Assembly: GCA_036377595.1 (NCBI GenBank)
Contig: DASUYB010000037.1
Location: 1 to 64,000, forward strand
Direction of reading: 5' to 3'
Length of the DNA: 64,000 bases
From: Longimicrobium sp.
GTDB taxonomy: Bacteria; Gemmatimonadota; Gemmatimonadetes; Longimicrobiales; Longimicrobiaceae
Below, piece by piece: positions 1 through 64,000 of this stretch. Within the stretch, counting starts at the first letter, position 1, and each line of letters begins with the position of its first letter. Both the position numbers and the translations under genes were made by a program. The notes beneath the pieces were generated by a model that saw only the letters and a program-made list of their open reading frames with translations, made no database searches and was not told the DNA's origin.

Positions 1-936
1 GGTGAAGAAGGGGCGCTTCTCGGGGAAGAAGGTCTCGTACTGGCTGAGGTTGACCTGGCTGGGATCGGCCTCCACCTGCCCGAAGTCGGGGTTCACGGTG
101 GCGTCGAGCGTCAGGTCGCTGGTGAGGCCGTACTTGAGGTCCAGCCCCATCGACCCGCGGAGGTCCGTCGCGCGGTAGAAGGGGTCGCCCCCGCTCCCCG
201 GCGCGCGGGTGGCGCCGGTGACGGCGTAGGGGAGGAGTTCCAGGCGGCGCGGCGACGGAAGGCCCCGCATCCCCCGCAGCTCGCCGAAGCGGGCCACGGT
301 GCGGCTGTCGTCCTTGCGCAGCGGCGCCCAGAAGCTCTGCTCGTTGGTGCGGGCGACGATCCGCGCCGCCTCGAAGCCCCACACCCCGTCGCCGCCCGGG
401 GCGAAGCGGAGCGCGGAGAGGGGGATGCGGAACTCGGCGCTCCATCCCCGCTCGTCGCGGCTCACCGCCACGTCCCACACCGCGTCCCAGCCGGGATCGT
501 CGTTGGAGCCGTCGGCGATGGTGAAGTCGCGCTTCACCCCCGCGGGGTTGACCTGGAAGGCGTAGCCGGTGCGCCGGTCGTGGCGCGAGTCGAAGGCCAC
601 CAGGAGCCAGTCCGACGGCGATTCCTCGTCACGCCGGGTCAGCTGGCTGGCGATGCGGGCGGGCTCGGGGTCGTACGCGCGCATGGCCACGTAGATGGCC
701 CCATCGTCGAAGGCCAGGCGGACCACGGTGGGGTAGCGGGACGGCTTCCCCTCGTCCGGGTCGCGCTGCACGAAGCCGGTGGCCGAGTCGGCCGCGGCCC
801 ACACGGGGTCGTCGAGCCTGCCGTCGAGCGTGGGCGCGCCGACGGCGGCGGTCAGGCGGTAGGCGTCGAGGGCCTGCGTGGCGGCCTGGGTGGTGTCGGC
901 CGCGAGGGTCGCGGAGAGGAAAAGCGCGGCGAGCAT
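1..936 (-). CDS. DUF5916 outer-membrane protein, 3' end outside window
   Basis: Partial: 312 codons from the ATG at 936 to the window edge, with no stop. After a short signal sequence, residues about 30-200 look like the family-9 carbohydrate-binding-like domain that heads this family (GAPTLDGRLDDPVW, then VAFDSRHDRRTGYAFQVNP). Near the edge comes the characteristic NPDFGQVEADPSQVNLS and YETFFPEKRPFF. In complete family members this is followed by a beta-barrel, so an outer-membrane location is expected. The substrate is unknown for the family. It lies downstream of the sigma, anti-sigma and DUF4097 genes on the same strand with a 68-bp gap, so it may belong to that unit. Family assignment is firm; function is not. 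Confidence 0.85.
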   Translation of the reverse strand, partial: MLAALFLSATLAADTTQAATQALDAYRLTAAVGAPTLDGRLDDPVWAAADSATGFVQRDPDEGKPSRYPTVVRLAFDDGAIYVAMRAYDPEPARIASQLTRRDEESPSDWLLVAFDSRHDRRTGYAFQVNPAGVKRDFTIADGSNDDPGWDAVWDVAVSRDERGWSAEFRIPLSALRFAPGGDGVWGFEAARIVARTNEQSFWAPLRKDDSRTVARFGELRGMRGLPSPRRLELLPYAVTGATRAPGSGGDPFYRATDLRGSMGLDLKYGLTSDLTLDATVNPDFGQVEADPSQVNLSQYETFFPEKRPFFT

Positions 937-1004
937 GGGTCCGTCGTTAGGTTCCGCGAAAGTGAAGGGGGAGGTGAGCCCGGCTCACCTCCCCCCGTAC
1001 GCGG

Positions 1005-1991
1005 TCAGCGGCGGACGAGTTTCACGCTTCCGGAGAAGGTCTGCATCTTCACGGTGGCGTCGCCGGAGCCCAGGCGGATCCGGGCCGAGCGGCGCGACTC
1101 GCGCTCCACCCGCGCGCCGGGATAGTCGACGTCGATCGACCCGCTGAAGGTTCCCGCGTCGATGTCGGCCGAGGCGCCGGAGGAAAGCTGCAGCACCACG
1201 TTGCCGCTGTGGCTGTTCAGCTCCAGGTCGGCGTCGCGGTCCAGGTCGCCGGTGAGGATCACCGAGCCGGAGACGGTCTGGAACGAGCCGCTGAGGCCCC
1301 GCCCGGTCACCCGCACGTCGCCCGAGACGCTGTGCACCTCGGCGCGGCCGCGCATCGACGCGATCTCCACCGTTCCGCTGGTGGACCCGGCCTCGACCTG
1401 CCCCGCCTGGGCGGTGATGCGCACGCCGCCGCTCAGGCTGGTGGCCTCCACCCGGTCGCGCACCGTGCCGGCGACGGTGACGGAGCCGCTCAGCGAGGTG
1501 GCCTCCACGCGCTCGGCGTCGGCGTCCACGTCCACCGACCCGCTGCGCGAGGTGGCCATGATGGTGCGCGAGCGCCCGCCGGACACGCGCACGCCGCCGC
1601 TGTGCGAGGTGGCCTCCACCGTCCCGTCCATCCCCTCCACCGTCACGCTCCCGCTCATGGAGACGATCTCCACGTCCTTGCGCCGGGGGACGCGGATGGT
1701 GAGCGAGCCGCCGCGGTTGGAGCCGTGGCCCCCCGGGCGCTGCACGCGCACTTCCAGCCCCGCGTCGTCGTCCTCCAGCACCAGCCGCTCGCTGCTGGAG
1801 CCGAGCGTGCCGGTGACCTGCACCTGGTTCTGCCCCCACCCGATCACGTGGATGCTGCCGGAGGGGTTGTGGATCTCCACCCGGCCCGTGGAGCCGGTGG
1901 AGCGCGTGGCGTTGACCTGCTGCTGTGCCCGCGCCGTTCCGGCGCCCGCCGCGACCAGCGCGGCAGTGAGGGCGAGGGTTCCAACCCGCAT
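1005..1991 (-). CDS. DUF4097 family beta-strand repeat protein, exported
   Basis: 328 residues. An N-terminal signal peptide (MRVGTLALTAALVAAG, cleavage near ARAQ) is followed by a repetitive beta-helix-like body with many short SGSV, SGGV and SLSG turns about every 20 residues. This is the DUF4097 (head GIN-like) pattern. The role is unknown; such proteins often sit beside ECF sigma/anti-sigma pairs, as here, 51 bp after the anti-sigma gene. The envelope-stress unit it may belong to is inferred from context. The start was chosen because it begins directly at the signal peptide. Confidence 0.85.
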   Translation of the reverse strand: MRVGTLALTAALVAAGAGTARAQQQVNATRSTGSTGRVEIHNPSGSIHVIGWGQNQVQVTGTLGSSSERLVLEDDDAGLEVRVQRPGGHGSNRGGSLTIRVPRRKDVEIVSMSGSVTVEGMDGTVEATSHSGGVRVSGGRSRTIMATSRSGSVDVDADAERVEATSLSGSVTVAGTVRDRVEATSLSGGVRITAQAGQVEAGSTSGTVEIASMRGRAEVHSVSGDVRVTGRGLSGSFQTVSGSVILTGDLDRDADLELNSHSGNVVLQLSSGASADIDAGTFSGSIDVDYPGARVERESRRSARIRLGSGDATVKMQTFSGSVKLVRR

Positions 1992-2042
1992 GATGGGGCT
2001 CCCGTCGTGTGTCGGTCCGCGATCTAGGCTTCGGGTCCGCCG

Positions 2043-2840
2043 CTACAGCTCCACCGCCTGGCGGAGCATCTGGACCTTGGCGTCGTAGGTGGCCGAGAGC
2101 ATCTGCGTCAGCTCGCGGCTGTTGGGGTCCTTCTCCAGCGCCGCACGCGACTCGGCGATGGCCGCGTCGATGATGCGGAGGTTGGTCTCCAGCGTGCGCA
2201 CCGTCTCGGGCGCCAGCTGGCCGCGCTTCGTCTCCAGCACGCGAACCAGGTCGTCGATGGCGCGCTGGTAGTCCTGCTCCGCGGGGCGGAAGGCGGCGAA
2301 CGCCGTCGTTGACCCCGCCCCCGCCTGCCCCGCCGTCGCCGGGTTGCTCCGCTGCGTCCCGGGATTCGCGTCCGCCGTCCCCCGCGGATCGCCCGCGTCC
2401 GCCGGCGGCGTGGCGTGGACCGTGGGGCCGAGGGCGACGGGACCGCTGGCCGGGCCCTGGCGGTCCTGCATCAGCCTGGCGGTGATGGCGCTGGACGAGG
2501 CGACCAGCACCACGGCGGCGGCGGCCTGCAGCGCCCACCGCGGCGGCTGCCACGGGCGGCGGCGCGGGGCCAGGGGGATCACCTTCGTCTCCTCCGCGGG
2601 AACCTCGGCCACCACGGCGCGGGGCTCCAGGCGGTCGGCGATCCCCGCCCACAGGTCGCGCCGCGGGGTGACGCCGGTGGGGAGCGCCGCCGTCATGGCC
2701 AGCAGCGAGCGGACGGCCTCCACCTCGGCGCGGCACTCGTCGCACCCGTCGACGTGCCGCTGCACGCGGACGCGGTCGATGTCGGAGAGCTCGCCCGAGG
2801 CGAAGTCGTCGAGCAGCTCGAAAGCCTGTTCGTGGGTCAT
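2043..2840 (-). CDS. zinc-finger anti-sigma factor
   Basis: 265 residues. The N-terminus carries the zf-HC2 pattern H-x3-C-x2-C in HVDGCDECRAEVEAV (about residues 28-42), which in this family binds zinc and holds the sigma factor. One membrane helix follows around residues 95-115 (WALQAAAAVVLVASSSAIT). The C-terminal part is extracytoplasmic, starts with a Pro/Ala/Gly-rich linker and ends in a charged helical segment. The ATG at 2840 overlaps the sigma stop by 4 bp (ATGA), which fixes the start. It probably sequesters the upstream sigma factor at the membrane until a signal arrives. What triggers release cannot be read from the sequence. Confidence 0.88.
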   Translation of the reverse strand: MTHEQAFELLDDFASGELSDIDRVRVQRHVDGCDECRAEVEAVRSLLAMTAALPTGVTPRRDLWAGIADRLEPRAVVAEVPAEETKVIPLAPRRRPWQPPRWALQAAAAVVLVASSSAITARLMQDRQGPASGPVALGPTVHATPPADAGDPRGTADANPGTQRSNPATAGQAGAGSTTAFAAFRPAEQDYQRAIDDLVRVLETKRGQLAPETVRTLETNLRIIDAAIAESRAALEKDPNSRELTQMLSATYDAKVQMLRQAVEL

Positions 2841-3391
2841 CGTTCCAGTGCCTCTCTCAGCAGCCGGCGCGCCCGGTGGAGCTGCGCCTTGCAGGTGCCC
2901 ACGGCCAGGCCGTGGAGCTCCGCGATCTCCTCGTGCTTGTAGCCTTCCACGTCGTGCAGCACGAACACCGTGCGCGCCCCCGGCGGCAGCGTGGCGATGG
3001 CGCGCTCCAGGTCCATCGCCTGCCCGGGATCCGCCGCCCGGCCGGGCGTCTCGAACGCCGCCGGGTCGTCGGTGCCGAACACCTTCCCCACGCGGATCCC
3101 CTCGGAGCGCCGGTCTCCCAGGACGACGTTGACCGCGAGCCGATGGAGCCAGGTGCTGAACGCGCTCTTCCCCTCGAACATCTCCAGCTTCTGCCAGGCG
3201 CGCACGAACACGTCCTGCGTCAGCTCCTCGGCCCGGCCCGCGTCGCCGCACATGCGCAGGCAGAGCGCGTAGACGCGGTCCAGGTTCTCGCGGTAGAGCT
3301 GCTCGAAGGCGGCGACGTCGCCCTGCTGCGCGCGGCGGACGGTCATGGCCGCCGCCGCGGGGGCTTCGTCTTCAACGAGCATGGTCGCCAT
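2837..3391 (-). CDS. ECF (sigma-70 family) RNA polymerase sigma factor
   Basis: 184 residues from MATMLVEDE. Region 2 is visible as FEQLYRENLDRVYALCLRMCGD followed by AEELTQDVFVRAWQKLE and STWLHRLAVNVVL. Region 4 is LPPGARTVFVLHDVEGYKHEEIAELHG followed by GTCKAQLHRARRLLREAL, a helix-turn-helix for -35 recognition (both quoted in pieces). Length and layout are standard for RpoE-like ECF factors. It is coupled to its anti-sigma gene by an ATGA overlap. Two further Met codons lie just downstream (3382, 3346), so the start is uncertain by up to 15 residues. The regulon is unknown, but the DUF4097 and DUF5916 genes downstream are natural candidates. Confidence 0.9.
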   Translation of the reverse strand: MATMLVEDEAPAAAAMTVRRAQQGDVAAFEQLYRENLDRVYALCLRMCGDAGRAEELTQDVFVRAWQKLEMFEGKSAFSTWLHRLAVNVVLGDRRSEGIRVGKVFGTDDPAAFETPGRAADPGQAMDLERAIATLPPGARTVFVLHDVEGYKHEEIAELHGLAVGTCKAQLHRARRLLREALER

Positions 3392-3745
3392 CGAGTCCGG
3401 CCGTTGGAGGGTGCGCAGCTTTACCGCTGCCCCTCTGATGCACGGCGTTCCGGGTTGGTTTAAACGGTTGCGGAGATGGAGATTCCGCGACCCTGGGGCG
3501 CGCGTGCCAGTGCGCGGCCGGGGATGGGTACCGCATGGGTGATTCGGGACCGCGTGAGGGGGAGGGCTCCCCGGAAGGTGGTGCGGGAGAAGGGGATAAG
3601 ATAACAGCGTGGAGGCGGTTGGGGGACAGGGAAGAGGGGATCGTCCCAGAAACGGAGACGGGAGAGAGGATGCCGGTTCTATTGGGGACGTCGCGGAAAG
3701 GGTCGCGAGGAAGGAGATGACGGTGGGATCTGGGCGGGGACGGGC

Positions 3746-3800
3746 GAATGGAATTCGCGGCAACAACGGCCCGAAGTCCGCCTTCGCGGACTCCCGGCCG
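3746..3800 (+). repeat. dispersed repeat with GTCCGCcttcGCGGAC hairpin, copy 1
   Basis: The sequence GAATTCGCGGCAACAACGG, then CGAAGTCCGCCTTCGCGGAC, recurs in variant form at 8022-8105, 31801-31851 and 56036-56092, and inverted at about 59335-59393. A 6-bp stem with a CTTC loop is perfect here. The copies are intergenic. Confidence 0.7.
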
Positions 3801-3829
3801 ATGCATCGGTGCGAGGTGGGATGCCCCGG

Positions 3830-3908
3830 CGCGGCCGCGGGCGGGCCCCCTCCCCCGGCCCCTCCCCCGCTGCGCAGGGGAGGGGAGAACTCAGCGCGGA
3901 GGCGAGTT
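3830..3908 (+). repeat. C-rich REP-like palindrome
   Basis: CCCCTCCCCCGCTGCGCAGG followed by GGAGGGGAGAACTCAGCGCG. The same head (C-rich stem) and tail (gAGAACTCAGCGCGG or gAGACCTCAGCGCGG) recur at 50.9, 51.0 and 61.4-61.6 kb, with related copies at 9.6, 11.8, 39.7 and 45.6 kb. It lies just 3' of the hydrolase gene that ends at 3944 on the minus strand. Confidence 0.65.
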
Positions 3909-3943
3909 CGTCGCGCAGGGGGAGGTGAGCGCGACCTGTCAGC

Positions 3944-4945
3944 TCACCGCAGGACGTCGCCGCGGCGGAGGAAGTTGTCGACGGTGGTGAAGAACGCCGC
4001 GGGCTGCTCCAGCCAGGGGAAGTGGCCGGCGTTCTCGATCGTCACCAGGCGCGCGTCGGACAGGTGCTGCGCGTAGTAGGCGGAGCTGGCGGCGGGAATC
4101 ACGTCGGCCGAGCCGTGCACCACCAGCGTGGGCGCGGCGATCGCCTGCAGGTACGGCGCGGCGTCCCACGACGCGTCCAGCGCGCCCATCCCCACCAGCA
4201 GCGCGAACACGCTGTTGGCCGCCGCCGGCACCGGCACGTCGCAGAAGCGGATCCCGTCCACCTTCTGCGGGTCGGCGAAGTAGGGGCGGAAGATGCTGTG
4301 GAACAGCTCCTCGCACCCGGCCACCGGGTCAGCCACCTGGCCGCCCAGGAACAGGTTCATCAGCTCGATCTGCCGCGCCAGCTGCTCCGGCGCCGTACGC
4401 GCGATGCGGTTGGCGGTGAACTGCTCCACGAATGCGCCGGTGGCGGGCGCCGGGTCCAGCAGAACCAGCCGCTCCACGTTCTGCGGATGGCTGGCGGCGT
4501 AGAGCACGGCGAACACCGCGCCCGACGAGTGCCCGGCCAGCGCCATCTTCGCCAGCCCGAAGTGCCGGCGGACGGCCTCGATGTCGGCCACCTGGCGGTC
4601 CGGGCCGAGCTGCGCGGGGTCGGTGACGATGGTCGAGCGCCCGGAGCCGCGCTGGTCGAAGTAGATGACGGTGCGGCCGTGGGCCAGCGGCCCGAGGTCC
4701 GGCGCCATGTAGCGGTAGCTGAGGCCGGGACCGCCGCTCATCACCAGCACGGTGTCGGGGCCGCTGCCCTCGACGTGGTAGAACAGGGAGACGCCGTCGG
4801 CGCTGGGCACGAAGCCTTCGGCCGTGGTCGGCGCGGCGAACTGCATCTCGTGCCGCGGCGTGGCGGTGGTGGGGGCGAGCGGGGCGTCGGCGCGGTCGCA
4901 CGCGGCGGCCAGCGGGAGGAGCACGAGCGAGGTACGGATCTTCAC
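3944..4945 (-). CDS. alpha/beta-hydrolase lipoprotein, proline iminopeptidase-like
   Basis: 333 residues from a GTG start at 4945, chosen because it opens directly into a lipoprotein signal (KIRTSLVLLPLAAAC, lipidated Cys about residue 16). The core has GGPGLSYRYM near the oxyanion hole, the GGPG element being typical of proline iminopeptidases (family S33). The nucleophile elbow is GHSSGA, the acid is Asp in VVHGSADVIP, and the catalytic His is in IENAGHFPW. It probably acts in the periplasm or on a membrane surface, releasing N-terminal residues or hydrolysing an ester. The substrate is not determinable. An ATG at 5023 exists upstream but would bury the signal peptide. Confidence 0.8.
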   Translation of the reverse strand: MKIRTSLVLLPLAAACDRADAPLAPTTATPRHEMQFAAPTTAEGFVPSADGVSLFYHVEGSGPDTVLVMSGGPGLSYRYMAPDLGPLAHGRTVIYFDQRGSGRSTIVTDPAQLGPDRQVADIEAVRRHFGLAKMALAGHSSGAVFAVLYAASHPQNVERLVLLDPAPATGAFVEQFTANRIARTAPEQLARQIELMNLFLGGQVADPVAGCEELFHSIFRPYFADPQKVDGIRFCDVPVPAAANSVFALLVGMGALDASWDAAPYLQAIAAPTLVVHGSADVIPAASSAYYAQHLSDARLVTIENAGHFPWLEQPAAFFTTVDNFLRRGDVLR

Positions 4946-5200
4946 GGTGTGGTTCCGGTGTGTCGGGATGGGCAGATGTATGCCTTCAGCGCCGCGCCCC
5001 AGTGGCGCGGCACGCCCCATCATCGAGGCACGCCCGGTGCCGCGTCCCGGTGAGCAGGATTCATCAAATCCATCTGTTTGCGATCAAACATCTTCCATCT
5101 CACGCTTGACAAAATCTCCCAATTTTCCAAGCTGCGGCAATGATTCCCCGCTTGGGACAGCGCTGCCGCGCCACCCTGCCCCATCTCCAAAAAGATCGAT

Positions 5201-5275
5201 CTCACGCGGAGACGCGGAGACGCGGAGAACTCATCCCGGGGGTGAGTTCTCCGCGCCTCCGCGTCTCCGCGTGAG
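5201..5275. repeat. long hairpin with tandem 8-bp repeat arms, H1
   Basis: Each arm is 33 nt: CTC, then three ACGCGGAG-type units (one reads GCGCGGAG on the other arm), then AACTCA. The arms are complementary at 32 of 33 positions around a 9-nt loop, TCCCGGGGG. It begins 14 bp 3' of the DUF2911 stop codon. It is the first of five such elements in the window (others at 9016, 15348, 31901, 44901). A role as terminator or 3'-end stabiliser for the minus-strand gene is plausible. The rest of the 344-bp gap from 4946 holds nothing else I recognise. Confidence 0.85.
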
Positions 5276-5289
5276 GCCTCTTCAGGATA

Positions 5290-5826
5290 TCAGCGAGGGC
5301 GCAGGGGGATGGGGATCGCGACATCGCCCCAGCGCATCTCCAGCACGGCGCTGTCGGGCGTGGCGACGGGGATGTCGTACGCGAGCGACTCGACGTACGG
5401 CGCGGGGCGCGGGCGAACGCTGATGCGCAGCGCGTCCTTCTCCGCGCCGGGATAGGGGACGTGGTAGGCGCCGGCATCGCGGCTGAAGATCAGCGTCCAG
5501 TCGCCCGCGGAGACGGGGATCATCCACAGGCTGTAGGCGCCCTTCGGCAGCGTCGCCGCGCCGATCGCCAGGTCGGCGCTGGTGGTGAGCTTCGTGGCCT
5601 CGTCGGCGCCGGGACACCAGACCGAGTCCCACGGCACGATCCCGCCGAACAGCCTGCGCCCGCGCGCCGACGGGCGGTTGTAGCGGACCGACACCTCCGT
5701 CGCGCCGATGCGCTGCACGAGGAGCGCGGGCTGGCTCTTCCGCTTCGCGCCGGACGGCACGCGGCCGCACGCCACAGCGACGAGCGCCAGCGCGAGCACG
5801 GCGGCCGCGCGTCTGGATCGGATCAT
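5290..5826 (-). CDS. DUF2911 domain protein, exported lipoprotein
   Basis: 178 residues. The signal sequence ends at a lipobox-like VAVAC (Cys about residue 20). The body matches DUF2911: VSVRYNRPSARGRRLFGGIVP near the start of the domain, then GADEATKLTTSADL, LPKGAYSLWMIP and WTLIFSRDAGAYH. Members are small exported beta-rich proteins without a known function, common in Bacteroidota and Gemmatimonadota. The gene stands alone on the minus strand and its 3' end abuts the H1 hairpin. Confidence 0.85.
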   Translation of the reverse strand: MIRSRRAAAVLALALVAVACGRVPSGAKRKSQPALLVQRIGATEVSVRYNRPSARGRRLFGGIVPWDSVWCPGADEATKLTTSADLAIGAATLPKGAYSLWMIPVSAGDWTLIFSRDAGAYHVPYPGAEKDALRISVRPRPAPYVESLAYDIPVATPDSAVLEMRWGDVAIPIPLRPR

Positions 5827-5907
5827 GGCAAGGAGAGCGGGCGGGGGATGAAGGAACTGCCCGCCCGGAGTATACGCCCGCGCGCGCGGGCGCTCAATCG
5901 CCGCGTG

Positions 5908-6093
5908 TCAGGGCCGGCCGGCGCGCACGAACACGATGTAGACGATGAACGCGAGCGCCACGGCCAGGATCAGCAGCCCGGTCAGCATGCTCGGCATCCC
6001 CAGCCGCGACGTGGAGGAGTTGCCGAAGTCGCCGCGCGCGGTGTCGGGGTCCGGCGGGACGTCGCGGTTGGGATCAGGGCCGCCCGTCGACAT
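5908..6093 (-). CDS. small single-span membrane protein
   Basis: 61 residues: a hydrophilic, Pro/Asp-rich N-terminus (about residues 1-32), then one strong membrane helix LTGLLILAVALAFIVYIVFV and a short basic tail RAGRP. I recognise no family. Its start lies 20 bp inside the preceding small acidic gene, so the two are probably co-expressed. GC-rich frames open by chance easily, but the clean transmembrane segment and the tail charge support a real gene. Confidence 0.6.
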   Translation of the reverse strand: MSTGGPDPNRDVPPDPDTARGDFGNSSTSRLGMPSMLTGLLILAVALAFIVYIVFVRAGRP

Positions 6094-6277
6094 CGTCGTC
6101 CCCGCCGTCGTGGTCGTGCGCGGTCGCGGGCTCGTTGGTGAGGTCGCGGTCCGCCAGCGTGCGCGCGGCCAGCTCGGCCTCGCGCCCGGTCATCTCGCGC
6201 GGCTCGGGGGCGGGGCTCGCGTCCGTCCCCGACTCCGCGCCCGCCACGTTGTCCCGCCGGTCGTCGCCCATCTCCAT
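6074..6277 (-). CDS. small acidic hypothetical protein
   Basis: 67 residues from MEMGDDRRDN, very rich in Asp, Glu and Ala, ending in HDHDGGDDDVDGRP. There is no signal peptide or membrane segment. It overlaps the following membrane-protein gene by 20 bp in another frame. A second Met (residue 3) could be the start. No function can be proposed. It lies 3' of the helicase terminator at 6326-6370, so it needs its own promoter. Confidence 0.45.
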   Translation of the reverse strand: MEMGDDRRDNVAGAESGTDASPAPEPREMTGREAELAARTLADRDLTNEPATAHDHDGGDDDVDGRP

Positions 6278-6325
6278 CTCCCTGGCTGTGGGTGCGACCG
6301 TGCGGCGAGCAAGAGGCGTGCGAAC

Positions 6326-6370
6326 GCAGAATCGCCCCCGTCCGCGCGCGGCGAACGGGGGCGATTCTGC
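6326..6370 (-). terminator. hairpin terminator of the DEAD-box helicase gene
   Basis: A perfect 16-bp stem (GCAGAATCGCCCCCGT and its complement) with a 13-nt loop lies 20 bp after the helicase stop. There is no clear T-run on the minus strand, so it may act as a terminator or as an RNA 3'-end stabiliser. Confidence 0.7.
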
Positions 6371-6389
6371 TGACGAACGACGGTGACGC

Positions 6390-7844
6390 TCAGCCCTGCA
6401 TCGCGGGGCGGCGGCCGCCGCGGCGGCGACGGCGCTTGCCGGCGCCGGGCGCGCCATCCTGCCGCGGCGCGTCGTGCTGCCCGCGCGGCGCGAAGCCGTC
6501 GCGGCGCGGCTCGTTCGCCGGGCGGCGCGAATCGTCGTCGCGGCGGCGCGGCTGCATCGGCTGGCGCTGGCCACGGGTGGCCAGGCGCGCGGCCTCGTCG
6601 GCCTCGCGCTGGGCCTTGGCCTCGGCCTTCTGCTTGGCGCGCTCGCGCTCGGCGGCCTTCCGCGCGCGGATCTCCTTGATCCGCTCGCCGATCGGCACCT
6701 CGAAGCGCTCCGCCGCGCGGGCGTTGTAGTCGAACCCGGGCACCGTCACGCGGCGGATCGGCTTGCCGACCGCGCGCTCGATGTCGCGCAGGTCCTTCTC
6801 CTCCTCGGGAGAGACCAGCGTGTACGCCTCGCCCGTGGCCTCGGCGCGCGCGGTGCGGCCGACGCGGTGGATGTAGTCCTCGGGCTGGTGCGGCACGTCG
6901 AAGTTCACCACGTGCTCCAGCGCCTCCACGTCGATCCCGCGCGCGACGATGTCCGTCGCCACCAGGATGCGGTATCTCCCGCTCTTGAAGCCCGCCAGCG
7001 CCTCGGTGCGCGCGCTCTGGCTGCGGTTGCCGTGGATGCGCGCGACCGGGATCCCCGCCTGCTCCAGGATCTCGAACAGCCGGTTGGAGCGGTGCTTGGT
7101 GCGGCAGAACACGATGGCCTGCCCCACGTCGCCGCGGCGCAGCAGCTCCAGGAACAGCGCCGGCTTCAGGTCCTCCTTGACCGGATACAGCGCTTGGGTG
7201 ATGCCCGTGGCGGGCGCCGCCTTGCGCTCGATGTTGATGGCCGCGGGCTGGCGCAGCATCTCCTTGGAGAGCTGCACGATCGGCGCGGGCATGGTGGCGC
7301 TGAAGAACAGCGTCTGCCGCTGCGTGGGCAGATGCCTGAGGACGCGGCGGATGTCCGGCAGGAAGCCCATGTCGAGCATCCGGTCGGCCTCGTCCAGCAC
7401 CAGCACCTCGATCTGGTCCAGCTTCGCGTACGGATACTGGAGATGGTCCAGGAGGCGGCCCGGCGTGGCGACGATCAGGTCGACGCCGCGGCGGAAGGCC
7501 TGCTCCTGCGGCTGCATTCCCACGCCGCCGAACACCGCGGCCGCGCGCACGTCGGTGTGCCGCGCCAGCGCGGTGAAGTGCTCGTGGATCTGCGCCGCCA
7601 GCTCGCGCGTGGGCGAGAGGACCAGCGCGCGCGTGGTGCCGCGCGGCTTGTCGATCAGGCGGTTGAGGATGGGAAGGAGGAAGGCGGCGGTCTTGCCGCT
7701 GCCGGTCATGGCGCACGCCAGCAGGTCGCGCCCCTCCAGCGCGGGCGGGATGGCCTCCTGCTGGATGGGCGTGGGCTTCGTGAACTCCAGGTCGCGCACG
7801 GCGCGCAGGAGCGAGGGATGGATCGAGAGTGTATCGAAAGACAT
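6390..7844 (-). CDS. rhlE: DEAD-box ATP-dependent RNA helicase, RhlE-like
   Basis: 484 residues. The Q motif region is FTKPTPIQQEAIP and motif I is AMTGSGKTAAF. Motif Ia lies near SPTRELAAQI, motif II is VLDEADRMLDMGF, motif III is SAT, and motif VI is HRVGRTARA. After the two RecA-like domains (to about residue 370) comes a long, low-complexity Arg/Lys/Glu tail ending GKRRRRRGGRRPAMQG, typical of RhlE-type helicases that bind RNA non-specifically. Likely roles are ribosome maturation and mRNA turnover. The ATG at 7844 was chosen because the Q-motif region follows at the usual distance; an upstream in-frame start at 7976 would add unrelated residues. Confidence 0.9.
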   Translation of the reverse strand: MSFDTLSIHPSLLRAVRDLEFTKPTPIQQEAIPPALEGRDLLACAMTGSGKTAAFLLPILNRLIDKPRGTTRALVLSPTRELAAQIHEHFTALARHTDVRAAAVFGGVGMQPQEQAFRRGVDLIVATPGRLLDHLQYPYAKLDQIEVLVLDEADRMLDMGFLPDIRRVLRHLPTQRQTLFFSATMPAPIVQLSKEMLRQPAAINIERKAAPATGITQALYPVKEDLKPALFLELLRRGDVGQAIVFCRTKHRSNRLFEILEQAGIPVARIHGNRSQSARTEALAGFKSGRYRILVATDIVARGIDVEALEHVVNFDVPHQPEDYIHRVGRTARAEATGEAYTLVSPEEEKDLRDIERAVGKPIRRVTVPGFDYNARAAERFEVPIGERIKEIRARKAAERERAKQKAEAKAQREADEAARLATRGQRQPMQPRRRDDDSRRPANEPRRDGFAPRGQHDAPRQDGAPGAGKRRRRRGGRRPAMQG

Positions 7845-8021
7845 GGTGTTCCCATGGACCACGGGTAAATCCGCCTGTTTCAGGGCGGATGCCGCGTTCC
7901 GTGGCGTGGCACAAAAGAAGACGGCGGGCTCGCGGCTGAGTCCGCCGTCCAGCATTGGTGCATCCAATATAACCAATTTTGCCGAAAGATGTCAGTGCCG
8001 GGCGGAAATCTCGTTGAGAGG

Positions 8022-8105
8022 ATGCGACTGAAGTCGCGGCTACGACGACACGCAGTCCGCCTTCGCGGACTTCCACCGGATGCAGGATTCCAGTCGAATC
8101 CACGC
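8022..8105 (+). repeat. dispersed repeat with GTCCGCcttcGCGGAC hairpin, copy 2
   Basis: GACTGAAGTCGCGGCTACGA, then CGCAGTCCGCCTTCGCGGAC and TTCCACCGGATGCAGGATTC. The ends GATGCGACTGAAGTCG and CCAGTCGAATCC suggest a somewhat longer unit than copy 1. Same family as 3746-3800. Confidence 0.7.
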
Positions 8106-8115
8106 CTCCCCCGCT

Positions 8116-8184
8116 GACGTCATCCTGAGGCCGGACAGACCGTAATCGGCATCCGCGCAGTCGGTTGCAGGCCGAAGGATCTAT
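8116..8184 (+). repeat. dispersed repeat TCATCCTGAG...CGAAGGATCTAT, copy 1
   Basis: Begins GACGTCATCCTGAG, carries CCGTAATC in the middle and ends GGCCGAAGGATCTAT. An inverted copy with the same three landmarks lies at 36507-36580. Confidence 0.65.
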
Positions 8185-8242
8185 CGCCGGACCCGCACGC
8201 GATTCGGCGGCGATGCACCAATTCCTCGACGGGACTCCCTGA

Positions 8243-8989
8243 TCACCCCTTCCGCACAGTCCGATCGAGGTAGTCGCGGATGCGGGCGTGGGTCTCGGGG
8301 GCGGACCAGGCGGCCACCACCTGCTCGTCGTATGCAGCCGAGGCGGCGATGCGCTCCAGCGACGGGCCGCGGAGATACTGCTTCGTCAGCGCGAAGGCGG
8401 TCGGCGCGATGGCGGCCATCTGCGCGGCCACGTCCCGCGCGCGGTCGAGCAGACGATCCGCCGGCACCACCTCGTCCACCAGCCGCTCGGCGAGCGCGTC
8501 CCGCGGGGTGAAGGTGCGGCCGGTGAAGACGAGCGACTGGATGCGGTCACCCGGCACGGCGTAGCGCACCGCCTCGAGCGCCGCCGCGGGGAACGGGACG
8601 CCGACCAGCAGCTCGGGGACGCCGACCCGGCCGTTCCCCTCCGCCATCAGCCGGTAGTCGCCCGCCGCCACCATCACCCCCCCGCCGGCGATCGCGTGCC
8701 CGTTGGCGGCGACGACGACGGGCTTCGGGAGCGCGAACATCCGCGTCACGAAGTCGCGCAGCAGGGGGATGAAGCGTCGCACGTACGCCTCGCCGCCGTC
8801 CAGCAGGCGGAACAGGTCCACGCCCGCGGAGAAGATGGAGCCCGTGCCGGTGACCACCACCGCGCGCGCGTCATCCGCGGCGTCGAGCTCGCGGATGCAG
8901 GCCTCGAGCAGCTCCACGTCCATCGCGCTGGCCTTCCCGTGCGCCAGCCGCAGCGTCAGGATCCCGTCGCTCGTCTCACGTTCGATCAT
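8243..8989 (-). CDS. enoyl-CoA hydratase/isomerase family protein
   Basis: 248 residues, crotonase fold. The CoA-binding and oxyanion region shows SIFSAGVDLFRLL and ANGHAIAGGGVMVAAGDYR. The second conserved stretch is VGVPELLVGVPFPAAALE, where catalytic Glu residues sit in true hydratases. Specificity in this superfamily (hydratase, isomerase, dehalogenase) cannot be fixed from motifs. The ATG at 8989 was preferred over a GTG at 9004 because GGGATAGGGACG lies just before it. It stands alone, 26 bp 3' of hairpin H2, with no other fatty-acid gene nearby. Confidence 0.82.
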   Translation of the reverse strand: MIERETSDGILTLRLAHGKASAMDVELLEACIRELDAADDARAVVVTGTGSIFSAGVDLFRLLDGGEAYVRRFIPLLRDFVTRMFALPKPVVVAANGHAIAGGGVMVAAGDYRLMAEGNGRVGVPELLVGVPFPAAALEAVRYAVPGDRIQSLVFTGRTFTPRDALAERLVDEVVPADRLLDRARDVAAQMAAIAPTAFALTKQYLRGPSLERIAASAAYDEQVVAAWSAPETHARIRDYLDRTVRKG

Positions 8990-9015
8990 CGTCCCTATCC
9001 CCACCCAAAGTGATT

Positions 9016-9085
9016 CTCACGCGGAGCCGCGGAGACGCGGAGAACTGCCGGCGTTCACCTCCGCGTCTCCGCGTCTCCGCGTGAG
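9016..9085. repeat. long hairpin with tandem 8-bp repeat arms, H2
   Basis: Arms of 27 nt built from CTC plus three units of ACGCGGAG (one unit reads CCGCGGAG), complementary at 26 of 27 positions around a 16-nt loop. It lies 9 bp 3' of the stop codon at 9095 and 26 bp 5' of the enoyl-CoA hydratase start. Same class as H1. Confidence 0.85.
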
Positions 9086-9094
9086 GCCCGTAGT

Positions 9095-9508
9095 TCATCC
9101 ATCCTTGCGGATCAGCGAGAGGCGGATCTTCTGCTCGCTGAGGGTGAGGACGAGGGTGTCGCCGTCGCGGAGCTGGGCGAGCGGCGCGGCGTCGATGAAC
9201 TCGCACACCGGCTCGTCGCCCAGCTGCACGTCCGCGCGGAAGCCGCGGGCGAAGGCGACGCTCTCCGCCGCGCGCTTCCCGGCGTTGCTGCGCAGGTAGA
9301 CGCCGCGGTCGTTCATCAGCCACAGTCCCGGCGGCGCGCCGGTGCCGGGATGATCGATCTCCTCCGGCGCCTCCGCGTCGGGCGAGCGGATGTCCACGCC
9401 GGCGGCCAGGTACCGCTGCGCCTCCGTCATCACCCGCTCCTTCGCGCCGTTCGTCTCCGCGAGCAGCGGCAGCACCTCGGCGCCTTCGAACTCGTATCGC
9501 CCTTCCAT
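9095..9508 (-). CDS. hypothetical protein, DUF3085-like at best
   Basis: 137 residues from MEGRYEFEGAEVLP. The ATG at 9508 follows a strong GGGAGGGGG ribosome site, which decides the start over an upstream Met at 9529. No signal peptide or membrane helix. A Trp-centred stretch GLWLMNDRGVYLRSNAG and the C-terminal beta-rich part LRDGDTLVLTLSEQKIRLS are the only notable features. The first resembles small DUF3085-type proteins, but I am not sure. Its 3' end abuts hairpin H2. No function is proposed. Confidence 0.65.
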   Translation of the reverse strand: MEGRYEFEGAEVLPLLAETNGAKERVMTEAQRYLAAGVDIRSPDAEAPEEIDHPGTGAPPGLWLMNDRGVYLRSNAGKRAAESVAFARGFRADVQLGDEPVCEFIDAAPLAQLRDGDTLVLTLSEQKIRLSLIRKDG

Positions 9509-9569
9509 CACCCCCTCCCGTGAAAGCATTTCGGGTGGGGAGTATACGTCACGCGCGCCGATGCGTCAC

Positions 9570-9661
9570 CGGGGCCCTCTCCCTGGCGCTTCGCGCCTGT
9601 CCCTCCCCCAAAACCGACTGGGGGAGGGACCTGGGGCGCTTCGCGCCGGTTACTCAGCGCG
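9570..9661 (+). repeat. 90-bp repeat, copy A of an inverted pair
   Basis: CGGGGCCCTCTCCCTGGCGC, then TTCGCGCCTGTCCCTCCCCC, AAAACCGACTGGGGGAGGGA and so on to TACTCAGCGCG. It contains a perfect stem GTCCCTCCCCC/GGGGGAGGGAC and is the inverse of 11747-11834 apart from two 1-nt indels and a few substitutions. The pair brackets the DUF72 and hydrolase genes. Confidence 0.8.
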
Positions 9662-9694
9662 GGGAGCCATCTTCGTCACGATTCCACGTGTCCG

Positions 9695-10429
9695 TCACTC
9701 CGCGCGCTCCAGTTGGTGGAGAAGATCGAGCGCGTTGCGGGTTGCCGCTCCCGCCGCGGTGTTGTCGAAGATGCACCACGCCTCGCGCGCCGCCGCCGCG
9801 TCCGCGTGGAGATGTGCGGCCAAGGCGGCGATGTACGCGTCGTCATACGCCGAGTAGTACGTCCGCGGCGAGCCGTGCAGGCGGCGGTAGACGAGATCGC
9901 GCGCGCCGCCCGGCTCCGCGGCGGCGGGGACGCGCGCCGGATCCGCCGCCACCCGCGCGACGCCGAGCCCCGCCAGCAGCGCGTCCGCCTCTCCCGTGAA
10001 CCAGCTCTCGTGCCGCGGCTCGCACGCGACCGCCGCGGCCGTCCGCGCCCGCAGCGCCGCGAAGAAGCGCTCCGCGACGGCCGCGTCCAGCGCCAGGCTG
10101 GGCGGAAGCTGCACGAGCAGGCACGCGAGCTTCTCCCCGAGCGCGCCCGCTTCGGCGAGGAAAGTCTCCAGCAGCGCCTCGGCGTCCGCGAGCCGGCGCT
10201 CGTGGGTGATGGTCTTCGGGAGCTTGGCGGAGAAGCGAAAGTGTGGCGGCGTCTCGTCCGCCCACCGCGCCCAGGTGGACGCGCGGTGCGGGCGGTGGAA
10301 CGACGAGTTGATCTCCACCACGGGAAAGCGCGCCGCGTAGCGCGAAAGATGGCTCCCCTCCGGCGGAAACTCGGGCTGCTCCGCGCGCGGCAGCGTCCAT
10401 CCCGCCGTGCCGACGAGGATGCGCGTCAC
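9695..10429 (-). CDS. DUF72 family protein
   Basis: 244 residues from a GTG at 10429 (VTRILVGTAGWTLP). DUF72 features: GTAGW at the N-terminus, FPVVEINSSFHRPH, then HFRFSAKLPKTITHERRL and LLVQLPPSLALD, and near the end YRRLHGSPRTYYSAYDD. The fold is a TIM barrel related to sugar-phosphate isomerases and endonuclease IV; the biochemical role is unknown. The GTG overlaps the stop of the upstream hydrolase by 4 bp (GTGA), which supports this start and co-translation. Confidence 0.88.
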   Translation of the reverse strand: MTRILVGTAGWTLPRAEQPEFPPEGSHLSRYAARFPVVEINSSFHRPHRASTWARWADETPPHFRFSAKLPKTITHERRLADAEALLETFLAEAGALGEKLACLLVQLPPSLALDAAVAERFFAALRARTAAAVACEPRHESWFTGEADALLAGLGVARVAADPARVPAAAEPGGARDLVYRRLHGSPRTYYSAYDDAYIAALAAHLHADAAAAREAWCIFDNTAAGAATRNALDLLHQLERAE

Positions 10430-11532
10430 CGCGCCGGCGGCTCGCTCGCGGCCAGGAGCTCGGCGAGGTACCGGCCCCACACGTCGGGGAGCGAGTGCGT
10501 GCCGTGGCCGCGCGTGGCGTCGCTGGTGGGGACGAGGATGTAGCGCCCACGCGGCACCTTGCGGATCTCGCGCTCCAGGATCCCCAGCTCCGGCGGGTTC
10601 ACTTCGTCGTCCGCCGAGTTGACGGCGAAGAGCGGCGCGCGGATCTCGCCCAGGTGCGGCGACGGGTCGTACTCGCGCGACGCGTCGAACGCGTAGAGCA
10701 TGTCGTTGGCATCCAGCGTCCGCGTGTACCGCGCGACGGAGGCGGCCAGCAGCGAGTCGGCGGCGTCGCGCGTGGGCGCCGTCTTCTGCTGCTGCAGCGG
10801 CACGCTGGTCATCAGCATCAGCACGTGGACGGCGTCCGCCAGGCCGCGCGGTGGCGACGCGTACTCGCCGCCGCGCCACTCGGGGTCGTTGCGAATGGCA
10901 TCGGCGATCATGCGGCGCATCATGCGGTTGCGCCCGGCGATCTGCACCGGCGCGCTGGCCAGCGGCATCAGCGCGTCCATGAAGTCCGGATGCGTGTATC
11001 CCCACACCCAGCTGTGCATCCCGCCCATCGACGTCCCCATCACCAGCCGCAGGTGGTCCACGTGCAGCCCCTCGGTGACGAGGCGGTACTGCGCGCGCAC
11101 CATGTCGTCGTAGGTGTAGCGCGGGAAGCGCATGTGCAGCCCCTCGGACGGCCGGCTGGAGCGCCCGTGCCCGATTCCGTCCGGCAGGATGATGAAGAAG
11201 CGCCGCGCATCCAGCAGCTGCCCCGGCCCGAACAGCCGCCCCGCAAAGGTGGGGGAGATGAAGTTGGCGCCGCTCCCCGTGGTCCCGTGCAGGATCAGCA
11301 TGGCGTTGCGTACCCGCCCGCCCGCGTCGCGCTGCGGCGTGCCGACGGTGCGGTAGTGGATGCGCAGCTCCGGCAGCCGCTCCCCGCTCCCGAACGCGAA
11401 GTCGCGCATCACGAAGTCGCCCTCGACGGGCGCGGGATACGCGGCATCCTGTCCGCTCGCGAGCCGCGGCGCCGCAAACAGCAGCAGGGCGATGAAGATC
11501 GAGCGAGCGCGCATCGGCATCCTGGCGTTCAT
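10426..11532 (-). CDS. MetX-like alpha/beta hydrolase, exported
   Basis: 368 residues with a signal peptide (MNARMPMRARSIFIALLLFA, cleavage near ASG). The layout follows homoserine O-acetyltransferase-like hydrolases: LHGTTGSGANF, the nucleophile in GTSMGGMHSW, the acid in VNSADDEVNPPE and His in GHGTHSLPDVW. True MetX is cytoplasmic, so an exported relative probably hydrolyses an ester or thioester instead of making O-acetylhomoserine. It is coupled to the DUF72 gene by a GTGA overlap. Start Met at 11532; another Met five codons later is possible. Confidence 0.8.
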   Translation of the reverse strand: MNARMPMRARSIFIALLLFAAPRLASGQDAAYPAPVEGDFVMRDFAFGSGERLPELRIHYRTVGTPQRDAGGRVRNAMLILHGTTGSGANFISPTFAGRLFGPGQLLDARRFFIILPDGIGHGRSSRPSEGLHMRFPRYTYDDMVRAQYRLVTEGLHVDHLRLVMGTSMGGMHSWVWGYTHPDFMDALMPLASAPVQIAGRNRMMRRMIADAIRNDPEWRGGEYASPPRGLADAVHVLMLMTSVPLQQQKTAPTRDAADSLLAASVARYTRTLDANDMLYAFDASREYDPSPHLGEIRAPLFAVNSADDEVNPPELGILEREIRKVPRGRYILVPTSDATRGHGTHSLPDVWGRYLAELLAASEPPAR

Positions 11533-11855
11533 GTCGGCCGCGAGTGACGACACCACCCCTCGCGGCGTGACGATTGGCTGCAGCTCGGGGAATCTATCGC
11601 CGCGGGAGGAGCGAAACCCAGAGGTCGGCTCGGAAGCAGGCCACAGATTCCTCGGGAGCCGCTCGACATCGGCACGGACGAGAGTACCGCGCAGCGGCTC
11701 CGCTCGGAATGACAGATGTGTGGGAAGCGTGGCGGAGTGTTCCGCGCGCTGAGTAGCCGCGCGAAGCGCCCAGGTCCCTCCCCCAGTCGGTTTTGGGGGA
11801 GGGACAGGCGCGAAGCGCCAGGGAGAGGGCCCCGCGCCGACAGCCAGCGCGAGGG
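11533..11855. other. gene-free stretch with repeat remnants
   Basis: 323 bp. From about 11611 to 11716 there is AGATTCCTCGGGAGC followed later by CGCTCGGAATGACAGA, which looks like a diverged member of another dispersed palindromic family. From 11747 comes the inverted 90-bp repeat. I see no coding signature. Confidence 0.45.
11747..11834 (-). repeat. 90-bp repeat, copy B of an inverted pair
   Basis: Reverse complement of 9570-9661, with the same C-rich stem and GCGCTTCGCGC flanks. The two copies enclose 2.1 kb that holds exactly the DUF72 and MetX-like genes. Confidence 0.8.
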
Positions 11856-13016
11856 CTAATACCCCGGCCCGCTCATGAACCCCTCCATTGCCCCGCCATC
11901 CCCATCTCCCGACGACGAGGCAGAGGATGGCGCGCTCCCCGGGACGCCGCCGGCGCTCAGCCGCGCCTGCAGCTCGAAGTCCGACGGGTTGCTCGCCGCC
12001 GCGCGCGCCACGCCGAAGTCCACCATCCCCTGCCGCACCAGCTCGGCCAGGTGCTGGTCGAACGTCTGCATCTGGTACGTGTCGCGTCCCGCGGCGATGT
12101 AGTCCTTGATCTCCGCCGTCTTCGCCTCTTCGCGGATGCAGTCCTGGATGGCGCCGGTGCTGCGCATGATCTCCGCCGCCACCACCCGCCCCTTGCGGTC
12201 GCGCCGGGGGACGAGCCGCTGCGAGATCACCGCCTCCAGCGCGTCGGCCAGGCGGTAGCGGATGGTCTGCTGCTCCTCGGCCGGGAAGGCGGAGATGAGC
12301 CGCGCCACCGTGGACGTGGCGTCCTTGGTGTGCAGCGTGCTGATCACCAGGTGCCCCGTTTCCGCCGCCTTCAGCGCGATGTCGATGGTCTCCGCGTCGC
12401 GCATCTCGCCGATCTGGATCACGTCGGGGTCCTGCCGCAGCGCCGCGCGCAGGCCCTTGTAGAAGCTCTCCGTGTCGGACCCGATCTCGCGCTGCGAGAT
12501 GGAGCACTGGTTGTCGCGGTGCAGGAACTCGATCGGGTCCTCGAGCGTGACGATGTGGCGGAACGAGTGGTTGTTCATGTGCTGGATCATGGCCGCCATC
12601 GTGCTGCTCTTCCCCGACCCGGTCACGCCGGTGACCAGGATCAGCCCCCGTTCCTCCTCGGCGATGGTGGCGAGCACGGCGGGAAGGCCCAGCCCCTCCA
12701 GCGTGGGCGCGTTGTAGGGGATCACGCGCAGGATCACGTTGAAGCTGCCGCGCTGCCGCATCACGTTCACGCGGAAGCGGGTGAGCCCGTCGATCCCCCA
12801 CGAGCAGTCGTAGTCCTGCAGACTGTCGATCTGCCCGCGCACGCGGTCGTTGGGAAGCACGGTCAGCGCGAAGGCGCGCGCCTGGTCGGGGGTGAGCTTC
12901 TGCTTGGTCAGCGGCATCAGCTTGCCGGTGATGCGCGCGCGGACGAAGTCGCCGCCCTTCACGTGGATGTCGCTGGCCCCGCGCTCGACCGCCGCGCGGA
13001 TCACGGGTTCCATCAT
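11856..13016 (-). CDS. pilT: PilT/PilU-type retraction ATPase
   Basis: 386 residues. N-terminal PAS-like domain with ASDIHVKGGDFVRARITG; Walker A GVTGSGKSST; Asp box region LEDPIEFLH; Walker B region DVIQIGEMRDAETIDIALKA; His box TGHLVISTLHT. The C-terminal part has CIREEAKTAEIKDYI, matching the PilT C-terminal region, then a Gly/Ser-rich tail. These hexameric ATPases drive retraction of type IV pili at the inner membrane. PilT and PilU cannot be separated reliably here; the extended C-terminal tail is slightly more PilU-like. No other pilus gene is in the window. Confidence 0.87.
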   Translation of the reverse strand: MMEPVIRAAVERGASDIHVKGGDFVRARITGKLMPLTKQKLTPDQARAFALTVLPNDRVRGQIDSLQDYDCSWGIDGLTRFRVNVMRQRGSFNVILRVIPYNAPTLEGLGLPAVLATIAEEERGLILVTGVTGSGKSSTMAAMIQHMNNHSFRHIVTLEDPIEFLHRDNQCSISQREIGSDTESFYKGLRAALRQDPDVIQIGEMRDAETIDIALKAAETGHLVISTLHTKDATSTVARLISAFPAEEQQTIRYRLADALEAVISQRLVPRRDRKGRVVAAEIMRSTGAIQDCIREEAKTAEIKDYIAAGRDTYQMQTFDQHLAELVRQGMVDFGVARAAASNPSDFELQARLSAGGVPGSAPSSASSSGDGDGGAMEGFMSGPGY

Positions 13017-13128
13017 CTGTTTACAGCGTCCTGCAACGGGTTTCGATAGATGCCGGTCCGGCGCTCGCTCGGCGCCGCTGCATTTTTCGGGGAAGCGGGA
13101 AAGATAGCCAAAAGCGGGGAAACAGACG

Positions 13129-13159
13129 AGTGCCGGCCCACAGCTTCGGGGCCGGCACT
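13129..13159. terminator. hairpin terminator after the PIN pair
   Basis: GTGCCGGCCC and its complement form a stem around an 8-nt loop, 28 bp after the PIN gene stop on the minus strand. Good candidate terminator. Nothing else is evident in 13017-13187. Confidence 0.65.
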
Positions 13160-13187
13160 TGTTGTCTTCGTCGCTGAGACGCGTGGT

Positions 13188-13679
13188 TCAGCCCTCGACC
13201 GCGCCCTCGCGGAGATGATGATAGTTCACGACGTGAAGGTTCAATGCGGCGAGCCTCAGGTAGAGCTGCAGGTCGTCGGTGAGAACCATCACCCTCTCGC
13301 GCGCCGCGAGGAGCACGGAAATGTCGGCGAGGCCGAGCCGCACGAAATCGACCTCGCGGACGGCGTCACGGCTGGGGAAGTAGCGCTCCGCAGTCTGCGT
13401 CGCCAGGACCGCGAGAGAGGTGAACACCTCGCTGCGGAGCGGCTCGGCGAGCTGGCCGGCCAGGTTGCTCGCCTCCGTCAGCACGTTGGGCGTTACGACG
13501 AGCTCGCTGAACCCGCTGATGAAGTCCGTCAGGAGCTCGAAGTCGGCCGCGGAATAGGCGTGCGTGCGCTTGAATCGCTGGATGTGCGCGGGATCGCTCG
13601 CTCCAAGCAGCAGCACCAGGAGCACGTTCGTGTCCACCAGGAGTACGCGGGGGCGGATCTGCGGGCTGCGCCGGCGCAT
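13188..13679 (-). CDS. PIN domain ribonuclease-like protein
   Basis: 163 residues. The acidic residues of a PIN active site can be placed: Asp in VLLVDTNVLLVLLL, Glu in TPNVLTEASNL, Asp in VRLGLADISVLLAA and Asp in VLTDDLQLYLRL. PIN proteins are usually Mg-dependent RNases, often VapC-type toxins. This one is longer than most VapC and its partner is not a typical VapB, so a toxin role is only a possibility. The start overlaps the stop of the upstream small gene by one base (TGATG). Confidence 0.8.
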   Translation of the reverse strand: MRRRSPQIRPRVLLVDTNVLLVLLLGASDPAHIQRFKRTHAYSAADFELLTDFISGFSELVVTPNVLTEASNLAGQLAEPLRSEVFTSLAVLATQTAERYFPSRDAVREVDFVRLGLADISVLLAARERVMVLTDDLQLYLRLAALNLHVVNYHHLREGAVEG

Positions 13680-13957
13680 CAGTTCAGCTCCCGGATCTTC
13701 ATCGCGCTCACCGTGCCCGTCTCCGCATCCACCTCGAAGAGCTTGTAGACGCGCGGAAGCCGGCGCAGTGTGCCGTTGATCATCAGGCCCGGCTTTGCGA
13801 CGGCGGGCTCCACCCAGCCAAGCGTGACCTTCCACTGCCGGCCATCCTCCGACATCTCCACCTCTTCCAGCCGCAGGTGACGGAGATCGGCCTCATCGAA
13901 CAGCTCGCGCGCGTAGTCCTCGGCTGATCGTACAGCCTGCTTCACGTCGATCATCAT
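13679..13957 (-). CDS. small protein coupled to PIN gene, possible antitoxin
   Basis: 92 residues (MMIDVKQAVRSAEDYAREL). A helical, acidic N-terminus (about residues 1-30) is followed by a beta-rich body (WKVTLGWVEPAVA, RRLPRVYKLFEVDAETGTV). I see no DNA-binding motif such as ribbon-helix-helix or AbrB, which typical VapB antitoxins carry. Tight coupling (TGATG) to the PIN gene suggests the products work together. It is preceded by a CCGGAGGAATCG ribosome site; either of the first two Met codons could be used. No family recognised. Confidence 0.7.
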   Translation of the reverse strand: MMIDVKQAVRSAEDYARELFDEADLRHLRLEEVEMSEDGRQWKVTLGWVEPAVAKPGLMINGTLRRLPRVYKLFEVDAETGTVSAMKIRELN

Positions 13958-14061
13958 CGATTCCTCCGGTCACGCATCGCTTTCCAAACTGTACAGACGA
14001 ATGTAATCAGCCTCGAAGACAGCGGTAGCCCGCGCCACAACACCGCCACCGGGAGTACAAA

Positions 14062-14100
14062 TGCACGCGGGTGCCACAATCGTTCTGGCACCCGCGCGCA
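14062..14100 (-). terminator. hairpin terminator of the asparaginase gene
   Basis: TGCACGCGGGTGCC pairs with its downstream complement at 13 of 14 positions around an 11-nt loop, 30 bp after the stop at 14131. The remainder of 13958-14130 probably holds the promoter of the PIN pair (TACAGT on the minus strand near 13990 as a weak -10). Confidence 0.6.
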
Positions 14101-14130
14101 CCTGCGGCTCCAACCGATCGCAATCCGCTC

Positions 14131-15252
14131 CTATCCGTTCGGTGACCCTTGCAGCAGCGGCTCCATGGGCTCGTTGCGGGGGCCGTTCTCGTCGCACACG
14201 GCGTAGCCGCCGGAGGAGGGGTAGAGGGTGACGCCGGCGTGCTCGCCGCGCGCGTTCAGCACGTAGAACTGGATGCCGAAGTTCGGCTGGCCGCGGCCGT
14301 TCAGCAGCCGCCGCTCCACCGTGTTGGCCACGATCCGCCGCAGCCCGTCCATCCCCGCGTCCTTCGGGCTCATCCCGCGCCGCAGGTTCTCCACGATCAG
14401 GTGCGAGGTCAGGTTGTAGAGGTTGGCCTCGCCGCGGCCGGTGGAGCCCGCCGCGCCCACCGCGCCGTCCACGTACAGCCCCGCGCCCAGGATCGGCGAG
14501 TCGCCCACACGCCCGGGGATCTTCCACGCCAGCCCGCTGGTGGTGGTCACGCCGCAGATGTCGCCGCGCGCGTTGATGCCGTTGCAGTTGATCGTCCCGA
14601 ACACGTGCTCGAAGTCGACCAGCCCCTCGGCCACCATCTCCATGCGCGCGCGGTGGCCGGCGTCGGCGCGGGTGGCGGGATCCAGCCAGTGCTCGGGGTC
14701 GGAGCGGCGCTTCCACTCCAGCCAGAGCTGCCGCGAGCGCGGCGTGTTGAGGTCGTCCTCGACGGCGAACCCCATCTGCCGCGCGAAGCGCTGCGCGCCG
14801 GCGCCGACGAGCAGGTGGTGATCGGTGTGCTCCATCACCGCCTTCGCCACGAGCGACGGCGTGCGGATGCCCTCCAGCGCGGCCACGGCGCCGGCGCACT
14901 TCCTGGGCCCGTGCATCACCGACGAGTCGAGCTGCACCACGCCCTCGGCGTTCGGCAGGCCGCCGAAGCCCACGCTGACGTCGGCGGGGTCGAGCTCGTT
15001 CAGGTTCACGCCCGCGATCACCGCGTCGAGCACGTCGGCGCCCTGCGCGATCATGGTGAACGCCTTCTGCACGGCCGTCATGTCGCCGCCGTTGCGGAAC
15101 TGGTTGCCGTTGCCTGAGGCGATCACCACCGGCCGCGCGGCGCCGCGCACGATCACCGCCGGCGCGCCCGCGAGCGGCTTGGGCAGCGCGGCGGCCACGG
15201 CGGCGCCCGCGCCCGTCAGCACGAAGTCGCGGCGGGAGATGGAGGAGCTCAT
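14131..15252 (-). CDS. Tat-exported Ntn-type asparaginase (glycosylasparaginase-like)
   Basis: 373 residues. The Tat signal SRRDFVLTGAGAAVAAAL lies at residues 7-24. The body follows the family of N4-(beta-N-acetylglucosaminyl)-L-asparaginase/isoaspartyl peptidase: VVIASGNGNQF near the start, then GFGGLPNAEGVVQLDSSVMH. The processing site is HVFGTINCNGINARGDICGV followed by TTTSGLAWKIPGRVGDSPI; autocleavage before the Thr in GVTTTSG would create the catalytic nucleophile. GAGLYVDGAVGAAGSTGRGE follows. It probably acts in the periplasm on glycoasparagine or isoaspartyl peptides. ATG at 15252 was chosen because it starts the Tat signal. Confidence 0.88.
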   Translation of the reverse strand: MSSSISRRDFVLTGAGAAVAAALPKPLAGAPAVIVRGAARPVVIASGNGNQFRNGGDMTAVQKAFTMIAQGADVLDAVIAGVNLNELDPADVSVGFGGLPNAEGVVQLDSSVMHGPRKCAGAVAALEGIRTPSLVAKAVMEHTDHHLLVGAGAQRFARQMGFAVEDDLNTPRSRQLWLEWKRRSDPEHWLDPATRADAGHRARMEMVAEGLVDFEHVFGTINCNGINARGDICGVTTTSGLAWKIPGRVGDSPILGAGLYVDGAVGAAGSTGRGEANLYNLTSHLIVENLRRGMSPKDAGMDGLRRIVANTVERRLLNGRGQPNFGIQFYVLNARGEHAGVTLYPSSGGYAVCDENGPRNEPMEPLLQGSPNG

Positions 15253-15347
15253 CTGCGTCCTGGGAGAGATGGGGATCGGGGATGATGGAAGGGGACGCCG
15301 CATCTTGTCGCCACGCAGACGCTCGTGCAAGACAAACTCTGAAATGG

Positions 15348-15417
15348 CTCACGCAGAGTCAGCAGAGTCAGCAGTTAAACCGCAGTTCAACTGCTGACCC
15401 TGCTGACTCTGCGTGAG
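15348..15417. repeat. long hairpin with tandem 9-bp repeat arms, H3
   Basis: Arms of 29 nt: CTCACGCAGAGT, then CAGCAGAGT, then CAGCAGTT. The arms pair at 28 of 29 positions around a 12-nt loop. It lies 17 bp 3' of the stop at 15435. Same class as H1 and H2 but with period 9 and a different unit. Confidence 0.85.
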
Positions 15418-15434
15418 ATAAAAGATCGCCTGTA

Positions 15435-15893
15435 TCAGCCGCCGAGCCAGCCCTGCGCCACGTGCGGCAGGGCGACGAACGCACCGAAGCGGATCAGCCG
15501 CCCCGCGAGGCCGGCGACGAGGAAGAACGCGAAGTTCATCTCCACCGCCCCCGCGGCGATGGTGGTGACGTAGAACGGCGGCAGGCCGATGACCGCGCTG
15601 GCGAGGTAGATGAGCTTGCCGACGTGCGGCCGCGCCTCCATCCGCGCCTGCATCTTCGCCAGACCCTTCTGCATGCGGCCGGAGGGGAGCTTCACCAGCC
15701 CCCGCCCGCCGAAGTAGAGCAGCACCTTGGCCGCCATCGCCCCCACCGAGCCGGCCACCACCAGCGGCACCCACATCGCCCGCGGCATCAGCGCCGACGC
15801 GCCCACCAGGTAGATCTCCGTGTTGACGAACGGAAGGAGCGCCCCCGCGGCGCAAACGCCGAACGAGGTCAGGCAGAGGAGAAAGTACTCCAT
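15435..15893 (-). CDS. small polytopic membrane protein, VTT/YqaA-like
   Basis: 152 residues with four likely membrane segments: MEYFLLCLTSFGVCAAGALL, WVPLVVAGSVGAMAAKVLLYF, IYLASAVIGLPPFYVTTIAAGAV and FAFFLVAGLAGRLIRFGAFVAL (quoted in part). The GLPPFYV and RLIRFG elements resemble the SNARE-associated/VTT (DedA, YqaA) group of lipid-flipping or transport-related proteins. Family call is moderate; a true VTT domain is somewhat longer. Start at 15893 because it begins with the first helix. Its 3' end abuts hairpin H3. Confidence 0.65.
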   Translation of the reverse strand: MEYFLLCLTSFGVCAAGALLPFVNTEIYLVGASALMPRAMWVPLVVAGSVGAMAAKVLLYFGGRGLVKLPSGRMQKGLAKMQARMEARPHVGKLIYLASAVIGLPPFYVTTIAAGAVEMNFAFFLVAGLAGRLIRFGAFVALPHVAQGWLGG

Positions 15894-15986
15894 GCGGGCG
15901 GGGGATGCGGGGATCGGAGGGGGTAAGTGCGCCCTGAATCTACACTTCCGCGCGTGGGCGGACAACCCGCACGCAAACGTCCGGCG

Positions 15987-18776
15987 TCACGCCCGCGCGG
16001 CCGACGCGCCCACGAAGCGCCGCGCCAGCAGCGCCTCCGCCGCCTCGGCCTCCACCGGCGGCGAGAAGAGGTAGCCCTGCGCGTAGTCGGCGCCCAGCGC
16101 GCGGACGCGCTCCAGCTGCTCGGGGCGCTCCACCCCCTCCACCACCACGTCCATCCCCAGCCCGTGCGCCAGGGTGACCACGGCGCCCACGATGGCCAGG
16201 TTCCCCTCGCCCCCGCCGCTGAGGAACGAGCGGTCCACCTTCAGCGCGCTGATCGGCAGCCGGTGCAGGTAGCCCAGGCTGCTGTAGCCGGTGCCGAAGT
16301 CGTCGACCACCAGGTGGATGCCGCGGGCGCGCAGCTCGCCCAGCGCCGCCTCTTCCGCGCGCCCCACCAGCCCGTTCTCGGTGATCTCCAGCCGCATCCA
16401 GTCCACCTCCACCCCCGTTTCCGCGAAGGTGGCGGCCAGCCCGTCGGCCAGCCCCGGCTCGGCCAGCTGCCGCGCGGAGAGGTTCACCGTCATCCGCGGC
16501 TCCATCCCCGGGTGCCGCTGGCGCCACTCGCGGAGCCGCGCGCACGCCTCGCGCAGCACGCAGCGGTCGACCTGCACGATCAGCCCCGTCTCCTCGGCCA
16601 CGTCGATGAAGCTCCCCGGCGCCAGCAGTCCGCGCTCGGGGTGCCGCCACCGCGCCAGCGCCTCGAATCCCACGATCTGCCCGTCGCCCACCGCGACGAT
16701 GGGCTGATAGGCGGCGCAGAGCTCGCCGCGCTCCAGCGCGTGGCGCAGCTCCGTCTCCAGCCGCAGCCGCGAGAGCGCGCGGGCGTGCATGGCGCGGTCG
16801 TACACCTCGCAGCGCGACCCGCCGCGCTCCTTGGCGCGGTACATGGCCGTGTCGGCCTTGCGCAGCAGCTCCTCGGGATGCTCCGCGCCCTTCCGCCCCA
16901 GCGCGATGCCGATGCTGGGCGTCACCACCAGCTCGTGCCCCTCCAGGTCGAACGGCCGCGCTAGCTCGGCCTGGATGCGCTCGGCGCCGCGCAGCGCCTC
17001 GCCGGCGTCGGCCACGCCGTCCAGCAGCAGCGCGAACTCGTCGCCGCCGAAGCGCGCCACGGTGTCGCCGTCGCGCATCGCCGCGCGGAGCCGAAGCGCC
17101 ACCGCCTCCATCAGCCGGTCGCCCGCAAGGTGGCCGAACGAGTCGTTCACCCGCTTGAAGCGGTCCAGGTCCAGCATCATCACCGCGAAGCCGCGGTCGG
17201 GATGGCGGCGCAGCAGGTCCAGCGCGTGGCGCAGCCGGTCCTCGAACAGCGCGCGGTTGGGAAGCCCGGTGAGCGCGTCGTGCAGGGCGTCGTGCACCAG
17301 CTGCTCCTCCATCCGCCTGCGCTCGGTCACGTCCTCCGTCACCCCGGCCACGCGGTAGATCGCGCCCCGGGCGTCGTACACGGGCACGGCGCGCGTCCGC
17401 ACCCACCGCTCGCCCCCGTCCGGCGCGGCCAGACGATACGTCACCTCGGCCGGGCGGCCGCCGAACGCCTCGTCCAGGATCGCCCGCACCGAGGCGCGGG
17501 CTTCCGGACGCACCGGCCCGAACACCGCATCGGGGTCGGCGTACACGCGCTCGCGCGGCATCCCCCAGAGGCGCTCGAAGGCGGGGCTGAGATAGGCCAC
17601 GCGCCCGTCCGCCTCCACCAGCCAGAACACCTCGCTGCTGTTCTCGGCGATCTGCCGCAGCCGCTCCTCGCTGTCGCGCAGCGCGGCGGTGCGCTCGGCC
17701 ACCAGCTCCTCCAACCGGTCGCGGTGGCGGCGGAGCTCCTCCTGCGCGCGCCGCCGCTCGCCCACGTCGCGCATTACCACCACGCTTCCCCAGCGCTCGC
17801 CGCGGGGGCCGGCCAGCGGGTGCGCGCCCACCTCCGCCGGGTGCGGCACTGCGCCGGTCGTCTCCACCTCCAGCGCCTCCGCGCCGTCCGCCAGCCGGGC
17901 GACCGCGTCCGCGGGGAGCGGGAGCACCTCGGCGGCCGGGCGTCCCACCGGATCGCCGCCATCGGCGCAGGCGGCGCGCGCGGCGGGGTTCAGGTCCACC
18001 ACGCGGCCGCGGGCGTCCAGCACGAACACGGCGTCGGCCAGGCTGTCCACCACCACGTGGCGGGCGATGGGCGTCACGTCGAACAGCCGGCGCCGGAACA
18101 GCCCCCACGCGATCACCAGGTTCCCCAGCGCAAAGGTGATCGGCGTCAGGTCGCGCTCCGCGAAGTCGGCCAGCACGGTGACGGTGAGCACCGAGCCGGC
18201 GACGGGGATCAGCACCCCCGCCAGCACCACGTTCACCTGCGCGCGGTAGAGGGGATGCGCGCGCATCCGCCCCGCCACCAGCACCGCGAAGGCGGCCAGC
18301 ATCACCGCGTAGAGGTAGATGGCGATCGCGTCGACCAGCGGGGTGAAGCCGTAGATGAGCTGCGGGAAGGGGATGCCGGCCACGATGCGCGGGTCGCGCC
18401 GCACCAGCCCGTGCAGGGGGTCGGTGAACGCCAGCACCGCCAGGACGATCAGCGGCAGCGCGAGCAGCGAATGGACGAGGGCGGAATGCCGGAGACGGCG
18501 TCCGCCGAACCCGAGGGCGAACGCCAGGAAGCCGATGGCGATGGGCGGGATGGCCAGGAACTGGACGTTGTCCCAGAAGATCTTCCCGCGGAGCCCCGGG
18601 GCGAGCAGCTCGCAGACCAGCCCGGCCGTCCAGAACGCCTCCGCCAGCGCCACCACGGCGAAGGCCCCCACCCCCGGCCGCGAGCGCCGCACCCAGCAGT
18701 ACGCCGCCACCCCCGCCGAGATCGCGGCGGAGGCCAGGTACGGCAGCACGTGCAGGAACGCGGAGGCAGCAGGCAT
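15987..18776 (-). CDS. 7TM-PAS-PAS-GGDEF-EAL cyclic-di-GMP regulator
   Basis: 929 residues from MPAASAFLHVLP. Residues about 1-230 form seven membrane helices like the 7TM N-terminus of histidine kinases. Two PAS domains follow (about 245-350 and 370-490; the second begins RLRQIAENSSEVFWLVEADG). The GGDEF domain has an intact ARFGGDEFALLL and an RxxD inhibitory site (RDGD) five residues upstream. The EAL domain has GFEALARWRHPERG, ITENGLVG, and the loop-6 motif VDDFGTGYSSLGYL. Both catalytic motifs look intact, so it could make and degrade c-di-GMP depending on the membrane or PAS signal. It is monocistronic. Confidence 0.9.
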   Translation of the reverse strand: MPAASAFLHVLPYLASAAISAGVAAYCWVRRSRPGVGAFAVVALAEAFWTAGLVCELLAPGLRGKIFWDNVQFLAIPPIAIGFLAFALGFGGRRLRHSALVHSLLALPLIVLAVLAFTDPLHGLVRRDPRIVAGIPFPQLIYGFTPLVDAIAIYLYAVMLAAFAVLVAGRMRAHPLYRAQVNVVLAGVLIPVAGSVLTVTVLADFAERDLTPITFALGNLVIAWGLFRRRLFDVTPIARHVVVDSLADAVFVLDARGRVVDLNPAARAACADGGDPVGRPAAEVLPLPADAVARLADGAEALEVETTGAVPHPAEVGAHPLAGPRGERWGSVVVMRDVGERRRAQEELRRHRDRLEELVAERTAALRDSEERLRQIAENSSEVFWLVEADGRVAYLSPAFERLWGMPRERVYADPDAVFGPVRPEARASVRAILDEAFGGRPAEVTYRLAAPDGGERWVRTRAVPVYDARGAIYRVAGVTEDVTERRRMEEQLVHDALHDALTGLPNRALFEDRLRHALDLLRRHPDRGFAVMMLDLDRFKRVNDSFGHLAGDRLMEAVALRLRAAMRDGDTVARFGGDEFALLLDGVADAGEALRGAERIQAELARPFDLEGHELVVTPSIGIALGRKGAEHPEELLRKADTAMYRAKERGGSRCEVYDRAMHARALSRLRLETELRHALERGELCAAYQPIVAVGDGQIVGFEALARWRHPERGLLAPGSFIDVAEETGLIVQVDRCVLREACARLREWRQRHPGMEPRMTVNLSARQLAEPGLADGLAATFAETGVEVDWMRLEITENGLVGRAEEAALGELRARGIHLVVDDFGTGYSSLGYLHRLPISALKVDRSFLSGGGEGNLAIVGAVVTLAHGLGMDVVVEGVERPEQLERVRALGADYAQGYLFSPPVEAEAAEALLARRFVGASAARA

Positions 18777-18926
18777 CGTCGTGGCTCCGGCAGCGGGCGG
18801 GACGCCGTGTCCCGGCTCACATAGTGCCTGCCGCCACGGGGAGAACACAACTGTTTTGTCGCGCGCGCGGCGACAATCTCTGCCAATCCTCGCGGCGGAG
18901 GGATCAGTCCCGTCGCGAGGAAGCCG

Positions 18927-20270
18927 TCACGCCCGCGCGGGGTCGAGCGGGATCGGCGGCAGCACCTCGCGCTCCCACGCCGCCATCTTCCCCTGCAGCT
19001 GCCGGAAGACGGCGGAGTGCGCGGCCCTGAGGTCCTGCTTCTCGCCGGGATCGGACACGAGGTCGTACAGGAACTCGCCGTCCGCGGTCTGCAGGTACTT
19101 CCAGTCGCCGCTGCGCATCGCCTTCTCCTTGCGGCGCTGGAAGATGCGCCAGAACAGCTCGCGGCGGACGGACCCGCGCTCCCCGGTCAGCGCCGGCAGC
19201 AGGTCGATGCCGTCCAGCGGCGCGGCGGCCGCCGGCCGTGCCCCGGCCAGCGCCAGGAATGTGGCCGTGTAGTCCATCGTCACCGCCACCTGCTCCGTGC
19301 GGCTGCCGGCGGGGATCACGCCCGGCCAGCGCGCCATCGCCGCCACGCGGATGCCGCCTTCGTGCAGCGACATCTTCCGCGCGCTGAACGGCCCCATGTG
19401 CGAGTAGCGCTCGCCGCCGTTGTCGCTGGTGAAGACGACCAGCGTGTCGCGCTCCATCCCCCCGCGATGGATCGCCTCCAGCACGCGGCCGACGCCCGCG
19501 TCCATCCGCTCCATCATCCGCGCGAACGTCGCGGGCGAGCCGCCGCCGTCGGAGTCCGCCGAGTCGGGATACGGCGGGTCGCCCGGCCCCTGCCACGGCC
19601 AGTGCGGCGCGTTGTACTGGAGATTGAGGAAGAGCGGCCGCGTCCGCCTCCGCCGGACGATCCGCACCGCGCGCCCGGTGAAGAGATCCGTGAGGTACCC
19701 CGGCGTGGTGACGGTGCGCGTGCCGTCCTGGAACAGGTTCCGGTGCCACTCGGTGTCGACGTGGCTGGCATAGTCCGCCGCCGCGCCCAGGAAGCCGTAG
19801 AACTCGTCCCACCCGTGGCGCAGCGGGTGGAAGCGCGGCTCCGTCCCCAGGTGCCACTTCCCCACCATCGCCGTCTCGTAGCCTGCCGCCTTCATCCGCA
19901 TCCCCAGTGTCGGCGGGCTCGTCTCCAGCCCCACGGGGTTCGTCGTCAGCGGCTCGTACAGCCCCACCGGCGAGCGCGCGGGATAGCGCCCCGTCATCAG
20001 CGCCACGCGCGTGGGGGTGCACACCGGCGCGGCCGTGTACGCCTGCGCCAGCTGCACGCCGTCACGCGCGAGCTGGTCCAGCACCGGCGTGCGGTAGTCG
20101 GTTCGCCCCGTGATCCCCAGGTCGCCGTAGCCCAGGTCGTCGGCCATGATCAGGACGATGTTCGGCCGCCGGCGCCGCGCCAGCCATGACGCGCTCGCCG
20201 CCAGCCGTGGCGTGGCGGCCACCGCCGCGGCCGCGCCGGCCAGGTCGATGAGGAAGCGCCTGCGGTCCAT
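18927..20270 (-). CDS. Tat-exported arylsulfatase-family sulfatase
   Basis: 447 residues. A twin-arginine signal (MDRRRFLIDLAGAAAAVA) precedes the catalytic domain. Metal ligands appear in RPNIVLIMADDLGYGDLG. The formylglycine motif C-x-P-x-R is intact as VCTPTRVALMTGRYP, so maturation needs a formylglycine-generating enzyme, which is not in the window. KWHLG and FTSDNGG are also present. It hydrolyses a sulfate ester in the periplasm; the substrate (polysaccharide, glycan or small aryl sulfate) is unknown. Confidence 0.92.
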   Translation of the reverse strand: MDRRRFLIDLAGAAAAVAATPRLAASASWLARRRRPNIVLIMADDLGYGDLGITGRTDYRTPVLDQLARDGVQLAQAYTAAPVCTPTRVALMTGRYPARSPVGLYEPLTTNPVGLETSPPTLGMRMKAAGYETAMVGKWHLGTEPRFHPLRHGWDEFYGFLGAAADYASHVDTEWHRNLFQDGTRTVTTPGYLTDLFTGRAVRIVRRRRTRPLFLNLQYNAPHWPWQGPGDPPYPDSADSDGGGSPATFARMMERMDAGVGRVLEAIHRGGMERDTLVVFTSDNGGERYSHMGPFSARKMSLHEGGIRVAAMARWPGVIPAGSRTEQVAVTMDYTATFLALAGARPAAAAPLDGIDLLPALTGERGSVRRELFWRIFQRRKEKAMRSGDWKYLQTADGEFLYDLVSDPGEKQDLRAAHSAVFRQLQGKMAAWEREVLPPIPLDPARA

Positions 20271-20371
20271 CGCCGGACTCCGTATTCGGGGGGATGATGG
20301 AGATCGGGGGGTCCCGCCAGTGTAATCGCCCGCGGCGCCGCGTCCAACGCTCTGCCTCGCGATGCGGATGA

Positions 20372-20398
20372 AGACGGCGGGCCGGGGAGCCCGCCGCC
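20372..20398 (-). terminator. possible terminator of the outer-membrane protein gene
   Basis: GGCGGG pairs with CCCGCC around a short GC-rich loop just after the stop at 20406. The stem is short and no T-run is seen, so this is only a candidate. Confidence 0.35.
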
Positions 20399-20405
20399 GC
20401 CGCGA

Positions 20406-21245
20406 TCACGGCTCCGGCTCGTCGCGGATGTGGATCTGCATGCCGACGGAGATGCTCGGCCCGCTGAAGTCCAGCCCGCGCGGGATGAAGCCGGGGATGA
20501 TCCCTCCCTCCCCCGCCGTCCAGTCGATGCTGGGGAAGCGCCGCAGGTTCAGCTGCCCCTCCACGAACAGGCTCACCGGCCCCGCCTCGGCCGCGATCCC
20601 CAGCGCGCCGCCCACCTGGAACACCTCGGCTGTCCCGGTCAGCGAGAGGGTCTCGTCGCCCTCGGTGGGGGTGAACACCTGCACGTCGCTCAGGCGGATC
20701 AGCCCCGAGCGCACGCCCAGGTACGGGCTCAGGTGCTGCAGCATCCCCGGCCCCTCCAGGCTGCCGTAGAACGCGATCGACGGCTGCTCGCGCACCGTGC
20801 CGCGCAGGTCGTACCGGTCATCCGCCGACTGGAAGCCGGAGAACTGGCTGTATCCCAGCGCCAGCTCGATCAGCAGCGTGTAGCCGGACGACTCCGCTTC
20901 CTCCTCCTTCATCACCAGCGTGGTGACGGTGTCGGGGCGGCCCTGGTGCACGGTGACGGTCTTCTGCTGCGGCACCCAGGTGGTGTCCACGCGCGGCGCG
21001 GCGCCCAGGTGGATGGTCTTCAGCGACCACAGCACCTCCACGCCGTAACCGTTGCGCCCGCCGGGGCAGTCCGAGCTGCGCAGCGACGCCGACTTCGTGG
21101 CCCAGCAGCTCGCCGACACGTCGATGTCGGTCACGCTCCCCAGCAGGTCCTCGATCCCGATCTGCGCCGCAGCACGGGATGGGGGGGCGACGAGCGAGAG
21201 CGAGATCAACGGGATCGCTAAAAGGGCGTGGCGGAAGAAGGGCAT
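20406..21245 (-). CDS. hypothetical exported, probably outer-membrane protein
   Basis: 279 residues with a clear signal peptide (MPFFRHALLAIPLISLSLVA, cleavage near AAAQ). The mature part alternates short amphipathic strands (YTLLIELALGYSQFSGF, YLGVRSGLIRLSDVQVF, VSLFVEGQLNLRRFP, PSISVGMQIHI) and ends in a charged tail. This fits an outer-membrane beta-barrel of modest size. Two Cys residues lie in the N-terminal part (SASCWATK, SDCPGGRNG) and may form a disulfide. I recognise no named family. Start at 21245 directly precedes the signal. Confidence 0.7.
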   Translation of the reverse strand: MPFFRHALLAIPLISLSLVAPPSRAAAQIGIEDLLGSVTDIDVSASCWATKSASLRSSDCPGGRNGYGVEVLWSLKTIHLGAAPRVDTTWVPQQKTVTVHQGRPDTVTTLVMKEEEAESSGYTLLIELALGYSQFSGFQSADDRYDLRGTVREQPSIAFYGSLEGPGMLQHLSPYLGVRSGLIRLSDVQVFTPTEGDETLSLTGTAEVFQVGGALGIAAEAGPVSLFVEGQLNLRRFPSIDWTAGEGGIIPGFIPRGLDFSGPSISVGMQIHIRDEPEP

Positions 21246-21338
21246 GGGGATCTCACGGGGAAGAGAGATGAGACCGCTGGGGGTGGGATGGGGTCCTACG
21301 CACTCACGCACTCACGCACTCGATCGACCTGTCGCGGA

Positions 21339-21367
21339 GCCGGCGCGAGGGCTCTCCCCGCGCCGGC
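21339..21367 (-). terminator. hairpin terminator of the M2 peptidase gene
   Basis: GCCGGCGCG and its complement, with an 11-nt loop, lie 21 bp after the stop at 21389. Confidence 0.6.
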
Positions 21368-21388
21368 CCCGCATCACCATCGATCACA

Positions 21389-23206
21389 TCACCAGCCGAC
21401 GGGCTTGCCGGCGTTCTGGCGGTCGAGCCACTCCTTGAGCGGGCCGAAGTACTCCAGCAGCGCCGTGCCGTCCATCTTCCGCTCCCCCGTCATCGCGAAG
21501 AGCGTCTCCTGCCACGGCCGGCTGGCCCCCGCCTCGAGCATCGCGTTGAACTTGCGCCCTGCCGCCTGGCTGCCGAAGAACGAGCAGCGGTACAGCGGCC
21601 CCGTGTACCCCGCCTCGCGGCAGAGCGCGCGGTAGAACTGGAACTGGAGCACGCGCGCCAGGAAGTAGCGCATGTACGGCGTGTTGGCGGGGATGTGGTA
21701 CTTGGCGCCGGGGTCGAAGTCCGCCTCGCTGCGCGGCATGGGCGCGGACACGCCCTGGTAGCGGTTGCGCAGCGACCACCACGCGGCGTTGTAGTTCTGC
21801 GGCGTGATCTGCCCGCTGAACACCCCCCAGCGCCACTTGTCGACGAGGAGGCCGAAGGGAAGGAAGGCCACCTTGTCCAGCGCCTGCCGCAGCAGCAGCG
21901 CCGTGTCGGCGGCCGGCGGCGGGATCTCGTTCAGCAGCCCCACCTGCTTCAGGTAGTCGGGGGTGATCGAGAGCGCGATGGCGTCGCCGATGGCCTCGTG
22001 GAAGCCGTCGTTGGCGCCGTCCCTGAACAGGAACGGCTGGTCGCGGTACGCGCGCTGGTAGATGTTGTGCCCCATCTCGTGGTGCAGGGTCACGAAGTCC
22101 TCGCCCGTGATCTCCGTGCACATCTTGATGCGGAAGTCCTCGCGGTCGATGTCCCACGCGCTGGCGTGGCACACCACGTCGCGGTCGCGCGGCTTCACCA
22201 GCATCGAGCGCTCCCAGAAGGTCTGCGGCAGCGGCTGGAAGCCCAGCGAGGTGAAGAAGCGCTCCGCGTAGCGCGCCATCCCCGGCGCGTCGGTGTTCTT
22301 CGCCTTCAGCAGCTCGGTCAGGTCGTACCCCGGCCCCGCCGCGTTCCTCGGCGCCACGATGGGGTAGATGTTCCCCCACTCCTGCGCCCACATGTTCCCC
22401 AGCAGGTGCGCGGGGATCATCCCGTTGGGCGGCACCACCTGCGCCCCGTACTGCTCCACCAGCCGCGCGCGCACGTACGCGTGGAGAGCGATGTACAGCG
22501 GCCGCATCTGCTCCCACAGCCGGTCCACCTCGGCGGCGAACGAGTCCGCCGGCATGTCGTAGCGCGCCCGCCACATCGCGCCCGCGTCGGTGTAGCCCAG
22601 CTCGCGCACGCCCTTGTTGGAGAGCTCCACGAAGCGCGTGTAGCGCTGGCGCATGGGCGCGCCCACGCGGTGCCACCCCTGCCAGGCATCCAGCAGCTCG
22701 GCGGGGTCGTGGCTCGTGGCCAGGACTCGCGAGAGCGCGTTGATGTCCTGGCAGCTCCCCGGCGTCCTGCAGTACGAGCCGCGGCCGTAGTCGCCCACCA
22801 TCCCGGCGCGGATGCGGGAGAGCTCCGCCGCCTCGTCCGCGTTCCCCGGCGGCGGCGCGGAGAGCGAGAGACGAAGGAGGCCGAACTTCCGCCGCAGCCC
22901 GGCCGGCAGCTGCACCCGGTCGAAGCGGCGCGCCGCCAGCGCCCGCCGCTGGATGGCCACCGCCAGGTTCTTCGACGCCTCGGCCGCCAGCTCCTCGGTG
23001 TCGTGGGTGATGTAGGTGGCCGCCACCCACCCCGCCTGGCCTTCGCGCCGGCCCAGCTCCGACAGCTCGCGCTCGGTGGAGTCCATGAACGCGGCGGCCT
23101 GCTGCACGGTGGGCGTCCGGCTCGTGGCCGCCGCGCGGGCCTGCGCGCCGGCGGCCGCGGGCACCAGCGCCGCCAGGCAGACGAGCGGAAGGATTCTTCT
23201 CTCCAT
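21389..23206 (-). CDS. M2 family peptidyl-dipeptidase (ACE-like)
   Basis: 605 residues with a signal peptide (MERRILPLVCLAALVPAAAG). The zinc site is HHEMGHNIYQ (HEXXH), with the third ligand Glu expected in FHEAIGDAIALS about 25 residues later. Other ACE-type blocks are visible: GNMWAQEWGNIY, VCHASAWDI and MCTEITGEDFVTLHHEMGH (quoted in part). These enzymes remove C-terminal dipeptides from peptides, here in the periplasm. The length is normal for bacterial members. It probably serves peptide nutrition and is divergent from the TonB-dependent receptor gene. Confidence 0.92.
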   Translation of the reverse strand: MERRILPLVCLAALVPAAAGAQARAAATSRTPTVQQAAAFMDSTERELSELGRREGQAGWVAATYITHDTEELAAEASKNLAVAIQRRALAARRFDRVQLPAGLRRKFGLLRLSLSAPPPGNADEAAELSRIRAGMVGDYGRGSYCRTPGSCQDINALSRVLATSHDPAELLDAWQGWHRVGAPMRQRYTRFVELSNKGVRELGYTDAGAMWRARYDMPADSFAAEVDRLWEQMRPLYIALHAYVRARLVEQYGAQVVPPNGMIPAHLLGNMWAQEWGNIYPIVAPRNAAGPGYDLTELLKAKNTDAPGMARYAERFFTSLGFQPLPQTFWERSMLVKPRDRDVVCHASAWDIDREDFRIKMCTEITGEDFVTLHHEMGHNIYQRAYRDQPFLFRDGANDGFHEAIGDAIALSITPDYLKQVGLLNEIPPPAADTALLLRQALDKVAFLPFGLLVDKWRWGVFSGQITPQNYNAAWWSLRNRYQGVSAPMPRSEADFDPGAKYHIPANTPYMRYFLARVLQFQFYRALCREAGYTGPLYRCSFFGSQAAGRKFNAMLEAGASRPWQETLFAMTGERKMDGTALLEYFGPLKEWLDRQNAGKPVGW

Positions 23207-23592
23207 GGGGACTTTCGGGTCAGGGTATCTCGATGAAGCGCGTGAGATTAAGGAGATCGCCACGCGCCGACAAGCGTCTCCGGGACCGGATCGTCGCAGA
23301 AGATGGTGATGAGGGATACTGCTCCCGTCCCCGGATCGCGATGGGTCTCCGTGGGCGGATCACCGTTCCCCACGACGAGCCCCGACCCGCCGTGATGAAG
23401 GGGGCGGCGACAACTCATCCCCCGATTCCAGCCATCCAACCCTTTCGGCGAACGATTCATCCCATCGTGTGGCGTCGTTTTCGGTGCGCGGCGTCCAACC
23501 CTGAAACCGCCGGAACACTCCGCACGTAAGAGCAGGCGTCCTCCCGCGTGGCGGCCTCTCCGCCGCCCGCATCACACCGCAGGAGGCTCTCC
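23207..23592. other. divergent promoter region, nothing specific recognised
   Basis: 386 bp between the divergent M2 peptidase and TonB-dependent receptor genes. It must carry both promoters, but I found no convincing -35/-10 pairs, operator or repeat family. Confidence 0.4.
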
Positions 23593-26145
23593 ATGAACCG
23601 TCTCCGCGCCGTCCTCCGATCGGGCATCCGCAACCCCGTGCCTGCCATGAAAATCGCATCGTACGCAGCACTCGCGCTGGCGCTGCTGGCATCGCCGCTG
23701 GCCGCCCAGCAGCCGACCCCCGGCGCCGCCCGGCCTCCCGGCGCGCCCCCGGGCCAGCCGCCCGCCGCCGGCCCCGGCGAGATCCGCGGCACCGTGGTCG
23801 ACGCCACCAGCAACGCGCCCGTCTCCGCCGCCTCCGTGGCAGTGTGGAGCCGGGCCGACTCGGCGCTGGTGGCCGGCGCCATCGCCCGCCCCGACGGCAG
23901 CTTCCGCATCGAGGGGCTGCGGCCGGGGAGCTACTACCTGAAGGTGAGCATGATGGGGTTCGAGTCGCGCACCACCCCCACGCTCACCATCGAGGCCGCG
24001 TCGCCGCGCGTGAACGCGGGCGCCATCCGGCTGGCCCGCGGCGCCGTGGCGCTGCAGGGGATCACCGCCACCGGCGAGCGCCAGGCCGTGGCCATCGCCC
24101 CCGACCGCAACACCTACTCCACGCGCCAGGTCGCGCCCGCGGCGACGACGGCGAGCGAGGTGCTCGAGGCCGTTCCCTCGGTGCAGGTGGACGCCGACGG
24201 CAAGGTCAGCCTGCGCGGCAACGAGAACGTGGTGGTGCAGATCAACGGCCGCCCGTCGCCGCTGCGCGGGACGCAGCTGGCCGGGTACCTCAAGCAGCTT
24301 CCCGCCAACACGCTGGAGCGGGTGGAGGTCATCCCCAACCCGTCGGCCCGGCAGGATCCCGAGGGGATGGCGGGGATCATCAACATCGTCCTCAAGCAGA
24401 ACGTGGACCTGGGCGTGAGCGGCGGGATGACGCTGGCCGCGTCCACCGCCGACCGCTACACCGCCGCCGGGAACCTGGGCTACCAGGTCGGCAAGGTCAC
24501 GCTCTTCGCCAGCTACGGCTTCAACACCGACGACCGCTCGATGGCGGGGATCAACGACCGCACGCGCCTGGCCTCCAGCACGCCGCTGAGCTACACCGAG
24601 CAGGACCTGAGCGGGTCCAACGGCAACTGGGGCCACAACTTCAACGGCACCCTGGACTACCGGCTGAGCCAGCGGAACTCGCTCTACACCGGCCTCCAGG
24701 TGAACGTCCGTGGAGCGACCGACGCCTCGCTCAGCGACTACGACGAGCTCGACGCCACCCACTCGCTGATCGACCAGTACCAGCGCATCCGCGACTCCAA
24801 CGCGAACGGCCGGATGTTCGACTTCAACGCGGGCTTCCGCCGCACCCTGCAGCCGCAGCGGCACGAGCTCACGGCCGAGGTGCGCTTCAACCGCGCCGAG
24901 GACGAAGACCGCACGAACCTGTGGCGGCAGCCGTTCGCCAGCACCACCACCCTGCTCGACCGGGAGGTCGACCGCACCGACGCGGTCACGCAGCAGCTGA
25001 CCGCGCAGCTCGACTACACGCGCATGCTCGGCGAGCACACCAAGCTGGAGACGGGCTACAAGGGATACGCCCGCTGGCACGACCGCGACTTCAACGTGCT
25101 GAAGGACTCGCTGGGGACGGGCAACTGGACGCCCAGCGACCTCAGCAACGAGCTGGCGCTCGACGAGCAGGTGAACGCCGTCTACGGCGTGGTGAGCCAG
25201 ACCGCGGGCAAGTTCGAGCTGCAGGGCGGGCTGCGCGCCGAGTACGCCGGGCGCACCTTCTCGCTGGCCAGCACCGGCGAGGAGTTCCCGCACGACTACT
25301 GGAGCGTGTTCCCCAGCGGGCTGGTCGCCTGGAACTTCAGCCAGCACGACCAGGTCAAGCTGAGCTACTCGCGCCGCATCCGCCGTCCGGGCACGCAGGA
25401 ACTGAACCCGTTCCCGGTGTTCTTCGACCTGCAGAACGTCTTCCTGGGCAACCCGCAGCTGAACCCCGAGTACACCGACGCCGTCGAGCTGGGCTTCCAG
25501 CACTCGGCGCGGATCGGCTCGCTGCAGTTCTCGCCCTTCTATCGCCGCACCACCGACGTCATCCGCTTCATCGTCAACACGGCCGACACGGTGGCGGGGC
25601 GCGAGGTCACGTCGGTGAGCTTCAAGAACCTCGACACGGGCACCTCGTGGGGCGCCGACCTGAACGGCTCGCTGCGCTACGGTCCGTTCAGCGGGCTGGC
25701 GGGGCTCAACGTCTTCACCATGGTGACGGAGGGCGGGAGCGGCGAGGCCGACCTGGCGTCGCGGGCGGTGGCCTGGTCGGGGCGGGTGAACGGCACCTTC
25801 AACCTGTCCCCGCGCACCTCGCTCACGGCGATGTACTTCTACCGCTCGCCGATGAACATCGAGCGCGGCCGGTTCGACGCCTTCGGCTTCGCCAACTTCT
25901 CGCTGCGCCAGAAGGTGTACGGCGACAAGGCCACCGTCACCCTGCGCGTGTCGGACCCGTTCAACCAGCAGCGCTTCCGCGTCCGCGCGGGCGACGACAA
26001 CATCATCCAGCTCACGGAGCGCCAGTTCACCTCGCGCGCGGTGCACGTGACCTTCCAGTACAACTTCGGCCGCCCGCCGCGCGCGCGCCCGCAGCGCCCG
26101 CAGGAGCAGCAGCCCCAGCCCGCCACCCCCTTCGGCGGCAGCTGA
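23593..26145 (+). CDS. TonB-dependent receptor with carboxypeptidase-regulatory domain
   Basis: 850 residues from the ATG at 23593, which follows a strong GCAGGAGGCTCTCC ribosome site; an internal Met at 23647 starts closer to the hydrophobic signal core but lacks one. After a Pro/Gln-rich linker comes a CarboxypepD_reg-like domain (about 60-150; GEIRGTVVDATSNAPVSAAS), then the plug (SVQVDADGKVSLRGNENVVV, EVIPNPSARQDPEGMAGIIN) and a large outer-membrane barrel of the OMP_b-brl_3 type ending in YNFGRPPRARPQ. It probably imports a peptide, glycan or metal complex at the outer membrane, driven by TonB. The ligand is unknown. Confidence 0.9.
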   Translation: MNRLRAVLRSGIRNPVPAMKIASYAALALALLASPLAAQQPTPGAARPPGAPPGQPPAAGPGEIRGTVVDATSNAPVSAASVAVWSRADSALVAGAIARPDGSFRIEGLRPGSYYLKVSMMGFESRTTPTLTIEAASPRVNAGAIRLARGAVALQGITATGERQAVAIAPDRNTYSTRQVAPAATTASEVLEAVPSVQVDADGKVSLRGNENVVVQINGRPSPLRGTQLAGYLKQLPANTLERVEVIPNPSARQDPEGMAGIINIVLKQNVDLGVSGGMTLAASTADRYTAAGNLGYQVGKVTLFASYGFNTDDRSMAGINDRTRLASSTPLSYTEQDLSGSNGNWGHNFNGTLDYRLSQRNSLYTGLQVNVRGATDASLSDYDELDATHSLIDQYQRIRDSNANGRMFDFNAGFRRTLQPQRHELTAEVRFNRAEDEDRTNLWRQPFASTTTLLDREVDRTDAVTQQLTAQLDYTRMLGEHTKLETGYKGYARWHDRDFNVLKDSLGTGNWTPSDLSNELALDEQVNAVYGVVSQTAGKFELQGGLRAEYAGRTFSLASTGEEFPHDYWSVFPSGLVAWNFSQHDQVKLSYSRRIRRPGTQELNPFPVFFDLQNVFLGNPQLNPEYTDAVELGFQHSARIGSLQFSPFYRRTTDVIRFIVNTADTVAGREVTSVSFKNLDTGTSWGADLNGSLRYGPFSGLAGLNVFTMVTEGGSGEADLASRAVAWSGRVNGTFNLSPRTSLTAMYFYRSPMNIERGRFDAFGFANFSLRQKVYGDKATVTLRVSDPFNQQRFRVRAGDDNIIQLTERQFTSRAVHVTFQYNFGRPPRARPQRPQEQQPQPATPFGGS

Positions 26146-26171
26146 GGCGGGACGGTGGAAGCAGGCGGAAC

Positions 26172-26205
26172 GACGAAGGGCCCCTCGCGCGAGGGGCCCT
26201 TCGTC
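26172..26205 (+). terminator. hairpin terminator of the receptor gene
   Basis: A perfect 15-bp stem (GACGAAGGGCCCCTC and complement) with a GCGC loop lies 27 bp after the stop. There is no T-run. It may also serve the convergent BrnA gene that ends at 26308. Confidence 0.75.
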
Positions 26206-26307
26206 ATCCTGCATCGCTCGACGTGCCCCGGGCAGACCCGCGTCGGTCAGCCGCTGGCAATCGCCATCACCCGGCGCGATGGACCTGCCGGGGGGAACCA
26301 GTCGGAG

Positions 26308-26556
26308 TCACCCCGCCCTGCTCAGCTCCTCGCGAACCACCCGCCGCAGAAGCTCCTCGAGCGAATGCCGCTCGATGTGCTCGCGCAACGCGTTGTTGAT
26401 GAGCGTCTGGTAGTTGCCGCCGCCGGCGCGGTTCACCTGGTCGCGGAACCAGTCCAGCACCTCGTCGTCGAGGCGGATGGTGATGCGCGTTTTGCCTGGT
26501 GCCGTGGGGAACACTGCGCCACGGACACCCTTGGAGAGATCGTATTCGTCTTTCAT
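26308..26556 (-). CDS. brnA: BrnA-type antitoxin
   Basis: 82 residues. It carries the BrnA ribbon-helix-helix region TRITIRLDDEVLDWFRDQ followed by GGGNYQTLINNALREHI, the DNA-binding and dimerising part, after a flexible N-terminus KDEYDLSKGVRGAV. In this family the antitoxin binds BrnT and represses the shared promoter. Its ATG overlaps the BrnT stop by 4 bp, giving the usual toxin-first order. Confidence 0.88.
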   Translation of the reverse strand: MKDEYDLSKGVRGAVFPTAPGKTRITIRLDDEVLDWFRDQVNRAGGGNYQTLINNALREHIERHSLEELLRRVVREELSRAG

Positions 26557-26843
26557 GGCTCACCTGCGGCGTACAGCCGCGCTTCGGTGCGAGTGGCCTT
26601 GCGCGCGGAGATGATGCGAACGGCGTCTCCACGCCACGTATACGCAACACCAACCAGTCGGCCCAGCGCATCCATCCCGAACGTCACGTATCGTTCTTCT
26701 CCAGGATGATCGTCACCCAACGTAATCGCCCGAGGATCATCGAAGACGAACAGGGCATCGGCAATATCGACCCCGTGCTTCGCGAGGTTAACCGCCGCCT
26801 TCCCGTCGTCCCACTCGAATTCGGCCTCGCCAAATGTATGCAC
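26553..26843 (-). CDS. brnT: BrnT-type ribonuclease toxin
   Basis: 96 residues from a GTG at 26843. Family landmarks are FEWDDGKAAVNLAKHGVDIA, ALFVFDDPRAITLGDD, GEERYVTFGMD and VRIISARKATRTEARLY. BrnT is a RelE-fold RNase that inhibits translation when free of BrnA. GGAGG lies upstream of the GTG at a slightly long distance. A TACAAT within the same stretch could be the -10. The locus sits between two unrelated operons, typical of a mobile defence or maintenance module. Confidence 0.88.
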   Translation of the reverse strand: MHTFGEAEFEWDDGKAAVNLAKHGVDIADALFVFDDPRAITLGDDHPGEERYVTFGMDALGRLVGVAYTWRGDAVRIISARKATRTEARLYAAGEP

Positions 26844-27202
26844 GATTGTACACCTCCGTCAAGGGTGGAGCACAACATGGGGAAAGGGCCCGACAAATCC
26901 TCCAAAACGCACCGGCCCCGCGCAGTGCGAGGCCGGTCGTTCGTTCGGCAGATCCGAGGGACGGTTCACTCCGCCCATTTCGCTGGGAAAACTTAAGCAG
27001 CTCCGGGGAACCGTCAATGCGACGGCCGGCCATCAACAGAACACGGCCAGGGCTCGTACACTCGTGCGCACCGGTGGCGCGTTCGTCACTTCGCCGCGGC
27101 AGGGATTGCCAACGGGGCATTTCCTCCGACGAACCAAAAAGCAGACCGGCCCCGCTCATCGCGGGGCCGGTCCCTTCCATCGAGGATGTGGTTGGCGTGA
27201 GC
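26844..27202. other. gene-free stretch with two similar hairpins
   Basis: 359 bp 5' of brnT and 3' of sdhB. Two related hairpins based on ACCGGCCCCGC lie at about 26914-26940 and 27144-27172. The latter is the sdh terminator; the former is a likely duplicate or the end of a transcript I cannot assign. No coding signature seen. Confidence 0.45.
27144..27172 (-). terminator. intrinsic terminator of the sdh operon
   Basis: A perfect 12-bp stem (GACCGGCCCCGC and complement) with a 5-nt loop is followed on the minus strand by TGCTTTTTGG. It lies 30 bp after the sdhB stop and is a good rho-independent terminator. Confidence 0.8.
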
Positions 27203-27915
27203 CTACTTCGCCGCGCGGGCAGTGCCGTAGAGGATGGCCTTCTTCACCTCGCCGATGGCCTTCGTGATCTTGATCTCGCGGGGGCAGGCCTCGGTGCAGT
27301 TGAAGATGGTGCGGCAGCGCCAGACACCCTCGCGGTCGTTCAGCCGCTCCAGCCGCTCCTGCGCCGCGTCGTCGCGGCTGTCGAAGATGAAGCGGTGCGC
27401 GTTCACGATCGCGGCCGGTCCCACGAACTCCTCGTTGGCCCAGAAGCTGGGGCAGCTGGTGGTGCACGCCGCGCAGAGGATGCACTTGGTGGTGTCGTCG
27501 AAGCGCTCGCGGTCTTCCACGCTCTGCAGGCGCTCGCGCTCGGGGGGGCGGGCGTCGTTGATGAAGAAGGGGAGCACGGAGCGGTACTGCGCGAAGAACG
27601 GCTCCATGTCCACCACCAGGTCCTTGATCACCCGGAAGCCCATCAGCGGCTCCACGGTCACGCGGTCGCCCACGTCGCGCACCAGCACCTTGCAGGCGAG
27701 CCGGTTCACGCCGTTGATGCGCATCGCGTCGGACCCGCAGATCCCGTGGGCGCAGCTGCGGCGGTAGGTCAGGGCGCCGTCCTGGTACCACTTGACCATG
27801 TTCAGCGCGTCGAGCACGCGGTCGGTGGGCTCCACCTCCACCACGTGCTCCCGGTAGTACGGGACCTCGTCGGTCTCGGGATTGTAGCGCAGGATGCGAA
27901 GCGTCAGCCGGCTCA

Positions 27916-27916
<1 letters not shown>
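27203..27916 (-). CDS. sdhB: succinate dehydrogenase iron-sulfur subunit
   Basis: 237 residues. The 2Fe-2S ligands are in YRRSCAHGICGSDAM and the later LACKV. The 4Fe-4S ligands are in CILCAACTTSCP. The 3Fe-4S/4Fe-4S cysteines lie in RCRTIFNCTEACPREI. It passes electrons from the flavoprotein to the quinone site of complex II at the inner membrane. The ATG overlaps the sdhA stop by one base (TGATG). Last gene of sdhCDAB, with an intrinsic terminator behind it. Confidence 0.95.
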
Positions 27917-29651
<1,735 letters not shown>

Positions 29652-29655
<4 letters not shown>

Positions 29656-30071
29656 GCCGGGTGCGCGGGGACCGCGGGGTTGAACGTCAGCAGCGCGAAG
29701 ATCCCCCAGGCCAGCGAGGCCAGGACGATCGCGTAGAGCACCACCTTGGTCGCCACGCGCGGGCCCGGGCGGCGGACGTAGTCCTCGATCGAGTACCGCA
29801 GCCCGTTCAGCCCGTGCAGCATGGCGAAGGTGATGAGCCCCACGTTGAACAGGCGCCAGAACGGGTTGGTCCAGCGCTCGCGGACCAGGTTCGAATCCAG
29901 GTGCTCCACGCCCACGACCAGGTTCCACCAGGTCAGGTGGTAGAGCGCCATGAACACCAGGACCAGCCCGCTGATGCGCATGAAGAACCACGCGTACAGC
30001 TCGAAGTTGCTGCGCTGGTCCCGCTTCGGGCGGTCGTAGCCGCCGCGCGGGTTGCGGACGAGCGAGCTCAT
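29652..30071 (-). CDS. sdhD: succinate dehydrogenase membrane anchor subunit D
   Basis: 139 residues with three membrane segments: FFMRISGLVLVFMALYHLTW, FNVGLITFAMLHGLNGLRYS and KVVLYAIVLASLAWGIFALL. His residues in the first two (YHLTW, LHGLNG) are candidate heme or quinone-site ligands. Position in sdhCDAB and similarity in layout to the preceding anchor subunit support the call. ATGA overlap on both sides. Confidence 0.88.
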
Positions 30072-30586
30072 GGCCGCACCTCCGTGGCCGGCGGGGTGGC
30101 GGCCGGCGGCTGGGCGGGGCCGCGGTAGTCGGAGATGTCGGGGTTGGCCGCCCGCATCCGCGCCTCGTGCCGCGCCGTCCCCGGCTCGTCGCGCAGGCCG
30201 AAGAGCGGGGCCAGCATGATCCAGGCGACGGGGAGGATCAGGATCACCGCCGCGCCGACCGCCGCCAGGGAGAGCCTGCGCTGGTGCAGCATGGTCGCCG
30301 GCCAGAAGTCCTGCACGATGATGCGCAGCCCGTTCAGCGCGTGGAAGAGCACGGAGAAGAAGATCAGCAGCTCGGCGACGCGGAACAGCGGGTTGCGGTA
30401 GATGTCCAGCGCGTGGTCGTACAGCCCCGGCCAGTAGATGACGATGGCCGTGTCGATCACGTGGATGATCAGGAAGAGGAGGATGCCCAGGCCGGTGGCC
30501 CGGTGCAGGAGCCAGGTCCACATCCCCTCGCGGCCGCGGTAGCGGAGCGCGGTCCACATCCCGCGGACCTTGTGCGCCGTGCCCAT
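30068..30586 (-). CDS. sdhC: succinate dehydrogenase cytochrome b556 subunit
   Basis: 172 residues. Conserved WLLHRATGLGILLFLIIHV marks the first helix, with the Ser/His/Arg-type quinone-site region, and SVLFHALNGLRIIVQDFW holds the His expected to ligate heme b. A third helix follows (AVGAAVILILPVAWIML), then a Pro-rich cytoplasmic tail that is longer than usual. First gene of sdhCDAB; its own promoter should lie in 30587-30637. Confidence 0.9.
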   Translation of the reverse strand: MGTAHKVRGMWTALRYRGREGMWTWLLHRATGLGILLFLIIHVIDTAIVIYWPGLYDHALDIYRNPLFRVAELLIFFSVLFHALNGLRIIVQDFWPATMLHQRRLSLAAVGAAVILILPVAWIMLAPLFGLRDEPGTARHEARMRAANPDISDYRGPAQPPAATPPATEVRP

Positions 30587-30637
30587 CGTATCGGTTCTCC
30601 GTGTGAACGGAAATTCGCCCCGGCCGCCATGGACAGA

Positions 30638-30668
30638 CGCCGCGCACCCGGCCGTGCGGGGCGCGGCG
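30638..30668 (-). terminator. hairpin between mdh and sdhC
   Basis: CGCCGCGC and its complement form a stem with an inner CCCG/CGGG pairing, 21 bp after the mdh stop. Probable mdh terminator separating it from the sdh operon. Confidence 0.5.
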
Positions 30669-30689
30669 CGCGTCCACCGGCGGCGCTCG

Positions 30690-31703
<1,014 letters not shown>

Positions 31704-31800
31704 TCAAACGCACTCGGGTATCACCGTCAACCGGGTACAACGAAGGGGGATCGGGGGGTGATGGTGGAGATTCGGGGCTGCTCGGAAGCAGGTGGCGAGG

Positions 31801-31851
31801 GGTGATTGGAATCGCTGCAACAACAGCCGAAGTCCGCCTTTGCGCACTCTC
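31801..31851 (+). repeat. dispersed TCCGCCTTCGCGGA repeat, diverged copy 3
   Basis: GTGATTGGAATCGCTGCAAC, then AACAGCCGAAGTCCGCCTTT. The 3' half of the hairpin is mutated (GCGCACTC), so pairing is weakened. Confidence 0.55.
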
Positions 31852-31900
31852 CGCAACGGGGAAATCTCCGCCCGCAACGCCTGGGTTCATGAACTGATTC

Positions 31901-31983
31901 ATCACACGGAGGGAACGGAGGAAACGGAGGGAGATCGGCCCCGCACCATCACCCCTCCGTTTCCTCCGTTCCCTCCGTGTGAT
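31901..31983. repeat. long hairpin with tandem 9-bp repeat arms, H4
   Basis: Perfectly complementary 31-nt arms made of ATCAC plus ACGGAGGGA, ACGGAAGAA-like and ACGGAGGG units (read ACGGAGGGA, ACGGAGGAA, ACGGAGGG). The loop is 21 nt. It lies 24 bp 3' of the trmL stop. The unit differs from H1-H3 and H5, yet both arms carry the same differences. Confidence 0.87.
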
Positions 31984-32007
31984 CCCCATCTTTTGAATTT
32001 CGGTTCC

Positions 32008-32481
32008 TCAGCGCGACACCTGCCGGATCGCCTCGTACAGCGCAATGCCGACGGCCGTGGCGAGGTTCAGCGAGCGAGCGCCGTCGCGCATGGGGATGCG
32101 CAGGCAGCGGGACGGGTCGCGCGCGAGCAGGTCGTCGGGGAGGCCGCGCGACTCGGGGCCGAAGAGGAGCGCGTCGCCGGGCGCGAAGTCGGCGTTCCAC
32201 AGCGTGCGCTCGGCCTTCGTGGACAGCATCCACACGCGCCGGCCGGCGACCGCCTGCTCGAAGTCCACCCAGGCGACGTGGTGCGTGTAGTCCACCTCGT
32301 CCCAATAATCCATCACCGCGCGTTTCGCCTTCGGGTGATGGAAGGAGAAGCCGAGGCGGCCGATCAGGTGCAGCGGCGTGCCCGTGGCCCCGCAGAGGCG
32401 CGCGACGTTGCCGGCGTTCGGCGGGATCTCGGGCTCGTACAGGGCGACGTGCAGCGGATCGGCGAGCGGAAGGAGCGGCAT
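32008..32481 (-). CDS. trmL: tRNA (cytidine(34)-2'-O)-methyltransferase
   Basis: 157 residues, the normal TrmL length. SPOUT motifs: EPEIPPNAGNVARLCGATG near the start (motif 1), LLFGPESRGLPDDLL (motif 2) and IPMRDGARSLNLATAVGIAL (motif 3, forming the knot and SAM site; quoted in part). It methylates the 2'-OH of the wobble base in two leucine tRNAs in known members. Start ATG at 32481; a second at 32523 would add 14 residues. Its 3' end faces hairpin H4. Confidence 0.88.
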   Translation of the reverse strand: MPLLPLADPLHVALYEPEIPPNAGNVARLCGATGTPLHLIGRLGFSFHHPKAKRAVMDYWDEVDYTHHVAWVDFEQAVAGRRVWMLSTKAERTLWNADFAPGDALLFGPESRGLPDDLLARDPSRCLRIPMRDGARSLNLATAVGIALYEAIRQVSR

Positions 32482-32616
32482 CGGCGCACGAGGGTTCGGG
32501 TGATCGCGCCGACAATCTGCCATGCCTCGCCCGTTGTCGCATCCTGCTGCCGCGTTTAGCTTTCCGCGCCCCGTCACCCTCGATCGAATCACCGACATCC
32601 GATCTCCGATCCCGCG

Positions 32617-33291
32617 ATGAAGATCCTCTCGATTCTCCTGGCGCTCGTCGCGGCCGCTCCGCTCGCGGCGCAGCAGCCGGCGCTGCCGAACAACGGCCCG
32701 TTCACCCAGCCGCCGCAGTTGCTGAACCGCGACGAGGTGCAGCGGCTGGCGGAAGCCAGCTACCCGGCGGAGCTCAAGGCGCAGGGGTTCGGCGGCACGC
32801 CCACCGTGCGCCTGTTCGTGGATGCGGACGGAACGGTGAAGCAGGTCCGGCTGGACCGCTCCAGCGCCCTGCCGCCGCTGGATTCGGCGGCGCTGAAGGT
32901 GGCGGAGGCGATGCGCTTTGCCCCCGCGCGCGACGGCGACCGCCCGGTGCACCTGTGGATCACGCTGCCGGTGGAGTTCAGCCTGAACCTTCCCACGCCC
33001 ACCGCGGTTGCCACGCCGCCGCGGACCGCCAACCTGTACGACGTGGAGCGCGAGATCGGGCGCGTTCTGAACGACCGCCAGCTCCGGCACGACCGCAACC
33101 CCATCGTCCGCATCTACGTGGGCGCCGACGGGGTGCCGCAGGCATTCGACCTGGCCGAGCCCAGCGGCGACCGCGGGCTGGACTACGCCGCCCTGCGCGC
33201 CGCCATGAAGGCGCGCTTCGAGCCGGCCCGCGACGCCGCCGGCCAGCCCGTCGCCGTGTGGGTGCGCGTCGAAGTCCGCCCGCACCGCTGA
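32617..33291 (+). CDS. exported protein with two TonB-C-like domains
   Basis: 224 residues with a cleavable signal peptide (MKILSILLALVAAAPLAAQQ). Two TonB C-terminal-type units follow: about 40-125 (TPTVRLFVDADGTVKQVRLD, AEAMRFAPARDGDRPV) and about 135-220 (NPIVRIYVGADGVPQAFDLA, AAMKARFEPARDAAGQPV). Unlike a true TonB there is no lasting membrane anchor or Pro-rich spacer and no exbBD nearby, so energy coupling is unlikely. It may be a periplasmic binding or scaffold protein. It ends at a strong terminator. Confidence 0.82.
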   Translation: MKILSILLALVAAAPLAAQQPALPNNGPFTQPPQLLNRDEVQRLAEASYPAELKAQGFGGTPTVRLFVDADGTVKQVRLDRSSALPPLDSAALKVAEAMRFAPARDGDRPVHLWITLPVEFSLNLPTPTAVATPPRTANLYDVEREIGRVLNDRQLRHDRNPIVRIYVGADGVPQAFDLAEPSGDRGLDYAALRAAMKARFEPARDAAGQPVAVWVRVEVRPHR

Positions 33292-33310
33292 CGCACCCGG
33301 CGAGCACGAC

Positions 33311-33354
33311 GCAGCCCCTCCGCGACTCGGATCTCGGAGGGGCTGCTGGTTTTG
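33311..33354. terminator. bidirectional intrinsic terminator
   Basis: A perfect 12-bp stem (GCAGCCCCTCCG and complement), loop of 12 nt, followed by TGGTTTT on the plus strand. It sits between the convergent TonB-C-like gene and the ABC permease gene. Confidence 0.8.
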
Positions 33355-33375
33355 TGGAGATGGCGATCCGTCGCG

Positions 33376-34197
33376 TCAGCCGATCGCGCGGCGGTGGAAG
33401 GTGCGCAGGCCGATGGCGCCGAAGCCGGCGGTGAGCACCAGCAGCATCGCCATCACCACCGCGAGCGGCATGTGCGGCGCCGACGGGGTGAGCGAGGCGC
33501 GCATCCCCTCGGAGACGTAGACCAGCGGGTTGACCAGCACGAGGTACTTGACCACGGGGACGGCGTCGAGCCCGCGCCACGGGTAGTAGGTGCAGCCGAA
33601 GAAGATCATCGGCGCCACGATCATGCTGAACATCAGCCCGATGTGCTGCGGCTGCACCGCCGTCCCCAGCAGCAGCCCCATCGACGAGAACGCCGCCGCG
33701 CCGAGCGTGGCCACCGCGACGACCTCGCCCGCGTGCGACAACGTGAGCCCGGGGATCGACCCCATGATCAGCCGCGCCACGGGGAGGACGAAGAGCGCGG
33801 AGACCAGCCCCTGCAGCACCCCCGCGACGATCTTCTCCACCGCCACCAGCCACGTGGGGATGGGCGCCAGCAGCCGGTCCTCGATCTCCCTGGTGGCGGC
33901 GAAGTCCACCACCATCGGCAGGGAGACGGCCTGTACCGCGGCCATCGCCAGGCTCACCGCCAGCACGCCGGGCAGCAGCGTGGCCGTGTAGCCGCGGTTG
34001 GTGAAGCCCATCTTCGGCAGCATCCACCCGAACACGGTGACGAACAGGATCGGCTGCAGCGCCGTTCGCGCCAGGAACGCCGGCAATTCCTTCCGGGCCA
34101 CGCGCAGGTCGCGCCGGAGCAGCGCGCCGAACACCCGCAGCGGGCTCACGCGGGGCGCGTGGTGCGGCGCGTCCGCGGCCATGGCGAGTGTCGTCAT
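33376..34197 (-). CDS. ABC-2 type exporter permease
   Basis: 273 residues, six likely membrane helices, DrrB/ABC2 type. Landmarks include RDLRVARKELPAFLARTALQ, LLPGVLAVSLAMAAVQAVSL and MIFFGCTYYPWRGLDAVPVV, the last being typical of the loop before the final helices. It forms the membrane part of an exporter with the ATPase encoded just upstream (ATGA overlap). Substrate unknown; antibiotics or lipids are usual for this group. Confidence 0.87.
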   Translation of the reverse strand: MTTLAMAADAPHHAPRVSPLRVFGALLRRDLRVARKELPAFLARTALQPILFVTVFGWMLPKMGFTNRGYTATLLPGVLAVSLAMAAVQAVSLPMVVDFAATREIEDRLLAPIPTWLVAVEKIVAGVLQGLVSALFVLPVARLIMGSIPGLTLSHAGEVVAVATLGAAAFSSMGLLLGTAVQPQHIGLMFSMIVAPMIFFGCTYYPWRGLDAVPVVKYLVLVNPLVYVSEGMRASLTPSAPHMPLAVVMAMLLVLTAGFGAIGLRTFHRRAIG

Positions 34198-35177
34198 GCC
34201 AGCTTCCTTCCGGTCAGGGAGATGAACAGCGTCTCGAGCGACGGCCGCTGCAGCTGGATGTCGCGCACCGCGCGCCCACCCGACTCCGCCGATGCGATCA
34301 GCGCGGGGATCATCTCGCCGCCCCGCGGGCTGAACACGCGCAGCACCGGCCCGCGCGCCTCCGCCCGGTCCACGCCGGCGACGGCGGATGCCGCGTCGAC
34401 CAGGTCGGACGCATCCCCGTCCACCGTCAGCTCGACGAGCGTGCCGCCGGGCGCCTGGCCGCGGAGCGCGGCGGGCGTGTCGAGCGCCAGCAGCTTCCCC
34501 TGGTCGATGATGGCGATGCGGTCGCAGAGCTGGTCGGCCTCCTCCATGTAGTGCGTGGTCATCACGATGGTGCGCCCCTGCGCGTGCAGCTCGCGCAGAA
34601 TCTCCCACAGCCCCAGCCGCGCGGCGGGGTCGAGCCCCACCGTGGGCTCGTCGAGGAAGACGACCTTCGGCTCGTGCACCAGCGCCCGCGCGATCATCAG
34701 CCGCTGCTGCTGCCCGCCGGAAAGCGCGTCCACCTTCGCCCCCGCCTTGTCCGCGAAGCCGAGGCGCTCCATCAGCCCCATCGCCCGCGGCAGCGCCACG
34801 GCGCGCGGGATGCCGAAGTACGAGGCGTGGAAAAGCAGGTTCTCCAGCACGTTGAGCGCGCGGTCGGGGTTGGGCCGCTGCGGCACCACCCCGATCCGCC
34901 GCCGCACCTCCACCGGGTGCGCGGAGACTTCGACGCCGTCCACGCGCGCCTGTCCCCCGCTCGGCCGCACGCGCGTGGTGAGGATGCCGATCGTCGTCGT
35001 CTTCCCCGCCCCGTTCGGCCCCAGCATCCCGAAGAACTCGCCGTGCCCCACGCGCAGGTCCAGCCCGTCGAGCGCCAGCACGCCGGGCGACGTCGGCGCC
35101 TTGGCCCGCCGCTGCCCCGGCACCTTCGGCGCGGGATACACCTTCCGCAGCCCCACCGTCTCGATCGCCGCGTCCAT
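34194..35177 (-). CDS. ABC transporter ATP-binding protein, DrrA-like
   Basis: 327 residues. Walker A LGPNGAGKTTTIG, signature LSGGQQQRLMIAR, Walker B VVFLDEPTVGLDP, switch His in MTTHYMEEADQL. The C-terminal extension of about 90 residues is typical of DrrA-like drug-resistance ATPases. Transcribed with the permease and divergent from a TetR regulator, which probably controls it. Confidence 0.9.
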   Translation of the reverse strand: MDAAIETVGLRKVYPAPKVPGQRRAKAPTSPGVLALDGLDLRVGHGEFFGMLGPNGAGKTTTIGILTTRVRPSGGQARVDGVEVSAHPVEVRRRIGVVPQRPNPDRALNVLENLLFHASYFGIPRAVALPRAMGLMERLGFADKAGAKVDALSGGQQQRLMIARALVHEPKVVFLDEPTVGLDPAARLGLWEILRELHAQGRTIVMTTHYMEEADQLCDRIAIIDQGKLLALDTPAALRGQAPGGTLVELTVDGDASDLVDAASAVAGVDRAEARGPVLRVFSPRGGEMIPALIASAESGGRAVRDIQLQRPSLETLFISLTGRKLA

Positions 35178-35388
35178 GCTCTCTCGTGGAAGTAATTGAG
35201 ATAGTGGGAGTTAGATGTCATCGTGAGGCTTGGCCCCACCGAAGCCGCGTCGCACGAGCGGTTCAGGCCGAACGGTCGACCGCCTCACTCCGTACAACAA
35301 ACTCGCCGTCGCGACTGAGGAAGTCTCCCGGCGATGACCGGCCGTTATGCTTGCATCTCCATCCGGCCACGAGCAGATTGCGAACATG

Positions 35389-35414
35389 GATTCGCATCCC
35401 ACCATACGCGAATC
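35389..35414. promoter_or_regulatory. candidate TetR operator
   Basis: Inverted repeat GATTCGC-N12-GCGAATC in the 267-bp gap between the divergent ABC operon and the TetR gene, 31 bp before the TTG start. Perfect 7-bp arms. Position and symmetry suit a TetR-family operator; binding is inferred. Confidence 0.5.
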
Positions 35415-35444
35415 TAGATTCACATTTCTGCCGGGTCAAGTCTC

Positions 35445-36140
35445 TTGTCGGATCTCGATCCCGAATCCGCATCTCCCCCGATCCACGTTCCGCGGCAGGC
35501 GCGCAGCCGCGAGACGCTCTCGCGCCTGCTCGACGCCGCCGAGGCGGTGCTGGCGGAGGGCGGGCTGGATGCGGCCACGGTGCCGGGCATCGCCCAGCGC
35601 GCGGGGCTGTCGGTGGGCGCGGTGTATCGCCGCTTCGCGGACAAGGACGCGCTGCTGCGCGCGGTCTACTTCCGCATGTTCGAGCGGATGCGCGAGCAGA
35701 ACGAGACGACGATGGACCCGGAGCTGTTCCGCGACGTGCCGCTGGAGACGGTGCTGCCGGCGATCGTGCGGGGGATCGTGCAGCACTACCGCCAGCACCG
35801 CACGCTGATGCAGGCGCTGATGCAGTACGCCGACACGCACGCCGACGCCGAGTTCCGCCGCCGCGCCGCCGAGCTGAACGGCGCCGCGCTCTCGCGCCTG
35901 GCCGCCATCGTCACCTCGAAGCGCGACCAGATGCGCCACCCGGACCCGGAAGGCGCGGTGCGCTTCGCGCTGCTGACGGTGGGGCTGGTGCTGCGCGGCG
36001 TGCTGCTGAGCGACCAGGCGCCGCCCGGCTTCCTGCTCGGCGGGGACGTCAGCATCGAGGACGAGCTGACGCGGATGGTGATGGGCTATCTGGGGGTGGA
36101 GGGCGGGTCGAAATCCAGCCAGGGATTGCAGCCGGGCTGA
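35445..36140 (+). CDS. TetR/AcrR family transcriptional regulator
   Basis: 231 residues from a TTG start, the only start codon between the upstream in-frame stop at 35415 and the DNA-binding domain. HTH: SRLLDAAEAVLAEGGLDAAT, then VPGIAQRAGLSVGAVYRRF and ADKDALLRAVYF. The C-terminal ligand domain is helical. It is divergent from the drug-type ABC operon and probably represses it. Its last 55 bp overlap the 3' end of the convergent mazE-like gene. Confidence 0.88.
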   Translation: MSDLDPESASPPIHVPRQARSRETLSRLLDAAEAVLAEGGLDAATVPGIAQRAGLSVGAVYRRFADKDALLRAVYFRMFERMREQNETTMDPELFRDVPLETVLPAIVRGIVQHYRQHRTLMQALMQYADTHADAEFRRRAAELNGAALSRLAAIVTSKRDQMRHPDPEGAVRFALLTVGLVLRGVLLSDQAPPGFLLGGDVSIEDELTRMVMGYLGVEGGSKSSQGLQPG

Positions 36141-36388
36141 CACTCTTCCCACGCATCACCCGTGAATTCCCGGCCAACGGGTGGACCCCAGTCGATCTCG
36201 CCGTGGCGGTTCTCGGGCGTGACGAGCGCGATCATCTCATCCAACGAGAGCTTGCGTTCGACGATGAGCTGGCCGTTCGCAACGCTCAACTCGACCTCGC
36301 CGCCGTCCTTCAGTCCAACCGCCTCCGCAATCTCGTCAGGGATGCGGATCGCGAGGCTGTCACCCCACTTCACGATTCTTTCACGCAT
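36086..36388 (-). CDS. mazE: MazE-like antitoxin without a toxin gene
   Basis: 100 residues. The AbrB-type swapped-hairpin domain is complete: MRERIVKWGDSLAIRIPDEI, then AVGLKDGGEVELSVANGQL. The toxin-binding tail ITPENRHGEIDWGPPVG is also recognisable (here ALVTPENRHGEIDWGPPVG). After that point, where MazE usually ends and mazF begins, the frame instead runs 25 residues into the antisense of the tetR gene. No MazF follows. Probably a relic or a free-standing regulator. Confidence 0.78.
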   Translation of the reverse strand: MRERIVKWGDSLAIRIPDEIAEAVGLKDGGEVELSVANGQLIVERKLSLDEMIALVTPENRHGEIDWGPPVGREFTGDAWEECQPGCNPWLDFDPPSTPR

Positions 36389-36506
36389 CGGCGCTCTCCA
36401 GTGCACGTGAACCGCAACAATAATGTACGAAGGGTAAAGTGGTCGATCTGTCCAGTCAACCGTACCGGACAGGTGCAAAAAGGCAGGCTGTCGTTTGGGG
36501 GAGATT

Positions 36507-36580
36507 ATAGATCCTTCGGCCGCCGCAAGAGATCGGTGCGGAGGAGATTACGGTGCAGCGGCGGCGCTCAGGATGACGTC
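36507..36580 (-). repeat. dispersed repeat TCATCCTGAG...CGAAGGATCTAT, copy 2
   Basis: Read on the minus strand it runs GACGTCATCCTGAG, CACCGTAATC, GGCCGAAGGATCTAT, the same landmarks and spacing as 8116-8184. It lies between moaA (3' side) and mazE (5' side). Confidence 0.65.
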
Positions 36581-36608
36581 TTCGTAGAGGCAGGACCCGG
36601 ATCGGCAA

Positions 36609-37661
36609 TCAGCCGCCCACCTGCGACAGCGCCAGCAGCCCGCCGCTACCCTCGTCACTGCCCTGGACGAGCCAGTGGCGCTCGGGCTTGATGCGCAGCG
36701 TGTGGCGGACGAGCGGCTCGATGGGCTCGCCGCGGCGGAGAGGGTCGCGGAGGTTGGTCTGGATGGAGCCGAACAGGCACGGGCGCAGCTGCCCGTCGGC
36801 CGTCAGGCGCATGCGGTTGCACGTGCCGCAGTAATTGTGGCTCATCGGGGTGATCACGCCCACCGTCCCCGCCGCGCCGGGGAAGGCGAAGTAGCGCGCC
36901 GGCCCGTTCCCCGGCGGCCCGGCGACGGGCTCCAGCGCGCCGATGCCGCGCACCCGCTCCAGGACCTCGTCCGACGAGACGAACTCGTCGCGCGAGACGC
37001 CCAGGTTGTCGCCGGTGGGCATCACCTCGATGAAGCGCACGTGCCAGGGCCGCTCGCGCGTGACCGCGGCGAAATCCGCCACCTCGTCGTCGTTGCGGCC
37101 CCGCATCACCACGCAGTTGATCTTGATGGGCGCGAACCCCGCGCGCTCGGCGGCGTCCAGCCCGCGCAGGATGGCCTCCGCGCTCCCCGGCCGCCGGGCG
37201 ATGGCGTCGATGCGCTCGGGCCGCAGCGAGTCGAGCGACACGTTCAGCCGGTCCACCCCGGCCGCGCGCAGCTCGTCCGCCATCTCCGTCAGCAGCACCG
37301 CGTTGGTGGAGAGGGCCACGTCCACGATCCCGTCCACCGCGCGGATCTGGCGGACCAGCGACGGGAGGTCGCGGCGCACCAGCGGCTCGCCGCCGGTGAT
37401 GCGCACCTTGCGCAGCCCCATCCCCGCCATCACCCGCACCACCTCCGCGATCTCCTCGTAGCTCAGCAGCTGGTCGCGCCGCAGCCAGGGGAGCCCCTCC
37501 TCGGGCATGCAGTAGACGCAGCGCAGGTTGCACTTGTCGGTGACGGAGATGCGCAGGTACTCGATGCGCCGCCCGAAGCCGTCGTGCATGGGCCCGCTCC
37601 CGGGCACCTCGCGCTCCGCGGCGATGGGGATGCCGCCGCCGATCTGCACCAGCGCGCTCAC
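36609..37661 (-). CDS. moaA: GTP 3',8-cyclase
   Basis: 350 residues. Radical-SAM cluster CNLRCVYC (C-x3-C-x2-C) with SVTDK before it, GGEPL, and the second 4Fe-4S site CGTCNRMRLTADGQLRPCLF. The C-terminal GG (SQVGG) needed for activity is present. It turns GTP into 3',8-cyclo-GTP, the first step of molybdenum-cofactor synthesis. The start overlaps moaE by 4 bp. The partner moaC is not in the window. Confidence 0.95.
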   Translation of the reverse strand: MSALVQIGGGIPIAAEREVPGSGPMHDGFGRRIEYLRISVTDKCNLRCVYCMPEEGLPWLRRDQLLSYEEIAEVVRVMAGMGLRKVRITGGEPLVRRDLPSLVRQIRAVDGIVDVALSTNAVLLTEMADELRAAGVDRLNVSLDSLRPERIDAIARRPGSAEAILRGLDAAERAGFAPIKINCVVMRGRNDDEVADFAAVTRERPWHVRFIEVMPTGDNLGVSRDEFVSSDEVLERVRGIGALEPVAGPPGNGPARYFAFPGAAGTVGVITPMSHNYCGTCNRMRLTADGQLRPCLFGSIQTNLRDPLRRGEPIEPLVRHTLRIKPERHWLVQGSDEGSGGLLALSQVGG

Positions 37662-38119
37662 AGCGGCCTCCCGCCCAGCCCGGCCTCGGGCGCGAAGCCG
37701 GCCACCCAGTCGCTGTCGCCGTCGGTGTAGCCCTCGCGCTTCCAGATGGGCACGCGCTTCTTCAGCTCCTCGATCACGTAGCGGCTGGCCTCGTACGCCT
37801 CCCCGCGGTGCGGCGCGGCCACGCAGATGGCCACGCTCGCCTCGCCGATCGCCAGGCGGCCGACGCGGTGCACCACGCGCACGTCGCCCACGCCGAAGCG
37901 CGAGATGGCTTCCTCCGCGATGCGGTGCATCATGCGCTCGGCCATGTCGGCATAGGCGTGGTACTCCAGGTGGCTCACCGGACGGCCGTCGTTCTCGTTG
38001 CGGACGACGCCCCAGAACAGCAGCGCCGCGCCGTCATCGGGCGACACGCCGTCGGCCAGGAGGCGCGCGGCGTCGAGCGGCTGGTCGGTGACGGCGGCGT
38101 ACGCGGCGGCCACGCTCAC
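37658..38119 (-). CDS. moaE: molybdopterin synthase catalytic subunit
   Basis: 153 residues. Family blocks: ALLFWGVVRNENDGRPVSHL, EYHAYADMAERMM, HRVGRLAIGEASV, and the active-site Lys region VIEELKKRVPIWKREGY. It moves sulfur from MoaD thiocarboxylate to precursor Z to form molybdopterin. Middle gene of moaD-moaE-moaA with 4-bp overlaps on both sides. Confidence 0.94.
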   Translation of the reverse strand: MSVAAAYAAVTDQPLDAARLLADGVSPDDGAALLFWGVVRNENDGRPVSHLEYHAYADMAERMMHRIAEEAISRFGVGDVRVVHRVGRLAIGEASVAICVAAPHRGEAYEASRYVIEELKKRVPIWKREGYTDGDSDWVAGFAPEAGLGGRPL

Positions 38120-38361
38120 CCCCCCGCGACGGGCGGGATGAACGCTACCTCGTCGCCGTCGCGGAGCGGCGTGTCGCCGGGCGCGTAGTCCATGTTCACC
38201 GCGACGACGGGAGATGCGGGAAGCTTCGACAGACCGTTGCCGCCCGCGCGCAGCCGCGCCACCAGGTCCGCCACGCGCGCGCCGTCCGGGAGCTCGACGG
38301 AGAGCTCATCGGCGCCGGCGAAGTCGCGGTACTGGGCGAAGAAGAGCGAGCGGACGATCAT
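38116..38361 (-). CDS. moaD: molybdopterin synthase sulfur carrier subunit
   Basis: 81 residues, ubiquitin-like fold. FFAQYRDFAG near the N-terminus, VAVNMDYAPGDTPLRDGDEV, and the ending FIPPVAGG, whose terminal Gly is adenylated and thiocarboxylated. First gene of the moa unit. I looked at its leader for a Moco riboswitch and did not find a convincing one. Confidence 0.92.
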   Translation of the reverse strand: MIVRSLFFAQYRDFAGADELSVELPDGARVADLVARLRAGGNGLSKLPASPVVAVNMDYAPGDTPLRDGDEVAFIPPVAGG

Positions 38362-38497
38362 CGGCGGTGCGGCTCGGTCAGGGACGGGTGATTGGAAGAC
38401 GATAACCAAGGGGAGGTTACACCGCCACCGAAGCGGGGTTCGGCGGCGGATGCGCTCGAACCGGAAAACCCACGGCAACGGTGGAAGGATGGAGATC

Positions 38498-38524
38498 GGG
38501 CGGCGGCCGGCCTTCCCGCCGCCC
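38498..38524 (-). terminator. hairpin after the lanthipeptide precursor gene
   Basis: GGGCGGCGG and its complement with a 9-nt loop, 10 bp after the stop at 38534. Likely terminator for the precursor transcript. Confidence 0.6.
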
Positions 38525-38533
38525 TCGTTCGTC

Positions 38534-38794
38534 TCAGCACGTCGTGTTGCAGGATTCGTTGCAGGTCGGATATCCCCACGGGCAGGTGGGGTTGTCGGAG
38601 CAGACGTACGGATCGCACGTGGGCGCGCATGGCTGCGTGTACGTTTCGGAGCAGGCAATCACCATGCTGTTGCAATCGTGCGAGCAGCCGAAATCCGACG
38701 TGTTCGCGTACCCCCGCACCGTCCGCCTCTGCGCTTCCGCCGCCGACGTGACGAACGAATCGACCCGGAGATCCTCGAGCTTCAGCTTCTTCAT
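38534..38794 (-). CDS. pinensin-type lanthipeptide precursor (Cys-rich core)
   Basis: 86 residues from MKKLKLEDLRVDSFVTS, preceded by a GGAG ribosome site 7 nt away. The leader MKKLKLEDLRVDSF is the pattern I know from precursors called pinensin family lanthipeptides in Bacteroidota and Longimicrobium. A likely cut site is RTVRG (residues 24-28). The 58-residue core holds ten Cys among many Thr and Ser (SDFGCSHDCNS, CAPTCDPYVC, CNESCNTTC), as expected for lanthionine rings or disulfides. No LanB, LanC, LanM, protease or transporter gene is adjacent, so modification would have to act in trans. Product and activity unknown. Confidence 0.8.
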   Translation of the reverse strand: MKKLKLEDLRVDSFVTSAAEAQRRTVRGYANTSDFGCSHDCNSMVIACSETYTQPCAPTCDPYVCSDNPTCPWGYPTCNESCNTTC

Positions 38795-38844
38795 GCCGCT
38801 CTCCATCGTAAAGGAAACGTCGCACAAGAAATGGTCACAGAAAC

Positions 38845-38872
38845 AGTATGTCCCGAATCGCGCGGCAATCAA
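38845..38872 (-). promoter_or_regulatory. candidate promoter of the lanthipeptide precursor
   Basis: Minus strand: TTGATT (38872-38867), 16-bp spacer, CATACT (38850-38845), about 50 bp before the start codon. Fair match to a sigma-70-type promoter. Confidence 0.4.
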
Positions 38873-38905
38873 GGTTTTTCATCGCGCGCGCCACGGCGAA
38901 TGAAC

Positions 38906-39553
38906 TCAGCCGACAGATGCGGTCTCCCGGCGCGCCTTCTCGGCCAGGCGCTCGCGGATGCTGGCGGCGATGACCTCGATGCCGGCGGTGTTCTGGCCGC
39001 CGCGCGGGAGGATGACGTCGGCGTAGCGCTTGGTGGGCTCCACGAACTCGAAGTGCATGGGGCGCACGGTCTTGAGATACTGGTCGATCACCGACTCCAG
39101 CGCCCGCCCGCGCTCCTCCAGGTCACGCCGCAGCCGGCGGATGAAGCGCACGTCGGCCTCGGTGTCGACGAAGATCTTCAGGTCGAACATCTCCCGCAGC
39201 CGCGCATCAGCGAACAGGAGGATGCCGTCGACCAGGATCACGTCGCGCGGCTGCACGCGGATGCTCTCGGGCGCGCGCGTGTGGCGGGTGAAGTCGTACA
39301 CCGGCTTCTCGATGGCCTCGCCCGCGATGAGCCGCTCGAGGTGGTGGATGAGGAGCGCGGTGTCGAGCGAGTCCGGGTGGTCGAAGTTGATGCGCTGCCG
39401 CTCTTCGATCGAAAGATCGCCGAGCTCCTTGTAGTACGAGTCGTAGTCCAGGAACACGGCCGAGTCCAGGTGCAGCGACTGGTAGATCCGCCGCGCCACG
39501 GTGGTCTTCCCCGAGCCGGTGCCCCCGGCGATGCCGATCAGGAACGGTTTCAT
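38906..39553 (-). CDS. udk: uridine kinase
   Basis: 215 residues. P-loop IAGGTGSGKTTVARR, the uridine-site region FLDYDSYYKELGDLS, NFDHPDSLDTALL, YDFTRHTR, and ILVDGILLFADARLREMFD. It phosphorylates uridine and cytidine in pyrimidine salvage. The length matches the family and ATG 39553 directly begins the P-loop strand. Monocistronic. Confidence 0.94.
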   Translation of the reverse strand: MKPFLIGIAGGTGSGKTTVARRIYQSLHLDSAVFLDYDSYYKELGDLSIEERQRINFDHPDSLDTALLIHHLERLIAGEAIEKPVYDFTRHTRAPESIRVQPRDVILVDGILLFADARLREMFDLKIFVDTEADVRFIRRLRRDLEERGRALESVIDQYLKTVRPMHFEFVEPTKRYADVILPRGGQNTAGIEVIAASIRERLAEKARRETASVG

Positions 39554-39857
39554 CCGAACGAAAGTGCTGAGTGCTGAGTCACGGCTGCGCGGCGGGAACT
39601 TGCCGGGGAGGAGGGGATGGAGCAAGGCTGGGGGATGGAGATGGAGCAGTCGGCTGGGAGATATGGCGATGGCGCGGCCGCGGTGCGGAGGCCCTCTCCC
39701 CCCGACCCCCTCCCCCAAAACAGCCTGGGGGAGGGCGAGACCTCAGGTCGGAGAGAACGTTCGGTTCGGGTAGGATGGATCGGCCGGCAGTTACAACAGC
39801 AGAAGGCCCGCGAACCGTTGCCGGTTCGCGGGCCTTCGATTGTCCAGTTGGAAAACG
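39554..39857. other. udk upstream region with repeat and terminator
   Basis: 304 bp. AGTGCTGAGTGCTGAGTC at 39562 shares its core with 42258. A C-rich REP-like palindrome lies at about 39692-39755 (CCCTCCCCCAAAACAGCCTG and complement). The erpA terminator lies at 39802-39837. The udk promoter was not identified. Confidence 0.5.
39802..39837 (-). terminator. hairpin terminator of the Fe-S carrier gene
   Basis: A perfect 16-bp stem (GAAGGCCCGCGAACCG and complement) with a TTGC loop, 20 bp after the stop at 39858. Confidence 0.8.
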
Positions 39858-40232
39858 TCAGGCGGTGAAGGAGCTGCCGCAGCCGCAGCCGCCGGTGGCG
39901 TTCGGGTTGTTGAAGGTGAAGCCGCTCCCCTGGAAGGTCGACACGTAGTCGATCTCCGTGCCCTGCAGGTACTGCAGGGAGAACGGGTCCACGAACAGGC
40001 GGATCCCCTGCGACTCGAAGGTCATGTCGTCGTCGCCGGGCTCGTCCTCGATGTTCAGGCCGTACTGGAAGCCCGAGCACCCGCCCGGCAGAACGCCCAC
40101 CCGCAGCCCCGCGTTCTCGGCGGCGCCCTGCTCCTCGATGTATCGGCGAACCTCGCTGGCCGCCAGCGGCGTCAGGAGGACGGGGCTCGCCGGCGCCTCG
40201 GTGTTGACCGCCGTCACGCTCTCAGTCTGCAT
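39858..40232 (-). CDS. erpA: A-type iron-sulfur carrier (ErpA/IscA family)
   Basis: 124 residues. The three conserved Cys are in PGGCSGFQYG and ATGGCGCGSSF. VDPFSLQYLQGTEIDYV and GSGFTFNNPNA complete the HesB/IscA signature. It delivers Fe-S clusters to apo-proteins. ErpA, IscA and SufA cannot be told apart here, so the symbol is tentative. The N-terminal 18 residues are a disordered extension. No isc or suf genes adjoin. Confidence 0.88.
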   Translation of the reverse strand: MQTESVTAVNTEAPASPVLLTPLAASEVRRYIEEQGAAENAGLRVGVLPGGCSGFQYGLNIEDEPGDDDMTFESQGIRLFVDPFSLQYLQGTEIDYVSTFQGSGFTFNNPNATGGCGCGSSFTA

Positions 40233-40548
40233 CGCTGCCCCCGGTTTTCTGAAGTTCAGGCGGAACCCAAGTCCCGCTCCATCAACAACTTGTACCCTCC
40301 GGAGACCCGCAGGTTTCGCGCCGCGAAGGCGCCCCGGAAGAGTTGGTTCACCCGTGAAGTATGTCGCAGCCCCGCGGGCGCGTCAATCCTCGCGCAAGCG
40401 GCGCGGCGCCGACCCGTTTGGGCGCCCCGGTAGCGCCGCATCCCGCCCGCCGATCCCCACCCGCGGGGCAGACGCGGCTTCATCTCCGGCGCGGAGCGCG
40501 TTAGGTTGCGTCGATCCCTCTACACGCTTCCCCTCGCCCCACGGCCGC
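40233..40548. other. divergent promoter region, nothing specific recognised
   Basis: 316 bp between the divergent Fe-S carrier and M23 peptidase genes. No repeat family member, operator or convincing promoter elements found. Confidence 0.4.
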
Positions 40549-41274
40549 ATGCGGCGAAGCTTCCTGGGCCCGTTCCTGCTCGGCGCGCTCACCATGCTCC
40601 TGCTGGTGATTTTGGTCGTCTGGGCCGTGCCGGGGTGGCTTCCCCGCGGCGGGATCGTGATCCGCATCGGCCCGGCCGCGCCTTCCGCCCCCGCCCCGGC
40701 CGCCGCCCCGCGGCCGCCCGAGCGCCCGGCTCCGACGCCCGCGCCGGTCGCCGCACCGCCCGTCCCACCCGCCGCGCCGCCCGTCCAGCCCGCCGCTCCG
40801 GCCGACACCGCGGCGCCTCCCCGCGCGGCGGCGCCGGGACAGCTCCTGGTGCCCGTGCAGGGGGTGAAGCCGTCGCAGCTCACCGACACCTACACGCAGG
40901 CGCGCGGGCAGGGGCGCGTGCACGACGCCATCGACATCCGCGCGGCGCGGGGAACGCCGGTGCTGGCGGCGGCCGACGGCACGGTGCTCAAGCTCTTCAA
41001 CAGCGAGCGCGGCGGGATCACCCTGTACGAGCTGGGACCCGACGGGCACACGATCTACTACTACGCGCACCTGGACCGCTACGCGCCCGGCATGGACGAG
41101 GGGAGAAGGCTGCGCCAGGGCGACGTGATCGGATACGTGGGGCACAGCGGGAACGCCGGCGCCGGAAACGACCACCTGCACTTCGAGATCACCACCGCCG
41201 CCGACCCCCGGCGGTGGTGGGCCGGTACGCCGCAGAACCCGTATCCGCTGCTGCGGCGCGGCATCAGCCGCTGA
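40549..41274 (+). CDS. M23 family (LytM-type) metallopeptidase
   Basis: 241 residues. N-terminal membrane anchor (LLGALTMLLLVILVVWAVP), then a Pro/Ala-rich spacer of about 60 residues, then the peptidase domain. Zinc ligands: H125 and D129 in RVHDAIDIRAARGTPVLAAA, and H211 in the HxH of DHLHFEI (H209-H211). All expected ligands are present, so it should be an active peptidoglycan endopeptidase, held at the inner membrane with the domain in the periplasm. Confidence 0.88.
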   Translation: MRRSFLGPFLLGALTMLLLVILVVWAVPGWLPRGGIVIRIGPAAPSAPAPAAAPRPPERPAPTPAPVAAPPVPPAAPPVQPAAPADTAAPPRAAAPGQLLVPVQGVKPSQLTDTYTQARGQGRVHDAIDIRAARGTPVLAAADGTVLKLFNSERGGITLYELGPDGHTIYYYAHLDRYAPGMDEGRRLRQGDVIGYVGHSGNAGAGNDHLHFEITTAADPRRWWAGTPQNPYPLLRRGISR

Positions 41275-41462
41275 TCGCCCCGTCCGACGGCCTCCTCTCC
41301 CACCGTCCCTCCGTACCCGCCCCGCCTCCCGCGCACGGTGCATTTCCCTACCGCGCGCCCCATGGGCTGCCCCACAAGAATCTCCCGACACACCCGACTT
41401 ACGCGCCCCCCTCCCGGCGGTATCCTCGACGCGAACGCTGCGACTGCACGGAGGAGGCGACG

Positions 41463-42248
41463 ATGACACGCATGGACGGACCGATCCGCATCGCGGGGCT
41501 CTCGCTGGCACTGGCGGCGCTGGCGGGCTCCGCGATGGCCCAGGCGCCGCGCGGCGCGTTCCCTTTCGCGCCCGGCGAGGCGTGCACCTACCGCGGCAGC
41601 GGGCCGCTGGGGCGCATGGGAAGCGGCACCTTCGCGGTGGACCCCGAGCAGGTGGACGGGCGCGGGGTGTACCTGCTGCGCTTCGACTTCCGCGGCCGCA
41701 TGGGGATCTTCGGGGTGGAGAACCACACCCGCAGCTGGTTCGATCCGGCCGAGACGGCGTCGTTCCACTTCACCAAGATGGAGCGCTCGCCGGTGTCCAC
41801 GAAGCGCCAGGACGTGCGCATGGACGCGCAGGCGCGACGCTGGACCGGCGGCCAGCGCGAGGGCGGCGAGATGCCCACGGGCGCGCCGCTGGACGAGCTG
41901 TCGTTCGTCTACTTCCTGCGCACGCTGCGGCTGGAGGAGGGAGACAGCTACACCTTCACCCGCCACTACGACACCGCGCGCAACCCGGTGCGCGTGCGGG
42001 TGATCGGCCGCGGGCGGATCCGCGTGCCGGCGGGCGAGTTCACCGCCGTGGAGGTGGAGATGCGGGTGCGCGACGCGAACCACTACGGCCGCGAAGGGGT
42101 GATCCAGTTCCACTTCACCGACGACGCGCGGCGCATCCCCATCCGCATGGAGTCGCAGATCCCCGTGGCGGGGCGGATGGTGCTGTCGCTCGAGGCCATC
42201 ACGCCGACCTGCGGCGGGGCGACGACAGCGGCGAGACCGGCGGATTGA
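41463..42248 (+). CDS. DUF3108 domain protein, exported
   Basis: 261 residues with a signal peptide ending near AMAQ. The body matches DUF3108: FPFAPGEACTYRGSGPLGRM, then GRGVYLLRFDFRGRMGIFGV, LDELSFVYFLRTLRLEEGDS and RIRVPAGEFTAVEVEMRVRD (each quoted in part), ending with PIRMESQIPVAGRMVLSLE. Such periplasmic proteins have a lipocalin-like fold and no settled function. A GGAGGAGGCG ribosome site precedes ATG 41463. Confidence 0.85.
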   Translation: MTRMDGPIRIAGLSLALAALAGSAMAQAPRGAFPFAPGEACTYRGSGPLGRMGSGTFAVDPEQVDGRGVYLLRFDFRGRMGIFGVENHTRSWFDPAETASFHFTKMERSPVSTKRQDVRMDAQARRWTGGQREGGEMPTGAPLDELSFVYFLRTLRLEEGDSYTFTRHYDTARNPVRVRVIGRGRIRVPAGEFTAVEVEMRVRDANHYGREGVIQFHFTDDARRIPIRMESQIPVAGRMVLSLEAITPTCGGATTAARPAD

Positions 42249-42766
42249 ACTGAAGAGCTGAGTGCTGAGTGCGGGGGATGGAACGCACTCTGACGTGCAA
42301 TCGAGCGGAGCCGGCGGAGAACACCTCCATTGGCTCCGCTGGCGTTGTGGCATCGGGCGGAGATCGGGACGGGCGGGTAAACCCGCGGCTGGAACATTGG
42401 AAAGCCTCGCAAACTGCGCGAGGCTTCAACTGCTCGCGGACGCAATGGCGGCGCGGATGGCCGCTCACCTCACACGGCAGCCGACCCACAGCCTGCGCAG
42501 CAGGCTTCCCAATGTTCCAGCCGCGGGTTTACCCGCCCGACCCGGCCCCGCGTAAGGAAATTCCCCGCCACCCCCTCGCAGATCCCTTCCACAGCCCCGA
42601 ACCCGGTAGTCCCCCGCCCCACCGCACGTTCGGCCCTTCGCCCCGCAAGGGATGCGGTTGCACGCCGACAAATGGGCACCCCGGCGAGGGCTAGACTTCT
42701 CGCCAGTTGGAAGCGCGAGGCCAACGGTGGCCGGCGCCAGTGGTGAAACCGGAAGGAGACTGAACG
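42249..42766. other. 518-bp gene-free stretch dominated by an inverted repeat
   Basis: Contains GAGCTGAGTGCTGAGTGCGG near 42255, a small hairpin around AGCGGAGCC...GGCTCCGCT (42304-42346), and the long inverted repeat at 42364-42547. The promoter of the yceI gene must lie near its end. No coding signature. Confidence 0.55.
42364..42547. repeat. 37-bp near-perfect inverted repeat with ~100-bp centre
   Basis: The left arm starts CGGGCGGGTAAACCCGCGGC and continues TGGAACATTGGAAAGCC (42370-42406). The right arm (42503-42539) is its complement at 36 of 37 positions, and pairing continues outward with one mismatch. The centre holds a second hairpin, AGCCTCGCAAACTGCGCGAGGCT. It has no open frame with protein features. 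It could be a mobile-element relic or a long structured RNA. Confidence 0.8.
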
Positions 42767-43339
42767 ATGCGCAAGAGCCTTGTCGTGGGAACCCTGCTGG
42801 CGGTGCCGGCTCTCGCCGCGGCGGCGCTGGCTCCCCTTTCCCTGCAGCCCGGCAGCCGCGTGTGGGTGGACGGGACCTCCACCGCGCGCTCCTGGCACTG
42901 CGAGTCGACCCAGGCGGTGGGCAGCGCCGCGGCCAGCACCACCGAGCTGGCGCAGCTGGCCAACGTCGGCAGCGCCTCGGTGACGGTGCCGGTGGCCTCG
43001 CTCGACTGCCGCAACGGCACGATGAACGGCCACATGCGCACCGCGCTGAAGGCCCAGCAGGCCCCCGAGCTCCGCTTCCGCGCCACCTCGGTGCAGGTGA
43101 CGCCCACCGGCGCCGACGCCGGGACGGTGGAGATGCAGGGCACGCTGTCCATCGCCGGCGCCGAGCGCCCGGTGACGATCAACGGCACGGTGGCGCGCGA
43201 GAACGGCCAGATCCGCGTCCGCGGGACCAAGCGGATCACCATGACGGAGTGGGGCGTCCGCCCGCCCTCGCTGATGCTGGGCGCGATGAAGGTGGCGCCG
43301 GCAGCCACGGTGGGGTTCGACGTGGTGCTGAAGCCCTGA
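42767..43339 (+). CDS. YceI family periplasmic protein
   Basis: 190 residues with a signal peptide (MRKSLVVGTLLAVPALAAAA). YceI features: VWVDGTSTARSWHCES near the start (the SxxxF-type opening), VPVASLDCRNGTMNGHM, ELRFRATSVQVTPTG, GTLSIAGAERPVTI and FDVVLKP. These lipocalin-like proteins bind isoprenoid lipids. Good ribosome site (GAAGGAGAC) before the ATG. It precedes the porin-like gene by about 100 bp on the same strand. Confidence 0.85.
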   Translation: MRKSLVVGTLLAVPALAAAALAPLSLQPGSRVWVDGTSTARSWHCESTQAVGSAAASTTELAQLANVGSASVTVPVASLDCRNGTMNGHMRTALKAQQAPELRFRATSVQVTPTGADAGTVEMQGTLSIAGAERPVTINGTVARENGQIRVRGTKRITMTEWGVRPPSLMLGAMKVAPAATVGFDVVLKP

Positions 43340-43441
43340 CGGTTGTAGACGGGCGGCGGAGCTGAACCGCCGCGCACGCAGTCCCGGGGGCGCACGTCCG
43401 CGCCCCCGAAGACCCGAGGCTCCCTGAGTGGAGACGGTACG

Positions 43442-44818
43442 ATGAGAACCACGAATCGTGTGCTGCTTCCGGCCCTGCTGGCCGCCTTCGCGGCCGCGCC
43501 GGTTGCCGCGCAGTCCGAGACTCCCGGCGGCGGCACGCAGCCGGTTCCGAGCGAGTCCACCAAGGTCGAGACGACGCGCACCTTCGGCACCGCGCAGACC
43601 ATCCCGATCCAGCACTTCCGCCCGATCGACAAGCGCGGGCTGAACATGTTCGAGGCGCCCAAGAACGACGCCGTGCAGTACGACGGGTTCAAGCTGATGC
43701 TGGGCGGCGCGTTCACCCAGGACTTCCAGACCATCAGCCACAGCAACACCGCCACGCCGAACGTGGTCAACAACGTCAACACCAACCAGCTGGCCGACAT
43801 CGGCCCCGGCTTCAACAACGCGGTGGCCAACCTGTACCTGACGGCGCAGCTCGCCCGCGGCATCAGCGTGCACATGACGAGCTACCTGTCGAGCCGCCAC
43901 CACAGCGAGACCTGGGTGAAGGACGGCTACCTGCAGATCGACGACTCGCCCATCGACGTGCCGCTGCTGAACAACATCATGCGGTACACCACGCTGAAGA
44001 TCGGCGAGATGGAGGTGAACTACGGCGACTCGCACTTCCGCCGCACCGACAACGGGCTGGGGATGTACAACCCCTTCGTCGGCAACCTGATCATGGACGC
44101 CTTCACCACCGAGGCCGGCGGCGAGGTGTACGTGCAGCACAACGGGCTGCTGGGGATGTTCGGCGTGACGGCCGGCCAGCTGCACCCGGCGGTGACCAAC
44201 CCGGGCGGCCGTACCCCCTCGTTCCTGGGCAAGGTGGGCTTCGACCGGCAGCTGACGCCCGACCTGCGGGTGCGCCTGACGGGCTCGGTGTACACCAACC
44301 GGCACTCGACCGAGCAGAACCTGTTCACGGGTGACCGCAGCGGCAGCAAGTACTACTTCGTGATGGAGAACACCGCGGCGACGGAGACTGGCAACTTCCG
44401 CTCGGGGATGCTGGGGCCCGGCATGAGCCACAAGATGACGTCGTGGGTGGTGAACCCCTTCGTGAAGTTCAACGGGCTGGAGCTGTTCGGGCTGATCGAG
44501 CAGGCCAAGGGCCGCACCAAGACCGAGACGGCCGAGCGCACCTGGAACCAGTTCGCCATCGACGGCACCTACCGGTTCCTCCCCGGCGAGCCCCTGTACG
44601 TGGCCGCCCGGTACAACACGGTGAGCGGGCCGCTGGCCGGCACGACGACGGACGTGGGCGCGGACCGCTGGCAGTTCGCGGCGGGGTGGTACGTGACGGA
44701 CAACATCCTGCTGAAGGGTGAGTACATCACGCAGACCTACAACGGCTACGCGCCGACGCACATCCTGAACGGCGGCAAGTTCCACGGCTTCATCTTCGAG
44801 GGCGCGGTGGCCTTCTGA
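43442..44818 (+). CDS. outer-membrane porin-like protein
   Basis: 458 residues with a signal peptide ending near VAAQ. Long runs of alternating amphipathic strands fill the rest (KLMLGGAFTQDFQTIS, NLYLTAQLARGISVHMTSY, VRLTGSVYTNRHST, GYLQIDDS, FAAGWYVTDNILLKGEYI) and it ends in a Phe, EGAVAF, as outer-membrane barrels do. Similar proteins are annotated simply as porins or hypothetical. It may share a transcript with the YceI gene and ends at a strong terminator. Confidence 0.75.
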   Translation: MRTTNRVLLPALLAAFAAAPVAAQSETPGGGTQPVPSESTKVETTRTFGTAQTIPIQHFRPIDKRGLNMFEAPKNDAVQYDGFKLMLGGAFTQDFQTISHSNTATPNVVNNVNTNQLADIGPGFNNAVANLYLTAQLARGISVHMTSYLSSRHHSETWVKDGYLQIDDSPIDVPLLNNIMRYTTLKIGEMEVNYGDSHFRRTDNGLGMYNPFVGNLIMDAFTTEAGGEVYVQHNGLLGMFGVTAGQLHPAVTNPGGRTPSFLGKVGFDRQLTPDLRVRLTGSVYTNRHSTEQNLFTGDRSGSKYYFVMENTAATETGNFRSGMLGPGMSHKMTSWVVNPFVKFNGLELFGLIEQAKGRTKTETAERTWNQFAIDGTYRFLPGEPLYVAARYNTVSGPLAGTTTDVGADRWQFAAGWYVTDNILLKGEYITQTYNGYAPTHILNGGKFHGFIFEGAVAF

Positions 44819-44856
44819 TCGAAGCACCGACAGAACGAACTCACGCACAGGTGTGA

Positions 44857-44898
44857 AGCGGAGCGGGGGTCCCGATCGGGGCCCCCGCTCCGCTTTTT
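44857..44898 (+). terminator. intrinsic terminator of the porin gene
   Basis: A perfect 13-bp stem AGCGGAGCGGGGG/CCCCCGCTCCGCT followed by TTTTTGT. Directly adjoins hairpin H5. Confidence 0.85.
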
Positions 44899-44900
44899 GT

Positions 44901-44975
44901 CTCACGCAGAGGCCGCAGAGGCCGCAGAGGGTTCGCGCCCGAATTCCTCTGCGACCTCTGCGGCCTCTGCGTGAG
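44901..44975. repeat. long hairpin with tandem 9-bp repeat arms, H5
   Basis: Arms of 30 nt: CTCA, CGCAGAGGC, CGCAGAGGC, CGCAGAGG, pairing at 29 of 30 positions around a 15-nt loop. It lies 6 bp 3' of the stop of the convergent HAD gene (44982). Since the porin has its own terminator, H5 probably belongs to the minus-strand gene. Confidence 0.86.
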
Positions 44976-44981
44976 ATTTCT

Positions 44982-45533
44982 TTATGGATGCCCGATCCGC
45001 CCCACCGCTTCGGCGAGCGATGGGACGATTGGGATGCCGAGCCGGCCCGCCTCCTCCACCTCTGTCTGCGGGCTGTGGACGAGGAGGGCGGACGCGCCCA
45101 GCTCGCGCGCGGGGATGGCGTCGCGCACCCGGTCGCCGACGAGCCAGGAGCGGGCGAGGTCGATGCCGTGCTCCGCGGCGGCGCGGCGGTACATCCCCGC
45201 GCCGGGCTTGCGCATGTGGTGGGGATCGGGATCGCCGGGCGCGAGCGGGCAGTGGTACTCGGCGTCCAGCCGCGCCCCTTTCGTCGCGAGCAGCTCGACC
45301 AGGCGGCGGTGGACGGCGGCGTAGTCATCTTCCCCGAACATCCCGCGACCGATGCCGGACTGGTTCGTCACCAGCACGGCCAGCCATCCGCGCTCGTTCA
45401 GCCGCCGTACCGCCTCCGCCGCGCTGGGGAGGAGCACGACACCCGCGGGATCGGAGAGATAGTGGCGGTCCTCGATCAGCGTGCCGTCGCGGTCCAGGAA
45501 CACGGCGGCGCGCATCGCGGCGGGAGCGAGCAT
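44982..45533 (-). CDS. HAD-IIIA phosphatase, GmhB/HisB-N-like
   Basis: 183 residues. HAD motif I FLDRDGTLIED, motif II in LVTNQSGIGRG, Lys in HHMRKPGAGMY, motif IV in SWLVGDRVRDAIPA. The zinc loop of classical GmhB (several Cys between motifs II and III) is reduced to a single Cys (YHCPLAPGDPDPHHMRKP), so substrate identity (heptose bisphosphate, histidinol phosphate or other) is uncertain. Start at 45533 or at 45515. Its 3' end abuts hairpin H5. Confidence 0.78.
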   Translation of the reverse strand: MLAPAAMRAAVFLDRDGTLIEDRHYLSDPAGVVLLPSAAEAVRRLNERGWLAVLVTNQSGIGRGMFGEDDYAAVHRRLVELLATKGARLDAEYHCPLAPGDPDPHHMRKPGAGMYRRAAAEHGIDLARSWLVGDRVRDAIPARELGASALLVHSPQTEVEEAGRLGIPIVPSLAEAVGRIGHP

Positions 45534-45586
45534 CGATCTCGGGAGAAGATGCGGCGGGGAGAAGGCGGGCGCGCTGCGCGCGAGGC

Positions 45587-45690
45587 CCCTCATCCCCCCG
45601 ACCCCCTTCTCCCAAACTGCGGGAGAAGGGGGAGAACTAAACGCAACGCGAGTTTGCTGTTACCTCTCCCAGGCTGTTTTGGGAGAGGTC
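45587..45690. repeat. C-rich REP-like palindromes, two adjacent
   Basis: CCCCCTTCTCCCAAACTGCG followed by GGAGAAGGGGGAGAACTAAA, and then CCTCTCCCAGGCTGTTTTGG followed by GAGAGG. They form two adjoining stems of the C-rich family, 5' of the HAD gene. Confidence 0.55.
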
Positions 45691-45735
45691 GGAAAAACGA
45701 GCCGTGACAGCAGTACCGTCACGGCTCGTTTTTCC
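45691..45735 (-). terminator. intrinsic terminator of fabI
   Basis: A perfect 18-bp stem GGAAAAACGAGCCGTGAC and complement with a 9-nt loop; the stem ends in a run of T on either strand. It lies 58 bp after the fabI stop. Confidence 0.8.
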
Positions 45736-45793
45736 GGGTGAGGGCCTTTCGGGCGAGGACCGGGAAGACCTGCTGTCCCCTGTAACCTGTCCC

Positions 45794-46585
45794 CTAGCCG
45801 GCCGTGATGTTGAACCCGGCGTCCACGTACATCGTCTCGCCGGTGATGCCGCTGGAGAGGTCCGAGGCCAGGAACAGCGTCGCCCGGCCGACCTCCTCCA
45901 CCTCCACCGTGCGCTTCAGCGGCGCGCGCTCGCCGGTGATCTTCATCAGGTCGCGGAAGTGCGCCACGCCGCGCGCCGCCAGCGTGTTGATGGCGCCCGC
46001 ACTCACCGCGTTCACCCGCACGCCGCGCGGCCCCAGGTCCACCGCCAGGTACCGCACCGACGCCTCGAGCGCCGCCTTGGCCACGCCCATCACGTTGTAG
46101 CCCGGCACCGCCTTCTGCGAGCCGTAGTAGCTCATGGTGACGATGCTGCCGCCGTTCTCCATCAGCGGCGAGAAGCGTCGCGTGAGCGCGACCAGCGAGT
46201 ATGCGCTGATGTCCATCGCGGTGGCCCAGTCGGCGCGCTGCGTCTCGATGAAGGCGTTGCTCATCGCCGTGCTGGGCGCGAAGGCGACCGAGTGGAGGAG
46301 GAAGTCGAGACGGCCACCGCACCACTTCTCGACCTCGTCGTGGACGGCGTCGATCTGCTCGTCGTGGGTGACGTCCAGGTCGAAGAGGGGCACCTCGCCC
46401 ATCTCCGCCGTGGTCTTCACGACGCGGTCGCGCATCACCTCGCCCTGGTAGGTGAAGGCGAGCTGCATCCCCGCCTCGTCCAGGACGCGGGCGCACGCCC
46501 AGGCGATGGAGTTGCGGTTGGCGACGCCGACGATCAGGCCCTTCCTGCCGGCGAGCAGTCCCGCGAGCGGCGAGCTTTCGGCCAT
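45794..46585 (-). CDS. fabI: enoyl-ACP reductase (NADH)
   Basis: 263 residues from MAESSPLAGL. NAD site IVGVANRNSIAWACARVLDE, a FabI hallmark. Catalytic Tyr and Lys in YNVMGVAKAALE (Y-x6-K) with the second Tyr in TMSYYGSQKAVPG. AGAINTLAARGV and GETMYVDAGFNI near the end. It performs the last reduction in each round of fatty-acid elongation and is the triclosan and isoniazid-class target in other bacteria. Start chosen at the ATG; a TTG at 46603 is possible but less likely. Confidence 0.94.
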   Translation of the reverse strand: MAESSPLAGLLAGRKGLIVGVANRNSIAWACARVLDEAGMQLAFTYQGEVMRDRVVKTTAEMGEVPLFDLDVTHDEQIDAVHDEVEKWCGGRLDFLLHSVAFAPSTAMSNAFIETQRADWATAMDISAYSLVALTRRFSPLMENGGSIVTMSYYGSQKAVPGYNVMGVAKAALEASVRYLAVDLGPRGVRVNAVSAGAINTLAARGVAHFRDLMKITGERAPLKRTVEVEEVGRATLFLASDLSSGITGETMYVDAGFNITAG

Positions 46586-46639
46586 AAGTCCGGTTTCGGG
46601 CAAAAGGATGAAGAAGCTGGAGCTTCGTCGATTACGATC

Positions 46640-47928
46640 TCACCGCCGCCCGCGCGGCGGCGCGGCCACCGGCGCGGGCGAGGTCTGCGGCCGCGGCGGG
46701 GGCGGCGCCGGCGGCTGCCCGCCGGGACGCGTCGGCGCGGGGCGCACGCTGTCCGATCGCGTCGGAGCGGGCGGCGGCGGCGCGGGCGCGGCACGCGCCG
46801 TCCGCAGCTCCACCTGCCCCCCGCCGGCGAGGCCCACGAGGTTGCGCGCGTTGACCACCGTCACCGTATAGCGCGTGTCCGGCGCCAGCGGCTGCGCGGT
46901 GCGCACGAACAGCGACTGCGAGGGCACCGGCTCCGCGTTCCGGGCCGCGGCCGCCGCCGCGGCAGCGGCGGCCCGGATGCTGTCCCGCCGGGCGGCGGCG
47001 GCGCGGCCGGTGTCCTGAGCGGCGCTGTCGGCGCGCGCGGCGGTGTCGGGAAACGGGCCCACCCGCACTTCGCGCACCGCCACCGCGGCCCCGCCCGCGG
47101 CGGTGACGGTCACCTGCGCGGCCGTCGGCGGCTGCGCCGGGTCCAGGAAGTCGTCGAACTTCACCTCGATCACGTCGCCCTCGCCCGTGGCCGAACCCGG
47201 CTTGGGCGCGCTGGTGTCGGGCGCCAGCAGGGCCAGCCGGCGCGCGCGGGCGGTGTCGGTGCGCACCACGCGGACGAACGTGGTGTCGAACGCCTCGTAC
47301 GGCTGCAGCTGGTCGTCGTGGTTCGTGTCGTTGTACGCGCGGACGCGGTAGTCGCCCTCGGGGAGATACATCACCACCCACCGGCCCGCGGAGTCGGGCC
47401 TGGTCTCGTACAGCACCGAGTCGGGCTGGTGGATCAGCTCCACCCGCGCGCCGCGCGCCGCCTCGAGCGTGGTCCGCAGCACCACGCGGCCCGTCGCCAC
47501 GGTGGGCACGATCTCCGGGCCGGTGGAGAAGACCAGCGTCTGCGCCTCTTTCGTCGTGTTTCCGAACAGGTCCGTCAGCCCCGGATGCACCGTCACCTGG
47601 TACACGCGGTTCGGCTCCCATCCCCGCCGCAGCGACACGCTGATGCGGCTGCCGCTCTTGTCGACCGCCACGCTGCTGGTGCGCGGGCTCACCGTCACCA
47701 GCGTGTCGACGCCGCGCTCCGACAGCCCCTCGTCGTACTGGAAGACCACCGCGCCCAGGTACGAGCGCAGGCGCGCGAAGGTGTCGGGGCGCGTGCTCTC
47801 CAGCCGCGGCGCGGCGCTGTCGGGCACGCCGCCCGGGGGCGCCTCGACGTGCGCGCATCCCCCCGAAGCCGCGAGCCCCGCCGCGGCCAGCGCGGCGGCG
47901 GCGCCGTAGAGCGCGACGAAGGCGCCCC

Positions 47929-47932
<4 letters not shown>
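46640..47932 (-). CDS. Ig-like (Big_5) domain lipoprotein
   Basis: 430 residues from a GTG at 47932 that overlaps the valS stop (GTGA). Lipoprotein signal to about Cys26 (AASGGC). A Big_5/SbsA-like domain at about 40-145 (STRPDTFARLRSYLGAVVFQ, VYQVTVHPGLTDLFGN) is followed by a prealbumin-like stretch (GDYRVRAYNDTNHDDQLQPY), then a second Ig-like part interrupted by an Ala/Arg-rich insert, and a Pro-rich tail. It is probably a cell-envelope protein. Co-translation with valS is odd and is probably conserved only locally. Confidence 0.78.
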
Positions 47933-50643
<2,711 letters not shown>

Positions 50644-51130
50644 GTTCGCACAGCTCCGGTGAAAAACGAGGCCGCGAAAGCCCCGTGGAATGGCAACAAC
50701 TGGAAGCCCGGAATGTTACCGGGGGGTGGGGAAGCGGTCAAGCGAGGGAGGGCGGTTCGGAGACGTGTTTCATCGCGCGATAAGGATGGGGGAGACGGCT
50801 GTGGATGACGGACGAACATGCAGCGAGGAAAGCTTCGGTGCGGCGGGGAGAGATCGTGCTCGCCCGGCGCGGAGGCCCTCTCCCCCCGCCCCCTCCCCCA
50901 AAACCGACTGGGGGAGGGGGAGACCTCAGCGCGGGGATAGGTGCGGCGCCGGTGGGGAAGCATTCAGCTGGCCACAGCTGAGGCGAAGCTCAGCGCGGAA
51001 GCCTGATCCGGTGCTGAGTTCTCCCCCGCCCCTGCGAAGCGGGGGAGGGGGCCGGGGGGAGGGGGCCCGCCCGCGGCCGCACGGAAGCCGGTTCCCGGAG
51101 CCGAGCCTCACCCCGGACATTTCCCGCGAT
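50644..51130. other. valS upstream region filled by REP-like pair
   Basis: 487 bp. It should hold the valS promoter; I saw no T-box. Two inverted C-rich palindromes occupy 50868-50940 and 51003-51080. Frames here look non-coding. Confidence 0.5.
50868..51080. repeat. tail-to-tail pair of C-rich REP-like palindromes
   Basis: The plus-oriented copy has CGCGGAGGCCCTCTCCCCCC, then CCCCTCCCCCAAAACCGACT and GGGGGAGGGGGAGACCTCAG. About 65 bp later an inverted copy runs GCTGAGTTCTCCCCCGCCCC, TGCGAAGCGGGGGAGGGGGC. The tails (GAGACCTCAGCGCGGG and CGGTGCTGAGTTCTC) face each other. The pair resembles a bacterial interspersed mosaic element in layout. Confidence 0.7.
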
Positions 51131-51883
51131 TCACCCCTCCGGCGCCTCGGTCTCCGGCGCGATGAAGACTTTGTTGCGGATCTTCTGCAGGATATGTTCG
51201 TACATTCGTTTGCCCTTCTCGGTGGTGGCGTGCGACGGCTCGCCGACCACGCCCGGGCTCTCGTCGGGAAGGGCGCGCCCGGCGGGCGACATGCACCGCT
51301 TCACGAGCTCCGGCGCCAGCTGGAAGTCGCGCGCGCGGTCCATCCGCACCACGCCCGGGCGCAGGTGCAGCAGGAGCGAGGTCAGCGCCTCGCCCGCGTG
51401 CTCGGGCCCCTTCTCCCCGTCCAGGAATTGCGCGAGATCGACCGACAGCGCCTGCACCACGCGCACCCGCGCGCCCTCCGCCCGCACCGTGGCCACGGCC
51501 TCCACGTGCGGGTCGTGCGTGCTGGCGGTGATGAAGATGAACTCGCTCACCCCCTGGCACGCCCAGTCGCTCACCAGCTCGTTCAGCCCGCGGTGCAGCG
51601 TCTTGCCGCTGAACCCCGCCGCGCCCGCGTAGTCGCGCTCGGAGAGCGGGTTCACGCCGTAGTGCAGCGTGGGCGCGCGCAGCACCCCGAACTCGCGCGA
51701 CAGGTCGGCGGCCAGCGCCTCGGCCAGCGCCGTGGCCGCGCCGACGGGGAGATGCGGCCCCTGCTGCTCGCACGAGCCCACGGGCACGATCAGCCGGCGG
51801 TCGGTGGCCAGGTGCGCGGCCACCTCGGTCCACGGCAGGTCGGCGATGGCGTACGACCGCGGGGGCTGCGTGGCTGACGTCAT
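51131..51883 (-). CDS. creatininase family protein
   Basis: 250 residues. Conserved opening DLPWTEVAAHLATDRRLIVP followed by VGSCEQQGPHLPVGAATALA, where Glu and His are metal ligands. Then HYGVNPLSERDYAGAAGFSG, SEFIFITASTHDPHVEAVAT and DGEKGPEHAGEALTSLLLHL (quoted in part) carry the other ligands. The family includes creatinine and formamide hydrolases and cofactor-synthesis enzymes, so the exact substrate is open. The ATG (51883) overlaps the ATG of the divergent kinase gene by 2 bp. Confidence 0.88.
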   Translation of the reverse strand: MTSATQPPRSYAIADLPWTEVAAHLATDRRLIVPVGSCEQQGPHLPVGAATALAEALAADLSREFGVLRAPTLHYGVNPLSERDYAGAAGFSGKTLHRGLNELVSDWACQGVSEFIFITASTHDPHVEAVATVRAEGARVRVVQALSVDLAQFLDGEKGPEHAGEALTSLLLHLRPGVVRMDRARDFQLAPELVKRCMSPAGRALPDESPGVVGEPSHATTEKGKRMYEHILQKIRNKVFIAPETEAPEG

Positions 51884-54800
51884 GGACGCTCCGGCTCGGT
51901 CGGGTCCGTCCCGCCGCATCGCCCCGCGCCCCGTGCTGGCGTGGATCGGGGGATGGACGGCGGTGCTCGCGATGGCGGCGTGGATGCTCCGCCTCTCCCC
52001 CGTCCCGCTGGTGGTCGCGGGCGCGGGAACGCTGGCGTGGGCGCTGTGGGCCGACGGCAGCAGGGGGCGCGTGGCCGGCGCCGCCGCGCTGGTGGCCGCC
52101 GTGAGTATAGGGGGCGCGGTGCAGTTTCGCCTCCATCGCATCTCCGTGCACTGGGACGCGGTGCGCTTCGCGGCCGAGGAGCGCGCCGGCGCCGAGCTGA
52201 ACCAGGGGCTGGCCGACATCTTCGTCTACGGCTTCCAGGCGGTGGACAGCGCCGCCGCCTACGACAGCGCGGCGACGGCGCGGGGCCGTCCCCCGCGCGC
52301 GACCGTGGGCTACTTCCGGCAGATGGAGGAGCAGCGGCGCCGCGCCGGCGTCACCGCGCTGGCCGTCTACCTCCCCGACGGATCGCCGCTGGCGTGGGCG
52401 GGCGAGCACAGGGGGAACGTCCCCGACTCGGTGAGCAGCGGTTACCTCGACTCGTCGTTCTCTTCCGGTCCCCTCTTCGGCTACCTCTACTTCACCCGCC
52501 TTCTCTCCGGCGGGCGCGTCGCCGTCGCGGCCGTGCTGCTGGAGGCGCACGTGGCCGTGGGCGAGGGGACGCGGCCGTACGCGGAACGCTTCGCCAGGCG
52601 CTTCGGGGTCACGCCGCGCTTCACCACGCCCGAACGCGCGCAGGGGCGGGTGTGGGACTGGTCCACGCCGCCGCCGAACCCCCGCAAGATCCTGAGCGCG
52701 GTCTTCGCCACCATCACCCAGGAGCACTGGCGCGACCGCGTCGCCCGGCGGGGGCGCGCCGCGTCGGGGATCGCCCTGGCGGCGGCCGCGCTGGTCCTGG
52801 CCATCGCCTGGTACCGCAAGCGCGCAGGGCCGTCGGGGATCCCCGTGGGCGCCATCACCCTGGCGCTCCTCCTGGTCACCTCGGGGCGGATGACAGGCGG
52901 CGAGGGCGCGTTCTCGCCTCTCTCCTTCGTCCTCCCGCTCCCCGGCGACGTCAACCTCGGCCAGCTGCTGATCGTCCTCTGCGGCGCCGCGGTCTGGCTC
53001 CTGTCGCGGCGGAGGACGCCCAGGGCCGTGGCCATCCTCCCCTTCCCCGTGCGCGTGGCCGCGGCGGCGGGCGCGCTCGTGCTCGCCGTCTGGCTCGTCC
53101 GCGAATCCGCTGCGCCGGGGGTGCTGGCGGCGCGCGCGGCGGGCGGGCCGGCGCTGTTCATCGCCCTCTCTCTGCTCTGCGCGCTCCCCCTCCTCGCGCT
53201 CCTCGGCCGCCCCGAGCGCGCGCCGCGGGTGCGGACCCGCGCCGCCCTCGTCATCCTGGCGTTCGCCACGGCGACGGCGCTGGCGGTGGGGCTCTGGCTC
53301 TGGTGGCAGCCGGGGCGCCAGGCGCCGGTGTGGACGCCGGCGCTCTGGGCCGTCCCCTTCGCCCTTGCCGCCGCGGCCATGACGCGCTCGCAGGTCAGCC
53401 GCGGCGCGCTGCTGCCGTGGATCGCCGTGGGCTGGATCGGCGCGTCGCTCTCCCTCTCGCAGCTGTGGACTCTGCACCAGAACGCGCGGCTGCAGCAGGC
53501 GGACACGGAGCTCGCGCGGCTCGGCGTGCAGCCGGACCCGTTCCTCGACTTCCTCCTCCGCCAGTTCGCCGAGAAGGTGCTCTTCTACGCGGCGGAGGGG
53601 CGCGATGGCGTGAGCCTCCTCTACCAGGCGTGGGTGGAGGGGGGATTGGCGAAGGAGGGATACGAGGCGCGCATCACGTTGTGGGACCGCAACAACGCCG
53701 CGGCCGAGCTGCGGCTGTCGGACGCGGAGATCCCGCCCGAGCGGGTGGACGAGGTGCTGCAGTCGGCCCGCGCCTCGGAGGAGCCCATCGTCCAGCGCTT
53801 CACCGACCTGGATCAGCTCCACTACCTCCTCGTGGTCCCCCTGCCTGGGGGACGGACGGTGACGGTGGCGGTGCCGCCGCGGCGCCACCTGGGCCGGTCG
53901 ACGGCGCTGGCGCGCTTCCTGGACCCCGCGGCGGAGACGGAGGGCGACGAGGGCGCCGCCACGCTCTCCCTGGTCCCCGCGGCGGGGACGCACGCGCCGG
54001 GGTGGGTGCGGACGGAGAACGGGTGGCGGAGCGAGGCCGTGGTCCGCTTCCCCAGTGGCCCGATGCACGCGCACCTGGAGGTGCCCACGCCGTCGCGGGG
54101 GATCCTGCTCGCCCGCGCGCTGCTGGCGCTGTTGCTGACGCTGGGGGTGATGACGGTGCTCTGGGCCCTCGCCCGCACCCTCTGCGGCGAGCCGCTGGGG
54201 CTCGCCTCGGGACAGTGGGGATGGTTCTGGACCTTCCGGGGACGGCTGACGCTGGCGCTGTTCGTCTTCTTCCTCCTGCCGATGGCGGCGTTCGGCGAGA
54301 CGGCGTACCGCGCGCTGAGCCGCGAGGTGGTGCGCACCGCCGCCGCGCTGGCCGACCGCGCGCTGGCGCAGGCCGCCGAGGAGGTCAACGGCGCCTCCAT
54401 CGGCGAGCTGGCCCAGCACTTCGGGGCCGACTACCTCCTCTACCACCGCGGCGTGCTGGCCGAGGCGGCCACGCCCGAGGTGATCGATCTGGGGCTGTAC
54501 CACGCCTGGCTCCCGACCCACACCTATCTCGCCTTCACCGTGGACGAGGCGGCGCAGGCGCACGAGGAGCGGCAGCTGGCCGGGCGCGAGTACCTCGTCG
54601 CCTACCGCCGCGTGGGCGACCAGGACGTGCTCGCATCCCCCACCCCTCTGGCGACGGGGGAGATCGCGCGGCGGCAGCGCGAGCTGGCCGACGTCATCCT
54701 CCTGGCCGTCCTCTTCGGTGCGGGAACGTCGATCGTCCTCTCCCTCCTGGTCGGCCGCGCGCTCTCGCGCCCGATCGAGGCGATGAGCGCCGCCTCGGCC

Positions 54801-55958
54801 TCCGTGGGCGAGGGCGACCTGCGCGTGCGCCTTCCCGCGCAGCGCCGCGACGAGTTCGGCGGGCTGTACCGCGCCTTCAACCGCATGGTGCGCCGCCTCC
54901 GCCACGCGCAGTCGGCGCTGGTGCGCGAGACGCGGCGCACGGAGGCGATCGTCGCGGAAGCGGGGACGGGCGTCGTCGCGCTGGACTCGAGCGGCCGCGT
55001 GGCGCTGATCAACCCGCGCGCGGGGCAGATCCTGGGCGCGGAGTTGGAGCCCGGCGACCGCATCCCCGAGGACCGCCCCCTCCCCGCCGCGGTGGCCGCG
55101 ACGGTGCGCGCCTTCCTCGCCAGCGGGCCGCGGGAGCTGACGGAGGAGCGCGAGGTGGACGGTCGGGTCGTGCGTCTCCGTCTCCGCCGACTGCCGGTGG
55201 AGGAGGGCGCGCGCGGCGCGGTGCTGGTGGTGGAGGACGTGACGGCGGAGATCCGCTCGGCGCGCGTGCTGGCGTGGGGCGAGATGGCGCGGCAGGTGGC
55301 GCACGAGATCAAGAACCCGCTGACGCCCATCAAGCTGGCCGTGCAGCACGTGCGCCGCGCCTGGGCCGACGGGCGCGACGACTTCGGGGCGATCCTGGAC
55401 CGCAACGTCGACGCGGTGCTGCGCGAAATCGACCGCCTGGGCGAGATCGCGCGCGCGTTCAGCCGCTTCGGCACACCCTCGGAAGGCGGCGAGGCGCTGG
55501 AGCCGGTGGACGTGCGGCGCGTGGCCGAGGACACGCTCGCCCTCTACCGCGGTGGCGACGACGGGATCGACTACGCGCTGGAGATGGAGGATGGCGCGCC
55601 GCCGGCGCTGGCGCGCGAGGGCGAGCTGCGCGAGGTGCTGGTAAACCTGCTGGAGAACGCCCGTGCCGCGCTCGACGGGCACGGCCAGGTGCGGATCAGC
55701 GCCGCGCCGGCGGGCGGGGGGGCGTGGGTGCACGTCGACGTGGCCGACACCGGCGAGGGGATCGGCCCCGAGCAGCTGCCCCGCATCTTCGAGCCGCGCT
55801 TCAGCACGCGCAGCAGCGGCACGGGGCTGGGCCTGGCCATCGTCCGCCGCATGGTCGAGTCCTGGGGCGCCGAGATCACCGTCGACTCCGCCGTAGGCCG
55901 CGGCACCACCGTGCACCTCCGCCTCCGCGCGGCGAACGGCGCGGGCGTGGGGGCGTAA
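51882..55958 (+). CDS. very large NtrY-like sensor histidine kinase
   Basis: 1358 residues. The N-terminal about 950 residues hold many membrane helices (around 20-80 and 290-480, plus pairs flanking later segments) and at least two large extracytoplasmic sensor regions. A HAMP domain starts near residue 955 (RALSRPIEAMSAASASVGEG), followed by a PAS domain (TGVVALDSSGRVALINPRAG), HisKA with the phospho-acceptor His near 1140 (ARQVAHEIKNPLTPIKLAVQ), and HATPase_c with NLLENARAAL, DTGEGIG and GTGLGLAI. NtrY-type kinases sense nitrogen or redox state, but this sensor part is much longer than usual. No response-regulator gene adjoins. Confidence 0.87.
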   Translation: MDAPARSGPSRRIAPRPVLAWIGGWTAVLAMAAWMLRLSPVPLVVAGAGTLAWALWADGSRGRVAGAAALVAAVSIGGAVQFRLHRISVHWDAVRFAAEERAGAELNQGLADIFVYGFQAVDSAAAYDSAATARGRPPRATVGYFRQMEEQRRRAGVTALAVYLPDGSPLAWAGEHRGNVPDSVSSGYLDSSFSSGPLFGYLYFTRLLSGGRVAVAAVLLEAHVAVGEGTRPYAERFARRFGVTPRFTTPERAQGRVWDWSTPPPNPRKILSAVFATITQEHWRDRVARRGRAASGIALAAAALVLAIAWYRKRAGPSGIPVGAITLALLLVTSGRMTGGEGAFSPLSFVLPLPGDVNLGQLLIVLCGAAVWLLSRRRTPRAVAILPFPVRVAAAAGALVLAVWLVRESAAPGVLAARAAGGPALFIALSLLCALPLLALLGRPERAPRVRTRAALVILAFATATALAVGLWLWWQPGRQAPVWTPALWAVPFALAAAAMTRSQVSRGALLPWIAVGWIGASLSLSQLWTLHQNARLQQADTELARLGVQPDPFLDFLLRQFAEKVLFYAAEGRDGVSLLYQAWVEGGLAKEGYEARITLWDRNNAAAELRLSDAEIPPERVDEVLQSARASEEPIVQRFTDLDQLHYLLVVPLPGGRTVTVAVPPRRHLGRSTALARFLDPAAETEGDEGAATLSLVPAAGTHAPGWVRTENGWRSEAVVRFPSGPMHAHLEVPTPSRGILLARALLALLLTLGVMTVLWALARTLCGEPLGLASGQWGWFWTFRGRLTLALFVFFLLPMAAFGETAYRALSREVVRTAAALADRALAQAAEEVNGASIGELAQHFGADYLLYHRGVLAEAATPEVIDLGLYHAWLPTHTYLAFTVDEAAQAHEERQLAGREYLVAYRRVGDQDVLASPTPLATGEIARRQRELADVILLAVLFGAGTSIVLSLLVGRALSRPIEAMSAASASVGEGDLRVRLPAQRRDEFGGLYRAFNRMVRRLRHAQSALVRETRRTEAIVAEAGTGVVALDSSGRVALINPRAGQILGAELEPGDRIPEDRPLPAAVAATVRAFLASGPRELTEEREVDGRVVRLRLRRLPVEEGARGAVLVVEDVTAEIRSARVLAWGEMARQVAHEIKNPLTPIKLAVQHVRRAWADGRDDFGAILDRNVDAVLREIDRLGEIARAFSRFGTPSEGGEALEPVDVRRVAEDTLALYRGGDDGIDYALEMEDGAPPALAREGELREVLVNLLENARAALDGHGQVRISAAPAGGGAWVHVDVADTGEGIGPEQLPRIFEPRFSTRSSGTGLGLAIVRRMVESWGAEITVDSAVGRGTTVHLRLRAANGAGVGA

Positions 55959-56035
55959 GCCGCGATCGCGATTTCAACCGCATTGTGGGAGGATCGTACG
56001 CGTGCGCGGGACGGTTGGGCGCGACCGCCGGGTCA

Positions 56036-56092
56036 GGAGCGAGTGGACTCGCGGCTGCAACGGCACCCGGTCCGCCTTCGCGGACTTCGACG
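56036..56092 (+). repeat. dispersed TCCGCCTTCGCGGA repeat, copy 4
   Basis: AGCGAGTGGACTCGCGGCTG, then CAACGGCACCCGGTCCGCCT and TCGCGGACTTCGACG. Hairpin GTCCGCcttcGCGGAC perfect. It lies 78 bp after the kinase stop and just before the TPR1 terminator. Confidence 0.7.
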
Positions 56093-56095
56093 GAG

Positions 56096-56127
56096 CGAGG
56101 CCGGCCCCGCAAGGTGAGCCGGCCTCG
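56096..56127 (-). terminator. hairpin terminator of TPR gene 1
   Basis: A perfect 10-bp stem CGAGGCCGGC/GCCGGCCTCG with a 12-nt loop, 4 bp after the stop at 56132. Confidence 0.65.
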
Positions 56128-56131
56128 TATG

Positions 56132-57268
56132 TCATGGAAGCCGTTCGAGGAGCTTCTCCGCCGCGGATCGCGTGTCCTCCTGGCCGGTGTGCTCCGCGGC
56201 CTCGAGCGCGGGGACCAGAAGCTCCTCCGCGTCGGACCATCGCCGCAGCATCGACGCGCCGAGCCCGGCGGTGTACAGCGCCTGCGCCACCAGCGGCGAG
56301 GGGCCGGCCGGCTCGCGCAGATCGGCGAATTCCGGCAGCAGCCGGTCGAACAGTCGACGATCTCCACATCCTGCCGCAGCGCGCAGCGCCGAACCAAATG
56401 CCAGCAGCCGCACAGACGCATCCTCGTGGAAGTGTCGATCCAGCAACGGACTCAGCATACCGAGAGCGCGCTCGTAATCCCCGCGATCCGCCCAGTAAAC
56501 CGCGAGGTCGTGGGAGAAGTACGGGTAGCGCGGGTGATCGGGCCCATAGGCGCTCGCGACGATCCTGCTGTGCTTGGCAACGCGGGTGAAGTCCCTCATC
56601 GCGACCGCTGCATCGAACAGGTGGTGGTGTGCCTCCATCCTGCGGTCCTCCAGTCGAAACCGCTCGGCCACAAGTAGCGCCCGCTCGAAATACTCGCGCG
56701 CTTCCCGGTATTTCCCCACGGTCAGGAGCATGCGCCCGCTCGACATCAGCGATCGTGCCCGAACATCCCAGTCATGGCTGCGCATGGCCAGACGATGTGC
56801 TTTCTGGAACCATCCCTCTGACTGCAGGACTCGCCCGTTCTCGCGGTGAAGCATCCCGGCAACCCACGTAAATCGCGCATTGCCAGAAACCTCGGCCGCT
56901 GCACCAGCATACGCCAATGCCGTCTCGACAGCGCTGACGGTGAGTGCCCAATCCGTGACGACCATGCACGCGGAGGCGAGGCGCTGCAGGTCGGCCGTGG
57001 CGGCGATCATCTCACTGAGCACGCAGAGGAGCGCGACACGCGGCTCATCAGCGGGAGCGAGGTCGTTGCCGGCAATCCGGATCATCAGCGCCCGCACACC
57101 TTCGATCTCGAGAAAACCGAAGCGGTTATGCTGCGGCTGAGCAGCCCATGCAGTCACCAACCGGAAAACCTGCCACGCAGCGAAACACATGGGGTGCAGG
57201 TGAAGCTCGCCGAGCATGGCAGCCTCGGTCCCCGTACCCACAGGTGGTGTGGCGAGATCTTTCCGCAC
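56132..57268 (-). CDS. TPR-repeat protein, paralogue 1
   Basis: 378 residues from a GTG at 57268, all helical. TPR-type helix pairs are clear, for example WVAGMLHRENGRVLQSEGWF, ARSLMSSGRMLLTVGKYREA and LAVYWADRGDYERALGMLSP. No HTH, kinase or membrane segment is seen. It is collinear along its length with 57945-59204 (shared RLVTAW/RLVTSW, WALTVSAVETAL/WALSQSAIDTAL, YGPDHPRYPYFSHDLA/YGPDHPRLPYFAHDLA). A good promoter lies 40 bp upstream. A role as a peptide-binding regulator is speculation. Confidence 0.75.
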   Translation of the reverse strand: MRKDLATPPVGTGTEAAMLGELHLHPMCFAAWQVFRLVTAWAAQPQHNRFGFLEIEGVRALMIRIAGNDLAPADEPRVALLCVLSEMIAATADLQRLASACMVVTDWALTVSAVETALAYAGAAAEVSGNARFTWVAGMLHRENGRVLQSEGWFQKAHRLAMRSHDWDVRARSLMSSGRMLLTVGKYREAREYFERALLVAERFRLEDRRMEAHHHLFDAAVAMRDFTRVAKHSRIVASAYGPDHPRYPYFSHDLAVYWADRGDYERALGMLSPLLDRHFHEDASVRLLAFGSALRAAAGCGDRRLFDRLLPEFADLREPAGPSPLVAQALYTAGLGASMLRRWSDAEELLVPALEAAEHTGQEDTRSAAEKLLERLP

Positions 57269-57309
57269 GCGGAGGAGGACGTCAGAGGGTCCGATGAAGG
57301 AGGCGGGCT

Positions 57310-57338
57310 ATTCTACGCGGACAGGCACGATTCGTCTA
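57310..57338 (-). promoter_or_regulatory. promoter of TPR gene 1
   Basis: Minus strand: TAGACG (57338-57333), 17-bp spacer, TAGAAT (57315-57310). Four and five matches to the consensus hexamers. The same arrangement precedes paralogue 2. Confidence 0.6.
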
Positions 57339-57480
57339 CTTTGCACACGTCTCCGCGATTACTTGATGCCGGTTTGCAATGCGGGAGCCCTCGTCTGGGT
57401 ACGTTCCTGATCAGAGATCCTCGTAGCACACCCGTGGTCAACGCGATGCGACGAGCCCGCTGAAGGCGTTGCTTGAGGCC

Positions 57481-57597
57481 ATGAAAGGTAGGCGGGGAAC
57501 GCTGGAGGATTTCCCCAGCGTCACGCGTGAGGAGTCGGTGTGGAGCTGTCAGAGCGGGAGATATCGAACATCGTCGATTAAGGGGAGGTTTACGTGA
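57481..57597 (+). CDS. possible 38-residue ORF or small RNA ahead of a terminator
   Basis: ATG AAA GGT AGG opens a 38-codon frame (MKGRRGTLEDFPSVTREESV...) that ends at 57597, 9 bp before an intrinsic terminator. An overlapping frame from GTG at about 57540, with GAGGAG upstream, gives ELSEREISNIVD. Neither has a known signature and the RNA folds (ACGCTGG...CCAGCGT). The terminator shows that something on the plus strand is transcribed here; whether it is translated is unclear. Confidence 0.3.
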   Translation: MKGRRGTLEDFPSVTREESVWSCQSGRYRTSSIKGRFT

Positions 57598-57606
57598 GCC
57601 GCTGTA

Positions 57607-57645
57607 AAGGACCGGGGCTGCCGAGAGGCAGTCCCGGACCTTTTT
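57607..57645 (+). terminator. intrinsic terminator of a short plus-strand transcript
   Basis: AAGGACCGGGGCTGCC pairs with GGCAGTCCCGGACCTT with two mismatches around a GAGA loop, followed by five T. It points to a small transcript between the two TPR genes. Confidence 0.75.
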
Positions 57646-57688
57646 GCTCTTCGCGATCGTCTTCCGGTCATTTTCGGCAAGGTTTGTG

Positions 57689-57717
57689 TTGACGAATGAA
57701 AGTGTACACCGGATGAT
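57689..57717 (+). promoter_or_regulatory. promoter of the small lipoprotein gene
   Basis: TTGACG (57689-57694), 17-bp spacer, GATGAT (57712-57717), about 47 bp before the start codon. Confidence 0.5.
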
Positions 57718-57763
57718 AGGGGGTCACCCTGTTCATCCACCGTGCAACACGGGAGTTCCAGCC

Positions 57764-57925
57764 ATGCGCAGCCCGATATTCTGCCTTGCTCTCGCACTGC
57801 TCCTCATCGCCGGGGCCGCCTGCTCCAAAAGCACAGAAATCACAACGCCCGCAACGCCGGTACATACCGACATGGCGGGCGATACAACGAAGCATGGTCC
57901 AGGTACGTTCGGAGGGGGAGCCTGA
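57764..57925 (+). CDS. 53-residue exported peptide or lipoprotein
   Basis: MRSPIFCLALALLLIAGAAC forms a lipoprotein-like signal (Cys20). The mature part is only 33 residues, SKSTEITTPATPVHTDMAGD then TTKHGPGTFGGGA, with a Gly-rich end. A GGGAG ribosome site and a fair promoter precede it. It is convergent with TPR gene 2 (stop 19 bp away) and follows the TPR gene 1 promoter region. Small secreted peptides next to TPR receptors are known from Rap/Phr-type systems in Firmicutes; a similar role here is only a hypothesis. Confidence 0.65.
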   Translation: MRSPIFCLALALLLIAGAACSKSTEITTPATPVHTDMAGDTTKHGPGTFGGGA

Positions 57926-57944
57926 GCGGCGCCGCCCTCCACTT

Positions 57945-59204
57945 TTACGCCGATTCCATGGATGCGGAACTGGCAACCAGGGCGCGGACGGTAGATCGAG
58001 CGACCTCGACATTCGCCGGCTCGTAGACCGCAAGCAGCTCGGTGTGGCTTTCGGTGCGCACCTGGGCGAGCAGATCCTCGGCCGATAGCCGGGTATCGTT
58101 CTGATTGGTGCTCCGGGCAGATTCGATGGCCGATACAAGCAGTGTCTCCGCGACATCCCAGCGCTTCAGGCTGGCCGCTCCGCGTGCTGCCATGAACAGC
58201 GCTTGCGCAACCCACGGCGAATCGGACGCCCGCTGATGGTCAAGCACCGCTGGAAGCAGGCGCTCGAACACGTCGGGCCTTCCGCAGCCTCCCGCAGCTC
58301 GCAGCGACGATCCACGGACAAGCAGCCGCTCATCGGGCACGTCGGCGAAGTGGTTGTCGAGCAATGCAAGGAGGACTTCCAGCGCGTGCTGGTAATCGCC
58401 CCTATCCATCCAGTAGCAGGCGAGGTCGTGTGCGAAGTAGGGAAGTCGGGGATGATCCGGGCCGTATTCGCGGGCAGCAGCGGCACTGTGCTCCATCGCA
58501 CCGGCGTGGTCGGAAACGGCTCGCGCAACGGTGAACAGGTAGTGGTGTGCCTCGACCTCGCGATCTCCCAATTGGAATCGCTGCGCCGTAGACAGCGCGC
58601 GCTGGAAGAGGTCGCGGGCCGTGAAGTACCGCCCGACGTTTAGGTGAACATGGCCCCACGAGGTCAGCGACCGCGCCCGGATATCCCAGTCGCGCTCTCT
58701 TTCGGCGAGGACGTACGCGACCTGGAACCAGATTTCGGCTTGCTGAGCCCGGCTGTGCTCGCGGTGCAGGCGGCCCGTCACCCAGGCGTACCGTGCGCTC
58801 GCGCCGATTAGCGCCGCCGCGCGCGCGAAGGAAAGCGCGGTGTCGATCGCGCTCTGCGAGAGTGCCCAATCAGCCACGGCCAGGCACGACAGCGCGATGC
58901 GCCGGAGATCGGGCTCACTGGCTGTCAGCTCACCGAGGATGCATACGAGCGCGCCTCGGGGGTCACCGTCCCTGAACGGATCCTCCCCGGCGATCCGCGG
59001 GAGAAGAGCTTCGACCGTGAGGGGATCGAGAAGATCGGAGCGCTGTTGTGGCGGCTGAAGAAACCAGGACGTGACCAGCCGGATCGCCTGGTAGACTGCG
59101 ACGCAGAGCGGATCGTCGACGAGCTCGCGGAGCACGGCGGCGCCCGTCGCTTCTCCATGCGGAGTCGTGGCGAGATAGCCGTCTCTCGACGTTTTGATCA
59201 GCAC
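57945..59204 (-). CDS. TPR-repeat protein, paralogue 2
   Basis: 419 residues from a GTG at 59204, chosen because the N-terminus then aligns with paralogue 1 (DGYLATTPHGEATGAAVLRE versus KDLATPPVGTGTEAAMLGEL). Helical TPR pairs throughout (WVTGRLHREHSRAQQAEIWF, LTSWGHVHLNVGRYFTARDL, DLACYWMDRGDYQHALEVLL). The C-terminus is about 30 residues longer than in paralogue 1. No enzymatic or DNA-binding motif. A GTG at 59273 would lie almost at the predicted transcription start. Confidence 0.73.
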   Translation of the reverse strand: MLIKTSRDGYLATTPHGEATGAAVLRELVDDPLCVAVYQAIRLVTSWFLQPPQQRSDLLDPLTVEALLPRIAGEDPFRDGDPRGALVCILGELTASEPDLRRIALSCLAVADWALSQSAIDTALSFARAAALIGASARYAWVTGRLHREHSRAQQAEIWFQVAYVLAERERDWDIRARSLTSWGHVHLNVGRYFTARDLFQRALSTAQRFQLGDREVEAHHYLFTVARAVSDHAGAMEHSAAAAREYGPDHPRLPYFAHDLACYWMDRGDYQHALEVLLALLDNHFADVPDERLLVRGSSLRAAGGCGRPDVFERLLPAVLDHQRASDSPWVAQALFMAARGAASLKRWDVAETLLVSAIESARSTNQNDTRLSAEDLLAQVRTESHTELLAVYEPANVEVARSTVRALVASSASMESA

Positions 59205-59285
59205 TCGTCTTCGCACTGGCGTCGTCCGGCGGGAGAAATCGGGCAGGTGGGACACGCGCAGCAAGATCAGCACGAAAGTAGGCGT

Positions 59286-59314
59286 ATACTATTCGTTGCG
59301 GGGAAGCTAGTCCA
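59286..59314 (-). promoter_or_regulatory. promoter of TPR gene 2
   Basis: Minus strand: TGGACT (59314-59309), 17-bp spacer, TAGTAT (59291-59286). Same hexamer style and spacing as the paralogue 1 promoter. Confidence 0.5.
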
Positions 59315-59334
59315 CCCTGATCAACGCTGCTGAC

Positions 59335-59393
59335 CGCACCAGACGAAGTCTGCGGAGGCGGAGTGCGAGCCATTGCAACGGCGACTTCGGTGC
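59335..59393 (-). repeat. dispersed TCCGCCTTCGCGGA repeat, diverged inverted copy 5
   Basis: On the minus strand: GAAGTCGCCGTTGCAATGGC, then TCGCACTCCGCCTCCGCAGA and CTTCGT. The order of landmarks is as in the other copies, but the stem is imperfect. Confidence 0.45.
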
Positions 59394-59433
59394 ATTGTCT
59401 CCAGAGCTGTCGCCGCTTCTGAAGAGGATCCGC

Positions 59434-60204
59434 TCAACCCGTGGCGCGCCGCTGGCTTTTCTCGCGGCCGAGCTCGCGGACCAGCCAGTCGGCGGCATCG
59501 TCGATGGCCTCGGGGGGAAGGCGGTGGCCGGCGTTCCACCAGCGGATCTCCTTGGGCTCGCGCGCGGCCTCGAACAGGCGCTTCGCCTGTTCCGGCTTCA
59601 TGGTGCGGTCGTAGCGGCCGTGCACCATCAGCAGCGGCCGCCCGTCCAGCCTGCGCACGGCGCGCAGCGGATCGGCCACCGCGCGCGCGGCCATCGCCAG
59701 CGGCGTCTCGGCGGGGAGGTCGCCGCCGGCGGCGAGGACGACGGCGCGAACGGACGGCTCGTCGGCGGCCAGCATCACCGCCAGGAAGCTGCCGAGCGAG
59801 TACCCGGCCACGCCGATGCAGCCGCGGTCGACCTCCGCCCGGGCGCCGAGGTAGTGCAGGGCGAGCCTGCACTCGCGCTGCGCCTGGCGCCACAGGCCGA
59901 AGATGGCCAGCGGGTTGCGCGCCGCCTGCGCCTGCAGCGGGTCGTGCCGGGTGCCGTGCAGCGGCAGGTCGATGGCCAGGCTCGCCAGCCCGTGCCGCTG
60001 CAGCGACTCGCCGATCCCCGCCACCATGTGCTCGCTGCGCGACGAGTAGCCGTGCAGCAGCAGCACCCCGCCCGAGGGCGCCGTCTCCGGCAGCAGGAGG
60101 ATCCCCGGCACCGGGTCGCCCGTGGTGCGGAACTCGACTTCGAGACGCCGCCCGCCGCGGACCGCGCGCTCGCTCTTCACCGTCTGATGAATCTTCGTCG
60201 CCAT
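59434..60204 (-). CDS. alpha/beta hydrolase, dienelactone-hydrolase-like
   Basis: 256 residues from MATKIHQTVKSE (other starts at 60216 and 60222 possible). GGVLLLHGYSSRSEHM carries the oxyanion region, GVAGYSLGSFLAVML the nucleophile Ser, LMVHGRYDRTMKPEQ the acid and WNAGHRLPPEA the His. No signal peptide, so cytoplasmic. Substrate unknown. Its 5' side faces the divergent lanthipeptide-like precursor. Confidence 0.8.
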   Translation of the reverse strand: MATKIHQTVKSERAVRGGRRLEVEFRTTGDPVPGILLLPETAPSGGVLLLHGYSSRSEHMVAGIGESLQRHGLASLAIDLPLHGTRHDPLQAQAARNPLAIFGLWRQAQRECRLALHYLGARAEVDRGCIGVAGYSLGSFLAVMLAADEPSVRAVVLAAGGDLPAETPLAMAARAVADPLRAVRRLDGRPLLMVHGRYDRTMKPEQAKRLFEAAREPKEIRWWNAGHRLPPEAIDDAADWLVRELGREKSQRRATG

Positions 60205-60422
60205 GCGGACGGGCATTGGCAAGTTCGCTGCCCATCATCCATCACGCCGCCGACTCTCCCATGGCAGGGGCAACCTGAGCGAGCGGGAGATCGATCCAAT
60301 TGCATTCAACTTGCATTATCAGACGATCTATGCTGGCCTGTTCAGTCGGTTCGCGCAATGAAGGCCAGCAGCCCGGGCGACGTCTCGCCCGGAAATTCAC
60401 CCTCGGCAGGAGGACGTGCCGC

Positions 60423-60566
60423 ATGAAGACGCTAAAGCTGAGCCTCGACGATCTGCGGGTGGAAGGCTTCGAGGTCCTCTCCACCGACTGGGCGGGCGAC
60501 GATGCCGACGCCGCGGCCACGCTCGTCTGCACCGAGAAGCGGAGCTGCGGCCACATTTGCCCGTGA
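60423..60566 (+). CDS. pinensin-type leader peptide, short precursor
   Basis: 47 residues. The leader MKTLKLSLDDLRVEGFEVLS is very close to that of the 38.5-kb precursor (KLKLEDLRVDSF). The core is short and has three Cys (LVCTEKRSCGHICP). A GCAGGAGGACG ribosome site precedes the ATG. It ends shortly before a strong terminator, so it is a monocistronic precursor gene with no modification enzymes beside it. The sequence between leader and first Cys is acidic (DWAGDDADAAA), unlike precursor 1. Confidence 0.7.
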   Translation: MKTLKLSLDDLRVEGFEVLSTDWAGDDADAAATLVCTEKRSCGHICP

Positions 60567-60635
60567 CGGTCCTCCGCACCTAACGCGGCGTGATGAGCAG
60601 GGGATCGGCCTGCGCCAGTCCCCCACTGGTCGTGC

Positions 60636-60674
60636 GGAAACCCTCTCCCCGCGGAGCGCGCGGAGAGGGTTTCC
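60636..60674 (+). terminator. hairpin terminator after the short precursor
   Basis: GGAAACCCTCTCC pairs perfectly with GGAGAGGGTTTCC around a GC-rich, partly self-paired loop. It separates the precursor from the next promoter. Confidence 0.7.
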
Positions 60675-60697
60675 TACTTCGATCTTGTAAAGCATCA

Positions 60698-60726
60698 TTG
60701 ACATCAGGTAAACTACGCTTTACTCT
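60698..60726 (+). promoter_or_regulatory. promoter with embedded operator
   Basis: TTGACA (60698-60703), 17-bp spacer, TACTCT (60721-60726). Within it lies the perfect inverted repeat GTAAA-CTACGC-TTTAC (60708-60723), flanked by ATCAG and CTGAT. A bound repressor would block the polymerase, so autoregulation by the HTH protein encoded downstream is likely. Confidence 0.6.
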
Positions 60727-60772
60727 GCTGATCGCAACCTGGCAGCACCGACCCATCTCCTGTGAGGGTGCG

Positions 60773-61192
60773 ATGTCCGAGAACGTCGTTCGTCGAACCG
60801 ACGCGTGCGCGGCGCCGCGGATGCCCTGGTACGTGCACCCGTACTTCGCGGCGGTGCTGACGGCCGGCGGGGCGATCCTGTCGTCGCTGATCCTGAAGCG
60901 GCTGGAGCCGTCGGGCGTGCTGCGTGTCGCCGCGGCGCTGCTGGCGGTGCCGCCGTCCGCCTTCCTGCTGTGGACGTTCGTGCGCTGGATCCGCGGGCTG
61001 GACGAGCTGCATCACCGGATCGTGTTCGAGGCGGTGGCGGTCGCGTTCGTCCTCTCCGTCCTCGGCGCCATCACGATCGAGGGGCTGCAGAAGGGCGGCT
61101 ACCTTGGCGGCTTCCGGATGGAGGACGCGTGGGAGGCGATGGTGTTCTTCTACGTGGCCGCGTACGCGTGGGCGTCGCGGCGCTACCGGTGA
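60773..61192 (+). CDS. four-helix membrane protein
   Basis: 139 residues. Four membrane segments: FAAVLTAGGAILSSLIL, VAAALLAVPPSAFLLWTFVR, IVFEAVAVAFVLSVLGAITI and AMVFFYVAAYAWASRR, with the charged GLDELHHRI between the second and third. This type of small protein is commonly encoded just before a short Cro/CI-like regulator, as here (GTGA overlap). Function unknown. Confidence 0.78.
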   Translation: MSENVVRRTDACAAPRMPWYVHPYFAAVLTAGGAILSSLILKRLEPSGVLRVAAALLAVPPSAFLLWTFVRWIRGLDELHHRIVFEAVAVAFVLSVLGAITIEGLQKGGYLGGFRMEDAWEAMVFFYVAAYAWASRRYR

Positions 61193-61386
61193 GGAACCGG
61201 CTGCGGGTGCTGCGCGCCGAGCGCGGCTGGTCGCAGGGGGAGCTGGCGGCGCACCTGGCCGTCTCGCGGCAGACGGTGAACGCAATCGAGACGGAGAAGT
61301 ACGACCCGTCGCTCCCGCTGGCCTTCCGCATCTCCGCCGTGTTCGAGATGCCGATCGAGGCGATCTTCCAGCCGGACGGGGCGTGA
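61189..61386 (+). CDS. short XRE-family HTH regulator
   Basis: 65 residues from a GTG at 61189. Complete HTH_3: NRLRVLRAERGWSQGELAAH, then LAVSRQTVNAIETEKYDPSL and ending EMPIEAIFQPDGA. This YozG-like class consists of little more than the DNA-binding domain. It probably regulates its own operon with the membrane protein, using the inverted repeat at 60708-60723. Confidence 0.88.
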   Translation: MRNRLRVLRAERGWSQGELAAHLAVSRQTVNAIETEKYDPSLPLAFRISAVFEMPIEAIFQPDGA

Positions 61387-61799
61387 ACAAAATGCGAGCA
61401 GCGGAGATCAGTGTGGCCGCCGGCTCCCCCCCACCCCCGGCCCCTCCCCCACGAGGGGGGAGGGATGGGGGAGGGGAGACCTCAGCGTGGTGACAAACGT
61501 TGGCTCAAAGAGCCGAATCTTCCCCCGCGCTGAGTTCTCCCCCGCCCCTGCGAAGCGGGGGAGGGGGCCGGGGGGAGGGGGCCACCCGCGGCGGGCAGGG
61601 TGCATCCGGTCCGCGCCGATCTTCACCCCGATCCCGTTATCACTCACGCCCGCATCCGCGCCGCTCGCGGCGCGGAACCGGCCGTTCGCGGCGCGCGCTG
61701 AATCGTACCGCCAACGACTTGCGTATCTTCGCCCGGCGCTGAATGCTGCGCCCCGCCGTGCCGAGCGCGCGGCGCATCCCCCATCCCCCCGAAACCCGC
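61387..61799. other. gene-free stretch with REP-like pair
   Basis: 413 bp before the ABC operon. C-rich palindromes lie at about 61418-61492 and 61525-61600 in opposite orientation. The promoter for the ABC genes was not identified. Confidence 0.45.
61418..61600. repeat. tail-to-tail pair of C-rich REP-like palindromes
   Basis: GGCCCCTCCCCCACGAGGGG, then GGGAGGGGAGACCTCAGCGT, a short spacer with TTGGCTCAAAGAGCCGAA, then CGCGCTGAGTTCTCCCCCGC and CCCTGCGAAGCGGGGGAGGG. Same facing tails as the pair at 50868-51080. Confidence 0.7.
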
Positions 61800-62756
61800 A
61801 TGAACGACGCATTGATCCTGGAGGGAGTGTCCAAGCGATACTCCGCTCACACCGCGGTGGACGACCTCAGCCTCTCCGTCCCCACGGGCTCCATCTACGG
61901 CATCCTCGGCCCCAACGGCGCGGGCAAGTCCACCACGCTGCGGATGGTGATGAACATCATCGCCCGCGACGCCGGCCGCATCTCGCTTCTGGGCGCCGAC
62001 CCCGCCGCCGACCGCGCGGTGCTGCGCCGCGTGGGCTTCCTCCCCGAGGAGCGCGGCGTCTACCGCAAGATGAAGGTGACCGACGTCATCGTCTTCTTCG
62101 CCGAATTGAAGGGCGCGGACCGCCGCGCCGCCCGCCGCGACGCCGAGGGGTGGCTGGAGCGGATGGAGCTGGGCGACTGGAAGATGGCGAAGGTCGAGAC
62201 GCTGTCGAAGGGGATGCAGCAGAAGGTGCAGTTCATCGCCACCGTCATCCACGACCCCGACCTGCTGATCCTCGACGAGCCGCAGTCAGGCCTCGACCCG
62301 GTGAACCAGGAGGTGCTGCGCGACACCATCCTGGGCGCGCGCGACCGCGGCAAGACGGTGATCTTCAGCACCCACAACATGGAGCAGGCCGAGCAGCTGT
62401 GCGACGCGGTGTGCATCATCGCGCAGGGGCGGAAAGTGCTGGACGGGCGGCTGAAGGACGTGCGGAGCGAGAACGTGGGCAACCGCTGGTACGTGGAGTT
62501 CGATCGGCCCACCGGCGGCGCCCGCGCGTTCATGGAGCACGAGGCGCGCTTCGGCCCCGTCCGCAGGGATGGCGAGGGATGGCGCGTCGAGCTCGATCCG
62601 GGCGCCGATCCCCGCGCGCTGATGCAGGCGCTCGCGCAGCTCGACGCCACCGTCGTGCGCTTCGAGCGCGAGCGGAAGACCCTCCACGAGATCTTCATCG
62701 ACCGCGTGGGCGGCGCCGTGACCCCCAACCGCCGTCCCGAGGTGGCCCATGTCTGA
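61800..62756 (+). CDS. ABC transporter ATP-binding protein, NatA-like
   Basis: 318 residues. Walker A LGPNGAGKSTTLRM, signature region LSKGMQQKVQFI (the LSGGQ motif reads LSKGM), Walker B LLILDEPQSGLDP, switch His in IFSTHNMEQAEQL. The C-terminal about 100 residues form the DUF4162-like domain found in NatA-type ATPases. Coupled to the permease by an 8-bp overlap. NatAB-type systems export sodium or other small molecules; the substrate is not shown. Confidence 0.9.
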   Translation: MNDALILEGVSKRYSAHTAVDDLSLSVPTGSIYGILGPNGAGKSTTLRMVMNIIARDAGRISLLGADPAADRAVLRRVGFLPEERGVYRKMKVTDVIVFFAELKGADRRAARRDAEGWLERMELGDWKMAKVETLSKGMQQKVQFIATVIHDPDLLILDEPQSGLDPVNQEVLRDTILGARDRGKTVIFSTHNMEQAEQLCDAVCIIAQGRKVLDGRLKDVRSENVGNRWYVEFDRPTGGARAFMEHEARFGPVRRDGEGWRVELDPGADPRALMQALAQLDATVVRFERERKTLHEIFIDRVGGAVTPNRRPEVAHV

Positions 62757-64000
62757 GGTGATGACCGTATTGCGCCGCGAGTTCCTGGAGCGCGTGCGCA
62801 GCCGCAGCTTCCTGCTCGGCACCATCCTCTTCCCCGTCTTGATGGCGGCGATGTGGATCATCCCCGCGCGCATGGGCGGCGGCGGCGGCTCGCGCCACGT
62901 CGTGGTGGTCGACCAGGCGCCGGCCGGCGTGGGGCAGACCGTGGTGCAGCTGCTGACCGCGCCGCAGCCCGCCGGCGGCCGCGACGACGACGCCGTCACC
63001 TTCACCGTCGACCGCGTGGCGCGGCCGCTGGCGCAGGTGAAGGCGGACCTGATCCGCCGTGTGCAGGCCAAGGAGATCGACGGCTACCTCTATCTCCCCC
63101 CGGACTTCGTGCAGAGCAGCCACGCCGAGTACCGGGCGCGCAACGTGGCCAACTTCTCGGTCCTCTCCGCGGTGCAGCGGGCGGCCACGCAGGCGGCGCA
63201 GGCGGCGCGGCTGCAGGCGGCGGGGCTCGACGCGTCGCAGGTGGCCGCGCTGGTGAAGCGGGTGGACGTGGGCACGGCACGCATCACCGACAAGGGCGAG
63301 GAGGGCGGGAGCGCGGCGTCGGCCTTCTTCCTGGCCTACATCGTGGGCTTCCTCACCTACTTCATGATCCTGCTGTACGGGATGAACGTGCTGCGGAGCG
63401 TGCTGGAGGAGAAGACCAACAAGATCTCCGAGGTGATCGTCAGCTCCATGAAGGCCAGCCACCTGATGCTGGGGAAGATCATCGGCGTGGGCGCGGTGGC
63501 GCTGCTGCAGGTGGCGATCTGGGGGGCCATCATGGGCGTGGCCGCGTCGCGCTCCGACATGCTGACGAAGCGCTTCGGGCTGCCGCCGGGCGCGCTGGAC
63601 GTGGTGCACGTGCCGCTGGGGACGGTGCTGGCGGTGACGGGCTTCTTCGTGCTCGGCTTCCTGCTCTACGCGGCGCTGTACGCGGCGCTGGGCGCGGCGG
63701 TAAACAGCGAGCAGGAGGCGCAGCAGTTCCAGATCCTGGTGATGATGCCGCTGATCGTGCCGGTGGCGCTCGTCTTCCGCATCGTCTCGGACCCGCTGGG
63801 GTCGGTGGCCACCACGCTGGGGATGATCCCCTTCACCGCGCCGGTGACGATGGCGATGCGGCTGGCCTCCGCGCCGGTGCCGCCGGTGCAGATCGTCGGC
63901 TCGCTGGCGCTGATGGTGGTGACGGTGCTGGCGGTGGCGTGGATCGCCGGGAAGATCTACCGCGTCGGCATCCTGAGCACCGGCAAGCGCCCCACCCTCG
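62749..64000 (+). CDS. ABC-2 permease, NatB-like, cut by window end
   Basis: 417 codons visible, no stop. N-terminal helix FLLGTILFPVLMAAMWIIPA, a long extracytoplasmic domain (about 45-185), then a helix cluster: AFFLAYIVGFLTYFMILLYG, VLRSVLEEKTNKISEVIVSS (a typical ABC-2 element), HLMLGKIIGVGAVALLQVAI and further segments. The partner of the ATPase encoded just upstream. Only the extreme C-terminus seems to be missing. Confidence 0.88.
   Translation, partial: MSEVMTVLRREFLERVRSRSFLLGTILFPVLMAAMWIIPARMGGGGGSRHVVVVDQAPAGVGQTVVQLLTAPQPAGGRDDDAVTFTVDRVARPLAQVKADLIRRVQAKEIDGYLYLPPDFVQSSHAEYRARNVANFSVLSAVQRAATQAAQAARLQAAGLDASQVAALVKRVDVGTARITDKGEEGGSAASAFFLAYIVGFLTYFMILLYGMNVLRSVLEEKTNKISEVIVSSMKASHLMLGKIIGVGAVALLQVAIWGAIMGVAASRSDMLTKRFGLPPGALDVVHVPLGTVLAVTGFFVLGFLLYAALYAALGAAVNSEQEAQQFQILVMMPLIVPVALVFRIVSDPLGSVATTLGMIPFTAPVTMAMRLASAPVPPVQIVGSLALMVVTVLAVAWIAGKIYRVGILSTGKRPTL

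Follow-up and report, generated by a model that had tools for sequence, protein, structure and literature searches.

Pinensins, for which antifungal activity is known (PMC4662063), give their name to a type of class I lanthipeptides (NF038180; family I 17 of PMC7268733) that is made by a split LanB and by LanCs reported to be related to the cyclase domains of LanM enzymes (PMC7268733). For the prochlorosins and synechococsins, one ProcM or SyncM is accompanied by up to 79 precursors in a single strain (PMC9872173), and prochlorosin-type precursor genes are isolated or arranged in tandem (PMC10783134). A further point of comparison is formed by the PEARL/MNIO pathways with TglI or DUF2063 partners (TglHI, 8hci; NGO1945, 3dee). 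In Longimicrobium terrae, three lanthipeptide-type clusters have been reported, without an analysis of their precursors (PMC7291104), and no earlier account of the precursor expansion described below was found in the openly searchable literature.

Here, we describe a precursor gene in a window of 64,000 nucleotides from the genome of a Longimicrobium sp. (G000). As judged by its leader, which matches NF038180, and by a split LanB/LanC cassette, with a LanM-cyclase-like LanC, elsewhere in the genome, the precursor belongs to the pinensin type. It departs from this type in several ways: the precursors are dispersed and number in the hundreds, whereas the pinensin precursor is clustered; their cores are longer, with up to 16 Cys; the exporter of the cassette lacks a C39 domain; and a putative RRE-like module is fused to LanC. 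With the prochlorosins, the system would share a single enzyme set acting in trans on many unclustered precursors with a conserved leader and a variable core, encoded singly or in tandem, a likeness in which the pairing of enzymes and precursors is deduced. It is not a member of that group, however. Prochlorosins have a class II LanM, a Nif11-type leader, GG cleavage, and at most 79 precursors, while we found a class I split LanB, a (G/R)TVx(G/A) junction, and a larger number of precursors. The likeness to the PEARL/MNIO pathways lies in the fold of a LanC extension, which is here fused to a lanthionine cyclase, and the link to MNIO enzymes is one of correlation.

The precursor gene between moaD and udk

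The gene was found at the position given in the initial annotation, which had named no strand; it lies on the minus strand, with its ATG at 38794 and its stop codon at 38536-38534 (Table 1). The leader contains the motif MKKLKLEDLRVDSF and carries an RTVRG junction, close to which it is presumably removed; leader and core read MKKLKLEDLRVDSFVTSAAEAQRRTVRG / YANTSDFGCSHDCNSMVIACSETYTQPCAPTCDPYVCSDNPTCPWGYPTCNESCNTTC, with the slash at the presumed border. That this leader and junction are of the pinensin type was borne out by NF038180 (NCBIfam, pinensin-family lanthipeptide), which matched the leader with 39.2 bits against a cut-off of 24 (E 4.8e-10); in the search of the genome, its 40.7 bits was the highest score. 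The 58-residue core C-terminal to RTVRG contains the ten Cys that had been noted, along with 6 Ser and 8 Thr, and is free of Lys and Arg. Searches with the precursor against Pfam and against solved structures gave no match, and neither tandem repeats at the gene nor a sigma-70-like promoter near it were found.

Pfam confirmed the neighbors, with moaA, moaE, moaD, udk, and a gene for an A-type Fe-S carrier flanking the precursor gene, which sits between moaD and udk. In those relatives in which udk was found, the 1.5 kb on each side of it contained no moaD and no precursor, so the genomic address of the precursor is not conserved; a conserved moaD-precursor-udk synteny was rejected, as the arrangement was seen in G000 only. 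The precursor also deviates from its family in its junction (RTVRG versus the usual GTVxG/A) and in its leader, which is 2 residues shorter than most. A homolog with a conserved core was present in the related genome G003, the common stretch being CDPxVCSxNxTCPWGYPTCNE, and pN was lower than pS in both the leader (0.17 and 0.59) and the core (0.33 and 0.60). The NF038180 match, this homolog, and the placement of Ser and Thr at position -5 of Cys (see below) together indicate that the gene is genuine, beyond what chance would give.

A second, weaker orphan candidate in the window (MKTLKLSLDDLRVEGFEVLSTDWAGDDADAAATLVCTEKRSCGHICP) scored 13.4 bits with NF038180, below the cut-off, and has no GTV junction.

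Table 1. Coordinates of the features discussed. Positions refer to the window unless a genome and contig are given.
Feature	Position	Strand	Basis or remark
Precursor gene, pinensin-type, orphan, 86 aa	38534..38794	-	Translation; NF038180; G003 homolog
Leader, residues 1-28, MKKLKLEDLRVDSFVTSAAEAQRRTVRG	38711..38794	-	NF038180 match spans residues 2-28
Core, residues 29-86	38537..38710	-	10 Cys, 14 Ser/Thr
Shine-Dalgarno GGAGAG	38799..38804	-	4 nt 5' of ATG
Second, weaker orphan precursor candidate, 47 aa, MKTLKLSLDDLRVEGFEVLS...CTEKRSCGHICP	60423..60566	+	GGAGG upstream
C-terminal extension of cassette LanC	G000:C103, L110:11854-12600		About 250 residues
LanC of second enzyme set	G000:C98, L111:2360-4978		LCCG in place of LCHG
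Lone MNIO gene	G000:C89:223331-224062 (L227)	-	PF05114
MNIO gene	G014:C451, L230:5594-6598	-	Adjoins two pinensin-leader precursors

The precursor family and the spacing of its core residues

The precursor had been presented as an isolated oddity, a view that the data did not support: a scan of its own genome with the leader pattern found at least 149 dispersed ORFs for same-leader precursors on 49 contigs. This catalog, which required the leader pattern and at least 2 Cys, covers part of the contigs with matches, which makes 149 a lower bound. The genes occupy 76 sites, 47 of them single, with 15 precursors on the contigs that carry the enzymes (C98 or C103), and 128 of the 149 precursors have a GTVx[G/A/N] junction. 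When 61 genomes were searched with a profile built from 51 leaders (A1), at least 134 matches each were found in G000, G001, and G003, followed by G009 (84), G014 (81), G015 (50), G008 (19), G002 (11), G020 (5), and G007 (1); the other 51 genomes gave no match. In a sample of 246 genomes from the class, leader matches beyond the host's family numbered only three. Many precursor arrays of G001 are located at contig ends (C75, C259, C198, C204, C1, and C202), so tandem arrays may break the assemblies there, and the true counts may be higher.

Upstream of the precursor genes, k-mers showed a G-rich peak 5' of the start, corresponding to the ribosome site, as well as C-rich stretches. A promoter shared by the family was considered and rejected, as words of the CACCTGC type stem largely from tandem arrays, where the end of one precursor gene precedes the start of the next. 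Rejected as well was the idea that the cores are hypervariable and drifting. Between G000 and G003, 23 reciprocal pairs were found, the pooled pN/pS of the leaders being 0.53 and that of the cores 0.60, and one 25-residue core was identical, a pattern indicating that the products are maintained by selection.

In 132 precursors from G000, Cys accounted for 15.4% of core residues and 0.1% of leader residues, and the number of Ser and Thr was at least that of Cys in 130 of these cores. We fixed the Cys residues and shuffled the remaining core residues, with which Ser/Thr proved enriched at -5 of Cys (355 observed versus 186 expected, z 16.8) and at -1 (396 versus 207, z 16.2), and depleted at -2, -3, and +1. 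Both signals persisted where a second Cys at a spacing of 4 was lacking, at -5 without Cys at -4 (216 versus 142, z 7.5) and at -1 without Cys at +4 (257 versus 163, z 9.2), so they are not merely duplicates of each other. Ser and Thr were each enriched separately, and no other residue tested was enriched to a similar degree. Related cores are not independent, which inflates these z-scores; the safeguard is replication in other genera, obtained with 114 cores of G001, G003, G009, G014, and G015 (z 17.7, 20.9, 6.2, and 10.9 for the four enrichments in the order given above). Such a spacing is what thioether rings would need, rather than disulfide bridges or metal binding.

In the precursor between moaD and udk itself, Ser/Thr precede six of the ten Cys by exactly five residues (position -5; mean of 2.6 in shuffled sequences, P 0.013), and its G003 homolog shows the same number (6 of 10, P 0.002). 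Ser/Thr thus lie N-terminal to Cys at the family spacing, as a ring-forming peptide would have them. By the family rule, we infer the Ser/Thr-x4-Cys rings T32-C37, S43-C48, T51-C56, S66-C71, T77-C82, and S81-C86.

Enzyme cassettes and the extended LanC

The proposal that a dehydratase and a cyclase must act in trans had come with the suggestion to search the rest of the genome for split LanB, LanC, and further same-leader precursors, and the absence of any dehydratase or cyclase would have spoken against it. All were present, with split LanB and LanC encoded on contigs C103 and C98, away from the precursor. PF04738 (the N-part of LanB) matched on C98, C103, and C1, and PF05147 (LanC) on C103, C98, and, weakly, C145. 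On C103, LanB_N (1154 aa ORF) is followed by LanB_C (343 aa, PF14028) and LanC (704 aa), then by nine precursors with the same leader and an ABC exporter. Cassettes of this type are retained in G003, G009, and G015; G001 contains the three cassette enzymes, after which its contig stops.

Proteins of the LanB_N family glutamylate and those of the LanB_C family eliminate, turning Ser and Thr into dehydro residues. The nearest solved structure to the LanB_N of the cassette is 6ec7, the glutamylation domain of TbtB, and its tRNA-Glu-dependent glutamylation is predicted purely by homology (PF04738, 6ec7). The C103 LanC and its relatives carry the zinc motifs WCHG and LCHG, and the predicted Cys-Cys-His ligands are those of class I. 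Its best NCBIfam match was the LanM cyclase model TIGR03897 (245.8 bits, below the cut-off of that model), in agreement with the relationship described for pinensin-type LanCs (PMC7268733).

A second enzyme set is encoded on C98. The LanC of this set has an LCCG motif (Table 1), which has been described for promiscuous ProcM-like enzymes (PMC10783134). Directly before the LanB ORF, 2 Cys-rich precursors (17 and 7 Cys) are encoded, one of which contains an SNCSDC repeat.

The bifunctional protease-transporter that had been anticipated was not recovered, as no C39 domain was found in the ABC exporter of the C103 cassette. C39 matches in G000 were located on C17, C13, and C68, none adjoining the cassette, and the precursor-bearing G002 had one weak match only; a C39 protease-transporter was therefore rejected as the leader peptidase. 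No candidate for a leader protease was found in the G000 cassette.

Among the 61 genomes, those with leader matches were exactly the ten with PF14028, the LanB elimination domain (Fisher P 1.1e-11, with kinship ignored). Within the genus, leaders and PF14028 were both present in 7 of 7 genomes versus 0 of 3, the latter three having neither (P 0.008). G001 and G003 each had one PF14028 match against at least 134 leaders, from which we infer that a single enzyme set serves all leaders in these two genomes.

The C-terminal extension of the cassette LanC is 47-79% identical in five relatives, and Pfam gave only sub-threshold matches to NGO1945_C and PqqD. An AlphaFold2 model of the extension (pLDDT 79.7, pTM 0.76) matched chain A of the TglHI complex (8hci, 268-269 residues; Foldseek E 2.7e-6; VIA Z 13.3 over 205 residues, 5.2 Å) and NGO1945 (3dee, Z 11.4). 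Chain A is probably the TglI subunit, since the modeled extension is not a TIM barrel. The last 115 residues also resembled the RRE in the TbiB1-leader complex (5v1v; Z 6.7 over 88 residues, 2.6 Å), lasso B1, and PqqD, although RRE matches at Z 6-7 may by themselves reflect only a common arrangement. We read the extension as a putative fused RRE module for leader capture.

Proposed pathway and alternatives

With good confidence, we regard the precursor as the orphan substrate of a class I lanthipeptide system with a split LanB, which acts in trans and in a prochlorosin-like manner; the precursors of the genome are most likely processed at a distance by one or two enzyme sets. The precursor, observed to be encoded alone and far from the enzyme genes, would be produced on its own and bound through its leader by the leader-binding domain of the glutamylating LanB protein, by the RRE-like LanC module predicted from its fold, or by both. 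LanB_N would then glutamylate and LanB_C eliminate, converting Ser and Thr to dehydro residues, to which the zinc site of LanC would join Cys. Mainly the Ser/Thr five residues upstream would be used, as the spacing statistics suggest, and several thioether rings would result. The ABC exporter of the cassette would secrete the product, and a protease would cut the leader near (G/R)TVx(G/A). With one or two cassettes serving so many precursors, duplication and change of the core would diversify the products, while the leader stays recognizable.

The initial annotation had left open a Cys-rich RiPP or a disulfide-rich peptide; of these, the former is supported, in that the gene probably encodes the precursor of such a RiPP, and the latter has become less likely. 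A secreted disulfide-rich or metal-binding peptide, never dehydrated and using a lanthipeptide-like leader for export only, would account for the very high Cys content, for the even number of Cys (10 here, with odd numbers in only 47 of 132 cores), and for the distance to any LanB gene. We nevertheless consider it improbable, as it would explain neither the enrichment of Ser/Thr at precisely the -5 and -1 positions relative to Cys, nor the perfect co-occurrence of the leaders with the LanB elimination domain, nor the same-leader precursors adjoining LanC. The gene could also be silent, a relic orphaned by duplication or rearrangement and now neither produced nor recognized, which would fit a neighborhood absent from relatives, a variant junction, and the missing sigma-70-like promoter. 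This seems very unlikely for an intact frame with a ribosome site and the best NF038180 score of the genome, whose homolog in G003 retains the common core stretch with pN below pS.

Some evidence points to a hybrid pathway, with an MNIO (PF05114) that would also modify Cys and whose partner would be the LanC module resembling the TglHI chain and NGO1945. Of the 6 genomes with 50 or more leaders, 5 contained MNIO, compared with 1 of the remaining 55 (P 6e-6, with kinship ignored), and in G014 its gene directly adjoins precursor genes. On the other hand, G001 has both the leaders and the LanC module and gave no MNIO match, the MNIO genes of G000 and G003 are distant from precursors and cassette, and an uncharacterized ORF 3' of MNIO in G009 and G015 could encode the MNIO's own partner. 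We judge this pathway unlikely, and because of its absence from G001, MNIO is treated as a lead and not as part of the system. Equally speculative, and in our estimate doubtful, is an extended form in which LanC with its TglI/NGO1945-like module would be a shared docking hub, bringing split LanB and, in some species, MNIO to more than 149 dispersed precursors, with a species-specific library of thioether and oxidized-Cys products arising from one machine.

If processing in trans by the split-LanB system is correct, one class I machine would handle about twice the 79 substrates of SyncM (PMC9872173), the most promiscuous enzyme in the literature we found, and would do so with LanB/LanC chemistry rather than LanM. 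The predicted RRE-like module of LanC offers a direct and testable reason for recognition through the leader only. Most of the family would escape standard annotation and cluster-based mining, as only 9 of the leaders in G000 were flagged above the NF038180 cut-off. The conserved -5 spacing, in turn, would allow ring positions to be predicted for every member of the family.
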